From Lepidostoma basale (taxonomy: Eukaryota; Arthropoda; Insecta; Trichoptera; Lepidostomatidae), in assembly GCA_022606425.2 (NCBI GenBank), contig JAHDVF020001237.1:1199001-1263000 (forward strand): 64,000 nt of DNA, written 5' to 3'. Below, piece after piece: positions 1 through 64,000 of the stretch (its first letter is position 1; every line of letters begins with the position of its first letter). The notes beneath the pieces are model-generated. The model searched no databases. It saw only the letters and a program-made list of their open reading frames with translations, and had not been told where the DNA came from. A program made the translations under genes and the position numbers.

Positions 1-27
1 AGAAGTTAAACCTAGTTTGTGTGATCT

Positions 28-110
28 AGTTAATACGAATGAAAATGTATCTTTTCTATAAGTTTTATTATATTTTATGTGAAAAGGCATTATTACCTTA
101 GCAATATAGA
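28..110. repeat. HHR fold-back family C, left arm
   Basis: A degenerate left arm of the family C fold-back. It has the AATACGAATGAAAA start, the TTTTATTATATTTTATG block and the GGCATTATT stretch that corresponds to the ribozyme core on the minus strand. The right arm is missing. Confidence 0.6.
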
Positions 111-309
111 ACGTGACTTGGGTTATTTTGTAGGTTTACGCTAAACTATCAACATATGTCGATATTATGAACAATATACAAATTAGCTTATAATTAAATG
201 TAACCAGAAGCCATTATATCGTTAGCCTTTAAACATTTTCTATGTGACGAAACACAGACATTACTATTTTTAAACCAAAATAGGTAAGACCGTATGATCT
301 AATTATAAC

Positions 310-500
310 GTGTTATACGAATAAAAAACGTCTGTTTTCTAGAGTTTATTTTGTGGAAATAATATATTTCGCCTTTCTTAGAAAAAAAGGCGAAACAGGT
401 CATTTCAAAAAAAAATATTAAACCTCTAGAAAACATACGTTTTCATTCAAATTATATAAATAAGTAGTTTTTGATCATTGTTTAAAAACAATAAATTATT
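310..500. repeat. HHR fold-back family C, collapsed copy
   Basis: Both terminal arms are present (ACGTCTGTTTTCTAGAG on the left, CTCTAGAAAACATACGTTTT on the right). The centre has shrunk to a short palindrome, TTCGCCTTTCTT and its complement, so one stem II hairpin now joins the two arms. The right flank carries the usual family C end AAACAATAAATTATTG. The ribozyme core itself is lost. Confidence 0.65.
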
Positions 501-644
501 GTACCAACTCTGATCCGAGCAAAAAGACATTGAAACATAAGTTTATATTTTCTCAAAATGCAAATTCAATAATGCATAATTGAGATATATTGTCACTGTA
601 TTAATAAAAATATATATTTTATTAAACAATTGAATGAAACATTT

Positions 645-842
645 CATTCATTTTTTAACACCACATAATTTTGTTTTTTAAAACTATCGATCAGAGTCGC
701 TATAAGTGGTTTTGTTGCAAAACAAAACCACTTGGAGTTAACCTGTCGGTATTTAAAATAAAACTAGATAAAACGGTTTTTAAATAAAATCTTTAAGTGT
801 TTAATTTATTTCTAAAATGTCACACCACAAAGTAAGTGCTTA
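645..842. repeat. HHR fold-back family A-like, degenerate
   Basis: The right end CACACCACAAAGTAAGTGCTT is the complement of the family A terminus seen at 22.2 and 36.4 kb. A 14-bp-arm palindrome lies at about 705-732 (GTGGTTTTGTT and its complement). The stretch AACCTGTCGGTATTTAAAA matches the 3' half of the hammerhead at 40.1 kb, but no intact core remains. Confidence 0.5.
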
Positions 843-1690
843 CTTTATAGAATACCAATTAAATACAAAACAATGCAATAAAATACTTATCATCTTTGAT
901 TCGTGAATTGTAAAACCGACCCGCATCAGCTTGGAATGAAATAAGACAAAGGCAAGGATGATACCCCAATTAACAGAGAGATTGATTGCATGTTAAGTGG
1001 TCATCGCTAGGATAAAAGTATTCAAACCGCACAAGGACCTTCCGAGAAGAGGAATAGCGATTACCTCAACTGTCCTTGTGTAGTATGCAAATTGATCGTG
1101 ACGATGACTCTCTTCGTTTCCTAACGACGTTTATCTCCTTCAGAACTGCTTATGGGTGGGTTTTTTCTCGATATCAGATGCCCTTATCTCTGGCTAAGTG
1201 CTCTATGATGTTAACATCGAAGGCCCCGTCAATGTCGAGCTCCAGGTCGCCGGCCATTGTTTCGGGACGATCTAGATAATACCGCAAACATAGGTACGTT
1301 CATCTCCCAAATTTTTAAGGAGTGGCTTCGCTGAGTTAATAAATCAAGTTACAATATCCCAAGTTCTCTTAACAAGACTAACATGGTTACCAATGTATGC
1401 GGATTGTATTATGTTATTACAAGCTATTCATGAGAGCTAAATCAAAATACAAATATTAATATAAAATAAATATAAGTACGTTATTTTAGCAGAAAATATG
1501 AATATGTACCTAATAAAGGTCATTCACAATAAATATTTAATAAAATAAATATATTAAAAACATTTTCACTTAGTAAAATCACTTTATAAGAGTAAGGACT
1601 AAACACAAACACATACACAAGTATAGCCCTGAAACCGGTTAACCCTACTAACTCAGATAAAGTGGTTAATATTAAGTGATAAAATGTAAT
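843..1690. other. Unrecognised segment
   Basis: No repeat recognised. GC content rises between about 905 and 1290. On the minus strand near 1190-1280 a short stretch reads LDIDGAFD, loosely like RT motif A of some LINEs, but nothing around it supports an RT. Treated as unassigned. Confidence 0.3.
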
Positions 1691-1694
1691 AAGG

Positions 1695-1832
1695 TAATCA
1701 TGGATTTTACTGAAATCTCTTGATGGAAGTTCGAAAACCAGTCTGTTGATGCCAGCAAGCCTGACGAAACCGGTCGCTGTCGAAATAAAGACAAAAGTGG
1801 AAGTAGTTAAAAATATCGTTTTATTTAAGTTT
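1695..1832 (+). repeat. HHR element family D, right half
   Basis: Carries the (+) hammerhead-like module followed by the family D terminal arm (GACAAAAGTGGAAGTAGTT then ATCGTTTTATTTAA). The same arm ends the elements at 8.8 and 52.3 kb. The left arm is largely eroded. A scrap reading GAAACCGGTTAA lies at about 1628. Confidence 0.65.
1739..1779 (+). ncRNA. Hammerhead-like ribozyme, family D
   Basis: Order of parts: CAGT (stem I), CTGTTGA core, T, GCCAG/CTGAC stem II (one mismatch) around CAAGC, GAA, palindrome ACCGGT, cleavage C, GCTG (stem I). The core differs from CUGANGA by U in place of A6, as in other family D and F copies. Activity is uncertain. Confidence 0.55.
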
Positions 1833-1859
1833 TGTAATTTTTTTCTAAATATGTCCAAC

Positions 1860-2045
1860 TACCAAGTAAATCTTTATAACATCTGTCAGATCGTGTAAAC
1901 AACAACAATTTTATAATATTTTTATAAATATGTATCTTTAATGAAGAAGGACTGTTTGTCCGAAACATGTAATAATTTTTAAAAAATAAAAGTGTCGTAT
2001 ATACAAAGTGCATAAAAAAGAAAAATAGAGATAAACACAAAGTAT
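1860..2045 (+). repeat. HHR element family B, degenerate
   Basis: Contains the family B internal block (TAACATCTGTCAGATC, then TTTTATAATATT), a damaged (+) hammerhead and the right terminus ACACAAAGTATGGC. Family B ends elsewhere read ACAACACAAAGTATGGCGAA. Confidence 0.6.
1938..1976 (+). ncRNA. Decayed hammerhead, family B
   Basis: Core reads ATGAAGA (C3 lost), then stem II GGAC/GTCC, GAA, palindrome ACATGT and A at the cleavage position. Stem I no longer pairs. Probably inactive. Confidence 0.5.
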
Positions 2046-3065
2046 GGCATATAAAGAAGAATTATAAAAAAAAATGTAAATTTATTATCATTCGATATTA
2101 TTATCAGTCGTTTTTCACTTACTCACGTGGCCTGTCCGCTTTTATATAATGACTAAAGATCTAAGAAAAAAATAACGTAAAATATATTATAGTGTTAGTA
2201 AATTTGAGAGAAAACCCCCTTTGCGTCAAATTTATAAAGTTCACAAAATCAAGTTTTCGTAATATACTTAGCAGGCAGGTACCCCCTGAGGAAGATGATG
2301 TACACGTATATTGGCTTTTCAAGTATGTGTATCACCCGCCGTAATAGTTGACGTAGTAAATAATGTGCTATGTAAGAAGTTAGAGCGGCCTCGTGCAGGT
2401 GTATCACACGGAAACTTGGAAACTTCGGTATTCTCAATACCAATTTTCCTCCGCTCGCGGCTACAGAGGTACACATGTCTTTACCGGAAATATTAATATC
2501 ACAGCAGCCGTGGTAGAAGGCGGCACTGCAAATTAATTCCGCGGTTAGTCCGTGCAATATGTTGTTTCCCGCCAACCCTCCTTATTCCGCGGGACAGTTG
2601 CCGCTATAATCACTTATGGCTCGCAGAGGCCCGAGGTATCCCAGGAACAAAAATAGGATTACACTTGGCGAATCTTGCTTAATCCTTTAGACACAGTAGG
2701 CTTAGCTCGCCCTCTTGCAACGATGTTTTCTCACGGGGGTATTTTGAGTAGGTAGTCACATATTTTTTTTTTCTTTACGTAGTCAAGTAAAGAAATAAAT
2801 AATCGATTTTTAGGATTCAGTTTTTTAAAAACTAAAAGCCACACCTCGTATTTATAAAAATGTTTATAGTGAAAATAAAAATGCATAAAAACCTTTTTAA
2901 AAATTCTTCTTCTCCGGTCCCATCTTCTGGGCACAGCAGACGTACTGTTCTCCATCTACAATTTTTTTTTATTGACATGTTTATAAAATAATTAATGTTT
3001 TTTTAAATTGAAATTTCTTGGAAAATTTAATTATGAAAACAAAACAATTTTGCTACAAAATTACT
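2046..3065. other. Unrecognised segment
   Basis: No repeat or gene recognised. About 2250-2720 is richer in GC than its surroundings and has short ORFs on both strands without recognisable domains. Confidence 0.3.
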
Positions 3066-3069
3066 TCAA

Positions 3070-3140
3070 AATTTCACCACAAGATGGCAGCAAGCTGCCG
3101 AAACCAGTCGAACATAAACACAAGTGAAAGCACACTAAAT
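3070..3140 (+). repeat. HHR-like element family K fragment
   Basis: A stem II-like hairpin GGCAGC/GCTGCC is followed by GAA, ACCAGT and C, then GAACATAAACACAAGTG. The 3' half follows the hammerhead rule, but the 5' core is not recognisable. A related copy lies near 62.95 kb. Confidence 0.4.
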
Positions 3141-4390
3141 ACATTATAATAAAGAAATTTTGTATAATTTTTTTATGTTTTCATTACGTTTATTAAACAT
3201 TAATATATAATAAAAATTCACACATTGGTAGAGAAGGGTTAATAATTCTTATATAGTTCTAGAATTTCCAGCATACTTCGTGTTACTTTTAATCACGTTA
3301 TATAAACATATCGTTATAATTTACATTTTTGCAACTTGTTATCGGATATCTGCATATTACTTTCATAGTGTTTTGATGACTTACATGTCAGAAAATCCTT
3401 ATGAAGTTCTTCAACACTTTTAGGACGTATATCAATATTTGAAGAATTTTTTTTTTTTTAATATTTTTCATTCTAGCCATACCTGCGTCTCCTCACTGAA
3501 CCTTCCTTTGCTCTTTCACGGCATAACTGCATACATAATATTTTTTGATATTTCTTTCCTTCTTTTATTTTTATTTTTTCTTTACCGAAACGCTACATAA
3601 ATAAAAAAAAGTTAACAGGATTTTTATAACGACTGATTTTCATTAATTAAATGTAATATTTTAGGTGATACCAATTAATAGTATCGCATTTTTTTATGAA
3701 TGATTTGATATAACATAAATTCATATAATACTTTAAAAAAAATACACTTGTCTTGTTCTATATTTATACTTAGAACAATTATAATTTAAATATAATATAA
3801 TACTAATACTTAAAATGTTTACACGTATTGCATAAATATTTTACTCTATATAAACATTCCCCTAGTTTTTTAAACAACAATAATACAAAAAAAAAACTTT
3901 ATTGTCAATTACAGCACTTCTCAATATTAAATTTGTAAATTTTAATCGAAGTAAAAACTAAATGTTAATTAATATTTTTCTATTGTTTATGATTCTAATT
4001 TACAAATTGTTTTGAAACAACCCTAACTGAGCAAACTCAAAAGACCGAGTTTCGGTGACGCAGATGTGACAATCAAAATTTAATAACACCTCCCGGTGAC
4101 TTGTATTATAAATTACTTTTGTTATTAGCGCTGACAATTTGGTAATAAAGCCATATTTCAGGTAGGTACTCGGGTTATGTTGTGTGTGGTGGAACTCTTG
4201 TCATTAATTTATTTTTTAAAGGTTATTTAATATTACCCCCATTTAAGAAGATTAAATGCTTTGACTCTTTGTCTATGCACCATATGTTTCAACGTCACCG
4301 AAAATAGACATAGGAATTTAATTGCTAATCATATGCCGCAATTAAAACAATATTAATAAATATACAAATTTATATTGACGTAATTCGAAA
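3141..4390. other. Unrecognised AT-rich segment
   Basis: Low-complexity AT-rich sequence with T and A runs. No repeat family, RNA gene or protein match recognised. Confidence 0.3.
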
Positions 4391-4392
4391 CG

Positions 4393-4483
4393 AAATCACG
4401 TTACAATAAAAAATGCGATAGACTAGCTACCTATCACTTGATATGAAAATTAATAGCTAAAAAAAGTAGTAAAATTGGGTTCA
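4393..4483 (+). mobile_element. tRNA-derived SINE, 3' body fragment
   Basis: Matches the body of the full SINE at 40.27 kb (CACGTTACAATAA, then GCGATAGACTAGCTACC, then AATTGGGTTCAA). The tRNA-like head is absent, so this copy is 5'-truncated. Confidence 0.6.
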
Positions 4484-4556
4484 AATAATGAGTTGTATCC
4501 AAAAATGTTGAGTGCAATGGAAAAATACCACATTATTAAAAAGGCCAAAGGGCCAA

Positions 4557-4745
4557 ATTTGCTTATTGTTTCTTGAACAATGATGTAAAACTCCATGTGA
4601 TATAATTAACACGAATGAAAACGTCTGTTTTATAGAAGTTTTATCAATTTTTTTGTGAATGCGAAACATGAATTTTGCATAAACTTAACAAATCTTCTAG
4701 AAAAGAGTTTTCATTCTTATTAATTATCCAAGTGGCATCCCATGA
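4557..4745. repeat. HHR fold-back family C, degenerate
   Basis: Has the full left terminus (TTGCTTATTGTTTCTTGAAC, then ACGAATGAAAACGTCTG) and the right arm (CTTCTAGAAAAGAG to TTAATTATCC). In the centre GCGAAACATGAATT is a remnant of the (+) hammerhead. Confidence 0.6.
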
Positions 4746-5518
4746 ACGATATGATATATAGAACGAATCTGCATAATTAGTTTTTTTTTTGGTACATAAT
4801 GACTATTTTACTTCAACAATTCAAGTTAACATAAAAAAAAAAAAAATATGTAGATTTGTTTATGGTTTTTTGAACAATGATGACGTTTCGAATTCCTAAA
4901 GAATAATATTTGGCTAGGCTTAAGGGGGATAACCACTGTAATTGCGTGATTTTTTATTATTATTTTAATTAAAATTATGTTATATACTTTCGAAAATATA
5001 TGTACAAAATTTTAGGTCTAAATTCCAAAATTTACTGAGTGACAGTTTAGTGAGAGTAGGTAGACTGACTCTATTGCGCCGACCGCGACGATAACTGGTT
5101 GAAATCTGCTGAGAATCGCATGGAAAGGGTCAATAAAAAATTAAGTATAAATACTCAAGTTAAGGACACTACTCGAGATAAAGAGGAAGAACCATGAACC
5201 ACCAACCTATGGTACAGGACTCGATAGTTTGATGTAAGTATAAATACTCGTATTTTCGAAGATACAAGATTTTATAGTAAGAAAAATGGACTAAAAACTT
5301 TAAACGCGTTTTTCTCATAACTATTTTTTAAATTGTTCGCATCAATAACTCAAGCAATTTTCTAACTGATTTTGAACTCTTTTTGTTTATTTTATTTATT
5401 TTTGCAGTGGGTGTCGTTAGGGGTAGCCGATTTCGAAAATTTTGTTTTTTTACTATTTTTTGAGACAGCTTGAATACAAAAAGGGCAAAAAAAAACAATC
5501 TTACGGTCGCCATTTTGT
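4746..5518. other. Unrecognised segment
   Basis: No repeat family or gene recognised. Around 5035-5115 GC is somewhat higher. Confidence 0.3.
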
Positions 5519-5758
<240 letters not shown>

Positions 5759-5759
5759 C

Positions 5760-6690
5760 TATATAATGAATGTACACTTAATAAAATACAAAATCGTGAT
5801 TCCAATATTCTTTCATTATTCCGGTCAAACAAATTCCCGAAAATCACTTATTTCTTCGTCACCGTATCTATCCCCCAAGAAGGCAAAACATGTCATTCAC
5901 ATTAAACATAATAAAACTTCTATAAAAGTAATGTATTCATTCATTTTACATATTTAGATTTGTTTTATTTGGGATGATTTTATCAAAGGTTATATTTGAT
6001 CACCGATCTGAGACTGACCTTTTCGTATGGAACGTATATTATTTTGGAGCTAGGTTCTAGCTCATGTGTAATGTATGGACCAAACGCATTATTTATTGAT
6101 GTACGAGGATAGCAAGCAGCGCGTGGGCAAAACATCGATCGTGTGACACGGGATCTGCTAATTTTACGGAGCGCTGTGATTTTAAAAGCACTCTAAATAG
6201 CCTCGCCCGGACATCCTGTTTCATAAAATAGACAAAAGCAAAGTGGCACTCAAGCCTAATGTGTTCATGGTGAGGTTTTTGTATTTTAATTCTCGGATGC
6301 ATTAAGGGTACGTACCTTAAAGCGAGGGCTGTGTTGCATGCACGGGGGAGGCATGGAGGAACATACTCGCATTATAGCCGAGAGTGTACGAGCCGAAGCC
6401 GGCTAACGACGTGATGTTAATGAGCCCCTCGTTGGTACTCGAAGCGTGATTCTGCAGCTCCGACCGTGTTTACGCTTTAATATTTATTCCCAAATAAATG
6501 TCAAAAGTCTTGTGAGCTTTTAATAAAAACGAGGTGAATTATTAACTTTAATTATGTCGCAAAAATTAACTAAATATTTGTATTATAATATCTTCTTCTT
6601 CTTATCCAACTACCCTCGCAGCAAAAAGTATCCGCAAATTAAAATGCACGCAACGATGCACGCAGAAGCAAATTCTTGGCATGAATTATA
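5760..6690. other. Unique-looking segment of moderate GC
   Basis: About 6080-6480 is less AT-rich and looks unique within the window. ORFs are short and unrecognised. It could be conserved non-coding DNA or an old exon, but no splice or domain evidence decides. Confidence 0.3.
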
Positions 6691-6699
6691 TATATTATA

Positions 6700-7170
6700 T
6701 TAACCAGACTTTTAATATATAAGACTAACATAAGACCGGTACTCACCTACGGCTGTGAGACATGGTCTCTAACGCAGAGAGAGGGAGGCAGGCTGGCAGT
6801 TTTTGAGAGGAAAAACTGGGAAAAATATTTGGACCCACGCTGGAGGATGGGACTTACAGAATTAAAAGAAACCTCGAACTTAAAGTACTGAATAACCAGG
6901 AAACAGAAGTGAGATTCTGTAAGTCCCAACGCTTACGGTGGGCTGGCCATGTGGAGAAAATGCCAGAGGTTAGAACACCACAAATTGTATCTAGATGGGT
7001 ACCCCGCGAAGAGAGACCAAGAGGCAGACGGGGGAAAATATGGGCGGATTGCGTGGAAAAAGATTGGGGGGAAATAGAAGGAGCTGGGGAATGGAGAGAG
7101 ATGGCCAGAAACAGAAGTCAGCGGATGACCGTTGTGGAGGAGGCCAAGTCCCACACCAGGATGTAGCGCC
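6700..7170 (+). pseudogene. Non-LTR retrotransposon RT C-terminal relic
   Basis: Read over several frames, the plus strand encodes a LINE RT C-terminus. First RPVLTYGCETWSLTQRE, then SQRLRWAGHVEKMPEVRTP, then RRPRGRRGKIW and EEAKSHTRM. Such ends (YGCETW, RLRWAGHV, RGRPR-like, W..R) are typical of RTE/Jockey-type elements. At least two frameshifts and stops between about 6880 and 6930 break it, so it is dead. It is 5'-truncated. Confidence 0.8.
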
Positions 7171-7555
7171 GAGAAATTATATCTTCTTCTACATCACCGT
7201 CATGTCTGGTCCCCCGACATTGACTATCACTTGACTGTAATTGATTTCTCTTGTTTGACTGTAATTGATTACCTGGGAAATGATATCCAGAGTGTTTTTT
7301 CCTTGCCTTATCACCATTTGTCCACTGTCTATTTATTATGTCACCGATGGTAATATCAGTGGTCACATTGCCCAGGGTTTGCGGAGTCTAAGAGACTACT
7401 CGTGGATGCCTGAGAGTTGGACTTGGCATTAGTGTTGCTGGTGACATTGCAATATGGCACATTTTATAGAGACGTATTTCCCGGGAAGCATACCCCATCA
7501 TAGCTCTACTACCCGTCAGAATCCCTTTAATATATTTATTTCATTTTATTTCACT
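7171..7555. other. Unrecognised segment
   Basis: A short near-duplicate lies at about 7228-7272 (TTGACTGTAATTGATT twice). Otherwise nothing recognised. Confidence 0.3.
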
Positions 7556-7557
7556 TG

Positions 7558-7625
7558 TTCATTTAGACGCGACCGGTTTCAGGTGCTCACCTTCTGCCGT
7601 CTTCTGGAATAAAACTAAATAGCAA
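7558..7625 (-). ncRNA. Hammerhead-like remnant, D-related
   Basis: Minus strand gives hairpin AGGTG/CACCT, GAA, palindrome ACCGGT, C, then GCGTCTAAAT. The expected CUGANGA is reduced to CGGCAGA. Only the 3' half follows the hammerhead pattern. Confidence 0.35.
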
Positions 7626-8598
7626 ATACATATACTCGTATATATGTTTTTTATTACCATTATTTACAATGAACTTCTGCCAAGAAATTTCAATTAATAA
7701 CATTACTATTTCGTTTAACTCTTTTTAATCTTATTACCACCGCACCAAAATTTTTAAATATTTTATTATTATTAAATTTTTAACCAGATATTAAATGCAA
7801 GGATTTTTTTGTTTCATTTCATTAAATATATTTTTTTTTATCTTTCCTATATATATATATATATACACGAATTTAAAACTTGAGAAAAAATGAGTTTTGT
7901 ATTACAAATAATGTGGTGTTTTGAATTTTTAAAGAATAAAGTCGTAAGAAAGAACAATACATTTTTTCGGGTTTAAGTGTTCTTGTGTTCTGCAGCAATT
8001 GAATAATACTTATTGCATACGTGATCGGGAAATTTCTCATTTTACTCACCGATTTATCTTTTGGTGTGTTAAATCGTCTTTGATACAAATGGGGCTTTCT
8101 ACGTATCACCGTGTTTATTATGTACATTTGTTCATATACACTTTTTTTAGAATCGTAATGCTTATTATTCTAGCGTATAAGCTAACTGTCCAGTAAATAT
8201 GACCACATAAAAATCAGTAATCTATATAGTTGTCATGAACCTCCTCGTTGAGATGATGTTGTTTGGGTCGATGACGGTTTCGCCTCTCTCGGGATGATTA
8301 GAGGTCGAATCATATAACATAGTATTGACACTGATAAAGACTTCTGTAATTTTCTCCTCGTCTCGTATATTTAGAGGGCTATATAAAGACTAACGATAAG
8401 AAGCACGCTGCCCTTGTATAAGAGTACATTAAACAAAATGCTTATAGCCGATATGCATTTACATAAAAAGAATTTGAATATTAGAAAAAGGTATGGTTCG
8501 AAGTTTAAGTGATAAGCTCCATCCGCGATTTGGGACACACACGATGAATCAAAGTATCATATATTTACAGTAAAGTACATTACATAGTAATAATAAAA
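7626..8598. other. Unrecognised AT-rich segment
   Basis: Contains a short (TA)n at about 7850-7865. No element or gene recognised. Confidence 0.3.
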
Positions 8599-8648
8599 TA
8601 AAATGACGTTTTGTTATTTAATATTTACACTTTTTGTCTTAATTTAGA

Positions 8649-8690
8649 CAGCGACCAGTTTCGCCAGGTTAGTTGGCATCGCCAGACTGG
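8649..8690 (-). ncRNA. Hammerhead-like ribozyme, family D
   Basis: Minus strand: CTGGCGA core (G in place of A6), T, stem II with GCCA/TGGC, GAA, ACTGGT (palindrome broken by one base), C, GCTG. Partner of the (+) module at 8717. Confidence 0.5.
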
Positions 8691-8716
8691 TGTGAACCAA
8701 TGGACACTGGATGGAC

Positions 8717-8760
8717 CGGTCTGTTGATGTCAACGAGCCTGGCAAAACCGGTCACTGTAC
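8717..8760 (+). ncRNA. Hammerhead-like ribozyme, family D, damaged
   Basis: CTGTTGA core, T, GTCAACGAGCCTGGC in the stem II position (weakened), AAA in place of GAA, palindrome ACCGGT, C, ACTGTAC. Loss of G12 predicts no cleavage. Confidence 0.45.
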
Positions 8761-8837
8761 AGATGGTCACGAAATACAGACAAAAAGTGAATGTAGTTAT
8801 TTAAAAACATTGCTTTATTTATAAAATGTAAAATAAA

Positions 8838-8960
8838 AATAAAAAACTGTGTTTTATGTATCACAATTGTATTTTTATTTTAATTGACAGCTGTTTCGTC
8901 TATACCTATGTTGACATCAGGTGTTACAATAATATATCAAATGTAAAATTTTCGTAATTT
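8838..8960 (-). repeat. HHR element family E, fragment
   Basis: GTTTTATGTATCACAATT, then ACAGCTGTTTCGTC, then ATGTTGACATCAGGTGTT. This is the left half of family E with a (-) hammerhead that has lost bases between the core and stem II. Confidence 0.5.
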
Positions 8961-9183
8961 TCGAACTTTTATGTGTATTTGTTCTTATGTCAATTTGAAT
9001 AATTTCTTTGATATAATTTTGAAATTCTTGCTGGAGTTGAGTTAGGTACCTAATTATTTTAATTAAAAGGACGGTTAGTTACTATTTATAGGAGAAAATA
9101 TTGCAGATGGAAAATATAATGATAAAAATAAAAATTAAAATTGTAATGCTAATCATAATAATATATATTTATTATAATCAGAT
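8961..9183. other. Unrecognised AT-rich segment
   Basis: No recognised feature. Confidence 0.3.
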
Positions 9184-9456
9184 AATGCTCAGGACCTTGC
9201 CCGAAAGGCGTGAAGATGGATTGGCCATGTAATACGACAAGAAGGCCTCTTGCATGCCATAACGGAGGGTATGACCGAGGGGACAAACTCTAGGGGACGC
9301 CTACGCCGAGAGTACCTGGAGGACCTGTTGGTTGGCATGCGCTGCTCATCATATGCAGATTTCAAAAAAGCCGCACAAAACAGGAAAGAATGGAAGAGAA
9401 TAATAGAGGATATTGCTGCAAACCAATCCCAGGATTGAAACCAGAGAGAGAGAGAG
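9184..9456 (+). pseudogene. LINE RT C-terminal relic with (AG)n tail
   Basis: The frame ending at 9438 reads RWIGHVIRQEGLLHAITEG, then RGRLRREYLEDL, then FKKAAQNRKEWKRI and stops. This is the RT-distal C-terminus of a non-LTR element (R.GHV, RGR.R.EY, A.NR..WK). One in-frame stop lies just before RWIGHV. A GAGAGAGAG tail follows the stop within 20 bp. Only this short 3' piece inserted. Confidence 0.75.
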
Positions 9457-10535
9457 ATTATAATTTTATTTTTTATTTTTATTTATTATCCTTAAATCTC
9501 TATGAATTTTCTTGAGTCTTAGTACATAGCCATATATATTTTATATTGAAAAGTTTAAACGTTTGTCGTAAACAGTCAAACTGTTCGAATTCTAAGACAA
9601 TATGGACCGGTTGGTAATTTGAAGTTGGACCCAAATTATACTACCATCCTTCTTTTATGTCCATTTTATCGAACATTTAAAGCATGCCGAACATCCGAGG
9701 CCTTCAGTGTTCTCTGTGTGTAATAATTGAATATGCACAATAAAATATCGGGTTTTAGATTACAGCTCTGAGATAAAAGTTGATTTAAAACATGTTTTCT
9801 GTACGAAATATTTTTTTTCAAAATATTACAATTGAATATAGAATTTAAACGACTTTTTCGCTTATTTAGAAATTTATTCAAAATTGGTATCGATTTCGTA
9901 TTTTTAAGTCGTAAGGAAATTCCAAACCTTTTGTACCGTTTTGATTCCATCTTCTTGGAGTGCGGTGTCGAATTTGAATTTTCTATTTTCCTCCCGGTTA
10001 GGCGGAATATCCATTTCCATTATAATAGTACATTACTTTCTATCTTCGGCGGTGGCTGCGGGCTATGGACCCGGCCTTGGGCCACGAGGCGTCATTCCAT
10101 CCTGATTCCAAGGAAAATATAAATATCTTGAAAAAAATTCATCCTGGAAATTCAATGAAAAATAATTTCTAAAATTCTTTCAGCTTTTTGAGAAAATTTT
10201 ATGATATTAATAATTCATATCTTCATCATGGTAAATTACTTCATAGCCAAATTTCAAGGAAAAAAAATAGTAATAATAATAAATTATGGTGAAATGTCTG
10301 AAACTTTGAGTAAAATCATTACAATAATTTAATATCGAACGATTAATATTAATGAAACGTCTATTTTGTTTAACATGTTTCGCCAACGCTAAGCCTATTT
10401 CAAATGTGATAATGTCATTTTCAATTGAAGTTTAACATACTTGTATAAATAAAATCGAACAACAAGACAAACCGTGTCAAAGAGTTGTATACAAACAGTG
10501 TGAATGGAACTAGGAGTTGAAGAAGACCTCGTTAA
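9457..10535. other. Unrecognised segment
   Basis: A GC-richer patch lies near 10045-10110. ORFs of up to 96 residues on opposite strands have no recognisable domain. Confidence 0.3.
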
Positions 10536-10539
10536 ACAC

Positions 10540-10645
10540 GTTCATAGCACATTCATTCGCACTGCATTCACTTCTTATATTTTCATTTGACATTCTGTCA
10601 TACTCAGATTTTCTACTTGACCTCATTTCTACAACGTTCTAGTTT
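10540..10645 (-). mobile_element. RTE-like LINE fragment
   Basis: Minus-strand fragment of the RTE-like family: CATTCGCACTGCATTCACTT, then TTCATTTGACATTCTGTC, then CCTCATTTCTAC. The matching part in full copies lies just upstream of the SLRWFGHM coding segment. Confidence 0.65.
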
Positions 10646-10917
10646 TTTTCTTCATAATTTTTAAAAATTTGTATACATAAAACATTGAATATGCGAGAAA
10701 CATATATATTTTTATATATTTTTTTTAACTGAATGGGGTCACAGAGTAATCCAGAAGAATTTAAAAACTTTTCAGCATCTTGATTCTTGAAACCCCCGTT
10801 TTTGCACATTCAATATCAAAAATTTCTGCGGATTCTTTGCCAAGAAGTAGAAACTGGGATACCAGTAAGTTTGCCCGTTAGAGCCAACTTGTTTTTTTTT
10901 CTTAATTAATATGATAT

Positions 10918-11065
10918 ATATTTATTGTTTCACGAGAAATGCTATAAAACTCGATATTACATATTAGATTATAATAAAAACGCCTGTTATTGAAAAGTTT
11001 TATTATATTATATGGAATTGACGTGTTACACCTTGCTAAGACATTTATCAAATGATACTGTTTCT
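10918..11065. repeat. HHR fold-back family C, degenerate
   Basis: Left terminus ATTTATTGTTTCACGAGAAA and the GTTTTATTATATTATATGG block are present. Minus strand near 11040-11055 still reads TTGATAA, the family C core. The right arm is missing. Confidence 0.55.
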
Positions 11066-11139
11066 AAAAAACAGATATTTAATTAGTATTGAATTTTAAA
11101 TATTTTAAACGTTGCATATTTTTACATACCTATGTTTAT

Positions 11140-11388
11140 TTACAATACTGATTTAAGAAGAGTATGTAGAGTGGAAGAAGGTATTATAAACAAAATTATG
11201 AAAGGATCGCTGCGATGGTTCGGACATATGGAGCTCATGGATGGAGAAAGAATGCTTAAGAAAGTATACGTTAATGTTGTAAATGGAGTTGGAGTCGAGG
11301 CAGAGCGAGGAAAACTGTGCATGGACAAATTAATAAAATTTTAAAGGTTGGTCATGTTAGAAGTCGGAAGGATCGACGTGCGTGTAAT
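11140..11388 (+). mobile_element. RTE-like LINE, C-terminal fragment
   Basis: Encodes GSLRWFGHMELMDGERMLKK, then a VNVVNGVGVEAERG segment and INKI-type sequence, with a TAA interrupting before the conserved GHVRSR stretch. This is the post-thumb RT end, of the same family as 12.2 and 15.4 kb. Confidence 0.8.
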
Positions 11389-12090
11389 AATTCAAATTGA
11401 AAAATTAACCTGGGCTATTTGTTTTAAGTACTAATAATAATTGTATAAATGTATAGCATTTTAAATGCGTTTTTATATTAGTCTTTCTTTGTTTAGTTTT
11501 TATTATATCCTCCGAAACATGTTTTTTTAATTTTTTTAAAAAGAATTAGTGGATTAAACAAAATTATTTTCAATTTCCTAAATATATTACTATAGAATTC
11601 CACAGTGTTAATGCCTTAGCGTTTAATAAGTTTAAATGATAAAGACAAATTAATTTTTTTCGATAAATCTAAAATATCGTTTCCCATGATGTTAATAAAA
11701 AGTAAACATCACGTTTATCTAAATGCAAATAACGCGAACATAAATATAATATAATCTTATATTTTAGACACGCTACATCGATACGAGAAATTAATAACAA
11801 AAAATAGGTTATTTATGTACCGGCCGCCCACCTACCTACAGGCGTACCAGTATCTACCCGTGTAAAATATGATGGACGAAGCCCGGCGCATTCTTCGGGA
11901 CAAAAAATCCTGTTCCAATGGCCCGTACCTTTTCATTAAGGCGGTTAATATTCTTAATTCTATGTTCCACAAGTAAAGCTGACATAATTAGGAGACCACC
12001 GCGAATATTTCCACGGGGATTCTCGTGATGCTTTGCTAATTTCTTCTGTGCATTTTTTGATAAAACATATGAACATAAAAAAGTTTTTTT
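11389..12090. other. Unrecognised segment
   Basis: Unassigned. A minus-strand ORF of 94 codons (11854-12138) has only its N-terminal end in RTE-derived sequence. The remainder, from about codon 20, is not recognised. Confidence 0.35.
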
Positions 12091-12092
12091 TT

Positions 12093-12180
12093 CACGTGGC
12101 CAATATTTAATGTTTTGATTGATTCGATTGTGCCACATGTTCTTCTATTTCTTGTTACGTTTACTTCATTTACTATACTT
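12093..12180 (-). mobile_element. RTE-like LINE fragment
   Basis: Complement of the coding stretch for the K.WH..INQ segment (CACGTGGCCAATATTTAA, then GATTCGATTGTGCCACATG). Short, opposite in strand to the neighbouring copy at 12188. Confidence 0.65.
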
Positions 12181-12187
12181 TATTTGT

Positions 12188-12582
12188 CACGATATACGAC
12201 AGAATCTCAAATGCTGATATAAGAAAGGAATATAGAGCGGAAGAAGGTATTATGAACAAAATTATGAAAGGATCGCTGCGTTGGTTCGGACATATGGAAC
12301 GCATGGATGGAGAATGAATGGTTAAGAAAGTATACGTTAATGATGTAAATGGGGTATGGAGTCGAGACAGACCGAGGAAAACATGGCATGACCAAATTAA
12401 TCAAATTTTAAAGGTTGGTCATGTTAGAAGTCGGAGAAATCGACGTGCGCGTATGACTCGTTGTATGAATGTGGAGGAATCTAGAGATGTTTGCCAAGAT
12501 AGAGTAGTGTGGCGGTCCATTCTCTCTGCCTACCCCTGCGGGGAAACGGGGTGATGGTTTGTTTGTTTGTTTGTTTGTTTGT
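12188..12582 (+). mobile_element. RTE-like LINE, 3' end with (TTTG)n tail
   Basis: Encodes DRISNADIRKEYRAEEGIMN, SLRWFGHMERMDGE, then after a TGA the KKVYVNDVNG, RDRPRKTWHDQINQ, NRRARMTRCMNVEESR and SAYPCGE segments. The coding end is followed within about 15 bp by (TTTG)n at 12557-12582. A coding end butted against a tetranucleotide tail is typical of the RTE clade, where 3' UTRs are very short. It is 5'-truncated in the thumb. Confidence 0.85.
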
Positions 12583-12583
12583 T

Positions 12584-12680
12584 CTTTGTCATTTTTTCTT
12601 CATTCATTCTTTCCGTGTATCCAAACTTAATGATCTTAATGACCCTTTCATAATTTTGTTCATAATATTTTTCAATAATA
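12584..12680 (-). mobile_element. RTE-like LINE fragment
   Basis: TTCTTCATTCATTCTTTCCG, then TGACCCTTTCATAATTTTGT, complementary to the SLRWFGHM region. It lies tail to tail with the plus-strand copy ending at 12582. Confidence 0.6.
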
Positions 12681-12734
12681 AATAATATTGAATGAATAAG
12701 AAATACATTAATTATAAACAGAAAACTTTTTTTC

Positions 12735-13158
12735 TTCTATGTTAGCCATACTTTGTTATCCTGTGTTGTAGATGTTTTATATGTTTTTTTCTTTTTTATA
12801 TATATTACTTTGTATATACAACACTAACTTCAAAAAAATATTATATAATTACATATCAGACATGTTTCAGACAACTGGTCCTAATATAATATTATATGTA
12901 TAAAATAAAATAATAACACACATTAAATATATTATAAAATTGTTTACAAATATGATCAAAACATCTGTATTGTATAACATCTGCCAAAACTGATCATATT
13001 TGAAAACAATTTAATACTATTTTAAATATGTATCTTTATAATATGTATCACTGAAGAAGGACCGGTTTTCCGAAACATATTTGATATGTAATTGTAATTT
13101 TTTTTAATTAGTTGTATACACAAAATATATAAAAAATAAAGATAAAATGAAAACTTTG
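12735..13158. repeat. HHR fold-back family B
   Basis: Left TIR TTCTATGTTAGCCATACTTT, then the arm CTTTGTATATACAACACTAA. A half (-) hammerhead lies at 12853-12885 (palindrome ACATGT and AGACAACTGGTCC, core deleted). The family B spacer follows (GTTTACAAATATGATC), then an intact-looking (+) hammerhead at 13045. The right TIR is cut off where a family C element begins. Confidence 0.75.
13045..13087 (+). ncRNA. Hammerhead ribozyme, family B
   Basis: Stem I GTATCA/TGATAT (one G.T), CTGAAGA core, A, stem II GGA/TCC with a 7-nt loop, GAA, ACATAT (palindrome changed by one base from ACATGT), T at the cleavage position. Core residues are canonical. Confidence 0.65.
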
Positions 13159-13390
13159 TAATTAATACGAATGAAAACGTCAGTTTTCTATTTTCGTTAA
13201 TTACCATATTCTACCCCATTTACTAGAATAAATAAACAGCTAAAATTTCGCTACATTTGATAATGCCTTAGAAAGGCGAAACATGTCTTCTTCTATAAAA
13301 TATAATAAAACTTCTAGAAAACTGACGTTTTCATTCATATTAATTATTTTATATGGAGTTCTACATCATTGTTCAAGAACCAATAAATAA
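13158..13390. repeat. HHR fold-back family C
   Basis: Left arm ACGAATGAAAACGTCAGTTT. The left ribozyme has been replaced by 50-60 bp of unrelated sequence. The (+) hammerhead is intact at 13253. Right arm CTTCTAGAAAACTGACGTTT and terminus TTGTTCAAGAACCAATAAAT follow. It abuts the truncated end of the family B element. Confidence 0.75.
13253..13292 (+). ncRNA. Hammerhead ribozyme, family C (U3-A8 core)
   Basis: TTGATAA core at 13257-13263, T, stem II GCCTT/AAGGC with loop AGA, GAA, palindrome ACATGT at 13281-13286, C at the cleavage position. Compared with CUGAUGA, both C3 and G8 are exchanged, which keeps them complementary (U3-A8). Stem I is short (about 2 bp). Confidence 0.65.
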
Positions 13391-13819
13391 GAAAACTTTG
13401 TAATTTTATGTGAATCGATTTGAGGAATTATTGTATGATATAATATAAAATATACATATATTTATACACAAACAAATTTAATAAATTTAAAATGTTGTAC
13501 ACTTCTGCGCCCACTGGGACCACCCGGGAGGCGGACATTGTCCATACAATTTATATAATCTAACTAACAAGGGTAGTGCCGTATTTAGTAAGACTCATTC
13601 GTGTTTTTGTATTTTTGGGTATATACACACGTACACAATATTCCGGGATAGAAATCCTGTGTTTCTGGCATAAAGATATGACTCTAAAAATATCACATTT
13701 ATGGAATATCCAAAATATACAATACCAAAAATTAAATAATTATACGAATACGTAATTTTCATAGAATATATTGTGGATAAAACAATTGAATACATTCTGG
13801 AGGAATGAAACTGGTGGTG
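13391..13819. other. Unrecognised AT-rich segment
   Basis: No recognised repeat or gene. A short GC-richer patch (CCACCCGGGAGGCGG) lies at about 13520. Confidence 0.3.
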
Positions 13820-13827
13820 GTCTAGAG

Positions 13828-14238
13828 CAGAGCTCCGCAACCGGGGTGCCGCGGCACACCGGTGAGCCGTGAGCCGGATTCAGGTGTGCCGCGGTCAAAT
13901 ACATAATGAAAAAAATATTTAGCTATAGTCGGAAGTCGTGAATTGTGAAAGGGTCGACTTTTTCGTAAATCAGCCCAGGAGACTTGGTAACCTTTTTTAT
14001 TTTTGTTTTTTTTAGCTCATTCAGCTTTTTAGTGAAAATCGGACGGGATATTTTTTGTTGGCGACTTTTTTTTAAGCCATTCGTGAAAAATCGAATATTC
14101 GGTTTTCCTGAATGAGCTAAAAAAAAGTCACCAACATCTCTGCTGAGCTGATTAACGCCCACGCCCAGACCGAATTTTAGCTTTAGGTATGTAATTCTAT
14201 GAAGAACTAAGTAGGTGTGAAAAGGTTTCGTAGCACTG
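13828..14238. mobile_element. hAT-like MITE, 411 bp
   Basis: Left end CAGAGCTCCGCAACC and right end (complement) CAGTGCTACGAAACC match at 12 of 15 positions and carry the CAG..G signature of hAT TIRs. The 8-bp flanks, GTCTAGAG on the left and GCCTAGGG on the right, differ only by two transitions, as expected of an old 8-bp target duplication. Inside are a GC-rich hairpin (GTGCCGCGGCACACC) and inverted blocks AGCTCATTCAG/CTGAATGAGCT and GGCGACTTTTTTT/AAAAAAAGTCACC. No transposase ORF, so non-autonomous. Confidence 0.8.
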
Positions 14239-14640
14239 GCCTAGGGGATAGAATGCTTAGCTCTTGATCCCGGGGATTTGAGTTAAAGTTTGGACAAGAC
14301 CAGATTTTTCTTCATAATTATAAGCTATTTTCTGCTTACATTGGGGATAAGAGATTAGATTGGAGACAAATCAAAGAGGCGGTGTAGTATTACACGCATT
14401 AAGAATTATTTTGGGTGAATATTTATAAAATCAATGTTGGTTGTTGAAATTTGTTGTGTAATATCAACTATATTAGTAATCAAAATTCAAGCATTTAAGG
14501 TAATTATTAATTATTTTAAAATTATTTCGGAATACATCAGAAACGTTTTATTAAAAAAAAACGTAGAAAGCTACTACATTTATTTCATAACTTATGATCT
14601 GAATTTAAATAAAAAAATAATTCTCTTTGTTTATAATGAT
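14239..14640. other. Unrecognised AT-rich segment
   Basis: Nothing recognised. A plus-strand 71-codon ORF is low-complexity, rich in I, K, N and Y. Confidence 0.3.
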
Positions 14641-14644
14641 GTAT

Positions 14645-14870
14645 TTTAATAGTCCATTGTTTTGGCCGAAACACTATGATACTGTAACATTGTAAACTGT
14701 TAAATTAAAAAGCTTTGTTTTATGTATCACAATTACTATCATCAGGTGTTACGATAATATATTATTTAACACCTGATTATGTCAACATAGGTTGACGAAA
14801 CAGCTGTCGCGAAAAATATAAATACAATTGTGAACATAAAACAAAGTTTTTTAAATTAACAGTTTATGAT
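14645..14870. repeat. HHR fold-back family E
   Basis: Left terminus TAGTCCATTGTTTTGGCCGA, then CACTATGATACTGTAACATT, shared with 48.28 kb. Inverted arms GTTTTATGTATCACAATT and AATTGTGAACATAAAAC. The left ribozyme is reduced to CATCAGGTGTTAC. The right (+) module lies at 14766. Confidence 0.7.
14766..14815 (+). ncRNA. Hammerhead-like ribozyme, family E
   Basis: CTGATTA (G8 changed to U), T, stem II GTCAAC/GTTGAC with loop ATAG, GAA, 8-nt palindrome ACAGCTGT, C at the cleavage position, GCGAAAA. Stem I pairing is not evident. Confidence 0.5.
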
Positions 14871-15240
14871 GTAGGAGTATTTTCATATTTTCGTTCAATA
14901 TAGAAGAATCTGTATTTTTATAATTATTAAAATAAAATAAAATAACTGTAATAATATAAAGGCTTTTTATCAAAATTTTAAGTAAAAGAAAATACCGTAC
15001 ATAAAATCCTCTACGGAAGTTCACGATGGATTCTTAATTAAGAAATAATCGGAAATGGAATATCAAATTTTAACGAGGAATAATTGAAATGATTATGGTA
15101 CTGGAGATTTGAAGAAATAATTTGAATATCCGGAGATTAAATTAAAATACACACTTTTTCAGTGAGTACTGTAATAAATTATGTATTTTATAAATACGTT
15201 TTCTAGCACGAATGACAATAATCAGTAGTTCAGAAAGCAT
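14871..15240. other. Unrecognised AT-rich segment
   Basis: No feature recognised. Confidence 0.3.
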
Positions 15241-15371
<131 letters not shown>

Positions 15372-15409
15372 AAATAAATTAGACTACGTAAAAATATTAA
15401 AGAAATGTT

Positions 15410-16255
15410 ATAGATACCATTGCGGATAGTGCGGACGAATTACAAGTCTTGGTGTCGAGAATGTATGAGGTATGCAAGTCGAACAATTTAATGTCGGAAA
15501 GTCAAAGGTGTTAGTTTTTGAAAGGGAAGAGCAAATGACAGTTTGTAATATAAGTGTAAATGAAGAGAACTTGGAGCAGGTTAGGGAATTTGTGTATTTA
15601 GGTAGCATGTTCACAGCGGATGGCCGAACGGACAGTGATGTTGAAAGAAGGGTTGGTGCGGGTAACGAAGTGAATGGAGCTTTTAAAATAGTTATTGGAA
15701 ACAAGAATTTATCAATGAAAGCGAAAACGGCCGTTCACAATGGAGCTCTGGTCCCAACCCTTATGTATGGAAGCGAAGCATGGAACTGGCAGAAGAAAGA
15801 TGAGAGCAGAATAAATGCGGTAGAGATGAGGTCCCTAAAACGTATGTGTGGTAGAACGATGTACGACAGAATCTCAAATGCTTATATTAAGAAGGAATGT
15901 AGAGCGAAAGAAGGTATTATGAACAAAATTATGAAAGGATCGCTGCGTTGGTTCGGACATATGGAGCGCATGAGTGAATAAAGAATGGTTAAAAAAGTAT
16001 ACGTTAACGATGTAAATGGAGTAAGGAGACGATGTAGCCCGAGGAAAACATGGCATGATCAAATTAATCAAATATTAAAGGTTGGCCATGTCAGAAGCCG
16101 GGAGAATCGACGTTTGTGTATGACTCGATGTATGAATGTGGGGGAATCTAGAGAGGTATGTCAGGATAGAGTAGTGACAAATGATTGCATAGTGGCGGTC
16201 CATTCTCTCTACCTACCCTTGCGGGTAAACAGCGTAATGGTTTGTTGTTGTTGTA
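15410..16255 (+). pseudogene. RTE-like LINE: RT thumb to 3' end
   Basis: The longest copy of the family in the window. It starts just after the RT catalytic YADD region ([20 protein letters not shown]), shifts frame near 15470, then runs open for 169 codons: KSKVLVFEREEQ, VYLGSMFTADGRTDSDVERR, PTLMYGSEAWNWQKKDESR, EMRSLKRMCGRTMYDRIS and SLRWFGHMERM. After a TGA-TAA break at about 15975 it continues with VKKVYVNDVNG, PRKTWHDQINQ and MTRCMNVGESREVCQDR, then the SAYPCG-like end and a GTTTGTTGTTGTTG tail. Endonuclease and most of the RT are missing. Confidence 0.9.
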
Positions 16256-17495
16256 TAGATACCATTTCTAAAGCAATAATTTTATTTTTAATGCCAGTTC
16301 ATTACCTTACTTTCGTACGAAATGGTTGGTATAGCACATCACACATTGCCATCTTCGCTTTTGTGTACATGCTTTTGTTTGCTATGATAACTTTTAGCAC
16401 ACAATCCGCTCTGTGCTTGCACCAACCCTTTTTTAAATATCTATATCTACTTGCCGTCCATCCTATGTAAACATGCCTCCAAATATTAGGCGTACTTATA
16501 TTCATAGAGGTTTAAGTGGCCATGAAAAGATAATTTTCTTAATTATTTTCGTATACAGTGAACTAAAAATGGTATTCTTATTTTAACATGATAGATAACA
16601 TATTAACTTTTTCACAAAATACTAAATATGTTATTTCAGTGTAGAAACATGTAACACAATGTATATTGCAATCATTCATCCCCATATAAATTACTATAGC
16701 AGCACATTATTTTGGGTTGTGAAAAATACATGAAAAGATTAAAAATAAAATCAATGAGCAATATTTTAAGGAGAATTCGATATGCCAAGATTAGTGCGCT
16801 AACAAAAGAGCTAAAATGATGGCAATTAAAGGCATAATTGTTTATAGTGTGTTATTTCTGATTCATAAAGTTGACAATAGGCACACCACCTAAGAATTCT
16901 TAAGGAATATCAAAGTATGAACATTCTTATTAAATAAGAAAGAAAACCAAAACCCGAAATTCCCATATATATTCAAGGCACTGATGGTGTGTGAGAATGT
17001 TGCGGTGTAAGTCAGAAATAAAAAAATAATAATAGATGTTTAATTAAAGTGATTATTTTTTTAAATTTAAAAGTGTTTATAGGAACTTGTGTGTTATTTT
17101 AAGTTAACCCTTCATTTTATGATGTAAGAAATTTGATAGAATAATTGGATTTCATATATATTCTTGTTTTACGCTACACTCCACATTTCCATCTAACAAT
17201 TAAGTTACAGAAGTCATCGTTAGTGGCGCTAATTTACAGTAAAAATCAATTTTACTTTGACATTTGGTTGACGGTTGACCTGCATCGATTACTGCCAGTT
17301 TATGAGCCACATTTTAAGTTAAATTTTTTTTTAACAAATAAATAAAAAATAGCTACATTGCCAGTTGAGATTTATAACACGGCCAATTATTTATGATAAT
17401 AGTAAAATATTTTCATAAATATTATCATATTTACTTTGTCCAGTTAATTCGCTAAATACACTTTTATTAATATGGGTATATAAATAAAGAAAATA
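16256..17495. other. Unrecognised AT-rich segment
   Basis: About 16290-16500 is less AT-rich, with overlapping ORFs on both strands but no domain. The rest is AT-rich with no recognised repeat. Confidence 0.3.
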
Positions 17496-17499
17496 TATT

Positions 17500-17772
17500 T
17501 GTCTTTTTCTTTTTTATTTACTTTGTATACAACACTAACTATTGAAAAAAATTAAATTAAATATCAGACATGTTTCGGACAACCCGGTCCTTCCTCAGTG
17601 ATATTATAAAGATATTTAAAATATTATAAAATTATTTACAAATATGATCAGTTTTGACAGATGTTATAAAGATTTTTATCATATTTATAATATTTTAGTG
17701 TTGTACATAAAGTATATAAAAAGAAAAAGACAAATAAAACATTTACAACACAAAGTATGGTGAACATAGAAA
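17500..17772. repeat. HHR fold-back family B
   Basis: Left arm CTTTGTATACAACACTAACT. An intact (-) hammerhead lies at 17560, then the B spacer (TTTACAAATATGATCAG, TTTGACAGATGTTATAAAG). On the right the ribozyme is deleted, but the arm TAGTGTTGTACATAAAGTAT and terminus CAACACAAAGTATGGTGAAC survive. Confidence 0.8.
17560..17605 (-). ncRNA. Hammerhead ribozyme, family B, intact type I
   Basis: Minus strand, 46 nt: stem I AATATCA pairs fully (7 bp) with TGATATT. Core CTGAGGA, A, stem II GGAC/GTCC with loop CGGGTT, GAA, self-complementary ACATGT, cleavage after C (GUC). All canonical core residues are present. The sequence is identical to 54166-54211. Stem III closes only if two copies pair through ACATGT. 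Confidence 0.85.
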
Positions 17773-18540
17773 AAAAAAGAAAATGTATTCTGAAAATTAT
17801 TTTTACAATATTTTATTTTGTATCAGATAAATAAAAATACTGTTCTTTTAATTTTAAGAAATTATTAAATGAAAGGTATAATAAAAATATATTAAATAAA
17901 TATTCTTTTTTATCTTAAGAAATTAACGCCTTATTCTATTCAAGGGGACACAGCTGATTAAAATAAAATATAGTATAAATAAAATAATGCAGTCCCATTT
18001 TGATCAAAGTGAAGTGTAATGTGTACTCTGTAATTATATATCCAACACGAGGAACCCATTTGGAGTTCTCAAGTGCGAATATCTATTAGTTCCACCAAGA
18101 GTTTGGTCAATTTATTGTTCTTCGGAGATTGTTCCTTTGTTCGTCTATTCCGCTTCTCCCCGGACACTTGTACTCCTTTAGTTTCCGGAACTAGTCCATC
18201 TCACCAACGGAACATGAGTTCTCTCCTCGGCTGACTCTTTATTTCCTTCATATTGTGCTGGATTCATATTTTGATCGCAGTTTTATGAAGCATATCCGAG
18301 GTATTTACGCGTTTGATCTTGAAATCGTGTAACGCTTTATAATCCTTATTTGTTTTATATAGAAATTTATATTTTTATATATAGAAATTTTTTATGTTTT
18401 ATATAGAGATTCAGATAATATACGTGACAAATATTTTGTTATCATTTTTTCATAAGGATTAAACAACATTTATACAGATCCACGAAGAGTGATGAAACGT
18501 AAAAATATCATTCGATAATGGTATGACAAGGTTGAACATT
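17773..18540. other. Unrecognised segment
   Basis: About 18030-18320 is less AT-rich and looks unique. No exon or repeat signal recognised. Confidence 0.3.
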
Positions 18541-18776
18541 TTTTTTTCTTGTATACAACAGGTTGCTGGAACCCAATTACTGTATACACATTATTTTTAA
18601 GCTATTATATTGAACATGACATGTGATAGGTAGCCAATCTAACACCATTTTATTGTCACGTGAATTCTACACCAGACCAAAGACAGTGTGACAATCACAC
18701 CGCCATCGCCGGGAATCGAACCCGGGACCTTCGGTATGGAAGTCAGAGCTCTTACCACTCTGCAACGAAGGTCGTT
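18541..18776 (-). mobile_element. tRNA-derived SINE, full length
   Basis: Minus strand: GACGACCTTCGTTGCAGAGTG head with pol III box A-like sequence, then box B GGTTCGATTCCC, then the body (GTGTGATTGTCACACTG, GGTCTGGTGTAGAATTCACG, GGTAGCCAATC region). The end is CAACCTGTTGTATACAAG plus an A run. Length is about 235 bp. Box A differs from the other copies at one or two bases. Confidence 0.85.
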
Positions 18777-19024
18777 TTCTTCTTATTCTTCTTTTTCCAT
18801 ACGGATTAGACCTTTTGGTATCTTATTCCCTGCGTCAAGTTCCTTCTTGAGAAATGAACTACCAGCTGTCCTTCCATCTTTTTAACTCTTCTCATTATTT
18901 GTTTATTATTTCACTCCCGTCAAATGTAACAGTTAAAAGCCGGAATTTTTCATTGAAATTAAAAACTTAACACCTGGTTTCAAATTCACCATTGTTTAAA
19001 AATAAAAATAAAAATATTTTTTTA
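18777..19024. other. Unrecognised segment
   Basis: No feature recognised. Confidence 0.3.
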
Positions 19025-19645
19025 AGAATTAGAGCACTGTTTTTTCCATTTTTGAGTTTATTTTTCTCGTCATGTTTCGAAGGCTTATACCTTCATCATC
19101 GGGAGAAATATATAAACTAACCAAAATTATTACAAAATAAATAGAATCTAGAAACATATAATATAACATGTGTTAGTTAACTTAGGCATAGTACCAGGGA
19201 CATAAAATTACAAAGAGCATTGGGTTAAATTTTAAAAGAATCTTTTGTATGTTAGTTTTGTGTTGAGGGTGGTATATTGCTCTAAAGCTATTGATTAAGT
19301 AAAGGACAGTTCATGATTTAAGACAAAACCAAATGGTCATTGTCAGGAATTGAAAAATAACTTTAAACAATGCATTTTTTTAACAAAAGATCCGTCTCAC
19401 GTTTTTTTTTATGACGGTACGAGAAGAAATGCCAAAATAATTACATAATAGTATGCCAAAGCAGTTACAAACATAAATTTTAATTTTGTGACAGGTGAAG
19501 ATCTTTAGAAATAGAGACATTTTGGTAACATAATAGGGCGGGTACCTAAAAGTATAGCCAAAAAACACACAATTGTAAGAATTAGGGTTAACACATATTG
19601 AGAAAAATAAACTCAAAAGTGGAAAATCAGTGTTTTAATTCATAA
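19025..19645. repeat. HHR inverted-repeat element family G
   Basis: Inverted ends: AGCACTGTTTTTTCCATTTT, TGAGTTTATTTTTCTC on the left and GAGAAAAATAAACTCAAAAG, TGGAAAATCAGTGTTTT on the right, about 45 bp each, enclosing about 510 bp. The left arm carries a (-) hammerhead at 19063; the right has none. The interior has only a short minus-strand ORF (78 codons) with no recognised domain. Confidence 0.7.
19063..19108 (-). ncRNA. Hammerhead-like ribozyme, family G
   Basis: Minus strand: stem I TTTCTC pairs fully with GAGAAA (6 bp). Core CCGATGA (C in place of U4), T, stem II GAAGG/CCTTC (5 bp, loop TATAAG), GAA, ACATGA, C at the cleavage position. The palindrome is broken at its last base. Three helices form convincingly, but the two core changes make activity doubtful. 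Confidence 0.6.
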
Positions 19646-19772
19646 AAAAACGTCATTGTTTATCCAAAATCAAAAATGATTTATATCAATTTATAAATAC
19701 TAGAAGAATGAAACTAATATGTAATAAATGTTCCTTTTTTATACTCACATTTATTAAAATAAAATAAAAAAT

Positions 19773-19820
19773 ATATATCAAATATGTTTCGCATAAACCA
19801 ACCCTTCATCAGTGATATTA
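19773..19820 (-). ncRNA. Hammerhead ribozyme, family B2, weakened stem II
   Basis: Minus strand: stem I AATATCA/TGATATA, canonical CTGATGA core, GGGTTGGTTTATGC in the stem II position (poor pairing), GAA, ACATAT, T. Probably slow or dead because stem II is damaged. Confidence 0.55.
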
Positions 19821-20100
19821 TATAAATTTGAACAATCTCGAAATTTTAGAAATTAATAAAGGAATTAAAAATAAAAAAAACATTATAAATAATCAAATAA
19901 ATTTAACATCAAGTCCAATCTTTGATTTATTTCCTTTGTTGTAAGTATGCCTGACCCCAATAAGAACTTTCAATTATTATTTAAAAATTTAAATTTATTC
20001 ATAATATTTGTTATAACAAAAGCATAAACGTTCCAAAATAAATCATTAAAACATCTGTCAAAACTGACCATATTTGTTAACAATTTTATAATATTTTTAT

Positions 20101-20146
20101 AATTTCACTGATGAAGGGCTGGTTAGTCCGAAACATGTTTGATATT
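20101..20146 (+). ncRNA. Hammerhead ribozyme, family B2, intact type I
   Basis: Stem I AATTTCA/TGATATT (6 of 7 pairs), core CTGATGA at 20108-20114, A, stem II GGGCT/AGTCC (5 bp including one G.U) with loop GGTT, GAA, palindrome ACATGT at 20133-20138, U at the cleavage position. All invariant core residues are present. Confidence 0.8.
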
Positions 20147-20225
20147 TAATTTATTTATTTATTTTTAATAAATGTGAGTGTATTATGCAAAGTATATAAA
20201 AAAGGAACATTAAACATTTACAACA

Positions 20226-20774
20226 AAAAGTTATGTAATGATTAAATTTCTCTTTATACTTATATAATCATCGTTCAAATGTAGTAAACATATCGTTAAT
20301 TGGGTTCGATTCACCCTCGCGATAAAATGTGTGGGTTTGTACGTACCACATTACGTAAATTTTCGTAGGTAAGTACTTCCGGAATCTTGATGAATACGTC
20401 CGCACTAGTTGTTGAATAGTGTTCCGTATTACATTAGGGTCGATTGGGGATTAACGAATCATGATCCCCTATGACCAGTGCTGTTGTTTGAACTATTAGG
20501 AAATCCCAATTTATTATACACTTTTCGTGGCTGCTAAGAGTTTCCGATTAATCTGGGTCTGGGTTGAATAAGTAATGTAAAAGCGAAAGTAAATAAATCG
20601 GGTTGAAATAATCAGCCAGCAGTTATATATAAACCGCTCCCGAGATAAATCTTTCAGTCCTAATCGCGCAATAAAACATATTAAATGTTCCCGGCAGTTC
20701 GCATCTACTGAATAAAGGATGCGGGGGAACATCGAAAACTAGATCAACGATAATTTATTGAAATTAAGATTACT
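20226..20774. other. Unrecognised segment of moderate GC
   Basis: Unique-looking. No domain, repeat or RNA gene recognised. Confidence 0.3.
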
Positions 20775-21236
20775 AAACTTGAAACTCCGCCAGAGAATGA
20801 TCAAATGCTATGTGTGGTCTGTTTTATTGTACGGGTGTAAAACTTGAACCCTGAACGTTAACTCAATGAACAGACTGGAAGCATTTGAAATGTGGCTCCA
20901 TCGCCGGATGCTCACAGATCCCTGGACAGAAATGGTTACCAATACCGAAGTCCTGAGGCGAGCTAGAGTTGACAGGGAATCGTTATCAACTATCAATCTG
21001 GGTCATATACTGCGTGGGGAAAAGTACCACCTTCTCCAACTGATATTGGAGGGAAAAATTGAGGGATGCCGAGGGCCCGGAAGGAGACAAATGTCCTGGC
21101 TGCGAAACGTGAGGGAGTGGACCGGCACCCGAAGTATGGAGGAGCTGTTCCGAGCGGCGCAGGACAGAGACAGGTTCGCCGAGGTGATCGCCAACGTTGG
21201 GGGGACCCGACAGGGCACTTGAAGAAGAAGAAGAAA
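20775..21236 (+). pseudogene. LINE RT C-terminal relic with (GAA)n tail
   Basis: Reads LKLRQRMIKCYVWSVLLYGC, then after one stop MNRLEAFEMWLHRRM, NLGHILRGEKYHLLQLILEG, GPGRRQMSWLRNVREWTG, ELFRAAQDRDRFAEVIANVG, ending in a GAAGAAGAAGAA tail. This is the C-terminal half of a common arthropod endonuclease-RT family. A TGA in the LLYGC..T region and a missing stretch before NLGHILRG show decay. The 5' part is absent. A shorter copy of the same family lies at 31.76 kb. Confidence 0.9.
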
Positions 21237-21635
21237 CTTGGTTTTATCACAACACGTTAGTTCACTTTTTAGTACTAAATAGTAAAACAAAATGTTGTAA
21301 TATATTATAATTTGTGATACTTATTCTAATGTGAAATCAAAACAAAATATGTAGGCGAATATAGAAGAAATTCATTAATTTTTAAATCAACTATTATTAA
21401 CTTGTGATATAATAATTAGAGTAGAGATTTAAAAAAGCTGAAAAATCAAAAACTCAATCAGCAGATATCGAATAATACAATTCAAAATTGTTAACTCTTC
21501 ATAATAATTTTAAAATATATTAATAATTTTACGCTAAATGACATTGAAAAACATGTCTGTGAAAAGTGCAAAAAAGTGTTGTGAAAATATAATGTTATTT
21601 AATAGTTTTTCGAATCAATTTTATTAACTGAAATA
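21237..21635. other. Unrecognised AT-rich segment
   Basis: No feature recognised. Confidence 0.3.
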
Positions 21636-21639
21636 AAAA

Positions 21640-21760
21640 AAATAAAAAAATTCAGCTATACGATAAAAGGTTTATATAGTTTTTTCGGCGATGAAGCTGT
21701 AAAATCTCCGAAACATGAAATAAAATAATAACCGAAGTCCATTTTGATTTATTTATAACA
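21640..21760 (+). repeat. HHR-like element fragment, G-related
   Basis: GGCGATGAAGCTG, then ATCTCC, GAAACATGAAATAA resembles the family G module (CGATGA, hairpin, GAAACATGA). Pairing of the hairpin is poor. Possible remnant only. Confidence 0.3.
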
Positions 21761-21764
21761 TATT

Positions 21765-22170
21765 TGATTAAAGGTTTTTAAATTTCTTTAGCAAGTTGAG
21801 TATTATTGTAATTGCTGATATCGACACATTGGTCAATATCTAAGAAAGAACATATGGTAGTAACCAGGATGTCGTTCATTCTAGAGAGTCATTTCTTGGA
21901 CACTAATTTGATCTCATATTGATAGCGAAGTGTGTGAGTAAAGTCTAACACAGGAGGGTTCCCACCACATACCCGAGGCTGTTATAGGGCGCAGTGGCGC
22001 CTTTTCGTCAGCCTCGCTCGTACACTCCCTTCTGTGTCCCGCACTTCCACATGCAAATTTATTTAAAAAAATATAGAAATACCTAATAATGCTAATAACA
22101 ATCTTACAAAAAAGGGTATTACCACCTAGGTTTTAACAAGTGTAACAAAAGAAAATTTTATGAACTTTCG
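21765..22170. other. Unrecognised segment
   Basis: About 21945-22055 is GC-richer and unique-looking. No exon signal recognised. Confidence 0.3.
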
Positions 22171-22171
22171 T

Positions 22172-22325
22172 ATGAAGCACTTAATTTGTGGTGTGACATT
22201 ATTAAATAAAATAATAATACACTTTTAATAATTTGTATTAACGCAACTTTATTTGGTAACACCAACCGGTTTCGCTAGCGTGGGAGCTTCGTCAGGGTGA
22301 GAGAATAAACTAAATATAAAATCAG
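22172..22325 (-). repeat. HHR element family A, left half
   Basis: Left terminus GAAGCACTTAATTTGTGGTG, then the arm (ATTTGTATTAACGCAACTTT) and an intact (-) hammerhead. The right half is missing, so it is a solo arm. Confidence 0.75.
22260..22299 (-). ncRNA. Hammerhead ribozyme, family A, intact type I
   Basis: Minus strand, 40 nt: stem I CACC/GGTG, core CTGACGA, A, stem II GCT/AGC with an 8-nt loop, GAA, palindrome ACCGGT, U at the cleavage position. All invariant core residues are present. Stem II is only 3 bp. Confidence 0.8.
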
Positions 22326-22954
22326 AGAACAACCTATGAAGAAATAAATATAATGTGGAGTGGAGAAATAGTGGGGATAGGAGAAAGTGGGCGTGGTGAC
22401 GAATAGACTGTTAAGACGGTGAGTCATGCTCATTAGAGAAAAATTATGGAGAATTTTATTTGAATATTTTATGCATTACTAATTGTATTTATTAAAATAA
22501 AGTATTTAAACGAAGTCAGCTAGGTTACAAGGAGGATGTAGGCCACACATTTTGTCAGGACACAAAGATCGAGTGTGCGTTTTCTTTATTCACCGCTCGC
22601 ATCTCACGGCACAGCGAGCACCACAGTGCGTGGAGATAAAATAAATGTCTTGTTGCGATGTCTGTCTTGTACGTGATTTTTTCGCATTCCCAAAGAAACT
22701 TTTCCAGCGTTTCAAACACTTTCATGAAAATTGTTTTTGTTTATCGCGTTTTTATTAACTGGGGAAAAAATCTTCAAGGATATTTCTGTTTGCATGGCAT
22801 GACCTACTCACTTCTTCATTTTATATTTCGTCATCTGATCCTTTCCACATATATGTAAGATACAACAGAGGCGTAGAAGTCATTAAAATATAACTGAATT
22901 TATTCCAACTACAATATATTTAAATTAATATCTATATTATTATAAAATGATAAT
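22326..22954. other. Unrecognised segment
   Basis: About 22560-22640 is GC-richer. Nothing recognised. Confidence 0.3.
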
Positions 22955-23024
22955 TATTACAATTATTATTTTATTATTATTATTATTATCACTATCATTA
23001 TCATTATTATTGTCATTATTTTTA

Positions 23025-23059
<35 letters not shown>

Positions 23060-23062
23060 TCG
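22955..23062. repeat. (ATT)n microsatellite, imperfect
   Basis: A run of ATT units interrupted by ATC and GTC variants, next to the tail of a minus-strand SINE. It is probably the expanded tail of that SINE. Confidence 0.9.
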
Positions 23063-23248
23063 AATCACTCTTAACATCATAACTGTGCGAACCAAATTGA
23101 TGTAAAGGGAAAAGCTAACTGCTCATTTTACTGTCACGTGAATTATGCACCAGACGTAAGACAGTGTGACACTCCTATCGCTGGGAATCGAACCAGGAAC
23201 CTTCTGTGTGGCAGTCGTAGCACTTTTCACTCAACCACGAAGATCGTC
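23063..23248 (-). mobile_element. tRNA-derived SINE, subfamily 2
   Basis: Minus strand: head with GACGATCTTCGTGGTTGAG (box A region), box B GGTTCGATTCCC, body CAGTGTGACACT region, CACGTGACAGTAAAATG. The 3' end of this subfamily is TTTGGTTCGCACAGTTATG, then AAGAGTGATTCG, unlike the copies ending in GTTGTATACAAG. Confidence 0.8.
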
Positions 23249-24110
23249 GATTATGTTGACATAAGATTTAAAAAAAATATCAAATTCATTAATTTGAGAA
23301 ATCATCATAATAAAACATATATTTTTGTGACAATTTATGCATTGCCACTTCAATGTACCTATTGCATTATAAGTCGAGCCGAGATTAAATTAATTTAAAC
23401 AAATGTGTAGATATATTTTCAATTGTTTTATAGAATAAGATCATAAAACATATAATACAGATGATCACAAAACACCTCTGAAAGTATAAATAAATTCGAT
23501 ACTATTTAATTTTTTTTATTTATTGTATATAATTACCTCGAAAGCGACATTATTTTACTATATTTTAGTTTCGCCAACCGTAACCTCAAGACTACGTATT
23601 GTAGAGAAATGAAAATACGATTTTCGAAAGTTATTATACGGTTTAAAAAAATATCAGATGGAGTCAATACGAATCCTCGAACAAATGCAATATCTCTTTC
23701 GTAACAGAGAACAGGACGGCTCTGTGTACATAAGATATCTCATCTTCCGGCTCATTTCCTGTTCAAAATCACTTTTATTCCTTATTCTTTTCCGATTTCA
23801 CATTTCCGAAAGCTTAACGTCGGATCGTCAAAGGAGGAAATTGGTGGGTTAAACAGCTCTCACATTTCAATAACTATTATATTAAATGAATATCTCTAAG
23901 AAGAATGCCAATCGTACGTATAACTCTTCTTAACAGACATCCAATATCTCTAAATTTGAGACGGGATCGCGTAATACATAAGTACCTATAATAAAAAAAT
24001 GCTAAATAAGATAAAATACGCCTTTATAAATATATCCCGTTTTCAAAAATCATAATACAAATAGGCAAAAACTCGGATATCGTCAAAGAAATAGTACGAG
24101 AATATTTTGA
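23249..24110. other. Unrecognised segment
   Basis: A scrap near 23565-23590 (TAGTTTCGCCAACCG) recalls the family E ribozyme 3' half on the minus strand but is too short to assign. Rest unassigned. Confidence 0.3.
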
Positions 24111-24114
24111 AATC

Positions 24115-24960
24115 GATCAATCAATCAATCAATCAAATCAGTTTATTAAATTAATAGACATTACAAACAGGAAAATGTTTAAGGCGTCTTTTAAGTACAG
24201 GTAAAATATCATAAAAATATTACAACAAAGTACCAGGAACAAAAATGTGGAACGCTTCACGAATTTGCGTGTCATCCTTGCGTGTCATCGAGGGAATGGG
24301 AGAGGAATATTAATAATAATAATAATCTGCTAACTTTTAAAACGCCGTTTTTGTTATGTAATCAACTCAAGGGCGCATTAAGACGTGTTTTAAATCTAAA
24401 AATCTAAATGTGAACACTGCATCTAATATTCGCATATAAGTTGGGTATGAAATACGAAAAATATGGGTTTTTAGCTTAGATCTGAAATCTGTCGGACCGG
24501 CTACCGCAAAGGCTCGATCCCCGAAATTTGTACTAGGGCAACGGTTCGGCTCAACTAATCTTCCTATTGCCGAGGAGTTCGCTGAGCGAAGGGTGGATTT
24601 CCTTGTATTTGGGCTGTCCGTTATACAGAGTTCGGATATATAACTTGGTGACATTCCATGTAGCGCTTTGAAGACTGTCCAACAGAGTTAATACTGGATT
24701 CTTTCTGGACTTTTAAACTAGTGAAGATTTTTGAGATGTTGTGTTATATGGGACTTTTTTGGAATGCCTTTAATGACTCTTGCTGCTGCATTGAACGCGG
24801 ATTGAAGTTTGTTTACTTGTTGTTTTGGAATGTTAGCAGAAATTCCATTACAATAGTCAAGTCGTGACATAGCGAAGGAATTTACAAGAGTTTTGAAAGT
24901 GTCATAGGGAATACTCCTTTTGACAGATTTTAATCATCTTAGGTGGAAGAAACTTAGAAT
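24115..24960 (-). pseudogene. CR1-like LINE, RT C-terminus and 3' end
   Basis: Minus strand reads SRLDYCNGISANIPKQQVNK, LQSAFNAAARVIKG, LHWFKSPERIQYKLCWTVFK, ALHGMSPSYISEL, LRSANSSAIGRLVEP, FGDRAFAVAGPTDFRSKLKT. SRLDYCN, NAAAR, LHWL.., ALHG.APSYL and GDRAFAVAGP are hallmarks of CR1/L2/Rex-group RT ends. Several frameshifts. The 3' side ends at a TTGA repeat (AATCAATCAATCAATCAAAT on the plus strand at 24118-24137), fitting a LINE with a simple-repeat 3' tail. Confidence 0.85.
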
Positions 24961-25117
24961 CTCTGCGAAAGTAATTCGAAATGCACACGATGCGCATATC
25001 CGATAACGTTTCTGGATTATTTGATTTGTGTTTTGATTATTGTTGTATAACATTAAACAGACCATGAAGAAAATGTGATTTACTTCCGTGAATGTTTCCC
25101 GGGTTCCAACTAGTATT

Positions 25118-25512
25118 TAATATTGATGAAAACGTCCGTTTTTGTGACATGTTTCGCCTGGCTAGATTATTATCAAATATCATTCCATGATAACATGCAA
25201 CATCAAGGATTGTATAATCCCTGGATTTGGCGAGAACATTATGATACTTAAACATTATTAACTACTTAATTTGAAGCCAGGTTGTAAGATCATAATTTAT
25301 ATATTTTATTTTTTAGAAATTGTCACAACAGCTATTTTGCCAACCGGTATTTGAATCATACCAAAATCAGCTGGTGAAATAGTTGTCGCGACAATTTCTA
25401 GAAGTTTTAAAAAGTTTCATAATGCTTGAGAAATGTGAAATATGTCATTTCCATAAAACATAATAAAACTTCTAGAAAACAGACATTTTATACGTATTAA
25501 TAAGCATTATTC
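25118..25512. repeat. HHR fold-back family C split by a family E element
   Basis: Left C arm with (-) ribozyme remnant at 25118-25205 (ATGAAAACGTCCGTTTT, GACATGTTTCGCCTGG, core complement TTATCAA). Right C arm at 25419-25512 (TTTCCATAAAACATAATAAA, CTTCTAGAAAACAGACATTT). Between them sits family E. Order of events: C first, then E. Confidence 0.7.
25222..25418. repeat. HHR fold-back family E nested in C
   Basis: Left terminus GGATTTGGCGAGAACATTAT, then GATACTTAAACATTATTAAC, as at 14.65 and 48.28 kb. Inverted arms GAAATTGTCACAACAGCTAT and ATAGTTGTCGCGACAATTTC. Both hammerheads are decayed (hairpin bases changed, core lost). Confidence 0.6.
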
Positions 25513-26260
25513 TAGTGGGTTTTGGATACTATTTGTATAATTATAGGCAATACATAAATGTATAGAGTAATAAAAAAATATCTATAGGTTATGTATCATA
25601 CAGCAATTAAAACTTTTGACTTCTGAAAACTCATCTTTGATGTGCCCTTTAACAAAAGAGCAAATTCCTCGCCTTGAGAAAAGTTCGATAAAATTAAACG
25701 GCGCATCTGAAGCTCGAAAGTTTCAATGGGCTCGTGTATTTTAGGAAGATTTCCCCACTTTTTGCGTGTCTACCTCTGCTCCTCTAAGCCTAAGTAACAG
25801 GTAACGGGTGTCACGAATAATAGGGCACTATTATAACTAATGGCTCGTCCCACCTGCTCACGGCCCCCCGGTACTGCCATAGATTTCCCTTATATTCATA
25901 AAGCGGATTTTTCTAGAAAACTCTACCGTCGGAGAACATTTTTGGGATGATCACAATGCTTCGGGTTAAATTTAGCATATCATATTACACGTGAATGAAA
26001 GGAAATCCATTACCAATATAATATCCTATTGATATTTCTTTTATTGTGGATATACATATAAAGTAACTCAAATAATGTGAAACAATTTTTGATGGTATCT
26101 TTTTTATATATAAAATAAAAAATATTTTACCCCCTTCTTTAAACGAGATTATTAGATATACTTCGAATATTCAGAGGTATTGAGGTCGGTATTGCCTGAG
26201 GCGAATCATAAAAGTATATTAAATAAGTTGTCACTATATTTAAACAAAAGTAATTTACTT
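25513..26260. other. Unrecognised segment
   Basis: About 25640-25900 is less AT-rich and unique-looking. No coding or repeat signal recognised. Confidence 0.3.
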
Positions 26261-26312
26261 TTTCCTTAAATTGTAAATAAAACACTTGTTTTTCACCACT
26301 TGAGTATTATAG

Positions 26313-26363
26313 TTTACACGACTAGTTGCGGAAGCTACAGATGCTTCCATCTACAGGTTTAAA
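26313..26363 (-). ncRNA. Hammerhead-like ribozyme, family F
   Basis: Minus strand: stem I TTTAAAC/GTGTAAA (6 of 7), core CTGTAGA (U for A6), T, stem II GGAAGC/GCTTCC with a 7-nt loop, GCA in place of GAA, palindrome ACTAGT, C. The A13 change predicts loss of activity. Confidence 0.55.
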
Positions 26364-26387
26364 TATAAACTTATTTTTTAGTTTATA

Positions 26388-26438
26388 TTTAAACCTTTAG
26401 ATGGAAGCATCTGCAGCTTCCGAAACTAGTCGTGTAAA
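26388..26438 (+). ncRNA. Hammerhead-like ribozyme, family F
   Basis: Stem I TTTAAAC/GTGTAAA (6 of 7), core CTTTAGA (G5 and A6 changed), T, stem II GGAAGC/GCTTCC around ATCTGCA, GAA, palindrome ACTAGT at 26425-26430, C at the cleavage position. Confidence 0.55.
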
Positions 26439-26569
26439 ATATAATACTCAAGTGGTGAAAAACAAGTGTTTTTTTTATTTACAATTTAATCATGTCCTAC
26501 CACAAAGTGAATGCCGAAACAATAAATAACATACTTTTTCCTTTATGTGAAGAACAACTCCATTAATTA

Positions 26570-27010
26570 ATAAATTAAAATGAATAAAAAAAAAAGTTCG
26601 TTTTCAAACGTTTTAATTCATTTATGGGAACGACATCATTCGCCTGGGAAAGAATTATCAAAAATCTAATTATCAAAAATTTGATAAAAAAAATTAAACA
26701 TTAGAATATGCGAAACATGTTAATTTCTCAAACATTCGTGGCGATTCCCGGCGATGGCAGTATGATTGTCACTGTATTTGGTCTGGTATAGAATTTACGT
26801 TACAATCAAACGGCGATAGATTAGCTACCTATCACATGTCATAAGAATCAATATAATAGGTATAAAAAAAAACGAATTATATTATATCCAGTATTTGGGT
26901 AAAAACACCTGTTGTACCTATGCAAAGTAAAATATCTAGAAACCTGATGTTTTCATTTTTGGTAATTATAATATGGAGTTCATTGTTCAAGTAACAATAA
27001 ACAATTAATT
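26570..27010. repeat. HHR fold-back family C carrying a SINE
   Basis: Left arm and decayed ribozymes at 26570-26732 (core TTTGATAA visible on the minus strand, then GCGAAACATGTTAATT), an interposed SINE, then the right arm from about 26931 (AAAATATCTAGAAACCTGAT) to the terminus TTCAAGTAACAATAAACAAT. The same composite occurs at 40.15-40.6 kb. Confidence 0.7.
26733..26930 (+). mobile_element. tRNA-derived SINE inside family C
   Basis: Starts CATTCGTGGCGATTCCCGGC. The segment between box A and box B is deleted, fusing TTCGTGG to CGATTCCCGG. The body (GATGGCAGTATGATTGTCAC, TGGTCTGGTATAGAATTTAC) and 3' end (ACCTGTTGTACCTATGCAAA) are intact in order. Confidence 0.8.
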
Positions 27011-27660
27011 ATACGTTAGCTTACCAGCAATTAAGATCAATCGAGGAAAGGTTAATAATGTTATCTTCTAATATTATATTGTAAAAGGTCGAGATTATCA
27101 AGAAATAATTTCTCAGACAATGAAGGTACTATTCTTAATTTAATTTCCTCTTTGAATTAGCTAAACCCGTAATTTGCTTATGATCAAATTACTCAGCATC
27201 TTATTTAACTTTACTTAATAGCTATTTATCACGTAAGGATTAATTTATTCATCCCTTTATCACTGTCCAACGAATTCGGTCCTGATTGTTAATCTTCTAC
27301 ATCGCGATACCAAGTTTCCTCCCCCTTTAAGACTGTCTCATTCTGTTAAATGCGATTTTGTAAATATGCGCAATCAGCATAAATCTTCCAGAAGAGCTGA
27401 AATATTTTATAAAGTAACCTACATTTATTGTACTTTGGCCGTGCTGCATGAAATATTTCCACGATATTATGAAACGAACAAAGCACAGCAAACTTGGCTC
27501 GCTTGATATATATTTTGGTTAAATGTTCGTTTTTTAATCTTCTTAAGACACGAATTAAGCTGATTGAATATTTCTAGGAATGTAAAATATTAACATTGTT
27601 GTTATTTGAAATTTATTGGTATAAATTCATTTTAAATAATGAAAATAAACAATTTTGAAC
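27011..27660. other. Unrecognised AT-rich segment
   Basis: Looks unique within the window. No feature recognised. Confidence 0.3.
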
Positions 27661-27664
27661 AATG

Positions 27665-27960
27665 TTCATTACTTTGTATGAATGTGGAAAACTAGAGAGG
27701 TGTGTGCCAGGAAAGAGTATTTAATTCAATTCAATTTATTAAAAATATATAAACATTACAGAATAACACTTTCAAATTCGTTTATAATTACAATTAAAAT
27801 AATAATAATAAAAGCAATTTGTATGGCAGTTCAGAATACCCAGCAAGGAATCAGTTGGGTAGTCCAGCTTACCCAGCAAGAAATCAGTTGTGTGGCGGTC
27901 CAATCTCTCTGTCTACCCCTGCGTGGAAAGAGCGAAATGGTTTTTTATTGTTGTTCTACA
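27665..27960 (+). mobile_element. RTE-like LINE end interrupted by a CR1-like tail
   Basis: 27665-27717 matches the CMNVEESREVC region and 27887-27956 the LSAYP end with a GTT-rich tail. Between them lies about 170 bp starting TTCAATTCAATTTATTAAAA, the complement of a CR1-like 3' end like that at 24.12 kb. A 34-bp duplication (CCCAGCAAGGAATCAGTT then CCCAGCAAGAAATCAGTT) marks the right junction. Confidence 0.65.
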
Positions 27961-28171
27961 AACATGTCTCGGACACAGAAGCCCTTCATGAGTGTTTTGT
28001 TAGTTTTTGTTTATACAAATGTATGAAATTTTTTTGTATCGTAATTTAAATTTTTAGTAAAGCAATTGTTGTTTACAAAGTAATAAACGTTGTTCAATGA
28101 TATGGCGAATATATTAAATTTTTTATTAATATTTGTTATTTAGAGTAAAAATCATTTAATTCTTATTTTAT

Positions 28172-28388
28172 TACGACGACCTTCGTGGCCGAGTGGTATG
28201 TGCTTTGACTGCCACCCCGAAGATCCCGAGTTCGATTCCCGGCGATGGCAGTGTGATTGTCATATTTTCACTGTCGAGTCTGGTGCAGAATTCACGTGAC
28301 AATAAAATGGCAATAGATTAGCTAACTATCACCCTTTAAATCGATTTGGTTCGCGCTGTTATGATGTAAAGAGCGATTCTAGCGAGCG
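28172..28388 (+). mobile_element. tRNA-derived SINE, subfamily 2, full length
   Basis: Box A TGGCCGAGTGG at 28186-28196 and box B AGTTCGATTCC at 28229-28239 lie within a tRNA-like head (GACGACCTTCGTGGCCGAG). The body holds CACGTGACAATAAAATGGC and GATTAGCTAACTATCACC, and the 3' end is CGCTGTTATGATGTAAAGAG, then AT-rich tail. The GGCCGAGTGGT box A is like that of Ser/Leu-type tRNAs. It is not a tRNA gene, because no acceptor stem closes. Confidence 0.85.
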
Positions 28389-28433
28389 AAATATTATAAA
28401 ATTAATAATTTAAATATAAATACTAATTTGAAA

Positions 28434-28598
28434 GGTAGGTTATGTTAGAAGTCGGAAGAATCGACGTGCGTATATGACTCACTGTATGAATATGGAGGAA
28501 TATAGAGAATGTGTGTCAGGATTGAATATTATGGCGGTTCATTCTCTCTGCCTACCCCTTCGATAAAACGGCGTGATGATTTGTTGTTTGTAGTAATT
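28434..28598 (+). mobile_element. RTE-like LINE, short 3' fragment
   Basis: GTTATGTTAGAAGTCGGAAG, ATGACTCACTGTATGAATAT, TTCTCTCTGCCTACCCCTTC and a TTGTTGTTTG tail: the last about 150 bp of the family, with small deletions. Confidence 0.8.
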
Positions 28599-29300
28599 AA
28601 ACAAAAAATTCAACATCAATAAAGCTGATTGAATATTTCTAGGATTGTGAAAAATTGTAAGTAAATTTGCATAATTAAATTACAATATCAAAAATAAAAT
28701 TCTATGGAAATTTTTGTCATTAAAGAACACGACTTCTTAACGTTAATTGTAAACCTTATTTAAGCTGGGAAAATACCGTGAATGAATTATATCTTAAGGC
28801 TTTGAGACGATTTAAATAATTACGTTGTTAAGTACCAACGTAAAATATTAACGAAGCTTTTTTATGTGAAGGCTGAATAAATAATTATTAGATAATTTCC
28901 GAGATTAGTCTTATTATTTGAATCTTAGCACAATGAATAAAACGTAAACATTTCAATTTCAATATTCAACTGCTTAATCAAGTGAGAATTCTGGAAGTGA
29001 AGGGTACAGGTATATATAATATACAAGTATATATAATTTCTGTTCCTACTGAAAATTTATAAATTTAGCAATAGAGTTTGATTCTCGGATCGTAGAGAAA
29101 ATTTAAATTTATGTTAATGCCGACTTAAAATACTTCACCTTTATTAACCCAACATTTCACGAGTTTTTAAATGTTATCAAAAACAGTTATTTTAGTTAAC
29201 TCTTGTAAAATAGAATATGAGAAAAATATTTTTTGTTCACTTTACTAACTATACTGATAATAATAATAATATTAATTAAAAAATATATACATTTATAATA
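28599..29300. other. Unrecognised AT-rich segment
   Basis: No feature recognised. Confidence 0.3.
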
Positions 29301-29304
29301 ATAA

Positions 29305-29830
29305 TATGCTAAATTTTAAAGCGTCGTGTAATCACCTCAAGGGCGCATTAAAACTTGTCGTAAATCTAAAAATGAACGCTGCATCTGATATTCGCGATCG
29401 GTTAGAAAGAATAATAGAACAACAAATACAAGTTTTAAATTGGGTATGAAAAATGAAAAATATGGGTTTTCAGCTTAGATCTGAGATCTGCCGTCTCATT
29501 AAGGCATCTAATGTATTAACCCGATGATCGCCGTAAGCACACATGTGCGCTCTACGTAGACGATCGCCATATGCGCAGCTGTGCGCGCTACGCAATAATC
29601 GAAAGATGTATTTCAAAATTAATTCCGATTTTCTCACAACGACATCTATGAATATTTTCAAATATTAACAAACCAAAGAGGATCGATATTTTTTGATAGT
29701 TTGGGAGAAAATACGTGGCGTACCGGCGCGCTGTTTCTACAAACATGTGGCGATAAATGGGTTAAGGGAGATTGTTCCAAGCTGATGGACCGGACACCGC
29801 AATGGCTCTAACCATGAAATGAATGGTTAA
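29305..29830 (-). mobile_element. CR1-like LINE 3' fragment split by a MITE
   Basis: 29305-29519 matches the 24.3-24.5 kb copy (CACCTCAAGGGCGCATTAAA, GCTGCATCTGATATTCGC, TTCAGCTTAGATCTGAGATC). The same sequence resumes at 29762 (GGGAGATTGTTCCAAGCTGA, ACACCGCAATGGCTCT). The break is a TTAA insertion. The coding relic on the minus strand includes KTHIFRISYP. Confidence 0.7.
29520..29761. mobile_element. piggyBac-like MITE, 242 bp
   Basis: Flanked by TTAA at 29516-29519 and 29762-29765. Ends CCCGATGATCGCC and, on the complement, CCCATTTATCGCC agree at 10 of 13 positions, so the element reads TTAA-CCC...GGG-TTAA as in piggyBac-type transposons. Near the left end two about 38-bp units each hold a palindrome (CACATGTG; GCGCAGCTGTGCGC). 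No transposase, so non-autonomous. Confidence 0.75.
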
Positions 29831-29834
29831 AGAT

Positions 29835-30060
29835 TATCGAGCAATCGACAGGCGCGCTAATGCCGGCTGGTACGTATTTCGCTCACCTCCGGTCGAAAAG
29901 CAAGAACTGCGGGCGGGTAATTACCCCTCCTCGGAGAACGGTGTCCCGTAGCCTACGTAAGTCATCATGGCCGCACCGTCATGCCGAATAAAGGGTGTCG
30001 CTTGTCACGCTGCGGCGACGGCCCGGCCCGTCGCTCCAGGCATAATACCACATCGCATTT
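29835..30060. other. GC- and CpG-rich island
   Basis: A sharp compositional switch: about 220 bp rich in CG (GGCGCGCTAATGCCGGCTGG, GCTGCGGCGACGGCCCGGCC) within AT-rich DNA. No ORF or repeat recognised. It could be a regulatory element, an RNA-derived relic or a young insertion. Confidence 0.45.
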
Positions 30061-30189
30061 TTATCCTATCTCAATATTGCGTAAAAGAAATATTTTCTTA
30101 TATAAAACTCTGAACCCTGTGAAAATTTCATTTCTTAACAATTGAACTTTGAAAACAAGGACTTTTAAAATCTTGATATTTAGATTATT

Positions 30190-30500
30190 GTTTCACGATA
30201 TATGATAGAATACCGAACGAAGAAATAAGGAAGAAAAATAAGACAGATGATTAGATAAGTAGACAACCTTCGTGGCCGAGTTGTAAGTGCATTGACTGCC
30301 ACCCCGAAGGTTCCGGGTTCGATTCCCGGTAATGGCAGTGTGTCAATCATATGTCACGAGAATCTCTATGATAGCTATAATAATACCCTTCCACCGATTT
30401 GGCTCATGCTGTCATGATGTAAAGTGCGATTCAACAAAATAATATTAATACATAAAATTAAAACAGGATCCCTGAGATGGTTTTAACAAATGGGACGAAT
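30190..30500 (+). mobile_element. RTE-like LINE (TTAG subfamily) split by a SINE
   Basis: 30195-30254 (ATATATGATAGAATACCGAA, GACAGATGAT) and 30452-30500 (GGATCCCTGAGATGG, ATGGGACGAATGAATCC) match contiguous sequence at 41.73-41.85 kb. The gap is exactly filled by a SINE. Confidence 0.75.
30260..30450 (+). mobile_element. tRNA-derived SINE, subfamily 2, nested in RTE
   Basis: Box A-like TGGCCGAGTTG at 30273-30283 and box B GGGTTCGATTCC. Body partly deleted after CAGTGTGTCAATCATATGTC. 3' end GCTGTCATGATGTAAAGTGC, GATTCAACAAAATAATATTA. Confidence 0.8.
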
Positions 30501-31160
30501 GAATCCCGTTTTACCAGCACCAACCCTTTCTTTTAACGTCACTATCCGTTGGGCCATCCGCTGTGAACATGCTACCTAAATACACATAAGCCCACACCTG
30601 TTACAAGTTCTCTTCGTTCACACTTATATGACAAACTGCAATTTACTCTACTCTTTCAAAAACTAACGCCTTTGACTTTCCGACATTTATCATTAAATCG
30701 TTTGACTTGCATACCTCATACATTCTCGACACCAAGACTTGTAATTCGTCTGCACTATCCGCAACGAGAACGGCATCGTCCGCGTAAAAGAGGACAATTT
30801 ACAGACAAATAATTCATCTTACCACCAGCATACATCCCTTTAAATTCTTTCATACACTTGTCCATATACAGATTGAACAACCATGGAGACATCACGCAGC
30901 CCTGCTTAATACTCTTTGTGATATCAAACCAGGACGTGATGTCCCCATTTACCCCAGCAATGGCAGTGCTTTCTTCGTAGAGAGAAGCAACCGCCCGTAT
31001 CAGTTTTGTGCTCACTGCGTATTCGGACAAGTTTGACCACAGTTTATCTTTGTTCACTCGATCATAGGCTTTTTGCAAATCGACAAACGCACAGAAAAGC
31101 TTACAGCTTTTGGCCATAAACTTCTCCGCAAGCGTTCGAAGTGCAACAATCTGAATCCAT
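30500..31160 (-). pseudogene. RTE-like LINE, RT palm domain
   Basis: Minus strand gives the only RT catalytic core in the window. Motif A region FCAFVDLQKAYDRVNKDKLW, then ASLYEESTAIAGV, motif B-like SIKQGCVMSPWLFNLYMDKC, and, after a frame change near 30800, FYADDAVLV-type sequence (YADD active site), VSRMYEVCKSNDLM and VYLGSMFTADGPTDSD. It ends in the thumb at about 30505. The endonuclease and C-terminus are missing. It overlaps in family position with the copy at 15.4 kb. Confidence 0.9.
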
Positions 31161-31585
31161 CAAGCGATTTCAGTAAAATCATTCGATTGTCTTAAAAACG
31201 TTATCATTAGTTAATCGGATTTTTTTTAAATAAACAGCTTTCTTAAAGTAATGATTTTTGGTAAGCATTAGATGCATTTATATTAACTTAAAATATTTAT
31301 TCACACATTTAAGTGAAAAAAATTAGGAAAAGTAATTTAAAAAGCAACGTCATTTCCCCTTCAACGTTGACAGTAAAATACATATACTCGTATTTATAAA
31401 TAATATCAGTGACATGTTTGTTTGTTTTTCTGTTTATATAACCTAAAATGAGAAAACAAATTCGACACATAAGTAATTTAGGACCAAATTGTAACATATT
31501 AATTAGTCAAAACCTCTGAGTAAAAAATCATGTGACATATGCATTAACACAGTAAAAATGAATTAAAAAAAATGATAATATGTAG
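31161..31585. other. Unrecognised AT-rich segment
   Basis: No feature recognised. Confidence 0.3.
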
Positions 31586-31587
31586 TT

Positions 31588-31690
31588 AATATGAATGAAA
31601 ACGTCCGTTTTCTAGAGGTTTTATTATAATTTATAGAAATGACACATTTCGCCTTTCTAAGGCATTATCAAATGTACCGAAAATCAACGG
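31588..31690 (-). repeat. HHR element family C, left arm
   Basis: ATATGAATGAAAACGTCCGT, CTAGAGGTTTTATTATAATT and the (-) module. The right arm is absent. Confidence 0.75.
31641..31676 (-). ncRNA. Hammerhead-like ribozyme, family C (U3-A8 core)
   Basis: Minus strand: TTGATAA core, T, stem II GCCTT/AAGGC with loop AGA, GAA, ATGTGT (palindrome broken), C. The core pair is U3-A8. Confidence 0.55.
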
Positions 31691-31761
31691 TGTTGTTGTT
31701 TTCATACACGAGTTAAAATAGCAGAATACGGTAATTAAGGTAATTGATGTACCTTGATAAA

Positions 31762-31884
31762 GAATCCGGACCGGCATCTGAAGTGTGGAGGAGCTGTTCC
31801 GAGCGGCGCAGGACAGGAACAGGTTCGCCGAGGTGATCACCAACGTCGGGGCACCCGACAGAGCACTTGAAGAAGAAGAAGATA
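31762..31884 (+). pseudogene. LINE RT C-terminal tip with (GAA)n tail
   Basis: Same family as 20.78 kb: GGAGGAGCTGTTCCGAGCGG, AGGTTCGCCGAGGTGATCAC, ending GAAGAAGAAGAAG. Only the final about 110 bp of the element is present. Confidence 0.85.
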
Positions 31885-32469
31885 AATAATTATTTGATAG
31901 CTACCCAAATGATAATACACTCGTATATTTGTATCTGAGAGAACCCTTCGAAAACTATTTGTTTATTATAGCACATTATATTTTATTACATGCAATTTAA
32001 AATAAAACGTATTGACCCATGCCATCATCACTACTTCTCTATGCCTCCCCTTCAAATTCCAATAATCCCCGGCTTACCCACGGCCCAAGGGACATAGGGC
32101 CCATATGGACCTCCATAATGTATATTTCTTCAGAGAACCTTATTCTCTTTTGACGTTCATCGGATTCGAGTGTGACAGATTTTGACGGCAATCGAAATCG
32201 GATATGATTTTATCATAATATTTTAAATTGAACAAATGTTACCCAAAAACGTTCTAAATTCATATGTACTTACTTCTTATACGTGGTATTGAATTTATAA
32301 TTTTATTCAGTATAAGTCCTTATACGGAAATAATTTTTAAAGTTTAAAGTAAATCGGATACGGTGTGTTGCAGAAATTATTTTAACACTGAGATTATTTA
32401 TAATTTTTATTATACGAAGTAGATAACTGACTATCCACTTGTGAAACGTGTGGAAAAAACAATATTAAA
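31885..32469. other. Unrecognised segment
   Basis: A GC-richer patch lies at about 32030-32130. No feature recognised. Confidence 0.3.
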
Positions 32470-32810
32470 CCATTTCAACGTATTCCCGGAGGGGTAGGCA
32501 GAAAGAATGGACCGCCACACGACTCGATCCTTACACACCTCTCTAGCTTGGTTTGGATACATTAAACGCATGGATGACGAAAGAATGGTTAAAAACTATA
32601 CGTTAATAATGTAATTGTAGTACAGAGTCGTGGGAGAGTCGGTCTTGTTAGAAGCCGGAAGAATCGACGTGCGTGTATGACTCGCTGTATGAATGTGAAA
32701 TTATCTAGAGAGATATGTCAGGATAGAGTAGTGTGGCGGTCCATCCTCTCTGCCTACCCCTGCGGGGAAACGACGTGAATGTTTGTTGTTGTTTTGTAGT
32801 TATGTAGTTA
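32470..32810. mobile_element. Two RTE-like LINE ends, head to head
   Basis: 32478-32546 is a minus-strand 3' fragment (GGAGGGGTAGGCAGAAAG, GACCGCCACACGAC). 32546-32807 is a plus-strand fragment (AACGCATGGATGACGAAAGA, GAATCGACGTGCGTGTATGA, CCTACCCCTGCGGGGAAACG) ending in a GTTTGTTGTTGTTTTG tail. They meet within a few bases, with a 70-80 bp internal deletion in the second. Confidence 0.8.
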
Positions 32811-33340
32811 ATTCACCCTAAAGATACCACTCGTGATACATGGCACGTATAATTTTAAAATAAACACATTTTTCTATTTTTGTTATATTATGTTAAACCA
32901 CTTAGCACCTTTGTAATAACCAGCCTACATTTTAAAAAAATATAAAAATACTATTATATTTGGATCCCGGATGTTTCAAGGAGTAGGTATTGAAGGTCCA
33001 GGCGAATATTACGCATCTCGCTGACATAGGGCAAGACACATATTTATGTTTACAATGGAATAGACCTTTAAGCAGTGAAGTCGAGAAATATGAAATATTT
33101 GGGACACTTCATGCGGTCAACGATAATGCCTAATAATGAAGGTAAATGATAAGTCTTAAATACTTACGATGAAGACATAGACTGCAATCTTCATAGAATA
33201 ATCTGTTTCCCGAATTGTACGAGTATCAATCAATTGGGTTGCCAACCTTCGTGCGGCTCTGAAATGAGAAGAAGTTAAATTACTACTAAATTTATACGAT
33301 TTCCTTAAAAATATCATTTTTATTTTTTTAAATTAAATTT
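32811..33340. other. Unrecognised AT-rich segment
   Basis: No feature recognised. Confidence 0.3.
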
Positions 33341-33344
33341 AGAT

Positions 33345-33965
33345 CTTAAGACAGGAGTGTTATGTAACACCAAAAATGCCTGTAAATCTAAAAGGAAAAG
33401 GTTACCAGACTATTGTAAGACCTACAATTATGTAGGGCTCCGATTGTTGGACAATGTATAGTAGCTTCACTGGGCAACTGGAAACGGCAGAATTGGGAAT
33501 GCTTAGGTGGTCCACTCGGGTATCGCTGAGAGATCAAATAAAAAGTTCACGCATTCGCGGTAGTCTGGGAGCTACGGATATAAATTTAATAGTAAGCTAG
33601 AAGAAAGGCAGATAAGATGGTACGGGCATTTAAAAGGGAGACCACCAGACCACATAGTAAATAGAGCTCTGTCTGTGAATCTTCCTCGTCAACCATCCAT
33701 AGGAAGACCTTGGAACACATGGATGTTTCAGTGCAACAGTGTCTTGCGGAGAAATGGCTTGAGTGAGGGCGATACTCAGAACCGTGAGAGGTACAGCGTG
33801 AGATTGAGAAGAGCCGACCCCTACAGTCAATACAGACGATGAGTTGGGATAGCGCCAGGAAGAAGAAAAGAAGATAAATTAATGACCTCACGTCTTTTTT
33901 CTCTCACCACTTTTACGGGATGAACATGACTCTCAGTCATGAGGAATGCGGTTAAAGAAGAAGAA
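33345..33965 (+). pseudogene. RTE/BovB-like LINE, RT C-terminus
   Basis: Plus strand: LKGKGYQTIVRPTIM, stop, GSDCWTMYSSFTGQLETAEL, LRWSTRVSLRDQIKSSRIRG, then RQIRWYGHLKGRPPDH, NRALSVNLPRQPSIGRPWNT, RRADPYSQYRR, then a GAAGAAGAAAAGAAGA tail. The order (KG..Y.T.VRP, GS.CWT, ETAE.RMLRW, LRWYGH, GRP..TW) is that of RTE/BovB-type RT ends and distinct from the SLRWFGHM family. A second short LINE end with a GAAGAAGAA tail follows at about 33912-33965. Confidence 0.85.
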
Positions 33966-34780
33966 TAATCATCTCAAGCGAGGCTATAACAATTCGCTAT
34001 TAAGTTCATGCTATTCGTTAATCCGATTTAATAATCAAAATTCAATGTAAATTTTTGATATTGGATTAAGAGTTTAAAACGAATTGAAAGTAATAATTTT
34101 AAAGATCCTGGAAATTAGCACTTTCTTACGCCATTTCTGCTTTCTTCATTAGTTGACTCTCGTCCAGGGACTGCCATAGAAATGATACCGTTCTATTAAA
34201 TTAAAACTTATCTTCGGAGACTTTCTTAGTTTGAAGAATCCAAAATAAAAATCGATCGCTTCATATAACGAGTTGGGTTAAAACATTTTTCATTAAAAAC
34301 AAATATTTTTTTGCAAAAAATAAAAGTTAATATGCTTTCAATACTAGATTGAAGTTTTCAAACTTGGAATCGGTTTTGATTTTCAATAAAGGAAGTTTCT
34401 TACCTTTCCTAACGTCTTCATAGTATTCATATTTTTCATAGTTTTTAATGGAAACGTTGTGAAAAAATTATTATAGTATTTTAATTGTACAACCTGATAC
34501 GGGGGATTGGTATACAAATATTTTAGTTACTACATACCTTATTAATTTATACAAAACTGGCGTAGAAAAATCTACTGCGAGTTGGAACTCATGAACGTAA
34601 ATTTTAAACTGTTTCTTGTTACTTAAAAATATTTCTTCTAAAAGTAAACTTGTTAAAGTATTATATTTGTTTAGGGAGCGTAAAAAATAATATTTTTATT
34701 TGTAATTGGGCAAGAAAATAGGACAAAGCGTCTCTAACCCTCGTTACTGATTTGTAAAGAAAGGGTCGGATTTTAAAGCA
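33966..34780. other. Unrecognised AT-rich segment
   Basis: No feature recognised. Confidence 0.3.
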
Positions 34781-34782
34781 TT

Positions 34783-35325
34783 TTGATAATGTCCGGTAAA
34801 TCGTTCGTTTTATGGCGCCTAGTACCGGGTAAACAAACAAACAAACGGTGTACAAAGAATTGGAGACCTCGCGCAAATATTGCCTCACCGAATCTAGCGA
34901 CCATTCCAGTGCTCGGCGACAATGAAATAATATTGCTACTCAGTGCCAAATCAATGTCAGTGAATACCTTGGCGTTGTCCCTTCCGAGTCCGACTGTAAT
35001 CTACCGTCTGAGATTCCGAGGTATTTGCACCCTGATGGGAGTAAAAAAAATGTGGCGCCCTGGGGAGTACCCCATTATTTCGGGGTACCCGAAATCACAA
35101 TCATATACAAAAACAACAAGGATATAAATGGCCCCCTCTATCGGCCGCCTGAGTTAATAATGCGGTCCTTTGAAATAATTGAAAGAATGAAATGTTTTTA
35201 TGTAATGTCAAAGAAACGTAGATTGAGGATACTTGTCCTAAATTTGTTTTATGTTGCGTTAGGACCAACCAATTTTAGTTAGAAAAATTCCATAGAGGTA
35301 GATGGATGCACGAAATTCAACATAA
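34783..35325. other. Unique-looking segment of higher GC
   Basis: Less AT-rich than its surroundings, with a palindromic GGGTACCCC stretch at about 35067-35092. A plus-strand ORF of 114 codons (34783-35127) has no recognisable domain. An exon is possible but unsupported. Confidence 0.3.
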
Positions 35326-35329
35326 TAGA

Positions 35330-36250
35330 AGATGGATTGATTTGTTTAAAATAACAGATGTTGGATAGATATGTTTAAAATAATAGATGTTGGAATAATT
35401 AAGCAAATATAATGCATTTATGAAATCCTATGTAGAGAAATATTTTTAAATAGCTAAGATTTTAAATACTTTTCTTATGTGTCTATTTAAAGGTTATCGA
35501 GGTTGAATTTAAAAGCTTTGCTTTGAAATAACGTAAAAATTAAAGACGAATATGAGTGCACGAAATAAAAATATTCAAGGAAGTTTAAAATTATAGAAGT
35601 TGGATAGTTACTTACTTACTTACTTCCTATGGCCATACAACTCTTGAAGAGTTTTAGCCTCCTTGATGATTTTTCGCCAAGCTCCTCGATCCTGGGCCTT
35701 TTGCTCCCAGCAGTCCGATTCGCCCAACCTAGCCAGATCAGCCAGAACATTGTCCATTAGGCGCTGTCTAGGCCTTCCTAGAGGTCTTACTCCAGTCGGT
35801 CTAGACGCGTACAGGGTCATGATTGCTCTGGTCTCTTCGGCTCAGCATACGTGCCCAATCCATGCTAGGTGACCGGCTCTCACGGTGCTCGTTATAAGGG
35901 GCTGCTGAGTCATCGTACGGATCTCTTTGTTGGTCCTATGCATCCAAGTTCCCGCTAAAGTTGGATATACATGTTTAAAATGATATAAGTTGGATAAATA
36001 TGTTTATAAATGTTAGATATATATGTTTAAATAATAATATTAGTTAGATACATATGTTTTTAAAAAAATAGAAGTTTAAGTAATTAAGCAAATATAATAC
36101 ATTTATGACGGATATCAAGTGAAATATTTTAAACCAGTTTTTTTATTACTTTTTTATGTGCCACATATGCAATTTGCAGGTAAATGGTTAGATTCGAAAG
36201 CTTTTGCAAATTTATAACATAAAAGTGTTCGTTATGGATTATAATATAAA
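35330..36250. repeat. Tandem duplication split by a LINE
   Basis: 35340-35530 and about 35990-36225 are diverged copies: both contain ATATGTTTAAA-type units, AATTAAGCAAATATAATRCAT, TTTATGA, and a later GATTYRAAAGCTTT segment. A minus-strand LINE end sits between them. Confidence 0.65.
35607..35957 (-). pseudogene. LINE RT C-terminus with TSD and (AGTA)n tail
   Basis: Minus strand: AGHLAWIGHVC, RAIMTLYASRPTGVRPLGRP, RQRLMDNVLADLARLG, WEQKAQDRGAWRKIIKEAKT, then stop and a GTAAGTAAGTAAGTAA tail. Both sides carry AAGTTGGATA (35597-35606 and 35958-35967), a clear 10-bp target-site duplication. The insertion is therefore a complete, 5'-truncated event. One in-frame stop follows WIGHVC. Confidence 0.9.
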
Positions 36251-36442
36251 AAAATGGCCGAACGAATTATGAATCTGCCAACATAAAAACTGTATAGAAT
36301 TGCTTATTTAGTTTAACTGTATTATGTTATAAATCAGCAAATTTATTAACATTCGTATCAAGCACTTAATTTGTGGTGTGACTTTATAAGATAGAATAAT
36401 AAAACCCTTTATTATTTGTATCTTAACCACTTTATTTGATAA

Positions 36443-36483
36443 CACCAACCGGTTTCGCTCCCGCCGGGGGCCTTGTCAGGGCC
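36443..36483 (-). ncRNA. Hammerhead-like ribozyme, family A, damaged
   Basis: Minus strand: CTGACAA (G8 to A, not compensated at C3), stem II region GGCCCCCGGCGGGAGC with weakened pairing, GAA, palindrome ACCGGT, U, GGTG. Likely dead. Confidence 0.55.
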
Positions 36484-36493
36484 TTTACTCTCT

Positions 36494-36533
36494 CACCCTG
36501 ACGAAGCTCTGGTGGGAGCGAAACCGGTTGGTG
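36494..36533 (+). ncRNA. Hammerhead ribozyme, family A, intact type I
   Basis: Stem I CACC/GGTG, core CTGACGA at 36498-36504, A, stem II GCTC/GAGC with loop TGGTGG, GAA, palindrome ACCGGT at 36523-36528, U at the cleavage position. All invariant core residues are present. Confidence 0.85.
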
Positions 36534-36580
36534 TTACCAAATGAAGTGGTTTAGATACAAATAATACAAATATATTGATA

Positions 36581-37045
36581 TTTTATTTAAATTTATTAAC
36601 TTATATATAAACAAAAAAAGAGTTTATTATTCACAAACAAACTCGTTACTTTCGGAAGCAAGTTTTTTATACGTAAAAAACACTTTTTTTAGTTTAATTT
36701 ATGGAATATTTTGAATAATTGAAAGATTGTTGAGATGTTAATATTTAAATGTAAACACAAGGCATTCCTTGGATCGTCGTTTTTTTTACTTGATAATAAT
36801 TAAATTTTTCTTATAAGTACACTAAAAAGCGAATTGTTTAATATAAAATAAAACGGTCGTTATTTTTAAACTTACACAAATGATTCAATTGAATGGTATT
36901 AGAAATTATTATATAATCATCAATATGTTCAGAAATTGGTCATTATTATGAAGAAGGAATCTGGTCGTGTCCAGGCTTAACCCAAGTTACCTAGATTAGG
37001 ATTTACTCCTTCTGTCCATTAGACCACCACCCGGTTCGTTAGAAA
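36581..37045. other. Unrecognised AT-rich segment
   Basis: No feature recognised. Confidence 0.3.
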
Positions 37046-37049
37046 TTCC

Positions 37050-37375
37050 ATTAATTAATCAAATTGACATAAATAAAAAAAAGTCTTCCGAGTCCTTACT
37101 AACTGGCCAATACGCTGTTTCACCGAAAAAGGATACACACACTCGTCGATTGGTCCGACTTAGAACATGGCCGCCTTTAAGTAATTGAATTATTCGATCA
37201 TACTGCGTCTGCCTTGGCCTTCTTCGACTTCTTTTTCCATTCACAGTGCTTGTATATATCTTTTTAATCATTTTCCCGTCATCCATTTGTTCCATTGTCT
37301 AAAACATCTCAGTGACCATTTCTTTATTTTATTCAATACGCATTCATCTGTCTTACATTCCTTTTTATATATTTG
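37050..37375 (-). mobile_element. RTE-like LINE, C-terminal fragment
   Basis: Minus strand: MEQMDDGKMIKKIYTSTVNG, RRRPRQTQYDRIIQLLKGGH, SRTNRRVC, preceded by degenerate SLRWFGH-region sequence. Closer to the TTAG subfamily copy at 41.6 kb. The 3' tail is lost. Confidence 0.8.
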
Positions 37376-37379
37376 TCAG

Positions 37380-37530
37380 GTATTCTATGATATAAAATTA
37401 TTAAAACGTGTGTTTTCTAGAAGTTTTTTTTATAATTTTTGAAAATGACACATTTCGCATGTTTCAGGCATTATCAAATATTTTTATTCGTATTCGTTAC
37501 TTAATATGGAGTTTTACATAATTGTAAGAA
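37380..37530 (-). repeat. HHR fold-back family C, degenerate
   Basis: Left arm AACGTGTGTTTTCTAGAAGT, a (-) module at 37446-37485 whose minus-strand core is TTGATAA with GCCTGAAACATGC in place of stem II and GAAATGTGTC, then the right terminus GAGTTTTACATAATTG, GAAACAATAAATA. The right ribozyme arm is deleted. Confidence 0.65.
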
Positions 37531-37547
37531 ACAATAAATACCATGAA

Positions 37548-37765
37548 AAGGGTGGTGTTGCAGATTAACATATAGACAACTTCCAAAAATTTGTTAGACA
37601 TGGTGGTCATAAGAAAAAATGTGGAATGGGGAATGTTGTATTACATAAAGCGTGCGCTTAACCCAACCAATGACAGGTCATAAGTCCTGTAAACACCTTG
37701 ATCAACCATATTCTGTTTCCAATTTGCATCTTCGTCTCTATTGGGATACAATTGATTCTTGAATA
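37548..37765. repeat. Dispersed repeat R1, copy 1
   Basis: About 215 bp nearly identical to 50438-50650: GGTGGTGTTGCAGATTAACA, GACATGGTGGTCATAAGAAA, AAGCGTGCGCTTAACCCAAC, CCAATTTGCATCTTCGTCTC. No coding potential recognised. The family is unknown. Confidence 0.8.
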
Positions 37766-38204
37766 AATATTCTATCATACATTGTTTTTCCACATATTTG
37801 TCCTTAAATGTATATTTCATAGATTTTTTTCGTTTAATAGTTGACAAATTTTATGACTTCATAAAACGATCCACACTTTTATTTTTCCTATAAAATACAC
37901 GTCTTCACACCCGAGCTAATCGGCTCAGTGGGGAAGTAGTTCGCAGGTACAATATCCCTTAAATCTTTCTTGCATTAGCGGACTATTTTTTGAGTCCGGA
38001 AAAAACATAAAGCGGCACAACTCTCAGCGGTCTCCGGCGCTAATGGCCCCTATACTTCTATACTTCAGCACAGTTACACCTAAATAAAGCCATCCATTTT
38101 AAAAGTTCCTGTCGTGTATAGAGAAAACGTCAACTTATGGGTCTCCTGCATTGTATGATGAGGATATTCACTGAATACTTGATTTTGCGAAAATATTTAT
38201 TTTA
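37766..38204. other. Unrecognised segment
   Basis: Moderate GC at about 37910-38060. No feature recognised. Confidence 0.3.
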
Positions 38205-38480
38205 AAAACTAACTAACTAACTAACCATCACGCCATCTCCCTGAAAGGGTAGGCAGAAAGAATGGACTGTCACACTTTTACTGATGCGGCACTCCATCCT
38301 TCTCTTTTCGCTCCGCGGGAGACGCGGTGTGATGGGTTGCGAACCTCATCGCCACCAATAGGTATCTCCCGCGCACACTTCGATCGTCCAACACCCACAA
38401 AATAAATCTAAAACAAATAATATAAAATACAATGATATAAAATAAAATAACAAAATAAAAATAATTTAACACAAAATGTT
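38205..38480 (-). repeat. Chimeric repeat M with RTE-type 3' tail, copy 1
   Basis: Nearly identical to 43065-43338. On the minus strand it begins with AT-rich TTATTTTGTTATTTTATTTT, has a GC-rich middle (GGCGATGAGGTTCGCAACCC, CACACCGCGTCTCCCGCGG), then ends like the RTE family (CTGCCTACCCTTTCAGGGAG, GGCGTGATGGTTAGTTAGTT). This is the layout of a SINE or processed passenger that borrowed an RTE 3' end. Confidence 0.75.
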
Positions 38481-38769
38481 CTTAATAATAATAAAAAAAA
38501 CAGTTCACTTAAACGTAAAGGAAATGCTTTCTATTCATCCAAATGAATATTATATATTGTATCTAAAATAGATAAACAATAGAAGTCAGTTAATCGGAAC
38601 GTCAATTATCCGGACAAGCCGAGATGATGAAGCACAAAAAAGACGACTAAATCTTGTTATAAAAATATCCTTTATAATTTTTTCAATGTGAATTATATTT
38701 GTTATTAAAAATATTTGGAATTAACAATGGGACCTGTGAATGGCGGTGAAGGCTGAAGAGTGCGGCATA

Positions 38770-39055
38770 ATGACGAGCTGTACTATATTTACAAAGCTCC
38801 CAGTCTCTCCACACAGGTCAGACTGAATAGACTGAGAGGATGCCGTCATCGCGAACCCCAAAAAGATTGCTAGGGTGGCACCCAGGTGGTAGAAGAACAA
38901 TTGGACGACCAAGGCTGCGATGGGAAGATGAAGATGAAGATGAAGAGATGGGGCGAAAATGTTACGAGTGTCAGATTTGAGGGTCGAGGCGGAGGACAGG
39001 AGGAGTTGGAGGCGAAGAATACTGGAGGCTAGGGCTCGATATGGGCTGTAGGGCC
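38770..39055 (+). pseudogene. LINE RT C-terminal relic
   Basis: Plus strand: IERMPSSRTPKRLLGWHPGG, RRTIGRPRLRWEDEDED, then a frame with YWRLGLDMGCR. The RTPK..L.W.PGGRR..GRPRLRWEDD motif is a common RTE/Jockey-type RT end. The acidic stretch after RWED has expanded by GATGAA triplet slippage. Confidence 0.75.
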
Positions 39056-39920
39056 ATTAGAAGATTTTTCCAGTATTGTAGAGTAATGTTAGCCTTTTTA
39101 TATACATGTTCTACGTACATACTTGTTTTTGCAGTAAAATTTGTAATTTCATAATCAATAAATGAGCCGAGAAAAAAAAACGATTTACACCTTATTTTGC
39201 TAAAAGAATTAGCGCCTGTATGATTATCCGGAAAAATCGGTATCCGGAACACCTCCGGTCCCAATTCGTCCGGATAAACGACGTTCTACTGTTACATAAT
39301 AATTTTTAATAGTTGCAATCCGTCAAATATTCACGAAAGTAAAGATTTTCTACCTTTTAAAAACCTCGTTCACTGTAGAATCGTAATCTGTAATAAGTTT
39401 TACCTTTTAATCTAAATCATTAATCACACACGTTAAAATGTAACAATACCAAATTGTTCTACTTTTGTCTTCTACATTTCTGTCATACAACATACAACAA
39501 TAATCAGAAAAAAAATCATTATTAGATTCTGAATGTAAATATGTATATCCTATTTTGTTCGCACAAATCAGAGAACGAATTGTTAACTTATGGGGTAGAT
39601 AGGCTGTTAATATAAAGAGCAACGTTATTGTCACATGAACGTCAAAATATTTACATTAACTTTTTAAATGTGAGTATTGCTAGAGTATCTTACGAGTTTA
39701 AAGTTAGTATTAATTCATATATTAAGCAGTGAGGTTGCAGATTAGGATTCGTATAGTTATCAGTTGTAAAATATTATTCTGATCAACTATTACTTATATG
39801 GCAGACGAGAGAAGTAACGAAACATTTTAGAAAAAGCTCCACAGACGACAAATACCTTGACTAGGTGAGTACTTGTTTGATACTTTAGCGCAAGAAATAG
39901 ATAGTTTTATATTTTCGTAT
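39056..39920. other. Unrecognised AT-rich segment
   Basis: No feature recognised. Confidence 0.3.
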
Positions 39921-39921
39921 A

Positions 39922-40152
39922 AAGCATTAAATTTGTGATGTGACACTCTAAGAAACAAAGGAAACACTTAAATATTTTGTTATAACATTTTTTATAACAC
40001 CATTTTAACTACCGACCGAGTTCGCTCGATTCGGAGCTCATTAGGGTAACAAAACCGTTTGTTTTGTTAACCTAATAAAATACTACTTGGCGCGAACCTG
40101 TCGGCAGTTTAAAAACAATATAGAGTGTTGTTAAAAATAAATATTTAAGTTG
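39922..40152. repeat. HHR fold-back family A2
   Basis: Left terminus AAAGCATTAAATTTGTGATG is a diverged family A end. Two head-to-head modules lie at 40008 (-) and about 40070-40125 (+), separated by a palindrome GTAACAAAACCGTTTG / TTTTGTTAACC. The right arm AAACAATATAGAGTGTTGTT follows. Confidence 0.7.
40008..40050 (-). ncRNA. Hammerhead-like ribozyme, family A2
   Basis: Minus strand: stem I GTTACC/GGTAGT (6 pairs including G.U), core CTAATGA (A for G5), stem II GCTC/GAGC, GAA, CTCGGT, C. The (+) partner reads CTAATAA. G5 loss predicts inactivity. Confidence 0.55.
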
Positions 40153-40154
40153 TT

Positions 40155-40575
40155 TTTTGTTTCTTGAATAATGATGTAAATCTCCATATTAATTAATTAA
40201 TACGAAAACGTTTTTAATTATACATTAGACTGGCGAAACATGTCATTCCCTCAAACTGACGACCTTCGTGGCAAAGTGGTAAGAGCTCTGACTTCCATAC
40301 CGAAGGTCCCGGGTTCGATTCCCGGCGATGGCAGTGTGATTGTCACACTGTCTTTGGTCTGGTGTAGAATTCACGTGACAATATAATGGCGATAGATTGG
40401 CTACCTATCAGATGCCATGTGAATCATCAATATAATAGCTAAAAATAATGTGTATAGAGTAATTGGGTACAAGCGACCTGTTGTATACAAGAAAAAAAAT
40501 TATAATAAAACTTCTAGAAAACAGACGTTTTTATTCGTATTACAGCTATTTTTGTTGTTGATAAACTTAAGGCAT
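40155..40575. repeat. HHR fold-back family C carrying a SINE
   Basis: Left terminus TGTTTCTTGAATAATGATGT, arm ACGAAAACGTTTTTAATT, then CTGGCGAAACATGTCATTCC from the (+) ribozyme 3' half. A SINE follows, then the right arm TATAATAAAACTTCTAGAAA. The junction CTCAAAC before the SINE is the same as at 26.73 kb. Confidence 0.75.
40267..40499 (+). mobile_element. tRNA-derived SINE, full length
   Basis: Head TGACGACCTTCGTGGCAAAG with a mutated box A, box B GGGTTCGATTCCC, body AGTGTGATTGTCACACTGTC, GGTCTGGTGTAGAATTCACG, GGCGATAGATTGGCTACC, 3' end CGACCTGTTGTATACAAGAA and A run. Best reference copy of the GTATACAAG subfamily in the window. Confidence 0.9.
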
Positions 40576-40689
40576 TAACAAATGTAGAATTCCACTTAAT
40601 GACGATTTTTTTAATGCATTAAAATACTATTGCAGCACCATTAAAAACTTCAATGACTTAATTCAGTTTTGCTTTGAAACGATTTCCAA

Positions 40690-40848
40690 ATAGTTAGAAG
40701 TCGGAGAAATCGATGTGCGTGTATGACTCGTTGTATGAATGTGGAGGAATCTAGAGAGGTTTGTTAGGATAGAGTAGTGTGGCGGTCCATTCTCTTTGCC
40801 TACCCCTGCGGGGAAACGGCGTGATGATCTGTTTGTTTGTTCGTTCTC
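40690..40848 (+). mobile_element. RTE-like LINE, 3' end
   Basis: GTTAGAAGTCGGAGAAATCG, CTCGTTGTATGAATGTGGAG, CCTACCCCTGCGGGGAAACG, GCGTGATGATCTGTTTGTTT tail. Last about 155 bp only. Confidence 0.85.
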
Positions 40849-41620
40849 CCAATAATTGTGTTAAACCTTTGAAACATGTCGAAAAAATGAACTAAGAAGT
40901 GAAAAAAGAATGTTTTAATTCATAAAACACAAGTAGATATGTAAAACACAATATAGTGACGCTTTGATAGATACATTATTGTATATTAACGGAAGTATAC
41001 GTGAATGTAAAGTAAATAGGAGTTCATTCTATGGAGTAACATTCGCCGCTAACGAAGGAAACGAAGGACAATGTATACGAGTATATGCACGGGGTGGTGT
41101 ACATAGCTTTTATGAATATTATGATAGGATTCCGTATTATTTCCTCATTGACGATCGGCGAATAGCTTCAAACAAGGGACGCTGACGTAAGTGACTAAGG
41201 AAGCGGTGCTTCAAGCTGTTCCACGGCTATTGTGTTATATCAGCGCAGTCAGCACTGTGCCGAGATCAAATTACATTTATCGAGATAAAAGGTATATCCG
41301 GTTTGCCCAGCACAAGGGAAAACTGTTATAAGACGGGATTGTCATCGTCGGGAGGTCGTTTGAAAATATCGTGTTCTCTATGGAATTATCGACAAACATT
41401 ATGTCGTCATAAAGCATTATCAGTGGTGTCCCTTTTCTCCAACAGAAGATAAATTTATAGCTCCGTTTATACGCCTCTATTCGTCTGTTTTGTATCCCTT
41501 GTTCGCGATGCGGCGTGTGTAGCGTAGGCACTAAACTTAAATTATGGTTCCTTATGAGAGATCGATAATAATATTGGTACACAATATGATGACAAATTGA
41601 GATATTAAATTTATTATTAG
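40849..41620. other. Unique-looking segment of moderate GC
   Basis: From 41020 to 41540 the sequence is less AT-rich and has no recognised repeat. ORFs on the minus strand reach 128 codons but show no domain. Confidence 0.3.
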
Positions 41621-41621
41621 G

Positions 41622-42125
41622 TATATAACCCTCATGTATGGAAGTGAAGCTTGGAGCTGGCAAAATAAGGATGAAAGCAGGATAAACGCCATAGAAATGA
41701 GATCACTAAGAAGAATGTGGAGGAAAACGTTATATGATAGAATACCGAACGATGAAATAAGAAAGAAATTTAAGGCAGATGACTGCATCATGAATAAAAT
41801 TAAAAAAGGATCCCTGAGATGGTTCGGACATATGGAACGAATAGATGAGAGTAGAATGGTTAAAAAGTTGTACATAAGCAGCGTGAAAAAAGAAAAAGCG
41901 TGGGAAAAGAAGCCGAGGACGACCGAGGAAAACGTGGCATGACCAAATTAATCAATTACTAAAAGGCGGTCACATTCGAAGTCGGAATAATCGACGTGCG
42001 TGCATGGTACGATGTATGAATGTAGAGGAATCCCGAGAGGTATGCCAGGATAGGCCAGTGTGGCGATCCATTCTCTCTGCCTACCCCTCCGAGGAAATGG
42101 CGTGATGTTTAGTTAGTTAGATAGT
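41622..42125 (+). pseudogene. RTE-like LINE, C-terminus with TTAG-type tail
   Basis: Open for about 100 codons: LMYGSEAWSWQNKDESRINA, EMRSLRRMWRKTLYDRIPND, SLRWFGHMERIDESRMVKKL. It then shifts frame at a GAAAAAGCG repeat to PRKTWHDQINQLLKGGH, MVRCMNVEESREVCQDRPVW and SAYPSEEMA. It ends GTGATGTTTAGTTAGTTAG. This subfamily differs from the 12.2 and 15.4 kb copies in coding (QNKDESR, LLKGGH) and in tail unit. Confidence 0.9.
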
Positions 42126-42465
42126 ATATAAAATAAATAAAATAACACCTTTTATATTAAACTAGCTGACCCGGCAACGCTTCGCTATTGCTAAATTCGA
42201 GTACATAAATAAACCCAATATATATTCAACAAATACAATTAATGTTCAATAACAATTCGTTTATTTATTGGATTAAATGCCATGTGTATGGATGCAAAAA
42301 TGTGTGTCTATATCTTTAAAACAAAGTTTCAATCCAAGCAAACTCGCTGTGAATTATAAACTTGAATACATATTACTAATGTAATTGAAAAACTATTTTT
42401 TGAATATTTTATATGAAATTTAATAATCAAATAAACAATATTATATCACATTTGCAGAAAACATT
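42126..42465. other. Unrecognised AT-rich segment
   Basis: No feature recognised. Confidence 0.3.
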
Positions 42466-42467
42466 CA

Positions 42468-42560
42468 TTATATTAAAGAAACAAAACTCTTGATTTTGTT
42501 GTCCATGAAATTCACATCAGAGCCAATAAAGTAAGTTTCTACGATCGTGATTTCGGCACT
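42468..42560 (-). repeat. Inverted copy of segment X core
   Basis: Complement of 43958-44058: GATTTTGTTGTCCATGAAAT, CAATAAAGTAAGTTTCTACG, ATCGTGATTTCG. Confidence 0.75.
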
Positions 42561-42945
42561 GCGAGTCCGCTGGCGTGGAATAGTAATATAGATGATAATA
42601 CTACAAAAGCCTCCCTTCCCGACTTCCACAACTGTATCCCTCGCCGCTCTGCGCCATTGACCTCCTGCCACTCGTTTAATGTCATCAGACCATCTTGCTT
42701 GTGATCTGCCAGAATTTGTGTAGCTGTTTCTCTTTCGCCACTCCAGGCCAGAAGATCTTATCACCCGTTGTCCTTGCTTTATGACCGATCCCATTCCATT
42801 TAAACATTAGTTATTTTACACGCTGCATCGGCAACTTTGGTCCGATCCTTGATTCATCAATTTTGGGCCCTGGAATTAAAAAAAAAAAATTTGAATTGCC
42901 ATAAGGCGGACACCGAAGAGGCGCATAAGGCAAAATTTAAATTTC
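42560..42945 (-). pseudogene. LINE RT C-terminal relic
   Basis: Minus strand: GSVIKQGQRVIRSSGLEWRK, GRSQARWSDDIKRVAGGQWR, RAARDTVVEVGK. The R.Q.RWSDDI.RVAG..W...A.D motif is a common insect endonuclease-RT ending. The 42715-42940 part recurs at 45.79-45.97 kb and in part at 46.8-46.95 kb. Confidence 0.8.
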
Positions 42946-43064
42946 CATACAATGAATGAATTACAACTGTTTTTCACTTGTTTGCTGAAGATATTCTTCA
43001 TATAAAAGGCAGTTCATGCTATATGCATAATAATAATAATAATAATTAGGCTAATTTGTCAAAT

Positions 43065-43338
43065 TAACTAACTAACTAACTAACCATCACGCCGTCTCCC
43101 CGAAAGTGTAAGCAGAGAGAATGGACTGTCACACTTTTACTGATGCGGCACTCCATCCTTCTCTTTTCGCCCCGCGGGAGGCGCGGTGTGATGGGTTGCG
43201 AACCTCATCGCCACCAATAGGCATCTCCCGCGCACACTTCGATCGTCCAACACCCACAAAATAAATCTAAAACAAATAATATAAAATACAATGATATAAA
43301 ATAAAATAACAAAATAAAAATAATTTTACACAAAATGT
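43065..43338 (-). repeat. Chimeric repeat M with RTE-type 3' tail, copy 2
   Basis: Second copy of the 38205-38480 repeat, with the same borders: (TAAC)n on the left, ATAAAATAACAAAATAAAAA on the right. A handful of substitutions separate the copies. Confidence 0.8.
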
Positions 43339-43711
43339 TCTTTTTAGACGGTGCACATATTGTCTATTTAATTTATAATATGTTCCACGTATCCACTGTT
43401 TTTTAATTTAGCACATAATGTAATAACACATAATGTTTTTTTCGATGTTGCACATGTTGACTTGGACGATCCGGACATTTGTGTTTATTTAATTTATGTT
43501 ACACGTATCCACCATTTTTTAAATTATCTGTAGTAAGGCACTTAACCAGCAAGAACTTGAAAATAATATTGAAGAAATGATTCAAATTGTCATTGGAACA
43601 AATGAAAAATTTATTTCTACACCTGTCAAAATTCTTTACAAAAACGATAAAACTAATAAAACCTTTTAATCTGATTAATTTGATTAATTTGTCAAATTAA
43701 TTAAACTAATC
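43339..43711. repeat. Local tandem duplication, about 120-bp period
   Basis: TATTTAATTTATAATATGTT, CCACGTATCCACTGTTTTTT at 43365 returns as TATTTAATTTATGTTACACG, TATCCACCATTTTTTAAA at 43485. The rest of the segment is unassigned. Confidence 0.6.
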
Positions 43712-43885
43712 AGATTTTAAAGGTTGGTCATGTTAGAAGTCGGAGGAATCGACATGCGTGTATGACTCGTTGTATGAATGTGGAGGAAGCTAGAGAGGTT
43801 TGCCAGGATAGAGTAGTGTTATGGTCCATTCTCTCTGCCTACCCCTGTGGGGAAACGGCGTGATGGTTTGTTTGTTTGTTTAATT
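43712..43885 (+). mobile_element. RTE-like LINE, 3' end with (TTTG)n tail
   Basis: AAAGGTTGGTCATGTTAGAA, AATGTGGAGGAAGCTAGAGA, CCTACCCCTGTGGGGAAACG, GTTTGTTTGTTTG tail. About 160 bp. Confidence 0.85.
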
Positions 43886-43889
43886 TGTA

Positions 43890-44395
43890 TAATCGCCGTT
43901 TTCGTGAATAGCTCACCTCAAGGGCGCTTTGACATTGTTTTTAGTCATGAAAGGTGCATGTGACAACAGCGAAATCACGATCGTAGAAACTTACTTTATT
44001 GGCTCTGATGTGAATTTCATGGACAACAAAATCAAGAATTTTGTTTCTCTAAACATATGAATGTTTTGTGCAAATGTGATATAATATTGTTTATTGATAT
44101 ACAGACAACCGTTAACATTTTATGCGATAATTTGAAAAGGTGGGTTTTTAGGTGATATTTAAAGTCTGTCGGATTGTCAATGCATCTGAGGCGTGCAGGA
44201 AGCATATTTCAGGCGGACGAACCTACTACTGTGAAAGCCCGAGCAACACAAAATTCAGATATGTAGGTGGCACGTTTGGGAATGTGCTTAATTATTGTCT
44301 ATAAACTGTAAATTTAAAAACCTTACCTGAAATTAATAATGGAATTTTCATATATGAATGAAAATTACTAAAAGTAGCTTATGTGTAATGTAAAA
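43890..44395 (-). repeat. Segment X: CR1-like RT tip, copy 1
   Basis: Minus strand includes SEFCVARAFTVVGSSA, then MLPARLRCIDNPTDFKYHLK, THLFKLSHK: the extreme C-terminus of a CR1/Jockey-group RT. The whole about 500-bp segment recurs at 46307-46796 (copy 2), which lacks about 22 bp in the ARAFTVVG part. Confidence 0.75.
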
Positions 44396-44399
44396 ATGT

Positions 44400-44830
44400 A
44401 AAAATGTAATGTAAAAATTACTTTTAAGTTGATCAGATTGAAGTTTTTGGTTCGACATCATTATTAAATCATTAGGGAGTTTATTAAATTCTGTAGAGGC
44501 TATAAATTGTAAGGATTTTACACCGAATCTAGTTGAACGCAATGCTTCTTATTCTGTGAGCGCGTATCATGTTGGTGTACGTCCGTATTGAATATTGGTC
44601 GAGTATTAGAGCGCGTTGATGACTTTATTATTTGTATTATAGTTTTAGTGATCTCTAATTTTGGATGGATTTGAAATGGAATTATTTTCGTCTGAGAATA
44701 TAGGGCCCTTACATGAGTGTACCACGGTAGACGGAAAATATTTCTAACAGCCCGATTTTGGATCACCTGAATCTCATTAGCTTTCTTCTTTGTAATAAAG
44801 CCCCAAATACAGGAAGAATGTATCATGGAG
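44400..44830 (-). pseudogene. Jockey/CR1-group RT C-terminal relic
   Basis: Minus strand: MIHSSCIWGFITKKKANEIQ, VIQNRAVRNIFRLPWYTHVR, IPFQIHPKLEITKTIIQIIK, then, after a frameshift near 44540, SLQFIASTEFNKLPNDL. The W.....I...QNRAVR.IF and S....FN.LP motifs are typical of the RT end of Jockey-like LINEs. Confidence 0.85.
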
Positions 44831-44836
44831 TAGTAA

Positions 44837-44905
44837 ACATAAATTGTCTATATTCTTATGTAACGAATTAAACCAATTAATCCAATTTAAACCTGTACAT
44901 ACCAT
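44837..44905. repeat. Segment Y, copy 1
   Basis: AAATTGTCTATATTCTTATG, TTTAAACCTGTACATACC. Copy 2 lies at 46205-46280, on the other side of segment X. Confidence 0.7.
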
Positions 44906-44968
44906 TCCAAATTAGTTCATAAAGATAACAACATTGTCTTGTGATACGCATATATCGAAGTGTGGGAT

Positions 44969-45068
44969 CCATCCTCTGGACATGCGAATTCCAGTATCTT
45001 CTGCGTTGTTTTCCCCATCCTCTGCACATGCGCAATCCATTATCTTCTGCGTTGTCTTCCCCATCCTC
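44969..45068. repeat. 46-bp tandem repeat, about 2.2 copies
   Basis: CCATCCTCTGGACATGCGAA, CCATCCTCTGCACATGCGCA and CCATCCTC start at 44969, 45015 and 45061, with TATCTTCTGCGTTGT in each. Read on the minus strand it gives repeated MCRGWG-like peptides. Coding status unknown. Confidence 0.8.
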
Positions 45069-45320
45069 AAGCAAATGAAATAACCTGAAAGCAATTTAAT
45101 TATCTTTGAATATTTTAAATCTCAGCATAATGTAGAATTTAATGGTCAAAATGGAATATTACTGGACTCTTCTAACTGAGGCAGCTAATGCTGCATATAA
45201 GGATATGTTTACCTATCACAGCATTTGTTTTCAGAGAAAAACTAAAACAGCTGAAGTAACTCATAGTGTATTTGGGTATGTGTGCTGCTGGAATTACTCA
45301 GTGGAATGGAAAATAAAGAA

Positions 45321-45655
45321 GAATTGCAACATGCATATGCACCAATATGGCTCATTATCAAAATAATTTCAATCCCAATACAAAAATATCCCCATTAGAC
45401 CAGTGGTCTCTCACAACCAGGCAATTATTTTATCAAAACTTAATATCTAATCCCAAAGATATAGATTTTCGCCCTGCCAGAACAATTTTACATTAAAATA
45501 ACATTATTAAAATAGATTATACCAATTAACTAATTATTACACAACGAAACGTCATAACCTAAAATGACACGTAAGTAAAACGAATAAATTGATATTGTAT
45601 ATCATTAGAACTTTTTTATCGTTGCTGTGGTAATTTTAATATTTCCCTGACCAAA
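45321..45655. repeat. Segment Z, copy 1
   Basis: About 330 bp matching 47170-47500: GAATTGCAACATGCATATGC, CCCATTAGACCAGTGGTCTC, CAAAGATATAGATTTTCGCC, ACGAAACGTCATAACC. A third partial copy of its right end lies at 46985-47075. Confidence 0.8.
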
Positions 45656-46300
45656 GTACGCGTATAAAGAACACCTTTATGTTTGAATTCATCAAATGTC
45701 ATATTAATTGAATTTTAAATAACTAATTAAAATCATAATAATTAAATAACATTAATAAAATAGCGCAATACCATTCAAAATTCTGCCAGTTGTTTCTCGC
45801 CCGCTACTCCAGGGTGCATCTTATCATCCGTTGTCCCTGCTATATGACCGATTCCATTCCGATCTCTGATTAATTAATATTGTTTCCTAGAAATAAAAAA
45901 AAATAATATTGGAATTGGCATAAGGCGGACATCGAAGAGGCGCATATGGCAAATTTTCAACTTCCATACAATTAATGAATTCCAAGTGTTCACTAAGCAG
46001 TATATTTAAAAAAAATACTCGAGGCTCTTGATCGAGCATTGCAAGAGTTGCGTGGAAATGTGTTAATATTATATGTAGGAGATTTTAGAAACTTTACCTG
46101 AACGGCAAAAATAACTACCAAAAACTATGCTAATCAATGCAGTTATGATTGTGCTAAAGAAATAACAAAATTTTTACAAAAGCATTCATTACAACCAGAC
46201 TCCTTCATATAAATTGTCTATATTCTTATGTATACAAAATAAACCAATTAATTCAAAATTTAAACCTGTACATATCAAAATATAAACATTGAACTTACGG
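45656..46300. repeat. Patchwork of repeated fragments
   Basis: 45790-45970 repeats the 42715-42940 LINE-derived stretch (GGTGCATCTTATCATCCGTT, GGCATAAGGCGGACATCGAA). 46205-46280 is segment Y copy 2. The remainder is unassigned. Confidence 0.6.
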
Positions 46301-46306
46301 AACTGA

Positions 46307-46796
46307 TAATCGCCGTTTTCGTGAATAGCTCACCTCAAGGGCGCTTTGACAATGTTTTTAGTCATGAAAGGTGCATGTAACAACAGCGAAATCACGATCG
46401 TAGAAACTTACTTTATTGGCTCTGATGTGAATTTCATGGACAACAAAATCAAGAATTTTGTTTCTCTAAACATATGAATGTTTTGTGCAAATGTGATATA
46501 ATATTGTTTATTGATATACAGACAACCGTTGTTACCATTTTATGCGATAATTTGAAAAGGTGGGTTTTTAGGTGAGAATTAAAGTCTGTCGGATTGTCAA
46601 TGCATCTGAGGCGTGCAGGAAGCATATTTCAGGCAGCCCGAGCAACACAAAATTCAGATATATAGGTGGCACGTTTGGGAATGTGCTTAATTATTGTCTA
46701 TAAACTGTAAATTTAAAAACTTTACCTGAAATTAATAATGGAATTTTCATATATGAATGAGAACTACTAAAAGTAGCTTATGTGTAATGTAAAAAT
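46307..46796 (-). repeat. Segment X: CR1-like RT tip, copy 2
   Basis: Direct repeat of 43890-44395, with about 22 bp missing (GGCGGACGAACCTACTACTG region) and scattered substitutions. It was duplicated together with neighbouring Y and Z but in a different order. Confidence 0.8.
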
Positions 46797-47169
46797 GAGC
46801 CGGTTTTCATTCGCCACTCCAGGGTACATCTAATTCACTGATCATCCGTTGTTTGATTGATCTAATTCCATTTTAACGAAGTTATTTTGCACGCTGCATC
46901 GGTAATTTTCGTCCCATCTCTGATCCGTTACTTTATTTTCCTAGAAATAAACGGAAAAAGTCATAAGAATTGTGTCATTCATTCATATTGTAATTCATAT
47001 TGTATATCATTAGAACTTTCTTACCGTTGCTGTGGTAATGTAACAATTTCCCTGACCAAAGTATGCGTATAAAGAAAACGGCAAAATAGAAGAAACTGAA
47101 AATATATTTATGAATTAGAAATATAAATATTAAACAACTTACGGAAGCAAGTTTCTTCATATTAAAGTA
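46797..47169. repeat. Patchwork of repeated fragments
   Basis: 46797-46960 resembles the 42715-42860 LINE-derived segment (CATTCGCCACTCCAGGGTAC, CACGCTGCATCGGTAATTTT). 46985-47075 repeats the right end of Z. Confidence 0.6.
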
Positions 47170-47500
47170 GAATTGCAACATGCAGATGCACCAATATGGC
47201 TCATTAACAAAATAATTTCAATCCCAATACAAAAATATCCCCATTAGACAGTGGTCTCTCACACCAGGCTCTGAATTATTTTATCAAAACTTAATATCTT
47301 ATCCCAAAGATATAGATTTTCGCCCTGCCAGAATTATTTTACATTAAAATAACATTATTAAAATAGATTATACCAATTAAATAACTAATTATTACACTAC
47401 GAAACGTCATAACCTAAAGTGACACGTAAGTAAAACGAATAAATTGATATTGTATATCATTAGAACTTTCTTACCGTTGCTGTGGTAATGTAACAATTTC
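47170..47500. repeat. Segment Z, copy 2
   Basis: Matches 45321-45655 almost throughout. Ends after GTTGCTGTGGTAATGTAACA. Confidence 0.8.
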
Positions 47501-48278
47501 CGAAATATAACTTTGAAATATTTAATGCGGAAATATAATATGTATTCATTTCAACGGCAAAATAGAATAACTTGAAGATATATATGAATTAGAAATATAA
47601 GTATACCTACAAAATATTACGACGTAAATTACGTTTTGACAGGAGACCACGTGACCAATCGAACGGCTAGAATTCTAGAAAACGAATATCATTAAGTAAT
47701 CACCGTCGAACGTAAGAGAAACGAATAAGTTTCAGCCACACGAAAAAATAAGATTTCGTGCATAACCTCAAAATGACGTGTAAAAATTATACTCGCCAAA
47801 ATTTGGAAGCATAATTACCTGTCTACATTAATGTACATTAAAATATGGCCAATAAAATAGACTGTACCAATTAAACAACCAATTATTTTAGTACGTAATA
47901 AGTAAAACGTATTAAGTATTATACATCGCAATATATTGGACTGTCAGAAAGCAAAACACATTGTTGCCAGTACACAAAATTACATGGAGACTGAATTCTC
48001 TCCAGACCATGTCAAACGAATATAGACTCAAAAGATTGATACTCAGGTGATACGAACATTAAGGTCTATATTCGTTTGCACTACGAAAATTTTCAATTAA
48101 TTGATTAATTTATAAAGTTAATTAGAGCTCGATTAATAACAAAAATATGCCTATGACGACCGCTGAATTCCACTTAGTCCATTCTCCAAATTTCAAAAGG
48201 ATCAGCTCAGGAATCACCGAGAAAGAAGGAGACACACAGATGGGACATTGAGTTTTATTTATATGTAGATAGATAGTC
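47501..48278. other. Unrecognised AT-rich segment
   Basis: No feature recognised. Confidence 0.3.
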
Positions 48279-48390
48279 CATTGTTTTGACCGAAACACTA
48301 TGATACTTCAACATTATTAACTGCTAAATTTACAACACTGTTATAATATCACAATTTTTATAATATTATATAGTATACACTTTTTGAGAA

Positions 48391-48437
48391 TATCGCGACA
48401 GCTGTTTCGCCAACCAATGTTGGCATCATCAGTCTGT
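48391..48437 (-). ncRNA. Hammerhead-like ribozyme, family E
   Basis: Minus strand: canonical CTGATGA core, T, stem II GCCAAC/GTTGGC (6 bp, loop ATTG), GAA, 8-nt palindrome ACAGCTGT, C at the cleavage position, GCGATATT. Core and stem II are perfect. I see no stem I partner for GCGATA next to the core, which is the main doubt. Confidence 0.65.
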
Positions 48438-48450
48438 TGTTTGCAATACC

Positions 48451-48495
48451 CTATAATGCCAACATAGGTTGGCGAAACAGCTGCCGCGACATTCT
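48451..48495 (+). ncRNA. Hammerhead-like ribozyme, family E, damaged
   Basis: Core decayed to CTATAAT, stem II GCCAAC/GTTGGC with loop ATAG, GAA, ACAGCTGC, C, GCGACATTC. Probably dead. Confidence 0.5.
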
Positions 48496-48634
48496 CAAAA
48501 AGTGTATAACAAAAAATGTGATATTATAACAGTGCTGTAAATTTAATAGCTGTAAATTTAACAATAACCTTGTACATCAATCACGGAATTGTGATCATGT
48601 CAACTAGTACTCAAACTTCGTTAGGAAAATATAG

Positions 48635-48905
48635 AAAATTTCGATCTTCCTCTATTTCTAGTTCCATTTACATAATTAACGGATACTTTTTACCATTCTT
48701 TCTTCATTCATTCTCTCCATGTGTACAAACCATCTTAATGATCCCTTCATTATTTTGTTCATAACATCATCATTCACCGCATTCACTTATTATATTTTCA
48801 TGCGACTCTCTATCATACACAGAGTATACACACATTCGTCTGTCTAGATGATCTCATTTCTACTGCATTTATTTTACATTTTTCCTTTTTTGCCATCTCC
48901 ATGCT
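48635..48905 (-). mobile_element. RTE-like LINE fragment
   Basis: Minus-strand coding relic: TTAACGGATACTTTTTACC, TTCATTCATTCTCTCCATGT, ATGATCCCTTCATTATTTTG, ACTGCATTTATTTTACATTT. These correspond to the KKVYV to GSLRWFGHM and EMRS segments. Confidence 0.75.
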
Positions 48906-50090
48906 AAAAAATATTCTTTTAAAATTGAATTTCCGCATACGAGTAATATTACATTGTTAAATAAATTCGGCGTTCTAAATTATTAATCAAGACGTTTTCT
49001 AGTAGCGGTTGGCAGCTATAATAAAAGGCCATAATGTTGTCGTTTTAATTCTGACTTGGACAGTTATATACTAGTATTCGTATTTCGTGAAACTTACGCT
49101 CGTCGATTTTTCCGACACCGAACGTGGACACTTTTTAGTAATTGTGTAATTAAGACATATCATGTTTTCCTTAACCTTTACCGACTTATTTTTCCATTCA
49201 AACTCCTAAAATACATGTTTGGACCATTGGTTCAATATTTTCAAAACAGAATATGCATTCAATCTGCCTTTACATTATTATTTTGATTTCTTCGTATTCT
49301 AACGTATGTTGTCTCTCTAAATATTCTTCTTAGTGATCTGATTTATATGGCATTCATCACATTTTCATTCTATTATACAATGTTTCACATTTGTGCGTAT
49401 TATTGGTACTAGAAATACAGAATGGGAGTAAATGCTTTCAGATAATCCAAATATGGAATATACATGTTCATTTTGAAACATCTTTTCATATTTAAAACTT
49501 TCTTAAATGTGTCTTTAAAACTGCTTCACTATTATTTATTTATCTTCAAAATCACCATATCCAGAAGGTTGGTTATTCCCTACACCTTGAAGATAAGTAG
49601 ATTCAGCCAAAACTATAAATGCTGTCAACTAATGTATAAAAATCCCTATATTGATCTTAATAACAGAATCTGTTGAATTAATTACCACGTGGTACCAATT
49701 AGGAACATGAATTTCTTGTAATAACCAATGACTCTGTCAATACTTCATCAATACATAAATTTATATACGCTTTCAATAAATGTTTGATTGAATTCAGTTA
49801 CCCTCATGTTTCTATGAGCGACAAGAAAAGTTTCATTTCGTCGGATATCCTCTCCGAAATATTTCTTCCGAAGGCCTAAGGCACCTTTTGTGATCTTGTT
49901 ATTGAAACCGGAATAATTCAATGCGAGAGTCTCAACAGAATTCTATATTCTATTAAAAGGTAACAGAATTTACTCGTACAGACATATCAGTAGAAACAAT
50001 TGCATTGTTGAGTTTGGGTGCTAACAACTGATACCAAACCTTTCCAGATATATACAGAGAAGTGATATTATTATACAACGAAGCTTTTAT
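48906..50090. other. Mostly unrecognised, possible old RTE relic
   Basis: 49150-49385 weakly follows the minus-strand RTE order (TTACCGACTTATTTTTCCAT, TTAGTGATCTGATTTATATG). Too diverged to assign firmly. Remainder unassigned. Confidence 0.3.
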
Positions 50091-50295
50091 AAATATTAGT
50101 GTTTCCGTGAAACATAATAATAAACTGTCCTGAATTTCCCCACCCCAACCGCGGGACTATTGAATACATGGTCAAATAGCGTATGGCCCCATGCTGGGGA
50201 CTTAATTATAATTTCTCGAATATTCCTAGATAATGCCAAATTCAAATTACCAGCGACATCTATTGGTGTACACAAAATTAAGTTACACGTTTTAC

Positions 50296-50390
50296 AAACT
50301 GAGTGATATCTCCAGGCGGTTTCTAGCAATGCGCTAATGGCGGTAGCCTTTCACATTGCGTTAAAAAGATCTTCTGCTTAATGCTTAAAT
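50296..50390. repeat. Repeat related to the right-edge element
   Basis: GATATCTCCAGGCGGTTTCT, CCTTTCACATTGCGTTAAAA match 63926-64000 (GGATCTCCAGGCGTTGTCT, CCTATCACATTGCATTAA). The family is unknown. 50100-50295 upstream is unassigned. Confidence 0.65.
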
Positions 50391-50437
50391 ACAATCTTCA
50401 TAGATGGCGCTAGTGTGTAGATTGAAAAACTACCATG

Positions 50438-50650
50438 TAAAGGGTGGTGTTACAGATTAACTTATATACTACTTCCAAAAATTTGTCAGACATGGTGGTC
50501 ATAAAAAAAGGTGGAATGGGGAATGTTGTATTACATAAAGCGTGCGCTTAACTCAACCAATGACAGGTCATAAGTCCTGTAAACACCTCGATCAACCATA
50601 TTCTGTTTCCAATTTGCATCTTCGTCTCTATTGAGATACCATTAATCCTT
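50438..50650. repeat. Dispersed repeat R1, copy 2
   Basis: Nearly identical to 37548-37765, same orientation and borders. Confidence 0.8.
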
Positions 50651-50769
50651 GAATGAATAAATAATGTTTTGTAAATGTTATTAATATCACACTACTCGAG
50701 AGGTTAAGGCCTTAAAAAAACCGAGTCATGATACTATAAAACTGATTTAATGAAAATATATTAAAAAAC

Positions 50770-51240
50770 ACACCAATGAACTAACACGTTATCTCCTGGA
50801 AGGGGTAGGCATAAATATTGGACTGCCCCACTGATCTTTTCTCACATACTTATCTCGTTTCTCAACATTTATACATGTGTTGTGCACGTCGATTTCTCCG
50901 TTTCTCACGTGGCCGATATTTAATATTTGATTGATTCGATCGTGCCATGTTTTCCTCGGTCTTCCTCTATTTCTTGCGCCGCTTTACGTCGTTAACATAT
51001 ACTTTTCACCATTTTATCTTCATTCATTCTTTCCACATATCCAAAGCATTCTTATGACACATTCATTATTTTGTTCATAACGCTTTCATTCGCACTGCAT
51101 TTACTTCGATAGCATTTGACACTCAAATATGGATTTACTAGACATTCATCTAACACATCTCATTTCCACTGCATTTATTCTACTTTCATCCTAATTTTGC
51201 CACTTCCATGCTTCACTTCCATACATAAGGGTCGGTATAA
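50770..51240 (-). pseudogene. RTE-like LINE, C-terminal half
   Basis: Minus strand covers LMYGSEAWKWQN to the 3' end region: CCATACATAAGGGTCGGTAT, ATTTTGTTCATAACGCTTTC, GATCGTGCCATGTTTTCCTC, CACGTGGCCGATATTTAATA, CTCCTGGAAGGGGTAGGCAT. Order and spacing match the 15.4 kb copy. The tail is reduced to GAACTAACACG-like sequence. Stops and frameshifts throughout. Confidence 0.85.
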
Positions 51241-51344
51241 GAACACAATTAAATATAGTTAAAAATTTACTAATAATACGAAACTTGTCCAATATATAAA
51301 AAAATATTATAATTTCAAATAAAAGATTTTTTTTTGTTTCTCCT

Positions 51345-51640
51345 ATATTCGTCTTCACTTTGTGTTGTGGATTCATATTTGAATAAATATAGTTACATTT
51401 TGTGTTACAACACATCCCCTCTCCTCAATCCTAATTATACCCCTTTCACTCGATGTTCCCGTTACATCTCCCCTCTCTTCAACCCTAATTATACCCCTTC
51501 CATTTTATATATAACTCGATCTCCATTTAGTATATAAGTGACAAGCTTTTTTATTTGCTTGTTAAAATTTTATACATTGATAAAGGTTACTTGTAACCGA
51601 AACATGTCTGAGTTCAGTAAAAATAAAAAGTAATTAAATA
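51345..51640 (+). repeat. HHR element family L
   Basis: Left end CTTCACTTTGTGTTGTGGAT, then CATATTTGAATAAATATAGT and an inverted TTTGTGTTACAACACA. Next come two copies of a CCCCTCTC, AACCCTAATTATACCCCTT unit and the (+) hammerhead at 51571. Related end pieces occur at 52360-52425 and 57845-57895. Confidence 0.6.
51571..51614 (+). ncRNA. Hammerhead ribozyme, family L (U3-A8 core)
   Basis: Core TTGATAA at 51577-51583, A, stem II GGTTAC/GTAACC (6 bp, loop TT), GAA, palindrome ACATGT at 51602-51607, C at the cleavage position, TGAG. Stem I is short (ACA/TGA, two pairs). It shares the U3-A8 core with family C but has an unrelated stem II. Confidence 0.65.
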
Positions 51641-51680
51641 AAACGATGTTTTTTAACTACTTCCACTTTTGTCTTTGTTT

Positions 51681-51726
51681 CGACAGCGACCGGTTTCGCC
51701 AGGCTCGCGGGCATCGACAGACTGGT
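51681..51726 (-). ncRNA. Hammerhead-like ribozyme, family D
   Basis: Minus strand: CAGT/GCTG stem I, core CTGTCGA (U for A6), T, stem II GCC/GGC with a long loop, GAA, palindrome ACCGGT, C at the cleavage position. Confidence 0.55.
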
Positions 51727-52217
51727 GAAACTATTGTAAACTTAGTCCTTTACATACACACAGATCAGGGGTGGTAAACATGATTCTATACAAAAATAAT
51801 CTTCAAATATTTATGTAAAATTTACTGAATTTAAATATTGGTATTACAGGTATTCAAGGAGGTTCGTATTCAATACAATGGATTTAAAATTTTATTATCG
51901 CTTACATATTTATATATAACGTTAAAAAAAAATGGTAATTTTGTTTTTATTATTATTGAATTTAAATATTATATGTTAAAGTTCTTGGTCCGAAAGGTTG
52001 GCATCGCCTTATTCGGTTTTCCCAAACAATTTTTCAGCAGTAATCGATTCCAGGAATATTTTTTATTTGTTTATATTGGGTATAACAACGGGGAGTAAAC
52101 AAACAGTAATTGGTCATTAAGAACTACGTGGTCAGGGGTGTTGTATTTTAGCCTTTTTATTTCTAAAATTTCTAATTTATCTAGTTTAATTTATCTACTC
52201 TTAATTTATCTAGTGTC

Positions 52218-52262
52218 ACCAATCTGTCGATGCCAGCAAGCCTGGCAAAACCGGTCGCTGTC
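52218..52262 (+). ncRNA. Hammerhead-like ribozyme, family D, damaged
   Basis: Core CTGTCGA, T, stem II GCCAG/CTGGC (5 bp, loop CAAGC), AAA in place of GAA, palindrome ACCGGT, C, GCTG. G12 is lost. Confidence 0.5.
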
Positions 52263-52425
52263 AAAATAAAGACAAAAGTGGAAAAACATCGTTTTATTTA
52301 ATTATTATTTAAAATGAACTTCCATCAACAGATTTCATTAAATTCATTTGATCGTCTCAAAATAAAAAGTGTTGTAATACAAAGTGTAACTATATTTATT
52401 CAAAAAAGTTTTTTTGTTTAAATAT

Positions 52426-53330
52426 TATATATATTTTTCTAGAAATCATTATCCTTCATAACGTGAAATTTTCCACACAGTTGAATCTGAAACATTCAAC
52501 GAAAAATAAATTGTTATTGTTTATATTCTTTGAACTTTTATTGAACTAAAGATCTACGGTGCGCACTTTTCGTTTATAACTGAATTTTATTATACATCTT
52601 CTATAAAAATCTCAACTCCGCAGAATTGATAGCTCCCAGGAGTGGAGGCAAGACGCAGTAGCGGAACTGAGGGGAGCTCGCGGCCATGGCTCGGAATAGC
52701 GGAGGTTGTGTTGTTTGCTTTGTGATGGTCGTTTGGTTTTGTTCCTAGTGTGAGTAAATTCGCGTAATAATTTTAAACCTTTCCGAGAAATTCATGAACC
52801 GGAATGTTTTGTTAGCGAATGATATATATTGCCATTTAAACATTATCTATCTCTCATATTTTTTTGAATCCCGTATTCCGACCACAGAGAACATATCAAT
52901 CCATGTTTTTTTAATTTCAAGTAATGTTTTGCTCGAGCATGTTATAACGCTCCTGTTTGTTAGGTAAATATTGTTTTGTAAATATATTTCAACCTGATTT
53001 CATGTTTTCTACACATCATTCTTGCTTTCATCTCGAAAGTAAAGCATCTATTGAGAATGTGTATCGTTGGTAATAATTTATGATGTAGAAGTAATTTTGA
53101 TTTTAGAACTACGTGTTGGGGCATTTAATATGGGGAAAGCATTTTACACGTTTAAAATCAGTGTTATACTTAATTATGGCTACTATTCTCCAATTCATAA
53201 TTAGCTCTTTTTCATACTTGATCCTTTTAATTTAACAACTCTCATAATTTTCACACATTTTAAACAGAAAATTTTATCTAACTTACCATTTATCAAACTA
53301 TTTCTGCGTAAATGTAGATAATATTATTAT
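52426..53330. other. Unrecognised, with a GC-rich patch
   Basis: 52615-52760 is GC-rich (GAGGGGAGCTCGCGGCCATG). An ATG at about 52686 opens a short hydrophobic reading frame of 20 codons (MARNSGGCVVCFVMVVWFCS) just before GTGAGTAAA, which resembles a splice donor. It could be a promoter and first exon with a signal peptide, but the frame stops before the donor and no second exon is recognised. Confidence 0.3.
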
Positions 53331-53332
53331 TA

Positions 53333-53545
53333 TTTTGTTGAATCGCTCTTTACATCATTACGGCGCGAGCCAAATCAATGAAAAGGGTATAGCTATTATA
53401 TTGATTCTTGTGACATGTGATAGGTAGTTAATCTATCGCCATTGTATTGTCACGTGAATTTTTCACCAGATCAAAGACAGTGTGACAATCAGAATGCCAT
53501 CTCCAGGAATCGAACCATTTACCACTCGGCCACGTAGGTCGTCAT
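53333..53545 (-). mobile_element. tRNA-derived SINE, subfamily hybrid
   Basis: Minus strand: head GACGACCTACGTGGCCGAGT, box B with deletion (TGGTTCGATTCCTGG), body TTGATCTGGTGAAAAATTCA, ACCTATCACATGTCACAAG, then the subfamily 2 end CTCGCGCCGTAATGATGTAA, AGAGCGATTC. About 25 bp between box A and B are missing. Confidence 0.75.
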
Positions 53546-53990
53546 ACTCGTACCAATCTAATCAAAGTTTCCACCAAATGTATATCAATGACACTTATAT
53601 AATAATGCATTCGTTAAAGTATTATGCACAAATATGAGAACGTACGTAAGTTACCAGGGATTCGATGTGGACGTGAGGTTTAAAATATTTAGTGATGAAT
53701 AGTATAAAGCCGAAGCAACTCGGCGGTGCTCATAGAAGAAGGAATGAAATTTCATAATTAATTGGAAAGTACGTCGACAGAGAACCGTTTTTCCGAAGCT
53801 GCCTTTACGTTGTAATAATGTGTAAAGAGACGCAAGTCTCAGGAGATGGTAGTTATAACCGTGCTAGCTAGTTTGTATAGCATAACTCTAACATTAAATA
53901 GATGTATAATATTACACTCACATTTCTAGGCAGATGATTATAGTATGATATTTAAATTTCAACACTAATCGATGTTCAAATAACTTATTA
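53546..53990. other. Unrecognised segment
   Basis: No feature recognised. Confidence 0.3.
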
Positions 53991-54037
53991 CTTATTTTCT
54001 TTTTTATATAATTTGTATACAACACTAACTAAAAAAA

Positions 54038-54083
54038 TATATCAGGCATGTTTTGGACAACCCAGTCCTTCCTCAGTGATATT
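54038..54083 (-). ncRNA. Hammerhead, family B, damaged
   Basis: Minus strand: stem I AATATCA/TGATAT, CTGAGGA, stem II GGAC/GTCC, AAA in place of GAA, ACATGC, C. Loss of G12 and of the palindrome suggests it is dead. Confidence 0.6.
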
Positions 54084-54165
54084 ATAAAGATATTTAAAAT
54101 ATTATAAAAAAGTTGATGTAACTGATCATAGTTGTAAACAATTTTATATTATTTCAAATATCTAT

Positions 54166-54211
54166 AATATCACTGAGGAAGGACCGGGTTGTCCGAAACA
54201 TGTCTGATATT
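54166..54211 (+). ncRNA. Hammerhead ribozyme, family B, intact type I
   Basis: Identical over 46 nt to the complement of 17560-17605: stem I AATATCA/TGATATT (7 bp), CTGAGGA at 54173-54179, stem II GGAC/GTCC at 54181-54194, GAA, ACATGT, C at the cleavage position. Best candidate for a self-cleaving RNA here. Confidence 0.88.
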
Positions 54212-54310
54212 TAATGAAAAATTGAATGTTAGTGTTGTACGAGTATACAAAGTATATAAAAAAAGAAAATAACACATCTACAACACAAAGTATGGCGAAC
54301 ATAGAAGGAA

Positions 54311-54955
54311 CTTATTATTTATTAAAAAATATAAGTGAAATGTTTATATTCCCTTGTTTTAGTTGATAAAATCCTATTACGTTTTAGCGAAAATGTTATT
54401 AACGCTTAAATTTGCTGTATTTATCCTTTACCGCGATGCTGGACTCTGAGTAAACCTATAGTTAAATGAATAATTGAATAATTTACAAACTCTGTTTTTA
54501 AATTATTCAAGGCAAAAGCTACGATTTTAATTGTTGTTAGTAATTATGAAAACGGTTTAATCGTAAATTAAACGTCCAATAATATTAAGTTAGCGCGGTG
54601 AATGTATTTAATATGCGGATTCGTAAAGTGAGAAACAAAAAAAACACAAGTCTATTGATTAAATAATAACTACACACATATTTAGGCTAAACTTCACCAC
54701 CTTTCATTTAGTAAAAAACTAACGATTTTATACCATTCTATTCTTAACATTTTAACACCTAAGAAGCAAGAGAGCTATCCAAAACATGTATGTAAATAAT
54801 AATAAACTGTATTTTTAAAAGTAAATCCACATAACAATAAAACAAATTAATTCTCTTGCTATGATAATAACGTAAAATACTCACTTAATATTTATTTCAT
54901 TGCAGAACGATGGATCGTAAAAGTAGAATTTTAAAGTTGACTGCTTCCTAAAACA
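54311..54955. other. Unrecognised AT-rich segment
   Basis: No feature recognised. Confidence 0.3.
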
Positions 54956-55032
54956 AACAAACAATGAATTTTAGATAATTAATACGAATGAAAACGTCAG
55001 TTTTCTAGAAGTTTTATTATATTTTATGGAAA

Positions 55033-55070
55033 TGACATGTTTCACCCTTGTAAGGCATTATTAAATGACA
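55033..55070 (-). ncRNA. Hammerhead-like ribozyme, family C
   Basis: Minus strand: TTAATAA core (A for G5 on top of the U3-A8 pair), T, GCCTTACAAGGGT in the stem II position, GAA, palindrome ACATGT, C. G5 change predicts low activity. Confidence 0.5.
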
Positions 55071-55106
55071 TTTAATAATGCTTTAGAAGGGCGAAACAAG
55101 TCATTC
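55068..55106 (+). ncRNA. Hammerhead-like ribozyme, family C
   Basis: TTAATAA core at 55072-55078, stem II GCTTT/AGGGC with two G.U pairs, GAA, ACAAGT, C. Same core change as its partner, so it probably arose by gene conversion within the palindrome. Confidence 0.5.
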
Positions 55107-55207
55107 TAATAAAATATAATAAAACTTCTAGAAAACTGACGTTTTCATTCGTATTAATTATTTAATATAGAGTTTTAAATGATTGTTCAAGAAACAATAA
55201 ATTATAA

Positions 55208-56700
55208 ATTTTAGATTTACAGAATAATTTCAATTATAAAAAACGTCCGTTTGTTGGGCATTCTCCATACATGTATTATAATATGGAGGGTTAACATTGA
55301 GAAAAGAAAGAAACTCTCCTCGCCTCATTGTTTAAACTCTTGAAACAGATGTGGATTATTAAACGCCACCTTCTCACAAAATGAAAAGGAATACTGAACG
55401 TATGAAGAACGAAAATTGTTTAAGAGAAACGTGGTAAATTGTAAACTCTTATTTATTTATGTATCGCCGGGTCGAAATTCAGGATACAGCTCAATATACC
55501 TTTCAATTAATTCATAAATCTACTCTTAGTTACAATAGAGACAATTCTCAAGACAGAAATAACTTTCTGTAGTAGATGGATGACGACTAAATATGTCAAA
55601 ATGGAGTTACATGAAACTAAAAGCCTAGGATAAAGTGGAATTACGGAGATTCTGAAAGACCCATGTCCCAAAGTGACAGATAGGGTCTTAATTTATGAAA
55701 TATTTGTATACACATGTTCATTTATGTTTAACATGTATGTATATTCATTTTACACGGACTGTAAATTATTTCAAGTTCTTTCACTTACAAAACAATAGTA
55801 TTTGATTATATTAATTCAGAAAATAAAATAAACACGCACCTGCTGCTGTTTCATTATGCAGAACGAATTTTATATTTCTGGAAACTTCATTGTGTTCGTT
55901 TCTCATTAAGTATATCCTCTTTGACCGATGAATCGGATATTTGCAAACTTCAGAGACATGCCAAAGAACACTGGAATTTACACATTTTTTTTTGTTATTT
56001 ATTCAACACTCAATAGGACGTTTGAATAAGCATATAATCAATATTTTGTAAAATTTACCCCAAAAGTAATATACCTTGAAAAAATACACTACCAAAATAT
56101 GATTATAAAAATACAGAATAATGCATAGATAGAAAAAAAAAATCATAAAATACCATAAACAGAATCAATACGGAGATTGAATTACATACTATTGTGAAAT
56201 ACCATACAACTCACACGTCAGATATTTGTTTTGCGTTTTGCAATGTTTAATTTTATCCTTTTGGTTAGACAACAGCCATACAATGTGTTAAATTGTCTGA
56301 TTGGAAGATCTACTCCTTTTTCGTGTCAATGGTACAAGAAGTTCTATATCAGTGGCCCAGAAATTCTTCAGTCGCGCTGCGCGTGCGGATGGTCTAGCCA
56401 GGTACTGCGTTATGCACGGCATAGATTGCTCCTCGCTGTATGTAAAGTGCGTCTCTTCACCACGAAGAATCCTCCATCTTGCCAAGTTGTCTATGGATTT
56501 GCCAACGCATGTGCGCAGTCGGGCTGGTAAAGCCACTTTAGATTACAATAATAGTTTCTCTACAAATCATCTAATCTTTCCACTTCGGATGCCCGCTGCA
56601 CTGGTACAGTAGAGTTTAGGAAGTTATTCCTTGATTAAAACCTCGAATTGGATATTCTTGATTAAAAAGTAAGTACCTGTTATCATTAAATTATAATACT
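55208..56700. other. Unrecognised segment
   Basis: 56230-56620 is less AT-rich and open in three frames on both strands (up to 103 codons), without a recognised domain. No repeat family assigned. Confidence 0.3.
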
Positions 56701-56704
56701 TCCC

Positions 56705-57345
56705 CTGCCATCAAATTTAGCAATTCCTTCTTCTTCTTCCTTGTTGTAGACCTATGTGGTCTATTCTCCAGAGTATTGCTTCTCCTGTGAGGTAGATTAT
56801 CAGCTGTCCTTCCATCTTTATGGAAGTCTTCCACGAGGACGAGTCCCATGAGGCTGATTATGCAATGCAATATAAGGGAGTCTGGTGGTGTCCATTCTTT
56901 GAACATGACAGTACTAGTCCACTTTTCGCTGTCTGCTCCATCTTATAATATCCTCAACCTATTAGCTATTCCTGCTTAAGTATATATCTTTTCCAGAGGT
57001 GTGGGTTTGAGACAGCCCGTAACGATGCGGCACGTTGTGTTGAGTGCTCCATCTACCAGATCGGAGTATTTGGATCGACTCCAGAGTGAGCAACCATACT
57101 AGCCGAGTAGCACAGTCGTGATGTATGGAGAACCGTAGGGGATATGCAGCACGATGAGCAGGAGAGCTTTCTCAACGTGCTTGAAGCTTTTGGAAGCACA
57201 TTTTTTTGCGGTAAGCGTTATTCTATAGCATTTTGTATAATGGCAATGAAGTTGGTACCATCACAAGTGATTTCGCTTCTTGCCTCCCTATTCCGTAGGT
57301 GGGAGGTACAGATCTACGTCTTGGAGAGACTTGGATTGAAGCCGT
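56705..57345 (-). pseudogene. Jockey-like LINE, RT thumb and C-terminus
   Basis: Minus strand with frameshifts: GFNPSLSKT, CTSHLRNREA, DGTNFIA, LPKASSTLRKLSCSS, then SLILHCIISLMGLVLVEDF, DGRTADNLPHRRSNTLENRP, and an AGAAGAAGAAGG tail. The K...CTFHL.NREA segment and the ending PH..R..L are typical of an arthropod endonuclease-RT family. Multiple stops. Confidence 0.65.
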
Positions 57346-57540
57346 TTTTTTTATATATTGGCTTACTACTACAAGTGACTTTTGAAAGCTATTGAATATT
57401 ATATAATTATATACATTGATATTTTTAACCCTTAATTAGACGCCAAGAAACTGATTAAATAAGATAATTACTCCTTCTGAAATAATTTTCTTTGCATTCC
57501 ATGGATATACAAAATTACTTTCACGTTATTTAAATATTTT
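57346..57540. other. Unrecognised AT-rich segment
   Basis: No feature recognised. Confidence 0.3.
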
Positions 57541-57775
57541 TTTCCTTGTATACAACAGGTTGTTGGAACCCAATTACTGTATACAATTTTTTTTTGCTAT
57601 CATATTAATTCTTATGACATGTGAAAGTTAGCCAATCTATCGCCATTTTATTTTCACGAAAATTCTACACCAGACCAAAGACAGTGTGACAATCACACTG
57701 CCATCGCCGGGAATCGAACCCGAGATCTTTAGTATGGAAGTCAGAGCTCTTACCACTCTGCCACGAAGGTCGTTA
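57541..57775 (-). mobile_element. tRNA-derived SINE, full length
   Basis: Minus strand: head ACGACCTTCGTGGCAGAGTG, box B GGTTCGATTCCC, body GTGTGATTGTCACACTG, GTCTGGTGTAGAATTTTCG, 3' end CCAACAACCTGTTGTATACA, AGG plus A run. Very close to the 40.27 kb copy. Confidence 0.9.
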
Positions 57776-57844
57776 TTGTTGGTATTGTTAACATATTTCA
57801 TAAAAGAATTTGAATAATATAAGGTGAACAATATGTTTCGTAAT

Positions 57845-57895
57845 TGTTTCGCTTTCACTTAGTGTTGTGGATTCACATTTGAATAAGTTTTTAAA
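57845..57895 (+). repeat. Family L end piece
   Basis: CTTTCACTTAGTGTTGTGGA, TTCACATTTGAATAAG matches the start of the family L element at 51345. Confidence 0.55.
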
Positions 57896-58484
57896 AATAT
57901 TTTATATTTATAATATGTATTATGTATTGTGACAATATGAGATTTTAAAATAGTGCAGCATTGTTAAATAATATCAGGGTAAATTGTGACCGCTGTAGTT
58001 TATTGCCTAAAGTGTAACAATTGTCGAAATTCAATTACTATTGAATAATTAAAAACATGTTATCTATTAACTGTTTAAATATATTATTGAATGAATTCAT
58101 GAATGGTTTTAACTCTCGCTGACAACTCCAATTTATGGTGACAATATTTGGCTCTAGAATTCAGCAATTTATATCATGTAATGTATGTGGAATGTTTAAT
58201 CAGTTATTCGTTTTACGCAATATGTATGAACGCACTTCGTTAAATTTGGATACACATATCCGGTAACAGTATACAATTCAATGAATATTATAGAGCTAGC
58301 TGTATATAAAAATTACGTTTTTCCTATCGTAAATTTCACAATGGCAGGATTTAAACAACTTCCCTTTAGAGGCTTAACGAACATTGTAAAAAATATACCG
58401 GCAAAAGATTCATGAGCGTGCGTGTGTGTGGGTAGAGTTTGTATGCATCATACATACATATTCTAGATGATTTTTGTACATACT
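57896..58484. other. Unrecognised AT-rich segment
   Basis: No feature recognised. Confidence 0.3.
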
Positions 58485-58912
58485 AACTAACCATCATACC
58501 GTCTTTCTGAAGGGGTAGGTAAAAATAATGGAACGCCTCACTGTAATTTTCTGACATACTTTTCTCGTTTCCTCAATATTCATACATCATGTCATGCACG
58601 CACGTCCTCACGTGGCCGACATTTAATATTTGATTTATTTAATCGTGCCACGTTTTTTAGTTCCCTTTACACCGTTAAAATATACTTTTGTTAGAATTCT
58701 TTCTTCATTAATTATTTCCATGTATCCATACCACCTTAATGATCCTTTCATTAATTTGTTCATAACGCTTCCATTCGCAGTGCATTCACTTCTTATATTT
58801 TCATTAGACACACAGATTTTCCACACATTCGTTTAAAATATCTCATTTCTACTGCATTTTTTCAACTTTCATCCCTCTCTTGCCATTTCCATGTTTCGTT
58901 TTCACACAATTG
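58485..58912 (-). mobile_element. RTE-like LINE, C-terminus with TTAG tail
   Basis: Plus-strand reading starts CTAACTAACCATCATACCGT, CTGAAGGGGTAGGTAAAAAT, then CACGTGGCCGACATTTAATA, ATGATCCTTTCATTAATTTG, ATTTCTACTGCATTTTTTCA, CTTGCCATTTCCATGTTTCG. It therefore covers WQ..ES to the tail in reverse. Coding is broken throughout. Confidence 0.8.
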
Positions 58913-59026
58913 AGAAAACAGATAATTGAGAAAGAAATGTTTTGTGTTTGAAATATATAATGTATTAAAACGTATTGAAAAAAGCGTTTACTCAATGGTA
59001 ACACGGGGTTTGTATATATGTCTTGT

Positions 59027-59460
59027 TTCAATCACAACGTATTTTAATTATCATGTTACAATCACAATAAATTTTTGTTTTCTTTGTTTCAATCACAACA
59101 CATTTATGGTTACCATGTTTCAATAACATCACATATTTTGGTATCTTGTTTCAATTACAACACGTTTATAGTTGCCATGTTTCAACAACAACGTCAATTT
59201 TTGTATCTTGTCTCAATAACAACACATATTTTGGTATCTTATTTCAATAACAACACGTTTTTGTAGTCTTTGTTTCAATCACAACACATTTATGGTTACC
59301 GTGATTCAATAACAACACATATTTTGGTACCTTGTTTCAATCACAACACATTTATAGTTACCATGTTTCAATAACAACGTCAATTTTGGTATCTTGTCTC
59401 AATTTCAAAACATATTTTGATTTTCTTGTTTCAATCACAACACGTGTTTGTTCAACTTGT
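59027..59460. repeat. 31-bp minisatellite with six-unit higher-order repeat
   Basis: Fourteen units of 31 bp (one of 32), each starting TTTCAATMACAACA-like and ending CTTG, CATG or TTTG. Unit 3 (59087) to unit 8 correspond one by one to unit 9 (59273) to unit 14, a 186-bp higher-order period. ORFs crossing it are by-products of the repeat. Confidence 0.95.
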
Positions 59461-60045
59461 TTCTTATACGATTTAAATGAAATTAAAATATTATTCTTAT
59501 ACGATTTCAATGAAAAATTGATAAAAAAAAACCCTGCTTTTAAACCACTACATCGTTTTTTCAGTTTCCTGCAAAGGTTGTGTTTTTTTTATATTCCAGT
59601 TTGTACTTTTTGCAAAAAGTTAGCGACCACCTCCGTTTTACTAGAATTTCCCAGGACGTTTGTATTGGAGGTACATTGCATGTAGCATCGTTTTACATCG
59701 GAGAGACATTTTATGGTCCATATATCTATTTTTAGTTCGAAAGGATGGCTCCAGAGGCAAAAGTGTACCGCTACTATAATATATTTCAGCTATTTACTGC
59801 TTCATAAAACAGCTACCTATTTTTTGTGACACCGAATTATGTGGTTTTCGGAGTATTTGCTATTTGCTATATGATGTATTAAGGTACTGCACTAAGAAAT
59901 GTACCAAATTTAACTCTTTACAAGGCTTACATCCATAAAACAAAACATAAAAAAACAAGCTTTTCAATTTATTTTATTTTAATCTAATGATGTTCTGGAA
60001 CAATGTAATACGAACAAATCGTTTTTCTATTAAGATTTTCATATT
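59461..60045. other. Unrecognised AT-rich segment
   Basis: No feature recognised. Confidence 0.3.
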
Positions 60046-60127
60046 TATTGTTTCTAGAAAAATGTTATAAAACTCCATAATCAATAATTAATACAAATGA
60101 GGAAGTTTTATTATATTTTATGGGAAT

Positions 60128-60167
60128 AACATGTTTTGCCTTGGAAATATATTATCAAATGTCACAT
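60128..60167 (-). ncRNA. Hammerhead-like ribozyme, family C (U3-A8 core)
   Basis: Minus strand: TTGATAA core, weak stem II (TATATTTCCAAGGC), AAA in place of GAA, palindrome ACATGT, T. Probably dead, but keeps U3-A8. Confidence 0.5.
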
Positions 60168-60203
60168 TTGATAATGTCTTAGCATGACGAAACATGTTAC
60201 TCC
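60164..60203 (+). ncRNA. Hammerhead ribozyme, family C (U3-A8 core)
   Basis: TTGATAA at 60168-60174, T, stem II GTCTT/ATGAC (4 of 5 pairs), GAA, palindrome ACATGT at 60192-60197, T at the cleavage position. Core complete apart from the compensated C3/G8 exchange. Confidence 0.6.
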
Positions 60204-60344
60204 CATAAAATATAACGAAACTTATTGAAAACAGACGTTTTCATGCGTATAAATTATAAGATTTTCTATTTTTTTTTAACAAATGAGTTCATACTATATT
60301 CTTTCGTAAATAATTAATTTTATATAAATTATTTCTTTTTGTAC

Positions 60345-60603
60345 GCCATACTTTGTGTTGTTATGATGCTTTATTTAACTTTATCTTTTTTATATACTTT
60401 GTATATACTAACAACACTTATATTAAAAAAATAAAATTACATAGACATGTTTCGGATAACCAGTCATTCTTCAGTGATACATATTATAAATATACATTTG
60501 AAAAATATTATAAAGTTGCTTACATGACCTGACAGATGTTATAAATCTTTATAACATCAAGTGTTGTATATACAAAGTATATAAAAAAGAAAAAGTAAAA
60601 TTT
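60345..60603. repeat. HHR fold-back family B
   Basis: Left terminus GCCATACTTTGTGTTGTTAT, arm TACTTTGTATATACTAACAA, (-) module, spacer (TTACATGACCTGACAGATGT), right arm AAGTGTTGTATATACAAAGT. The right ribozyme is deleted. Confidence 0.75.
60440..60485 (-). ncRNA. Hammerhead-like ribozyme, family B, weakened
   Basis: Minus strand: CTGAAGA core, TGACTGGTTATCC in place of stem II (poor pairing), GAA, palindrome ACATGT, C, TATGT. Stem I reduced. Confidence 0.5.
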
Positions 60604-61660
60604 ATATATTATATAATTTTTTAAAAGTATTTATATTTTACCCATGTTTAGGTTCAGTATTTCAGATGTTTCAATTGAGTTTATGAGAATATGAAGTGCT
60701 AGGAGTGATATGTGTTATGTTTGCATGTAATATATTTTATATGACTATAAAAAAGGCAAATTCAACGCGAATCGCAAATACTATTCCAATATACCTTTTT
60801 GTTAACCCAGTCTACAATAATTCATTAGCAGAAAAAACAACATTTACACAACCCGAATCAATCAGAGTTTTTCTGATTTCGGGGAGGGTTTTTTTTGTCA
60901 ACAGAACAAATCTCGGCGATCCATTAATTCCAGCGCTGGAAATCACGATTTGAGTCTCGCGTGGAGCCAATCGATGAAAATGTCGAGCGGACGTGCCGGT
61001 CATCTCGCGTACTTAAGTTTTCGCTCAGTTTAATTATTAAGGGTCGAATTTCAGCCATTAAATGCGGTCTTCCCGTCCACATGCTGCCGGAAAGACAATT
61101 TATCAACCACTTGGAAAAACAGTAACTTTCCTACTCAGAATGCGCTCGAGCCTCGCAGATATGCTTCACCCCTTTTATTGTATATTTACTGTGTAATGCT
61201 CCAGTAAAAGCTTTGTAGGGTTCTCCTTCCAAAAAGAGAGCTTTTCGCCCATATATCTCGGGCTACCCCGACCTAAACCAGTTTATATGGAGATGATAAA
61301 AACGGATTTTCGTCACTTCAACCCACTTGCGTGCTTTAGAGTTAATTTCATTTTTATTTTAATTTAGTAATAAAATTATTTATACAGATTCCAGATTTAG
61401 ATCAAGAGGCATTAATTAAGAAAATTAAAATTGTAAAGGGAATATAAACGCACATTTTTATGAATTTAAAAACAGAATTATTATTCTTGCTTCCTAAGGG
61501 TTTTATTACGTTTCCTAGTTTCATTACGTTTTTGCTGGTTCTTGGACCTTTATGTGGCAGTTTTCCATTGCTTTCCACATTTGTATACATATATTCAAAG
61601 GTACTGACATTTATTATGAATGTAACTGTAGTGTAATAAGCGAAAACACTTACGCACACA
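60604..61660. other. Unique-looking segment
   Basis: 60930-61320 is of moderate GC and looks unique in the window. Short ORFs on both strands without domains. Candidate conserved non-coding DNA only. Confidence 0.3.
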
Positions 61661-61664
61661 AAGA

Positions 61665-62005
61665 TAATACTTATCCTTCATCTCTTCTTCTTTCAATAAA
61701 CCTGATGATCTGTGGCACAGAAATCATGTCTCCTCAGATCATGAGGACAAGCTGTCTCTCTATCTCTTAGGTTGTCTTCCAGGTAGATGGTGTCGAGAGG
61801 GAATTTCATAAACGGCTGTCACTATCCATTCTGACTAGACGGTCCCTCCAGTATCTTCTTCTGGATCTACTCCACCGAACGATATCCTCTATTTCGCAAG
61901 ATTTTCATATGTCTACGTTACGGACACGATCTTGGAGAGTTTTTCCCCTAATGGATCTTAGGACCTTCATATCAGATGTTCTTAGCAGACCCTTGTTTCG
62001 TATAT
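61665..62005 (-). pseudogene. LINE RT C-terminal relic with (GAA)n tail
   Basis: Minus strand with frameshifts: LRSIRGKTLQDRV-type, LRKIEDIVRWSRSRRRYWRD, RLVRMDSDR, DTIYLEDNLRDRETACPHDL, RRHDFCATDHQ, then GAAGAAGAAG-like tail. This is an endonuclease-RT family C-terminus distinct from the RTE-like family. Broken by several indels. Confidence 0.65.
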
Positions 62006-62615
62006 TGTCGGCCCGCGTTAAGAGAAGATAATTTGGTTGATTTATCATGTATAATATCTTTGAAAAATCTAATATATTTATTTATATATTCTTTCTCTGA
62101 TCGATCTAAGTTAATGTTTATACAGTGCAGTATTAATATAATTCAGATTCTAATTACTAGAAATTGAGGCTCATGCTGTAGGTTAATATGTATGTGAAGG
62201 AGGGATAATTAATACGTTTTACGCGTTAACGGGCTAGTACACAATGGCGCTTCCTGTTCAGGCGGAACTATTGGATAACTTTCAATAATTTTCAATAAAG
62301 CACTTTATTAGACCCGCGATAGGTATCCCCGGACATCCGCGTGTCCGGTCGTAAACAGATATCTGGAGAACTCTTAATGGTCCCCAGTTTATAGCGGACT
62401 CCGCTTCCGAGGGCGGCCTTTGCCAGATAAGCATTCCGGAGCGGTAAAACGTGCTCGAGATAACGAAAATAAATTTAATAATTAAAGTTATTACGTTCCT
62501 TCCGATATCTTCTTTTTCTTACCTGGATTACTATCCTCCCGAGGTTGTAGTATTCATGTGTAATGGATATGAAATAAAATGTATTATATTATTTTCTTCT
62601 CTAACCTAACTAGTT
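62006..62615. other. Unique-looking segment with a GC-rich hairpin
   Basis: 62220-62470 is less AT-rich. CCGGACATCCGCGTGTCCGG at about 62331-62350 forms a perfect short hairpin. No gene recognised. Confidence 0.3.
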
Positions 62616-62617
62616 AG

Positions 62618-62815
62618 TAACTAATTAACCATCACGCCGTCACTCCGAAGGGGAAGGCAGACACAATGGACCGCAAAACTGTTACGTCGTACTTATGTCG
62701 ATTTCTACGACTCACGTTGCCGATATTCAAGATATGATTTATTTGATCGTGCCACGTTTTCCTTGGTCTTCCTCTATTTTATTTCCGTTTAAATCGGTTA
62801 ACATATACTTTCGTT
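62618..62815 (-). mobile_element. RTE-like LINE, 3' end with TTAG-type tail
   Basis: Plus strand: TAGTAACTAATTAACCATCA, CTCCGAAGGGGAAGGCAGAC, CGACTCACGTTGCCGATATT, CGTGCCACGTTTTCCTTGGT, ATCGGTTAACATATACTTTC. Internal deletion between the SAYP region and the GHVRS region. Confidence 0.8.
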
Positions 62816-62924
62816 ATATTTAGTAATTATTAATGTTTTTAATCGAAATTTCTTTGTACAAGTTTATTGTAAATAATGAAAATATTTTTATTTTATTATT
62901 TTTTATAATACACATTTAGATATT

Positions 62925-63050
62925 TAGTTTAACTGCACTTATCTTTATGGCTTCGACCGGTTTAGGCAACAGCAAAAGGTGGCAACGACCTGCCAAAACC
63001 AGTCGAATCTATTAACCAAAGTGGAATTAAAGTAAATATATATTTGCATA
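62925..63050. repeat. HHR-like fold-back family K
   Basis: Minus module TTGCCTAAACCGGTCGAAGC and plus module GGTGGCAACGACCTGCCA, AAACCAGTCGAATC face away from each other, with arms CTGCACTTATCTTTATGG / CCAAAGTGGAATTAAAG. Hairpin, (G/A)AA and ACCGGT or ACCAGT plus C fit the hammerhead 3' half. No CUGANGA core is visible. Confidence 0.4.
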
Positions 63051-63119
63051 GATTTTCACGGTTGGTGACAGTATGTTTTTTTGGGATCTTGGGAAAATCC
63101 GTGTAACTCGTCTTCTTCT

Positions 63120-63213
63120 ACCGACGTTTCGGAAATCGTTCCAGTCTCCATCATCTATGACTACCCTGAAAATGGAGACTGCTCCGATCTCCGATCTTCG
63201 GTCGAGAAAAACA
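63120..63213. repeat. HHR-like fold-back family J
   Basis: Minus module at 63120-63158: TAGATGA, stem II GGA/TCC, GAA, palindrome ACGT, C, GGTAG. Plus module at 63165-63213: CTGAAAA, T, stem II GGAGA/TCTCC, then a mutated GATCTTCGGTC. Head to head again. Cores are degenerate, so remnants. Confidence 0.45.
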
Positions 63214-63615
63214 GTAGCACGAATTTCCCCAAGATCGCAATAACATGGATATACAATATAATGAAAATTTTAATCTATTTTATTTTCATTATAAACTTTA
63301 GTCTTAAATATAATACATAGATCTTATTTTCGTATCAATAGCAAAAACTTTTATGTATCCCAGAGGTGCCTCTGAAAAGGGCTTATATCTCTTTTTTTTA
63401 TTGCAACTGTGGTGAAAGGTTTCACCGATATTGTCGTTTCCAGGGGCGCCGGATGTTATAGTAACATCACACGCGGAGGCACTTTCTATACCCCCGTATA
63501 CATAGACACACTTAAACCATTTGTAAAAGTTATCCAAAAGAACCTTTTTCTACACATTCATTTAGAAATTTCGCTGAATACATGAAATTGTAATAGAACT
63601 CAAGAAAGGCAGGGG
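63214..63615. other. Unrecognised segment
   Basis: No feature recognised. Confidence 0.3.
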
Positions 63616-63617
63616 AA

Positions 63618-63682
63618 AACGTTTAATGAATCAATTATTGAAAGGCAGCCACGTTCAAAAATCGACGAGGGTGCGTGTCCCA
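63618..63682 (+). mobile_element. RTE-like LINE, short fragment
   Basis: TTTAATGAATCAATTATTGA, AAGGCAGCCACGTTCAAAAA, TCGACGAGGGTGCGTG: the INQLLKGGH..SRN segment of the TTAG subfamily. Confidence 0.65.
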
Positions 63683-63698
63683 ATGTTTGCATCTAGAT

Positions 63699-64000
63699 CA
63701 GTGGTTTCCAACCTGGGAGGCGCCGACTAGGACTATTGCTGGAGGAGGCGACAAAAGTTTTTAATAAAAAAAAATGTTTTTGAATGTAAACAAATACTCG
63801 TAGACAAATACTGGATTTTATTGTAGGGTAAAATCCAGTATTTGTCTACAAGTATTTGTATACATTCAAAAACAAATTGTATAAAAAACTGGTCCAAGTT
63901 AAATAGCATAAAAATTGGAGATTGGATCTCCAGGCGTTGTCTAGCAGTGTGATAATTGCGTAAGCCTATCACATTGCATTAATACAATTTTTTTGCTTAA
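63699..64000. mobile_element. hAT-like element, left end (runs off window)
   Basis: Starts CAGTGGTTTCCAACCTGGGA, GGCGCC, the form of many hAT TIRs. The preceding 8 bp, ATCTAGAT, would be the target duplication. Inside, 63775-63881 is a fold-back with about 43-bp arms (TTTTTGAATGTAAACAAATA, AATACTGGATTTTA) around TTGTAGGG. The right end is not in the window. Confidence 0.6.

Follow-up and report, generated by a model that had tools for sequence, protein, structure and literature searches.

A TTGATAA hammerhead-like motif in Lepidostoma basale lies in head-to-head repeat units that are probably a non-autonomous Penelope-like pLTR pair

Family C arms face each other head to head

The window, that is the whole stretch of 64,000 nucleotides of Lepidostoma basale DNA analysed here (contig JAHDVF020001237.1, positions 1,199,001 to 1,263,000), is AT-rich (32.5% G+C) and holds no open reading frame from a start codon longer than 171 aa. 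One of six ORF fragments scanned in the window matches reverse transcriptase, and two ORFs from sampled loci gave hits to reverse transcriptase and mariner transposase. A family C arm, or pLTR-like unit, spans positions 13254..13386 on the plus strand, as determined by an nhmmer match of the arm consensus and by reading the sequence. Its motif opens with TTGATAA (13257..13263), a hammerhead-like core with U3 and A8. After an extra T at 13264 comes the stem-loop GCCTT-AGA-AAGGC (13265..13277) at the place of stem II, and the motif closes at 13278..13287 with GAA (13278-13280), the palindromic ACATGT (13281-13286) and a C at 13287, the would-be cleavage site. Position 9 is thus separated from stem II by a single additional nucleotide, as it also is in the copies read of families A, B, D, E and F. 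The outer part of a facing arm at 13.16 kb lies on the minus strand (13159..13190), where it forms a 32-nt inverted repeat with 13315-13346 that is 97% complementary; the motif-bearing inner part of this facing arm was looked for on that side and not found. Family A arms (12731-13145) directly adjoin this family C element (13.16-13.35 kb), which makes the locality a mosaic of insertions lying side by side. Further along, a tRNA-like sequence at 40262-40333 (Rfam RF00005, 32.6 bits), possibly a SINE, adjoins a family C remnant at 40.2 kb.

The earlier note on this DNA had placed TTGATAA at seven family C sites, and the letters are present at all seven: on the plus strand at 13257 and 60168, and on the minus strand near 11.05, 25.18, 26.66, 31.67 and 37.48 kb. 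By matching the arm consensus and reading the sequence, we delimited minus-strand arms at 10922..11053 (an A inserted after TTGATAA, and GTGTAA where GCGAAA is expected), 26547..26661 (altered ACATGT), 31578..31674 (ATGTGT in place of ACATGT) and 37401..37479 (broken stem II and altered ACATGT). The minus-strand arm at 25112..25189 also has a broken stem II. The copies at 13.26 and 60.17 kb had been singled out as the best ones, and they are indeed the only two that combine a stem II, GAA and ACATGT; the 60.17 kb copy falls short of that description in having T instead of C at position 17 and a stem II of 3 bp only.

By comparing the 13.1-13.4 kb segment with the window by BLAST, we found facing arms on both strands. 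Partner arms that had been overlooked include those at 55.07 kb and, on the minus strand, at 60.16 kb. The first belongs to a nearly complete element of head-to-head arms (54968..55202) with a centre devoid of filler, a tail on the right arm and TTAATAA in both arms, meaning that G5 is changed. In the head-to-head element at 60042..60257 the tail is on the left arm and the flanks carry the duplication TAAGATTTTC. Pairing of arm matches also revealed a decayed head-to-head element at 315..496.

We built the arm consensus from the window, 30 further loci (L001-L030) and 20 segments of 10 kb each taken at intervals from a single contig, and counted pairs, junctions and duplications over all loci. 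The consensus begins with ACATTTGATAATGCC and is ~95 nt long; beyond it, a further tail of ~40 nt ends in CAAGAAACAATAAATA. We found 33 head-to-head pairs, or 32 elements given that one was seen in two overlapping loci. The tail was on the left arm only in 12 of the 33 pairs, on the right arm only in 12 (11 without the duplicate), on neither in 9 and on both in none. With a looser pairing (at most 120 nt apart, the twice-seen locus included), 47 head-to-head pairs were counted versus 7 tail-to-tail and 8 tandem placings. Of the 32 centres, 5 are flush, 5 overlap, and 22 contain filler, no two of these fillers being alike; the inner end falls at arm positions 1-6 in 50 of the 64 arms. Allowing one mismatch, we observed duplications of 10 nt or longer at the flanks of 11/32 elements versus 7.3% in mismatched flanks (P = 9e-6), and those of at least 9 nt in 15/32 versus 18%; the 17 other family C elements show no flanking duplication of at least 9 nt. 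Moreover, the two arms of an element have 67 derived variants in common, versus 26.2 +- 4.8 with shuffled partners (0/5000 shuffles reached the observed value). This excess indicates that both arms stem from one source RNA lineage or that one arm was copied from the other.

A different arrangement was observed at one locus (L051, G000:C1:1463800-1464800), a direct tandem array of ~134-nt family C units. Two unit types alternate there with a period of 269 nt, and one of them has a broken ACATGT.

The window also contains copies of other hammerhead-like families. In family A, used as a control, the core is the canonical CTGAGGA and is enclosed by a 7-bp stem I (54173..54204, plus strand); further copies lie at 13051 and 20108 on the plus strand and at 17598 on the minus strand. 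Canonical cores were also read in family B (22295, minus; 36498, plus) and family D (48432, minus). The same arm-pairing analysis gave 6 head-to-head pairs for family A (two of them share an arm), 2 for B and 13 for D, with no tail-to-tail pair, 1, 0 and 3 tandem placings, respectively, and no pairs for family F.

Positions 3 and 8 show no significant covariation

By searching the 768.8-Mb assembly with GCGAAACATGT kept, we counted 13,278 exact matches of the U3-A8 motif TTGATAATN{8,20}GCGAAACATGT (form TTGATAAT…GCGAAACATGT). The same pattern read backwards gave 0 matches, which indicates that the family C motif is not due to chance. Cores with a single change amounted to 155 (C3-A8) and 274 (U3-G8), and C3-G8 to 14 matches of CTGATGAT. 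The earlier note held that the exchange was not shared decay, and this is borne out: U3-A8 is the family C consensus genome-wide, a C3-G8 consensus did not appear, and decay of a C3-G8 family is rejected on these counts. Thus, U3-A8 is the founder state of the family and does not result from the decay of CTGATGA copies.

The further claim, that positions 3 and 8 covary by compensation, did not hold up. By sorting the 14 C3-G8 matches by their letters, we found 6 same-length family C copies, the other 8 being 3 family D copies (GCCAAC…TTGGC), 3 nested insertions, 1 unrelated sequence and 1 deletion. The 6 true doubles compare with 3.2 expected under independence (Poisson P = 0.11), an expectation that is slightly too high since the single-change listings include a few D-like and nested matches and were not cleaned likewise. 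All 14 matches taken uncleaned would give P = 7e-6 against the same 3.2, and copies of different age inflate the number of double changes. Double changes therefore show no significant excess over single ones, and covariation is rejected; a fixed founder state is also one event, so that U3-A8 by itself does not amount to covariation. G5 is an essential hammerhead base, and its change to A (1,013 genome matches) is commoner than the changes at positions 3 and 8.

The exchange itself is not new, given that section 8 of PMC3088659 (Perreault et al. 2011) reports C3/G8 covarying to U3/A8 in several natural hammerheads, which were shown to be active in vitro. Both systems have C3 turned to U and G8 turned to A; they differ in that the published cases are several examples, whereas here the exchange is the consensus of two repeat families in one genome, as read from sequence alone. 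The second family, E, was read at 51577..51608 on the plus strand, where TTGATAA goes with a 6-bp stem II (GGTTAC/GTAACC), GAA, ACATGT and C. With position 3 restricted to C or U and position 8 left free, we counted 532 genome matches of family E. Among the matches listed (~100 of the 532), counted by eye, all have U3, and A8 is replaced by G8 in two and by U8 in two. Judged by its letters, family E is a second U3-A8 family, and it appears to be a better candidate than family C for the idea that a U3-A8 core cleaves; one of its copies (L015) could form a 5-bp stem I that includes two wobble pairs.

Conservation, stem I and predicted fold

We judged conservation on the window and L031-L050 only, which provide 23 unselected arms covering the core; L001-L030 were left out because they had been fetched by exact motif match. 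An arm had to align through the core to be retained, which biases the figures below towards core conservation. A6 and A9 are kept in 23/23 arms, G12 in 19/23 and G5, the least kept core base, in 18/23. The letters at positions 3 and 8 are T/A in 20 arms, C/A in 1, T/T in 1 and a gap in 1. For A and T letters, the core is somewhat better kept (132/137) than the remaining arm (793/887), while for G and C letters the core has 18/23 against 206/262. The consensus has GAA, kept in 63/69 letters, a stem II of GCCTT/AGGGC and a weak palindromic helix III, ACATGT, followed by C, an acceptable letter at position 17 (H17). TTGATAA itself corresponds to a hammerhead core only as a U3-A8 variant. The 115 stem II pair cells of the 23 arms, counted without a null, comprise 74 with the commonest pair, 15 one-sided wobbles, 23 broken, 2 compensated doubles and 1 gap. 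There is no clear ribozyme constraint on family C, as G5 shows in these arms, in the genome counts and in the element at 55.07 kb.

Because the arm starts at ACAT|TTGATAA, there is hardly any stem I: 0-3 bp in seven listed family C copies from outside L001-L030, and at most 2 bp plus an internal loop plus 3 bp in the tandem context of L051. We computed the fold of the consensus motif preceded by the upstream sequence of these tandem units, the hammerhead being taken without helix III. The hammerhead is predicted at 0.0 kcal/mol versus -11.2 kcal/mol for the minimum free energy structure, an 8-bp helix AAUGACAU/AUGUCAUU into which ACATGT is partly drawn, with UUGAUAA confined to an internal loop. 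For the canonical-core families A and F, the hammerhead lies within 0.0 and 0.5 kcal/mol of the minimum, respectively. The gap is 6.9 for canonical family B, 5.0 for E' and 8.2 for E, whose stem II was shortened by hand, and for this reason the gap of 11.2 kcal/mol in family C serves as supporting evidence only. The window copy of family D, a family with ACAGCTGT at the place of ACATGT and C, combines a canonical core with no evident stem I, so that the lack of stem I within the unit may not exclude cleavage in tandem transcripts. A search of Rfam returned no hammerhead match for family C; this silence weighs little, since a canonical copy lying in the stretch searched, that of family A at 13051, was missed too. 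The motif had 0 matches in viral contigs, and the phage search gave no match.

These data bear on the possibility that family C is a working U3-A8 hammerhead cutting as a dimer through ACATGT, in which case the exchange would be compensatory and selected. U3-A8 is the consensus of this family and of family E, and the stem II, GAA, ACATGT and C17 are all consensus letters. Tandem units exist in L051, with an upstream context that permits the interrupted stem I described above. Natural U3-A8 hammerheads are active in vitro (PMC3088659), and PMC7761336 states that minimal type I Penelope hammerheads lacking helix III may cleave as dimers. The better kept A/T letters of the core and the two compensated stem II doubles point the same way. 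On the other hand, stem I is at most 3 bp in the seven copies listed, the predicted fold is the other hairpin, the covariation of positions 3 and 8 is not significant, and the broken (23/115) and one-sided (15) stem II cells stand against only 2 compensated ones. Furthermore, G5 is no better kept than the G and C letters of the arm, G12 hardly better, and every other unit of L051 has a broken ACATGT. We therefore regard a working family C hammerhead as unlikely. With a unit that starts at ACAT directly before the core, another predicted fold preferred and G5 the most variable core base, the description of the motif as a hammerhead in the earlier note is unsupported, and so is a working family C ribozyme. 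It is quite improbable, too, that families C and E, as Penelope-type repeats, both run on dimer-cutting U3-A8 hammerheads; in that case fixation of the exchange in a working retroelement would have happened on more than one occasion, and searches fixed on CUGANGA would have missed >13,000 copies in one genome.

A Penelope-like organisation and a possible route to it

Short, non-coding, very abundant repeats with long inverted repeats are also what would be expected of a miniature inverted-repeat DNA transposon (MITE), whose likeness to a hammerhead would be coincidental. The ends of family C are unequal given the one-sided tail, the duplications vary in length, the centres vary and the tail-less arm is sometimes truncated. 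Neither symmetric ends nor a duplication of fixed length was found; a DNA MITE is thus rejected, and we consider this origin very unlikely. Least probable of all is a metazoan retrozyme, a non-autonomous element spread by hammerhead-made circular RNA: the ~134-nt units of L051 and their hammerhead-like motif recall the direct tandems of ~150-400 nt described in PMC7229834 and PMC7761336, but head-to-head pairs predominate over tandem ones (47 versus 8, L051 not included), there is no sign of a working hammerhead, and the unit has its inner end 35 nt ahead of the would-be cleavage site.

Family C is a pair of head-to-head units of ~95-135 nt, each likely the pLTR of a non-autonomous Penelope-like retroelement. 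The U3-A8 motif that opens each unit is probably a relic of the hammerhead known from such elements, with a plain hairpin rather than an RNA-cutting structure as its predicted fold. A close likeness is with Penelope Pen2a of Adineta vaga. According to PMC3846280, Penelope inserts have inverted pLTRs, one of which may bear a 31-bp tail, together with duplications of 8-10 bp and palindromes at the head-to-head pLTR junction. Family C likewise has head-to-head pLTRs, a short one-sided tail, short duplications and junction palindromes, the constant TTGATAA at the same time forming the inner half of CATTATCAAATG/CATTTGATAATG, the palindrome at the junction. Compared with Pen2a, family C has no ORF in the copies read, a unit of only ~95-135 nt, the 13,278 exact motif matches and a U3-A8 core. 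A second likeness is with Poseidon of Anolis carolinensis: according to PMC11167929, the anole Penelope-like enzyme cleaves and extends both strands, and reverse transcription has two start sites whose spacing, 30-40 nt, is that of the tail. Poseidon differs in that its hammerhead has C3 and G8 and its copies are in direct tandem. With the minimal type I Penelope hammerheads, as presented in PMC7761336, family C has in common a hammerhead-like core, a short stem II, GAA and a weak palindromic helix III; it differs by U3-A8 instead of C3-G8, a stem I that is almost absent and a competing hairpin. Family C was not described in the literature covered on hammerheads with MITEs or inverted repeats, or on inverted Penelope-like elements, a coverage that took in few subscription papers.

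GIY-YIG sequences are present in the genome. By scoring 150 of 541 GIY-YIG candidates, we found 62 genome matches, two of them in open frames of 758 aa. One of these two (C742) has inverted ends (L052, G000:C742:4500-5300, and L053, G000:C742:7150-7950) that are 92% identical over 595 nt. A GIY-YIG domain together with inverted ends suggests that the C742 element is Penelope-like, and a window segment at 51623..52025 (plus strand), 90% identical over 404 nt to positions 95-497 of L052, would then be an end fragment of such an element. The family C arm had no significant match to the sampled GIY-YIG element (best E 0.086), and no family C arm was found joined to a Penelope/GIY-YIG ORF. We also noticed CTGGCGAAACCGGTCGCTGTC in the L053 end and a related sequence, CTGACGAAACCGGTCGCTGTC, at 1761 on the plus strand of the window.

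For family C, we infer a Penelope enzyme, two-ended priming and a loss of ribozyme activity. The enzyme of an autonomous Penelope-like element would open a staggered break in AT-rich DNA, and each broken end would prime reverse transcription at its own site of the unit RNA, the two sites being ~40 nt apart. The two cDNAs would extend towards each other as far as the unit's 5' end (ACATTTGATAA), where they would be joined, often with filler. Such a route would account for the inverted arms, the one-sided tail, the variation among centres and the short duplication of the target; U3-A8 would go back to the founder RNA and have been propagated by copying. Self-priming instead of two-ended priming would equally yield inverted arms.

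Family C is best filed as a head-to-head Penelope-type pLTR pair with a hammerhead relic. A very abundant repeat can thus resemble a new ribozyme family while being arranged as the end of a Penelope-type retroelement. The 32 elements with their variable junctions are natural records of a possible joining of cDNA ends, a question left open in PMC3846280. Finally, if family E (or C) cleaved, it would provide an evolutionary test of the 3-8 pair.
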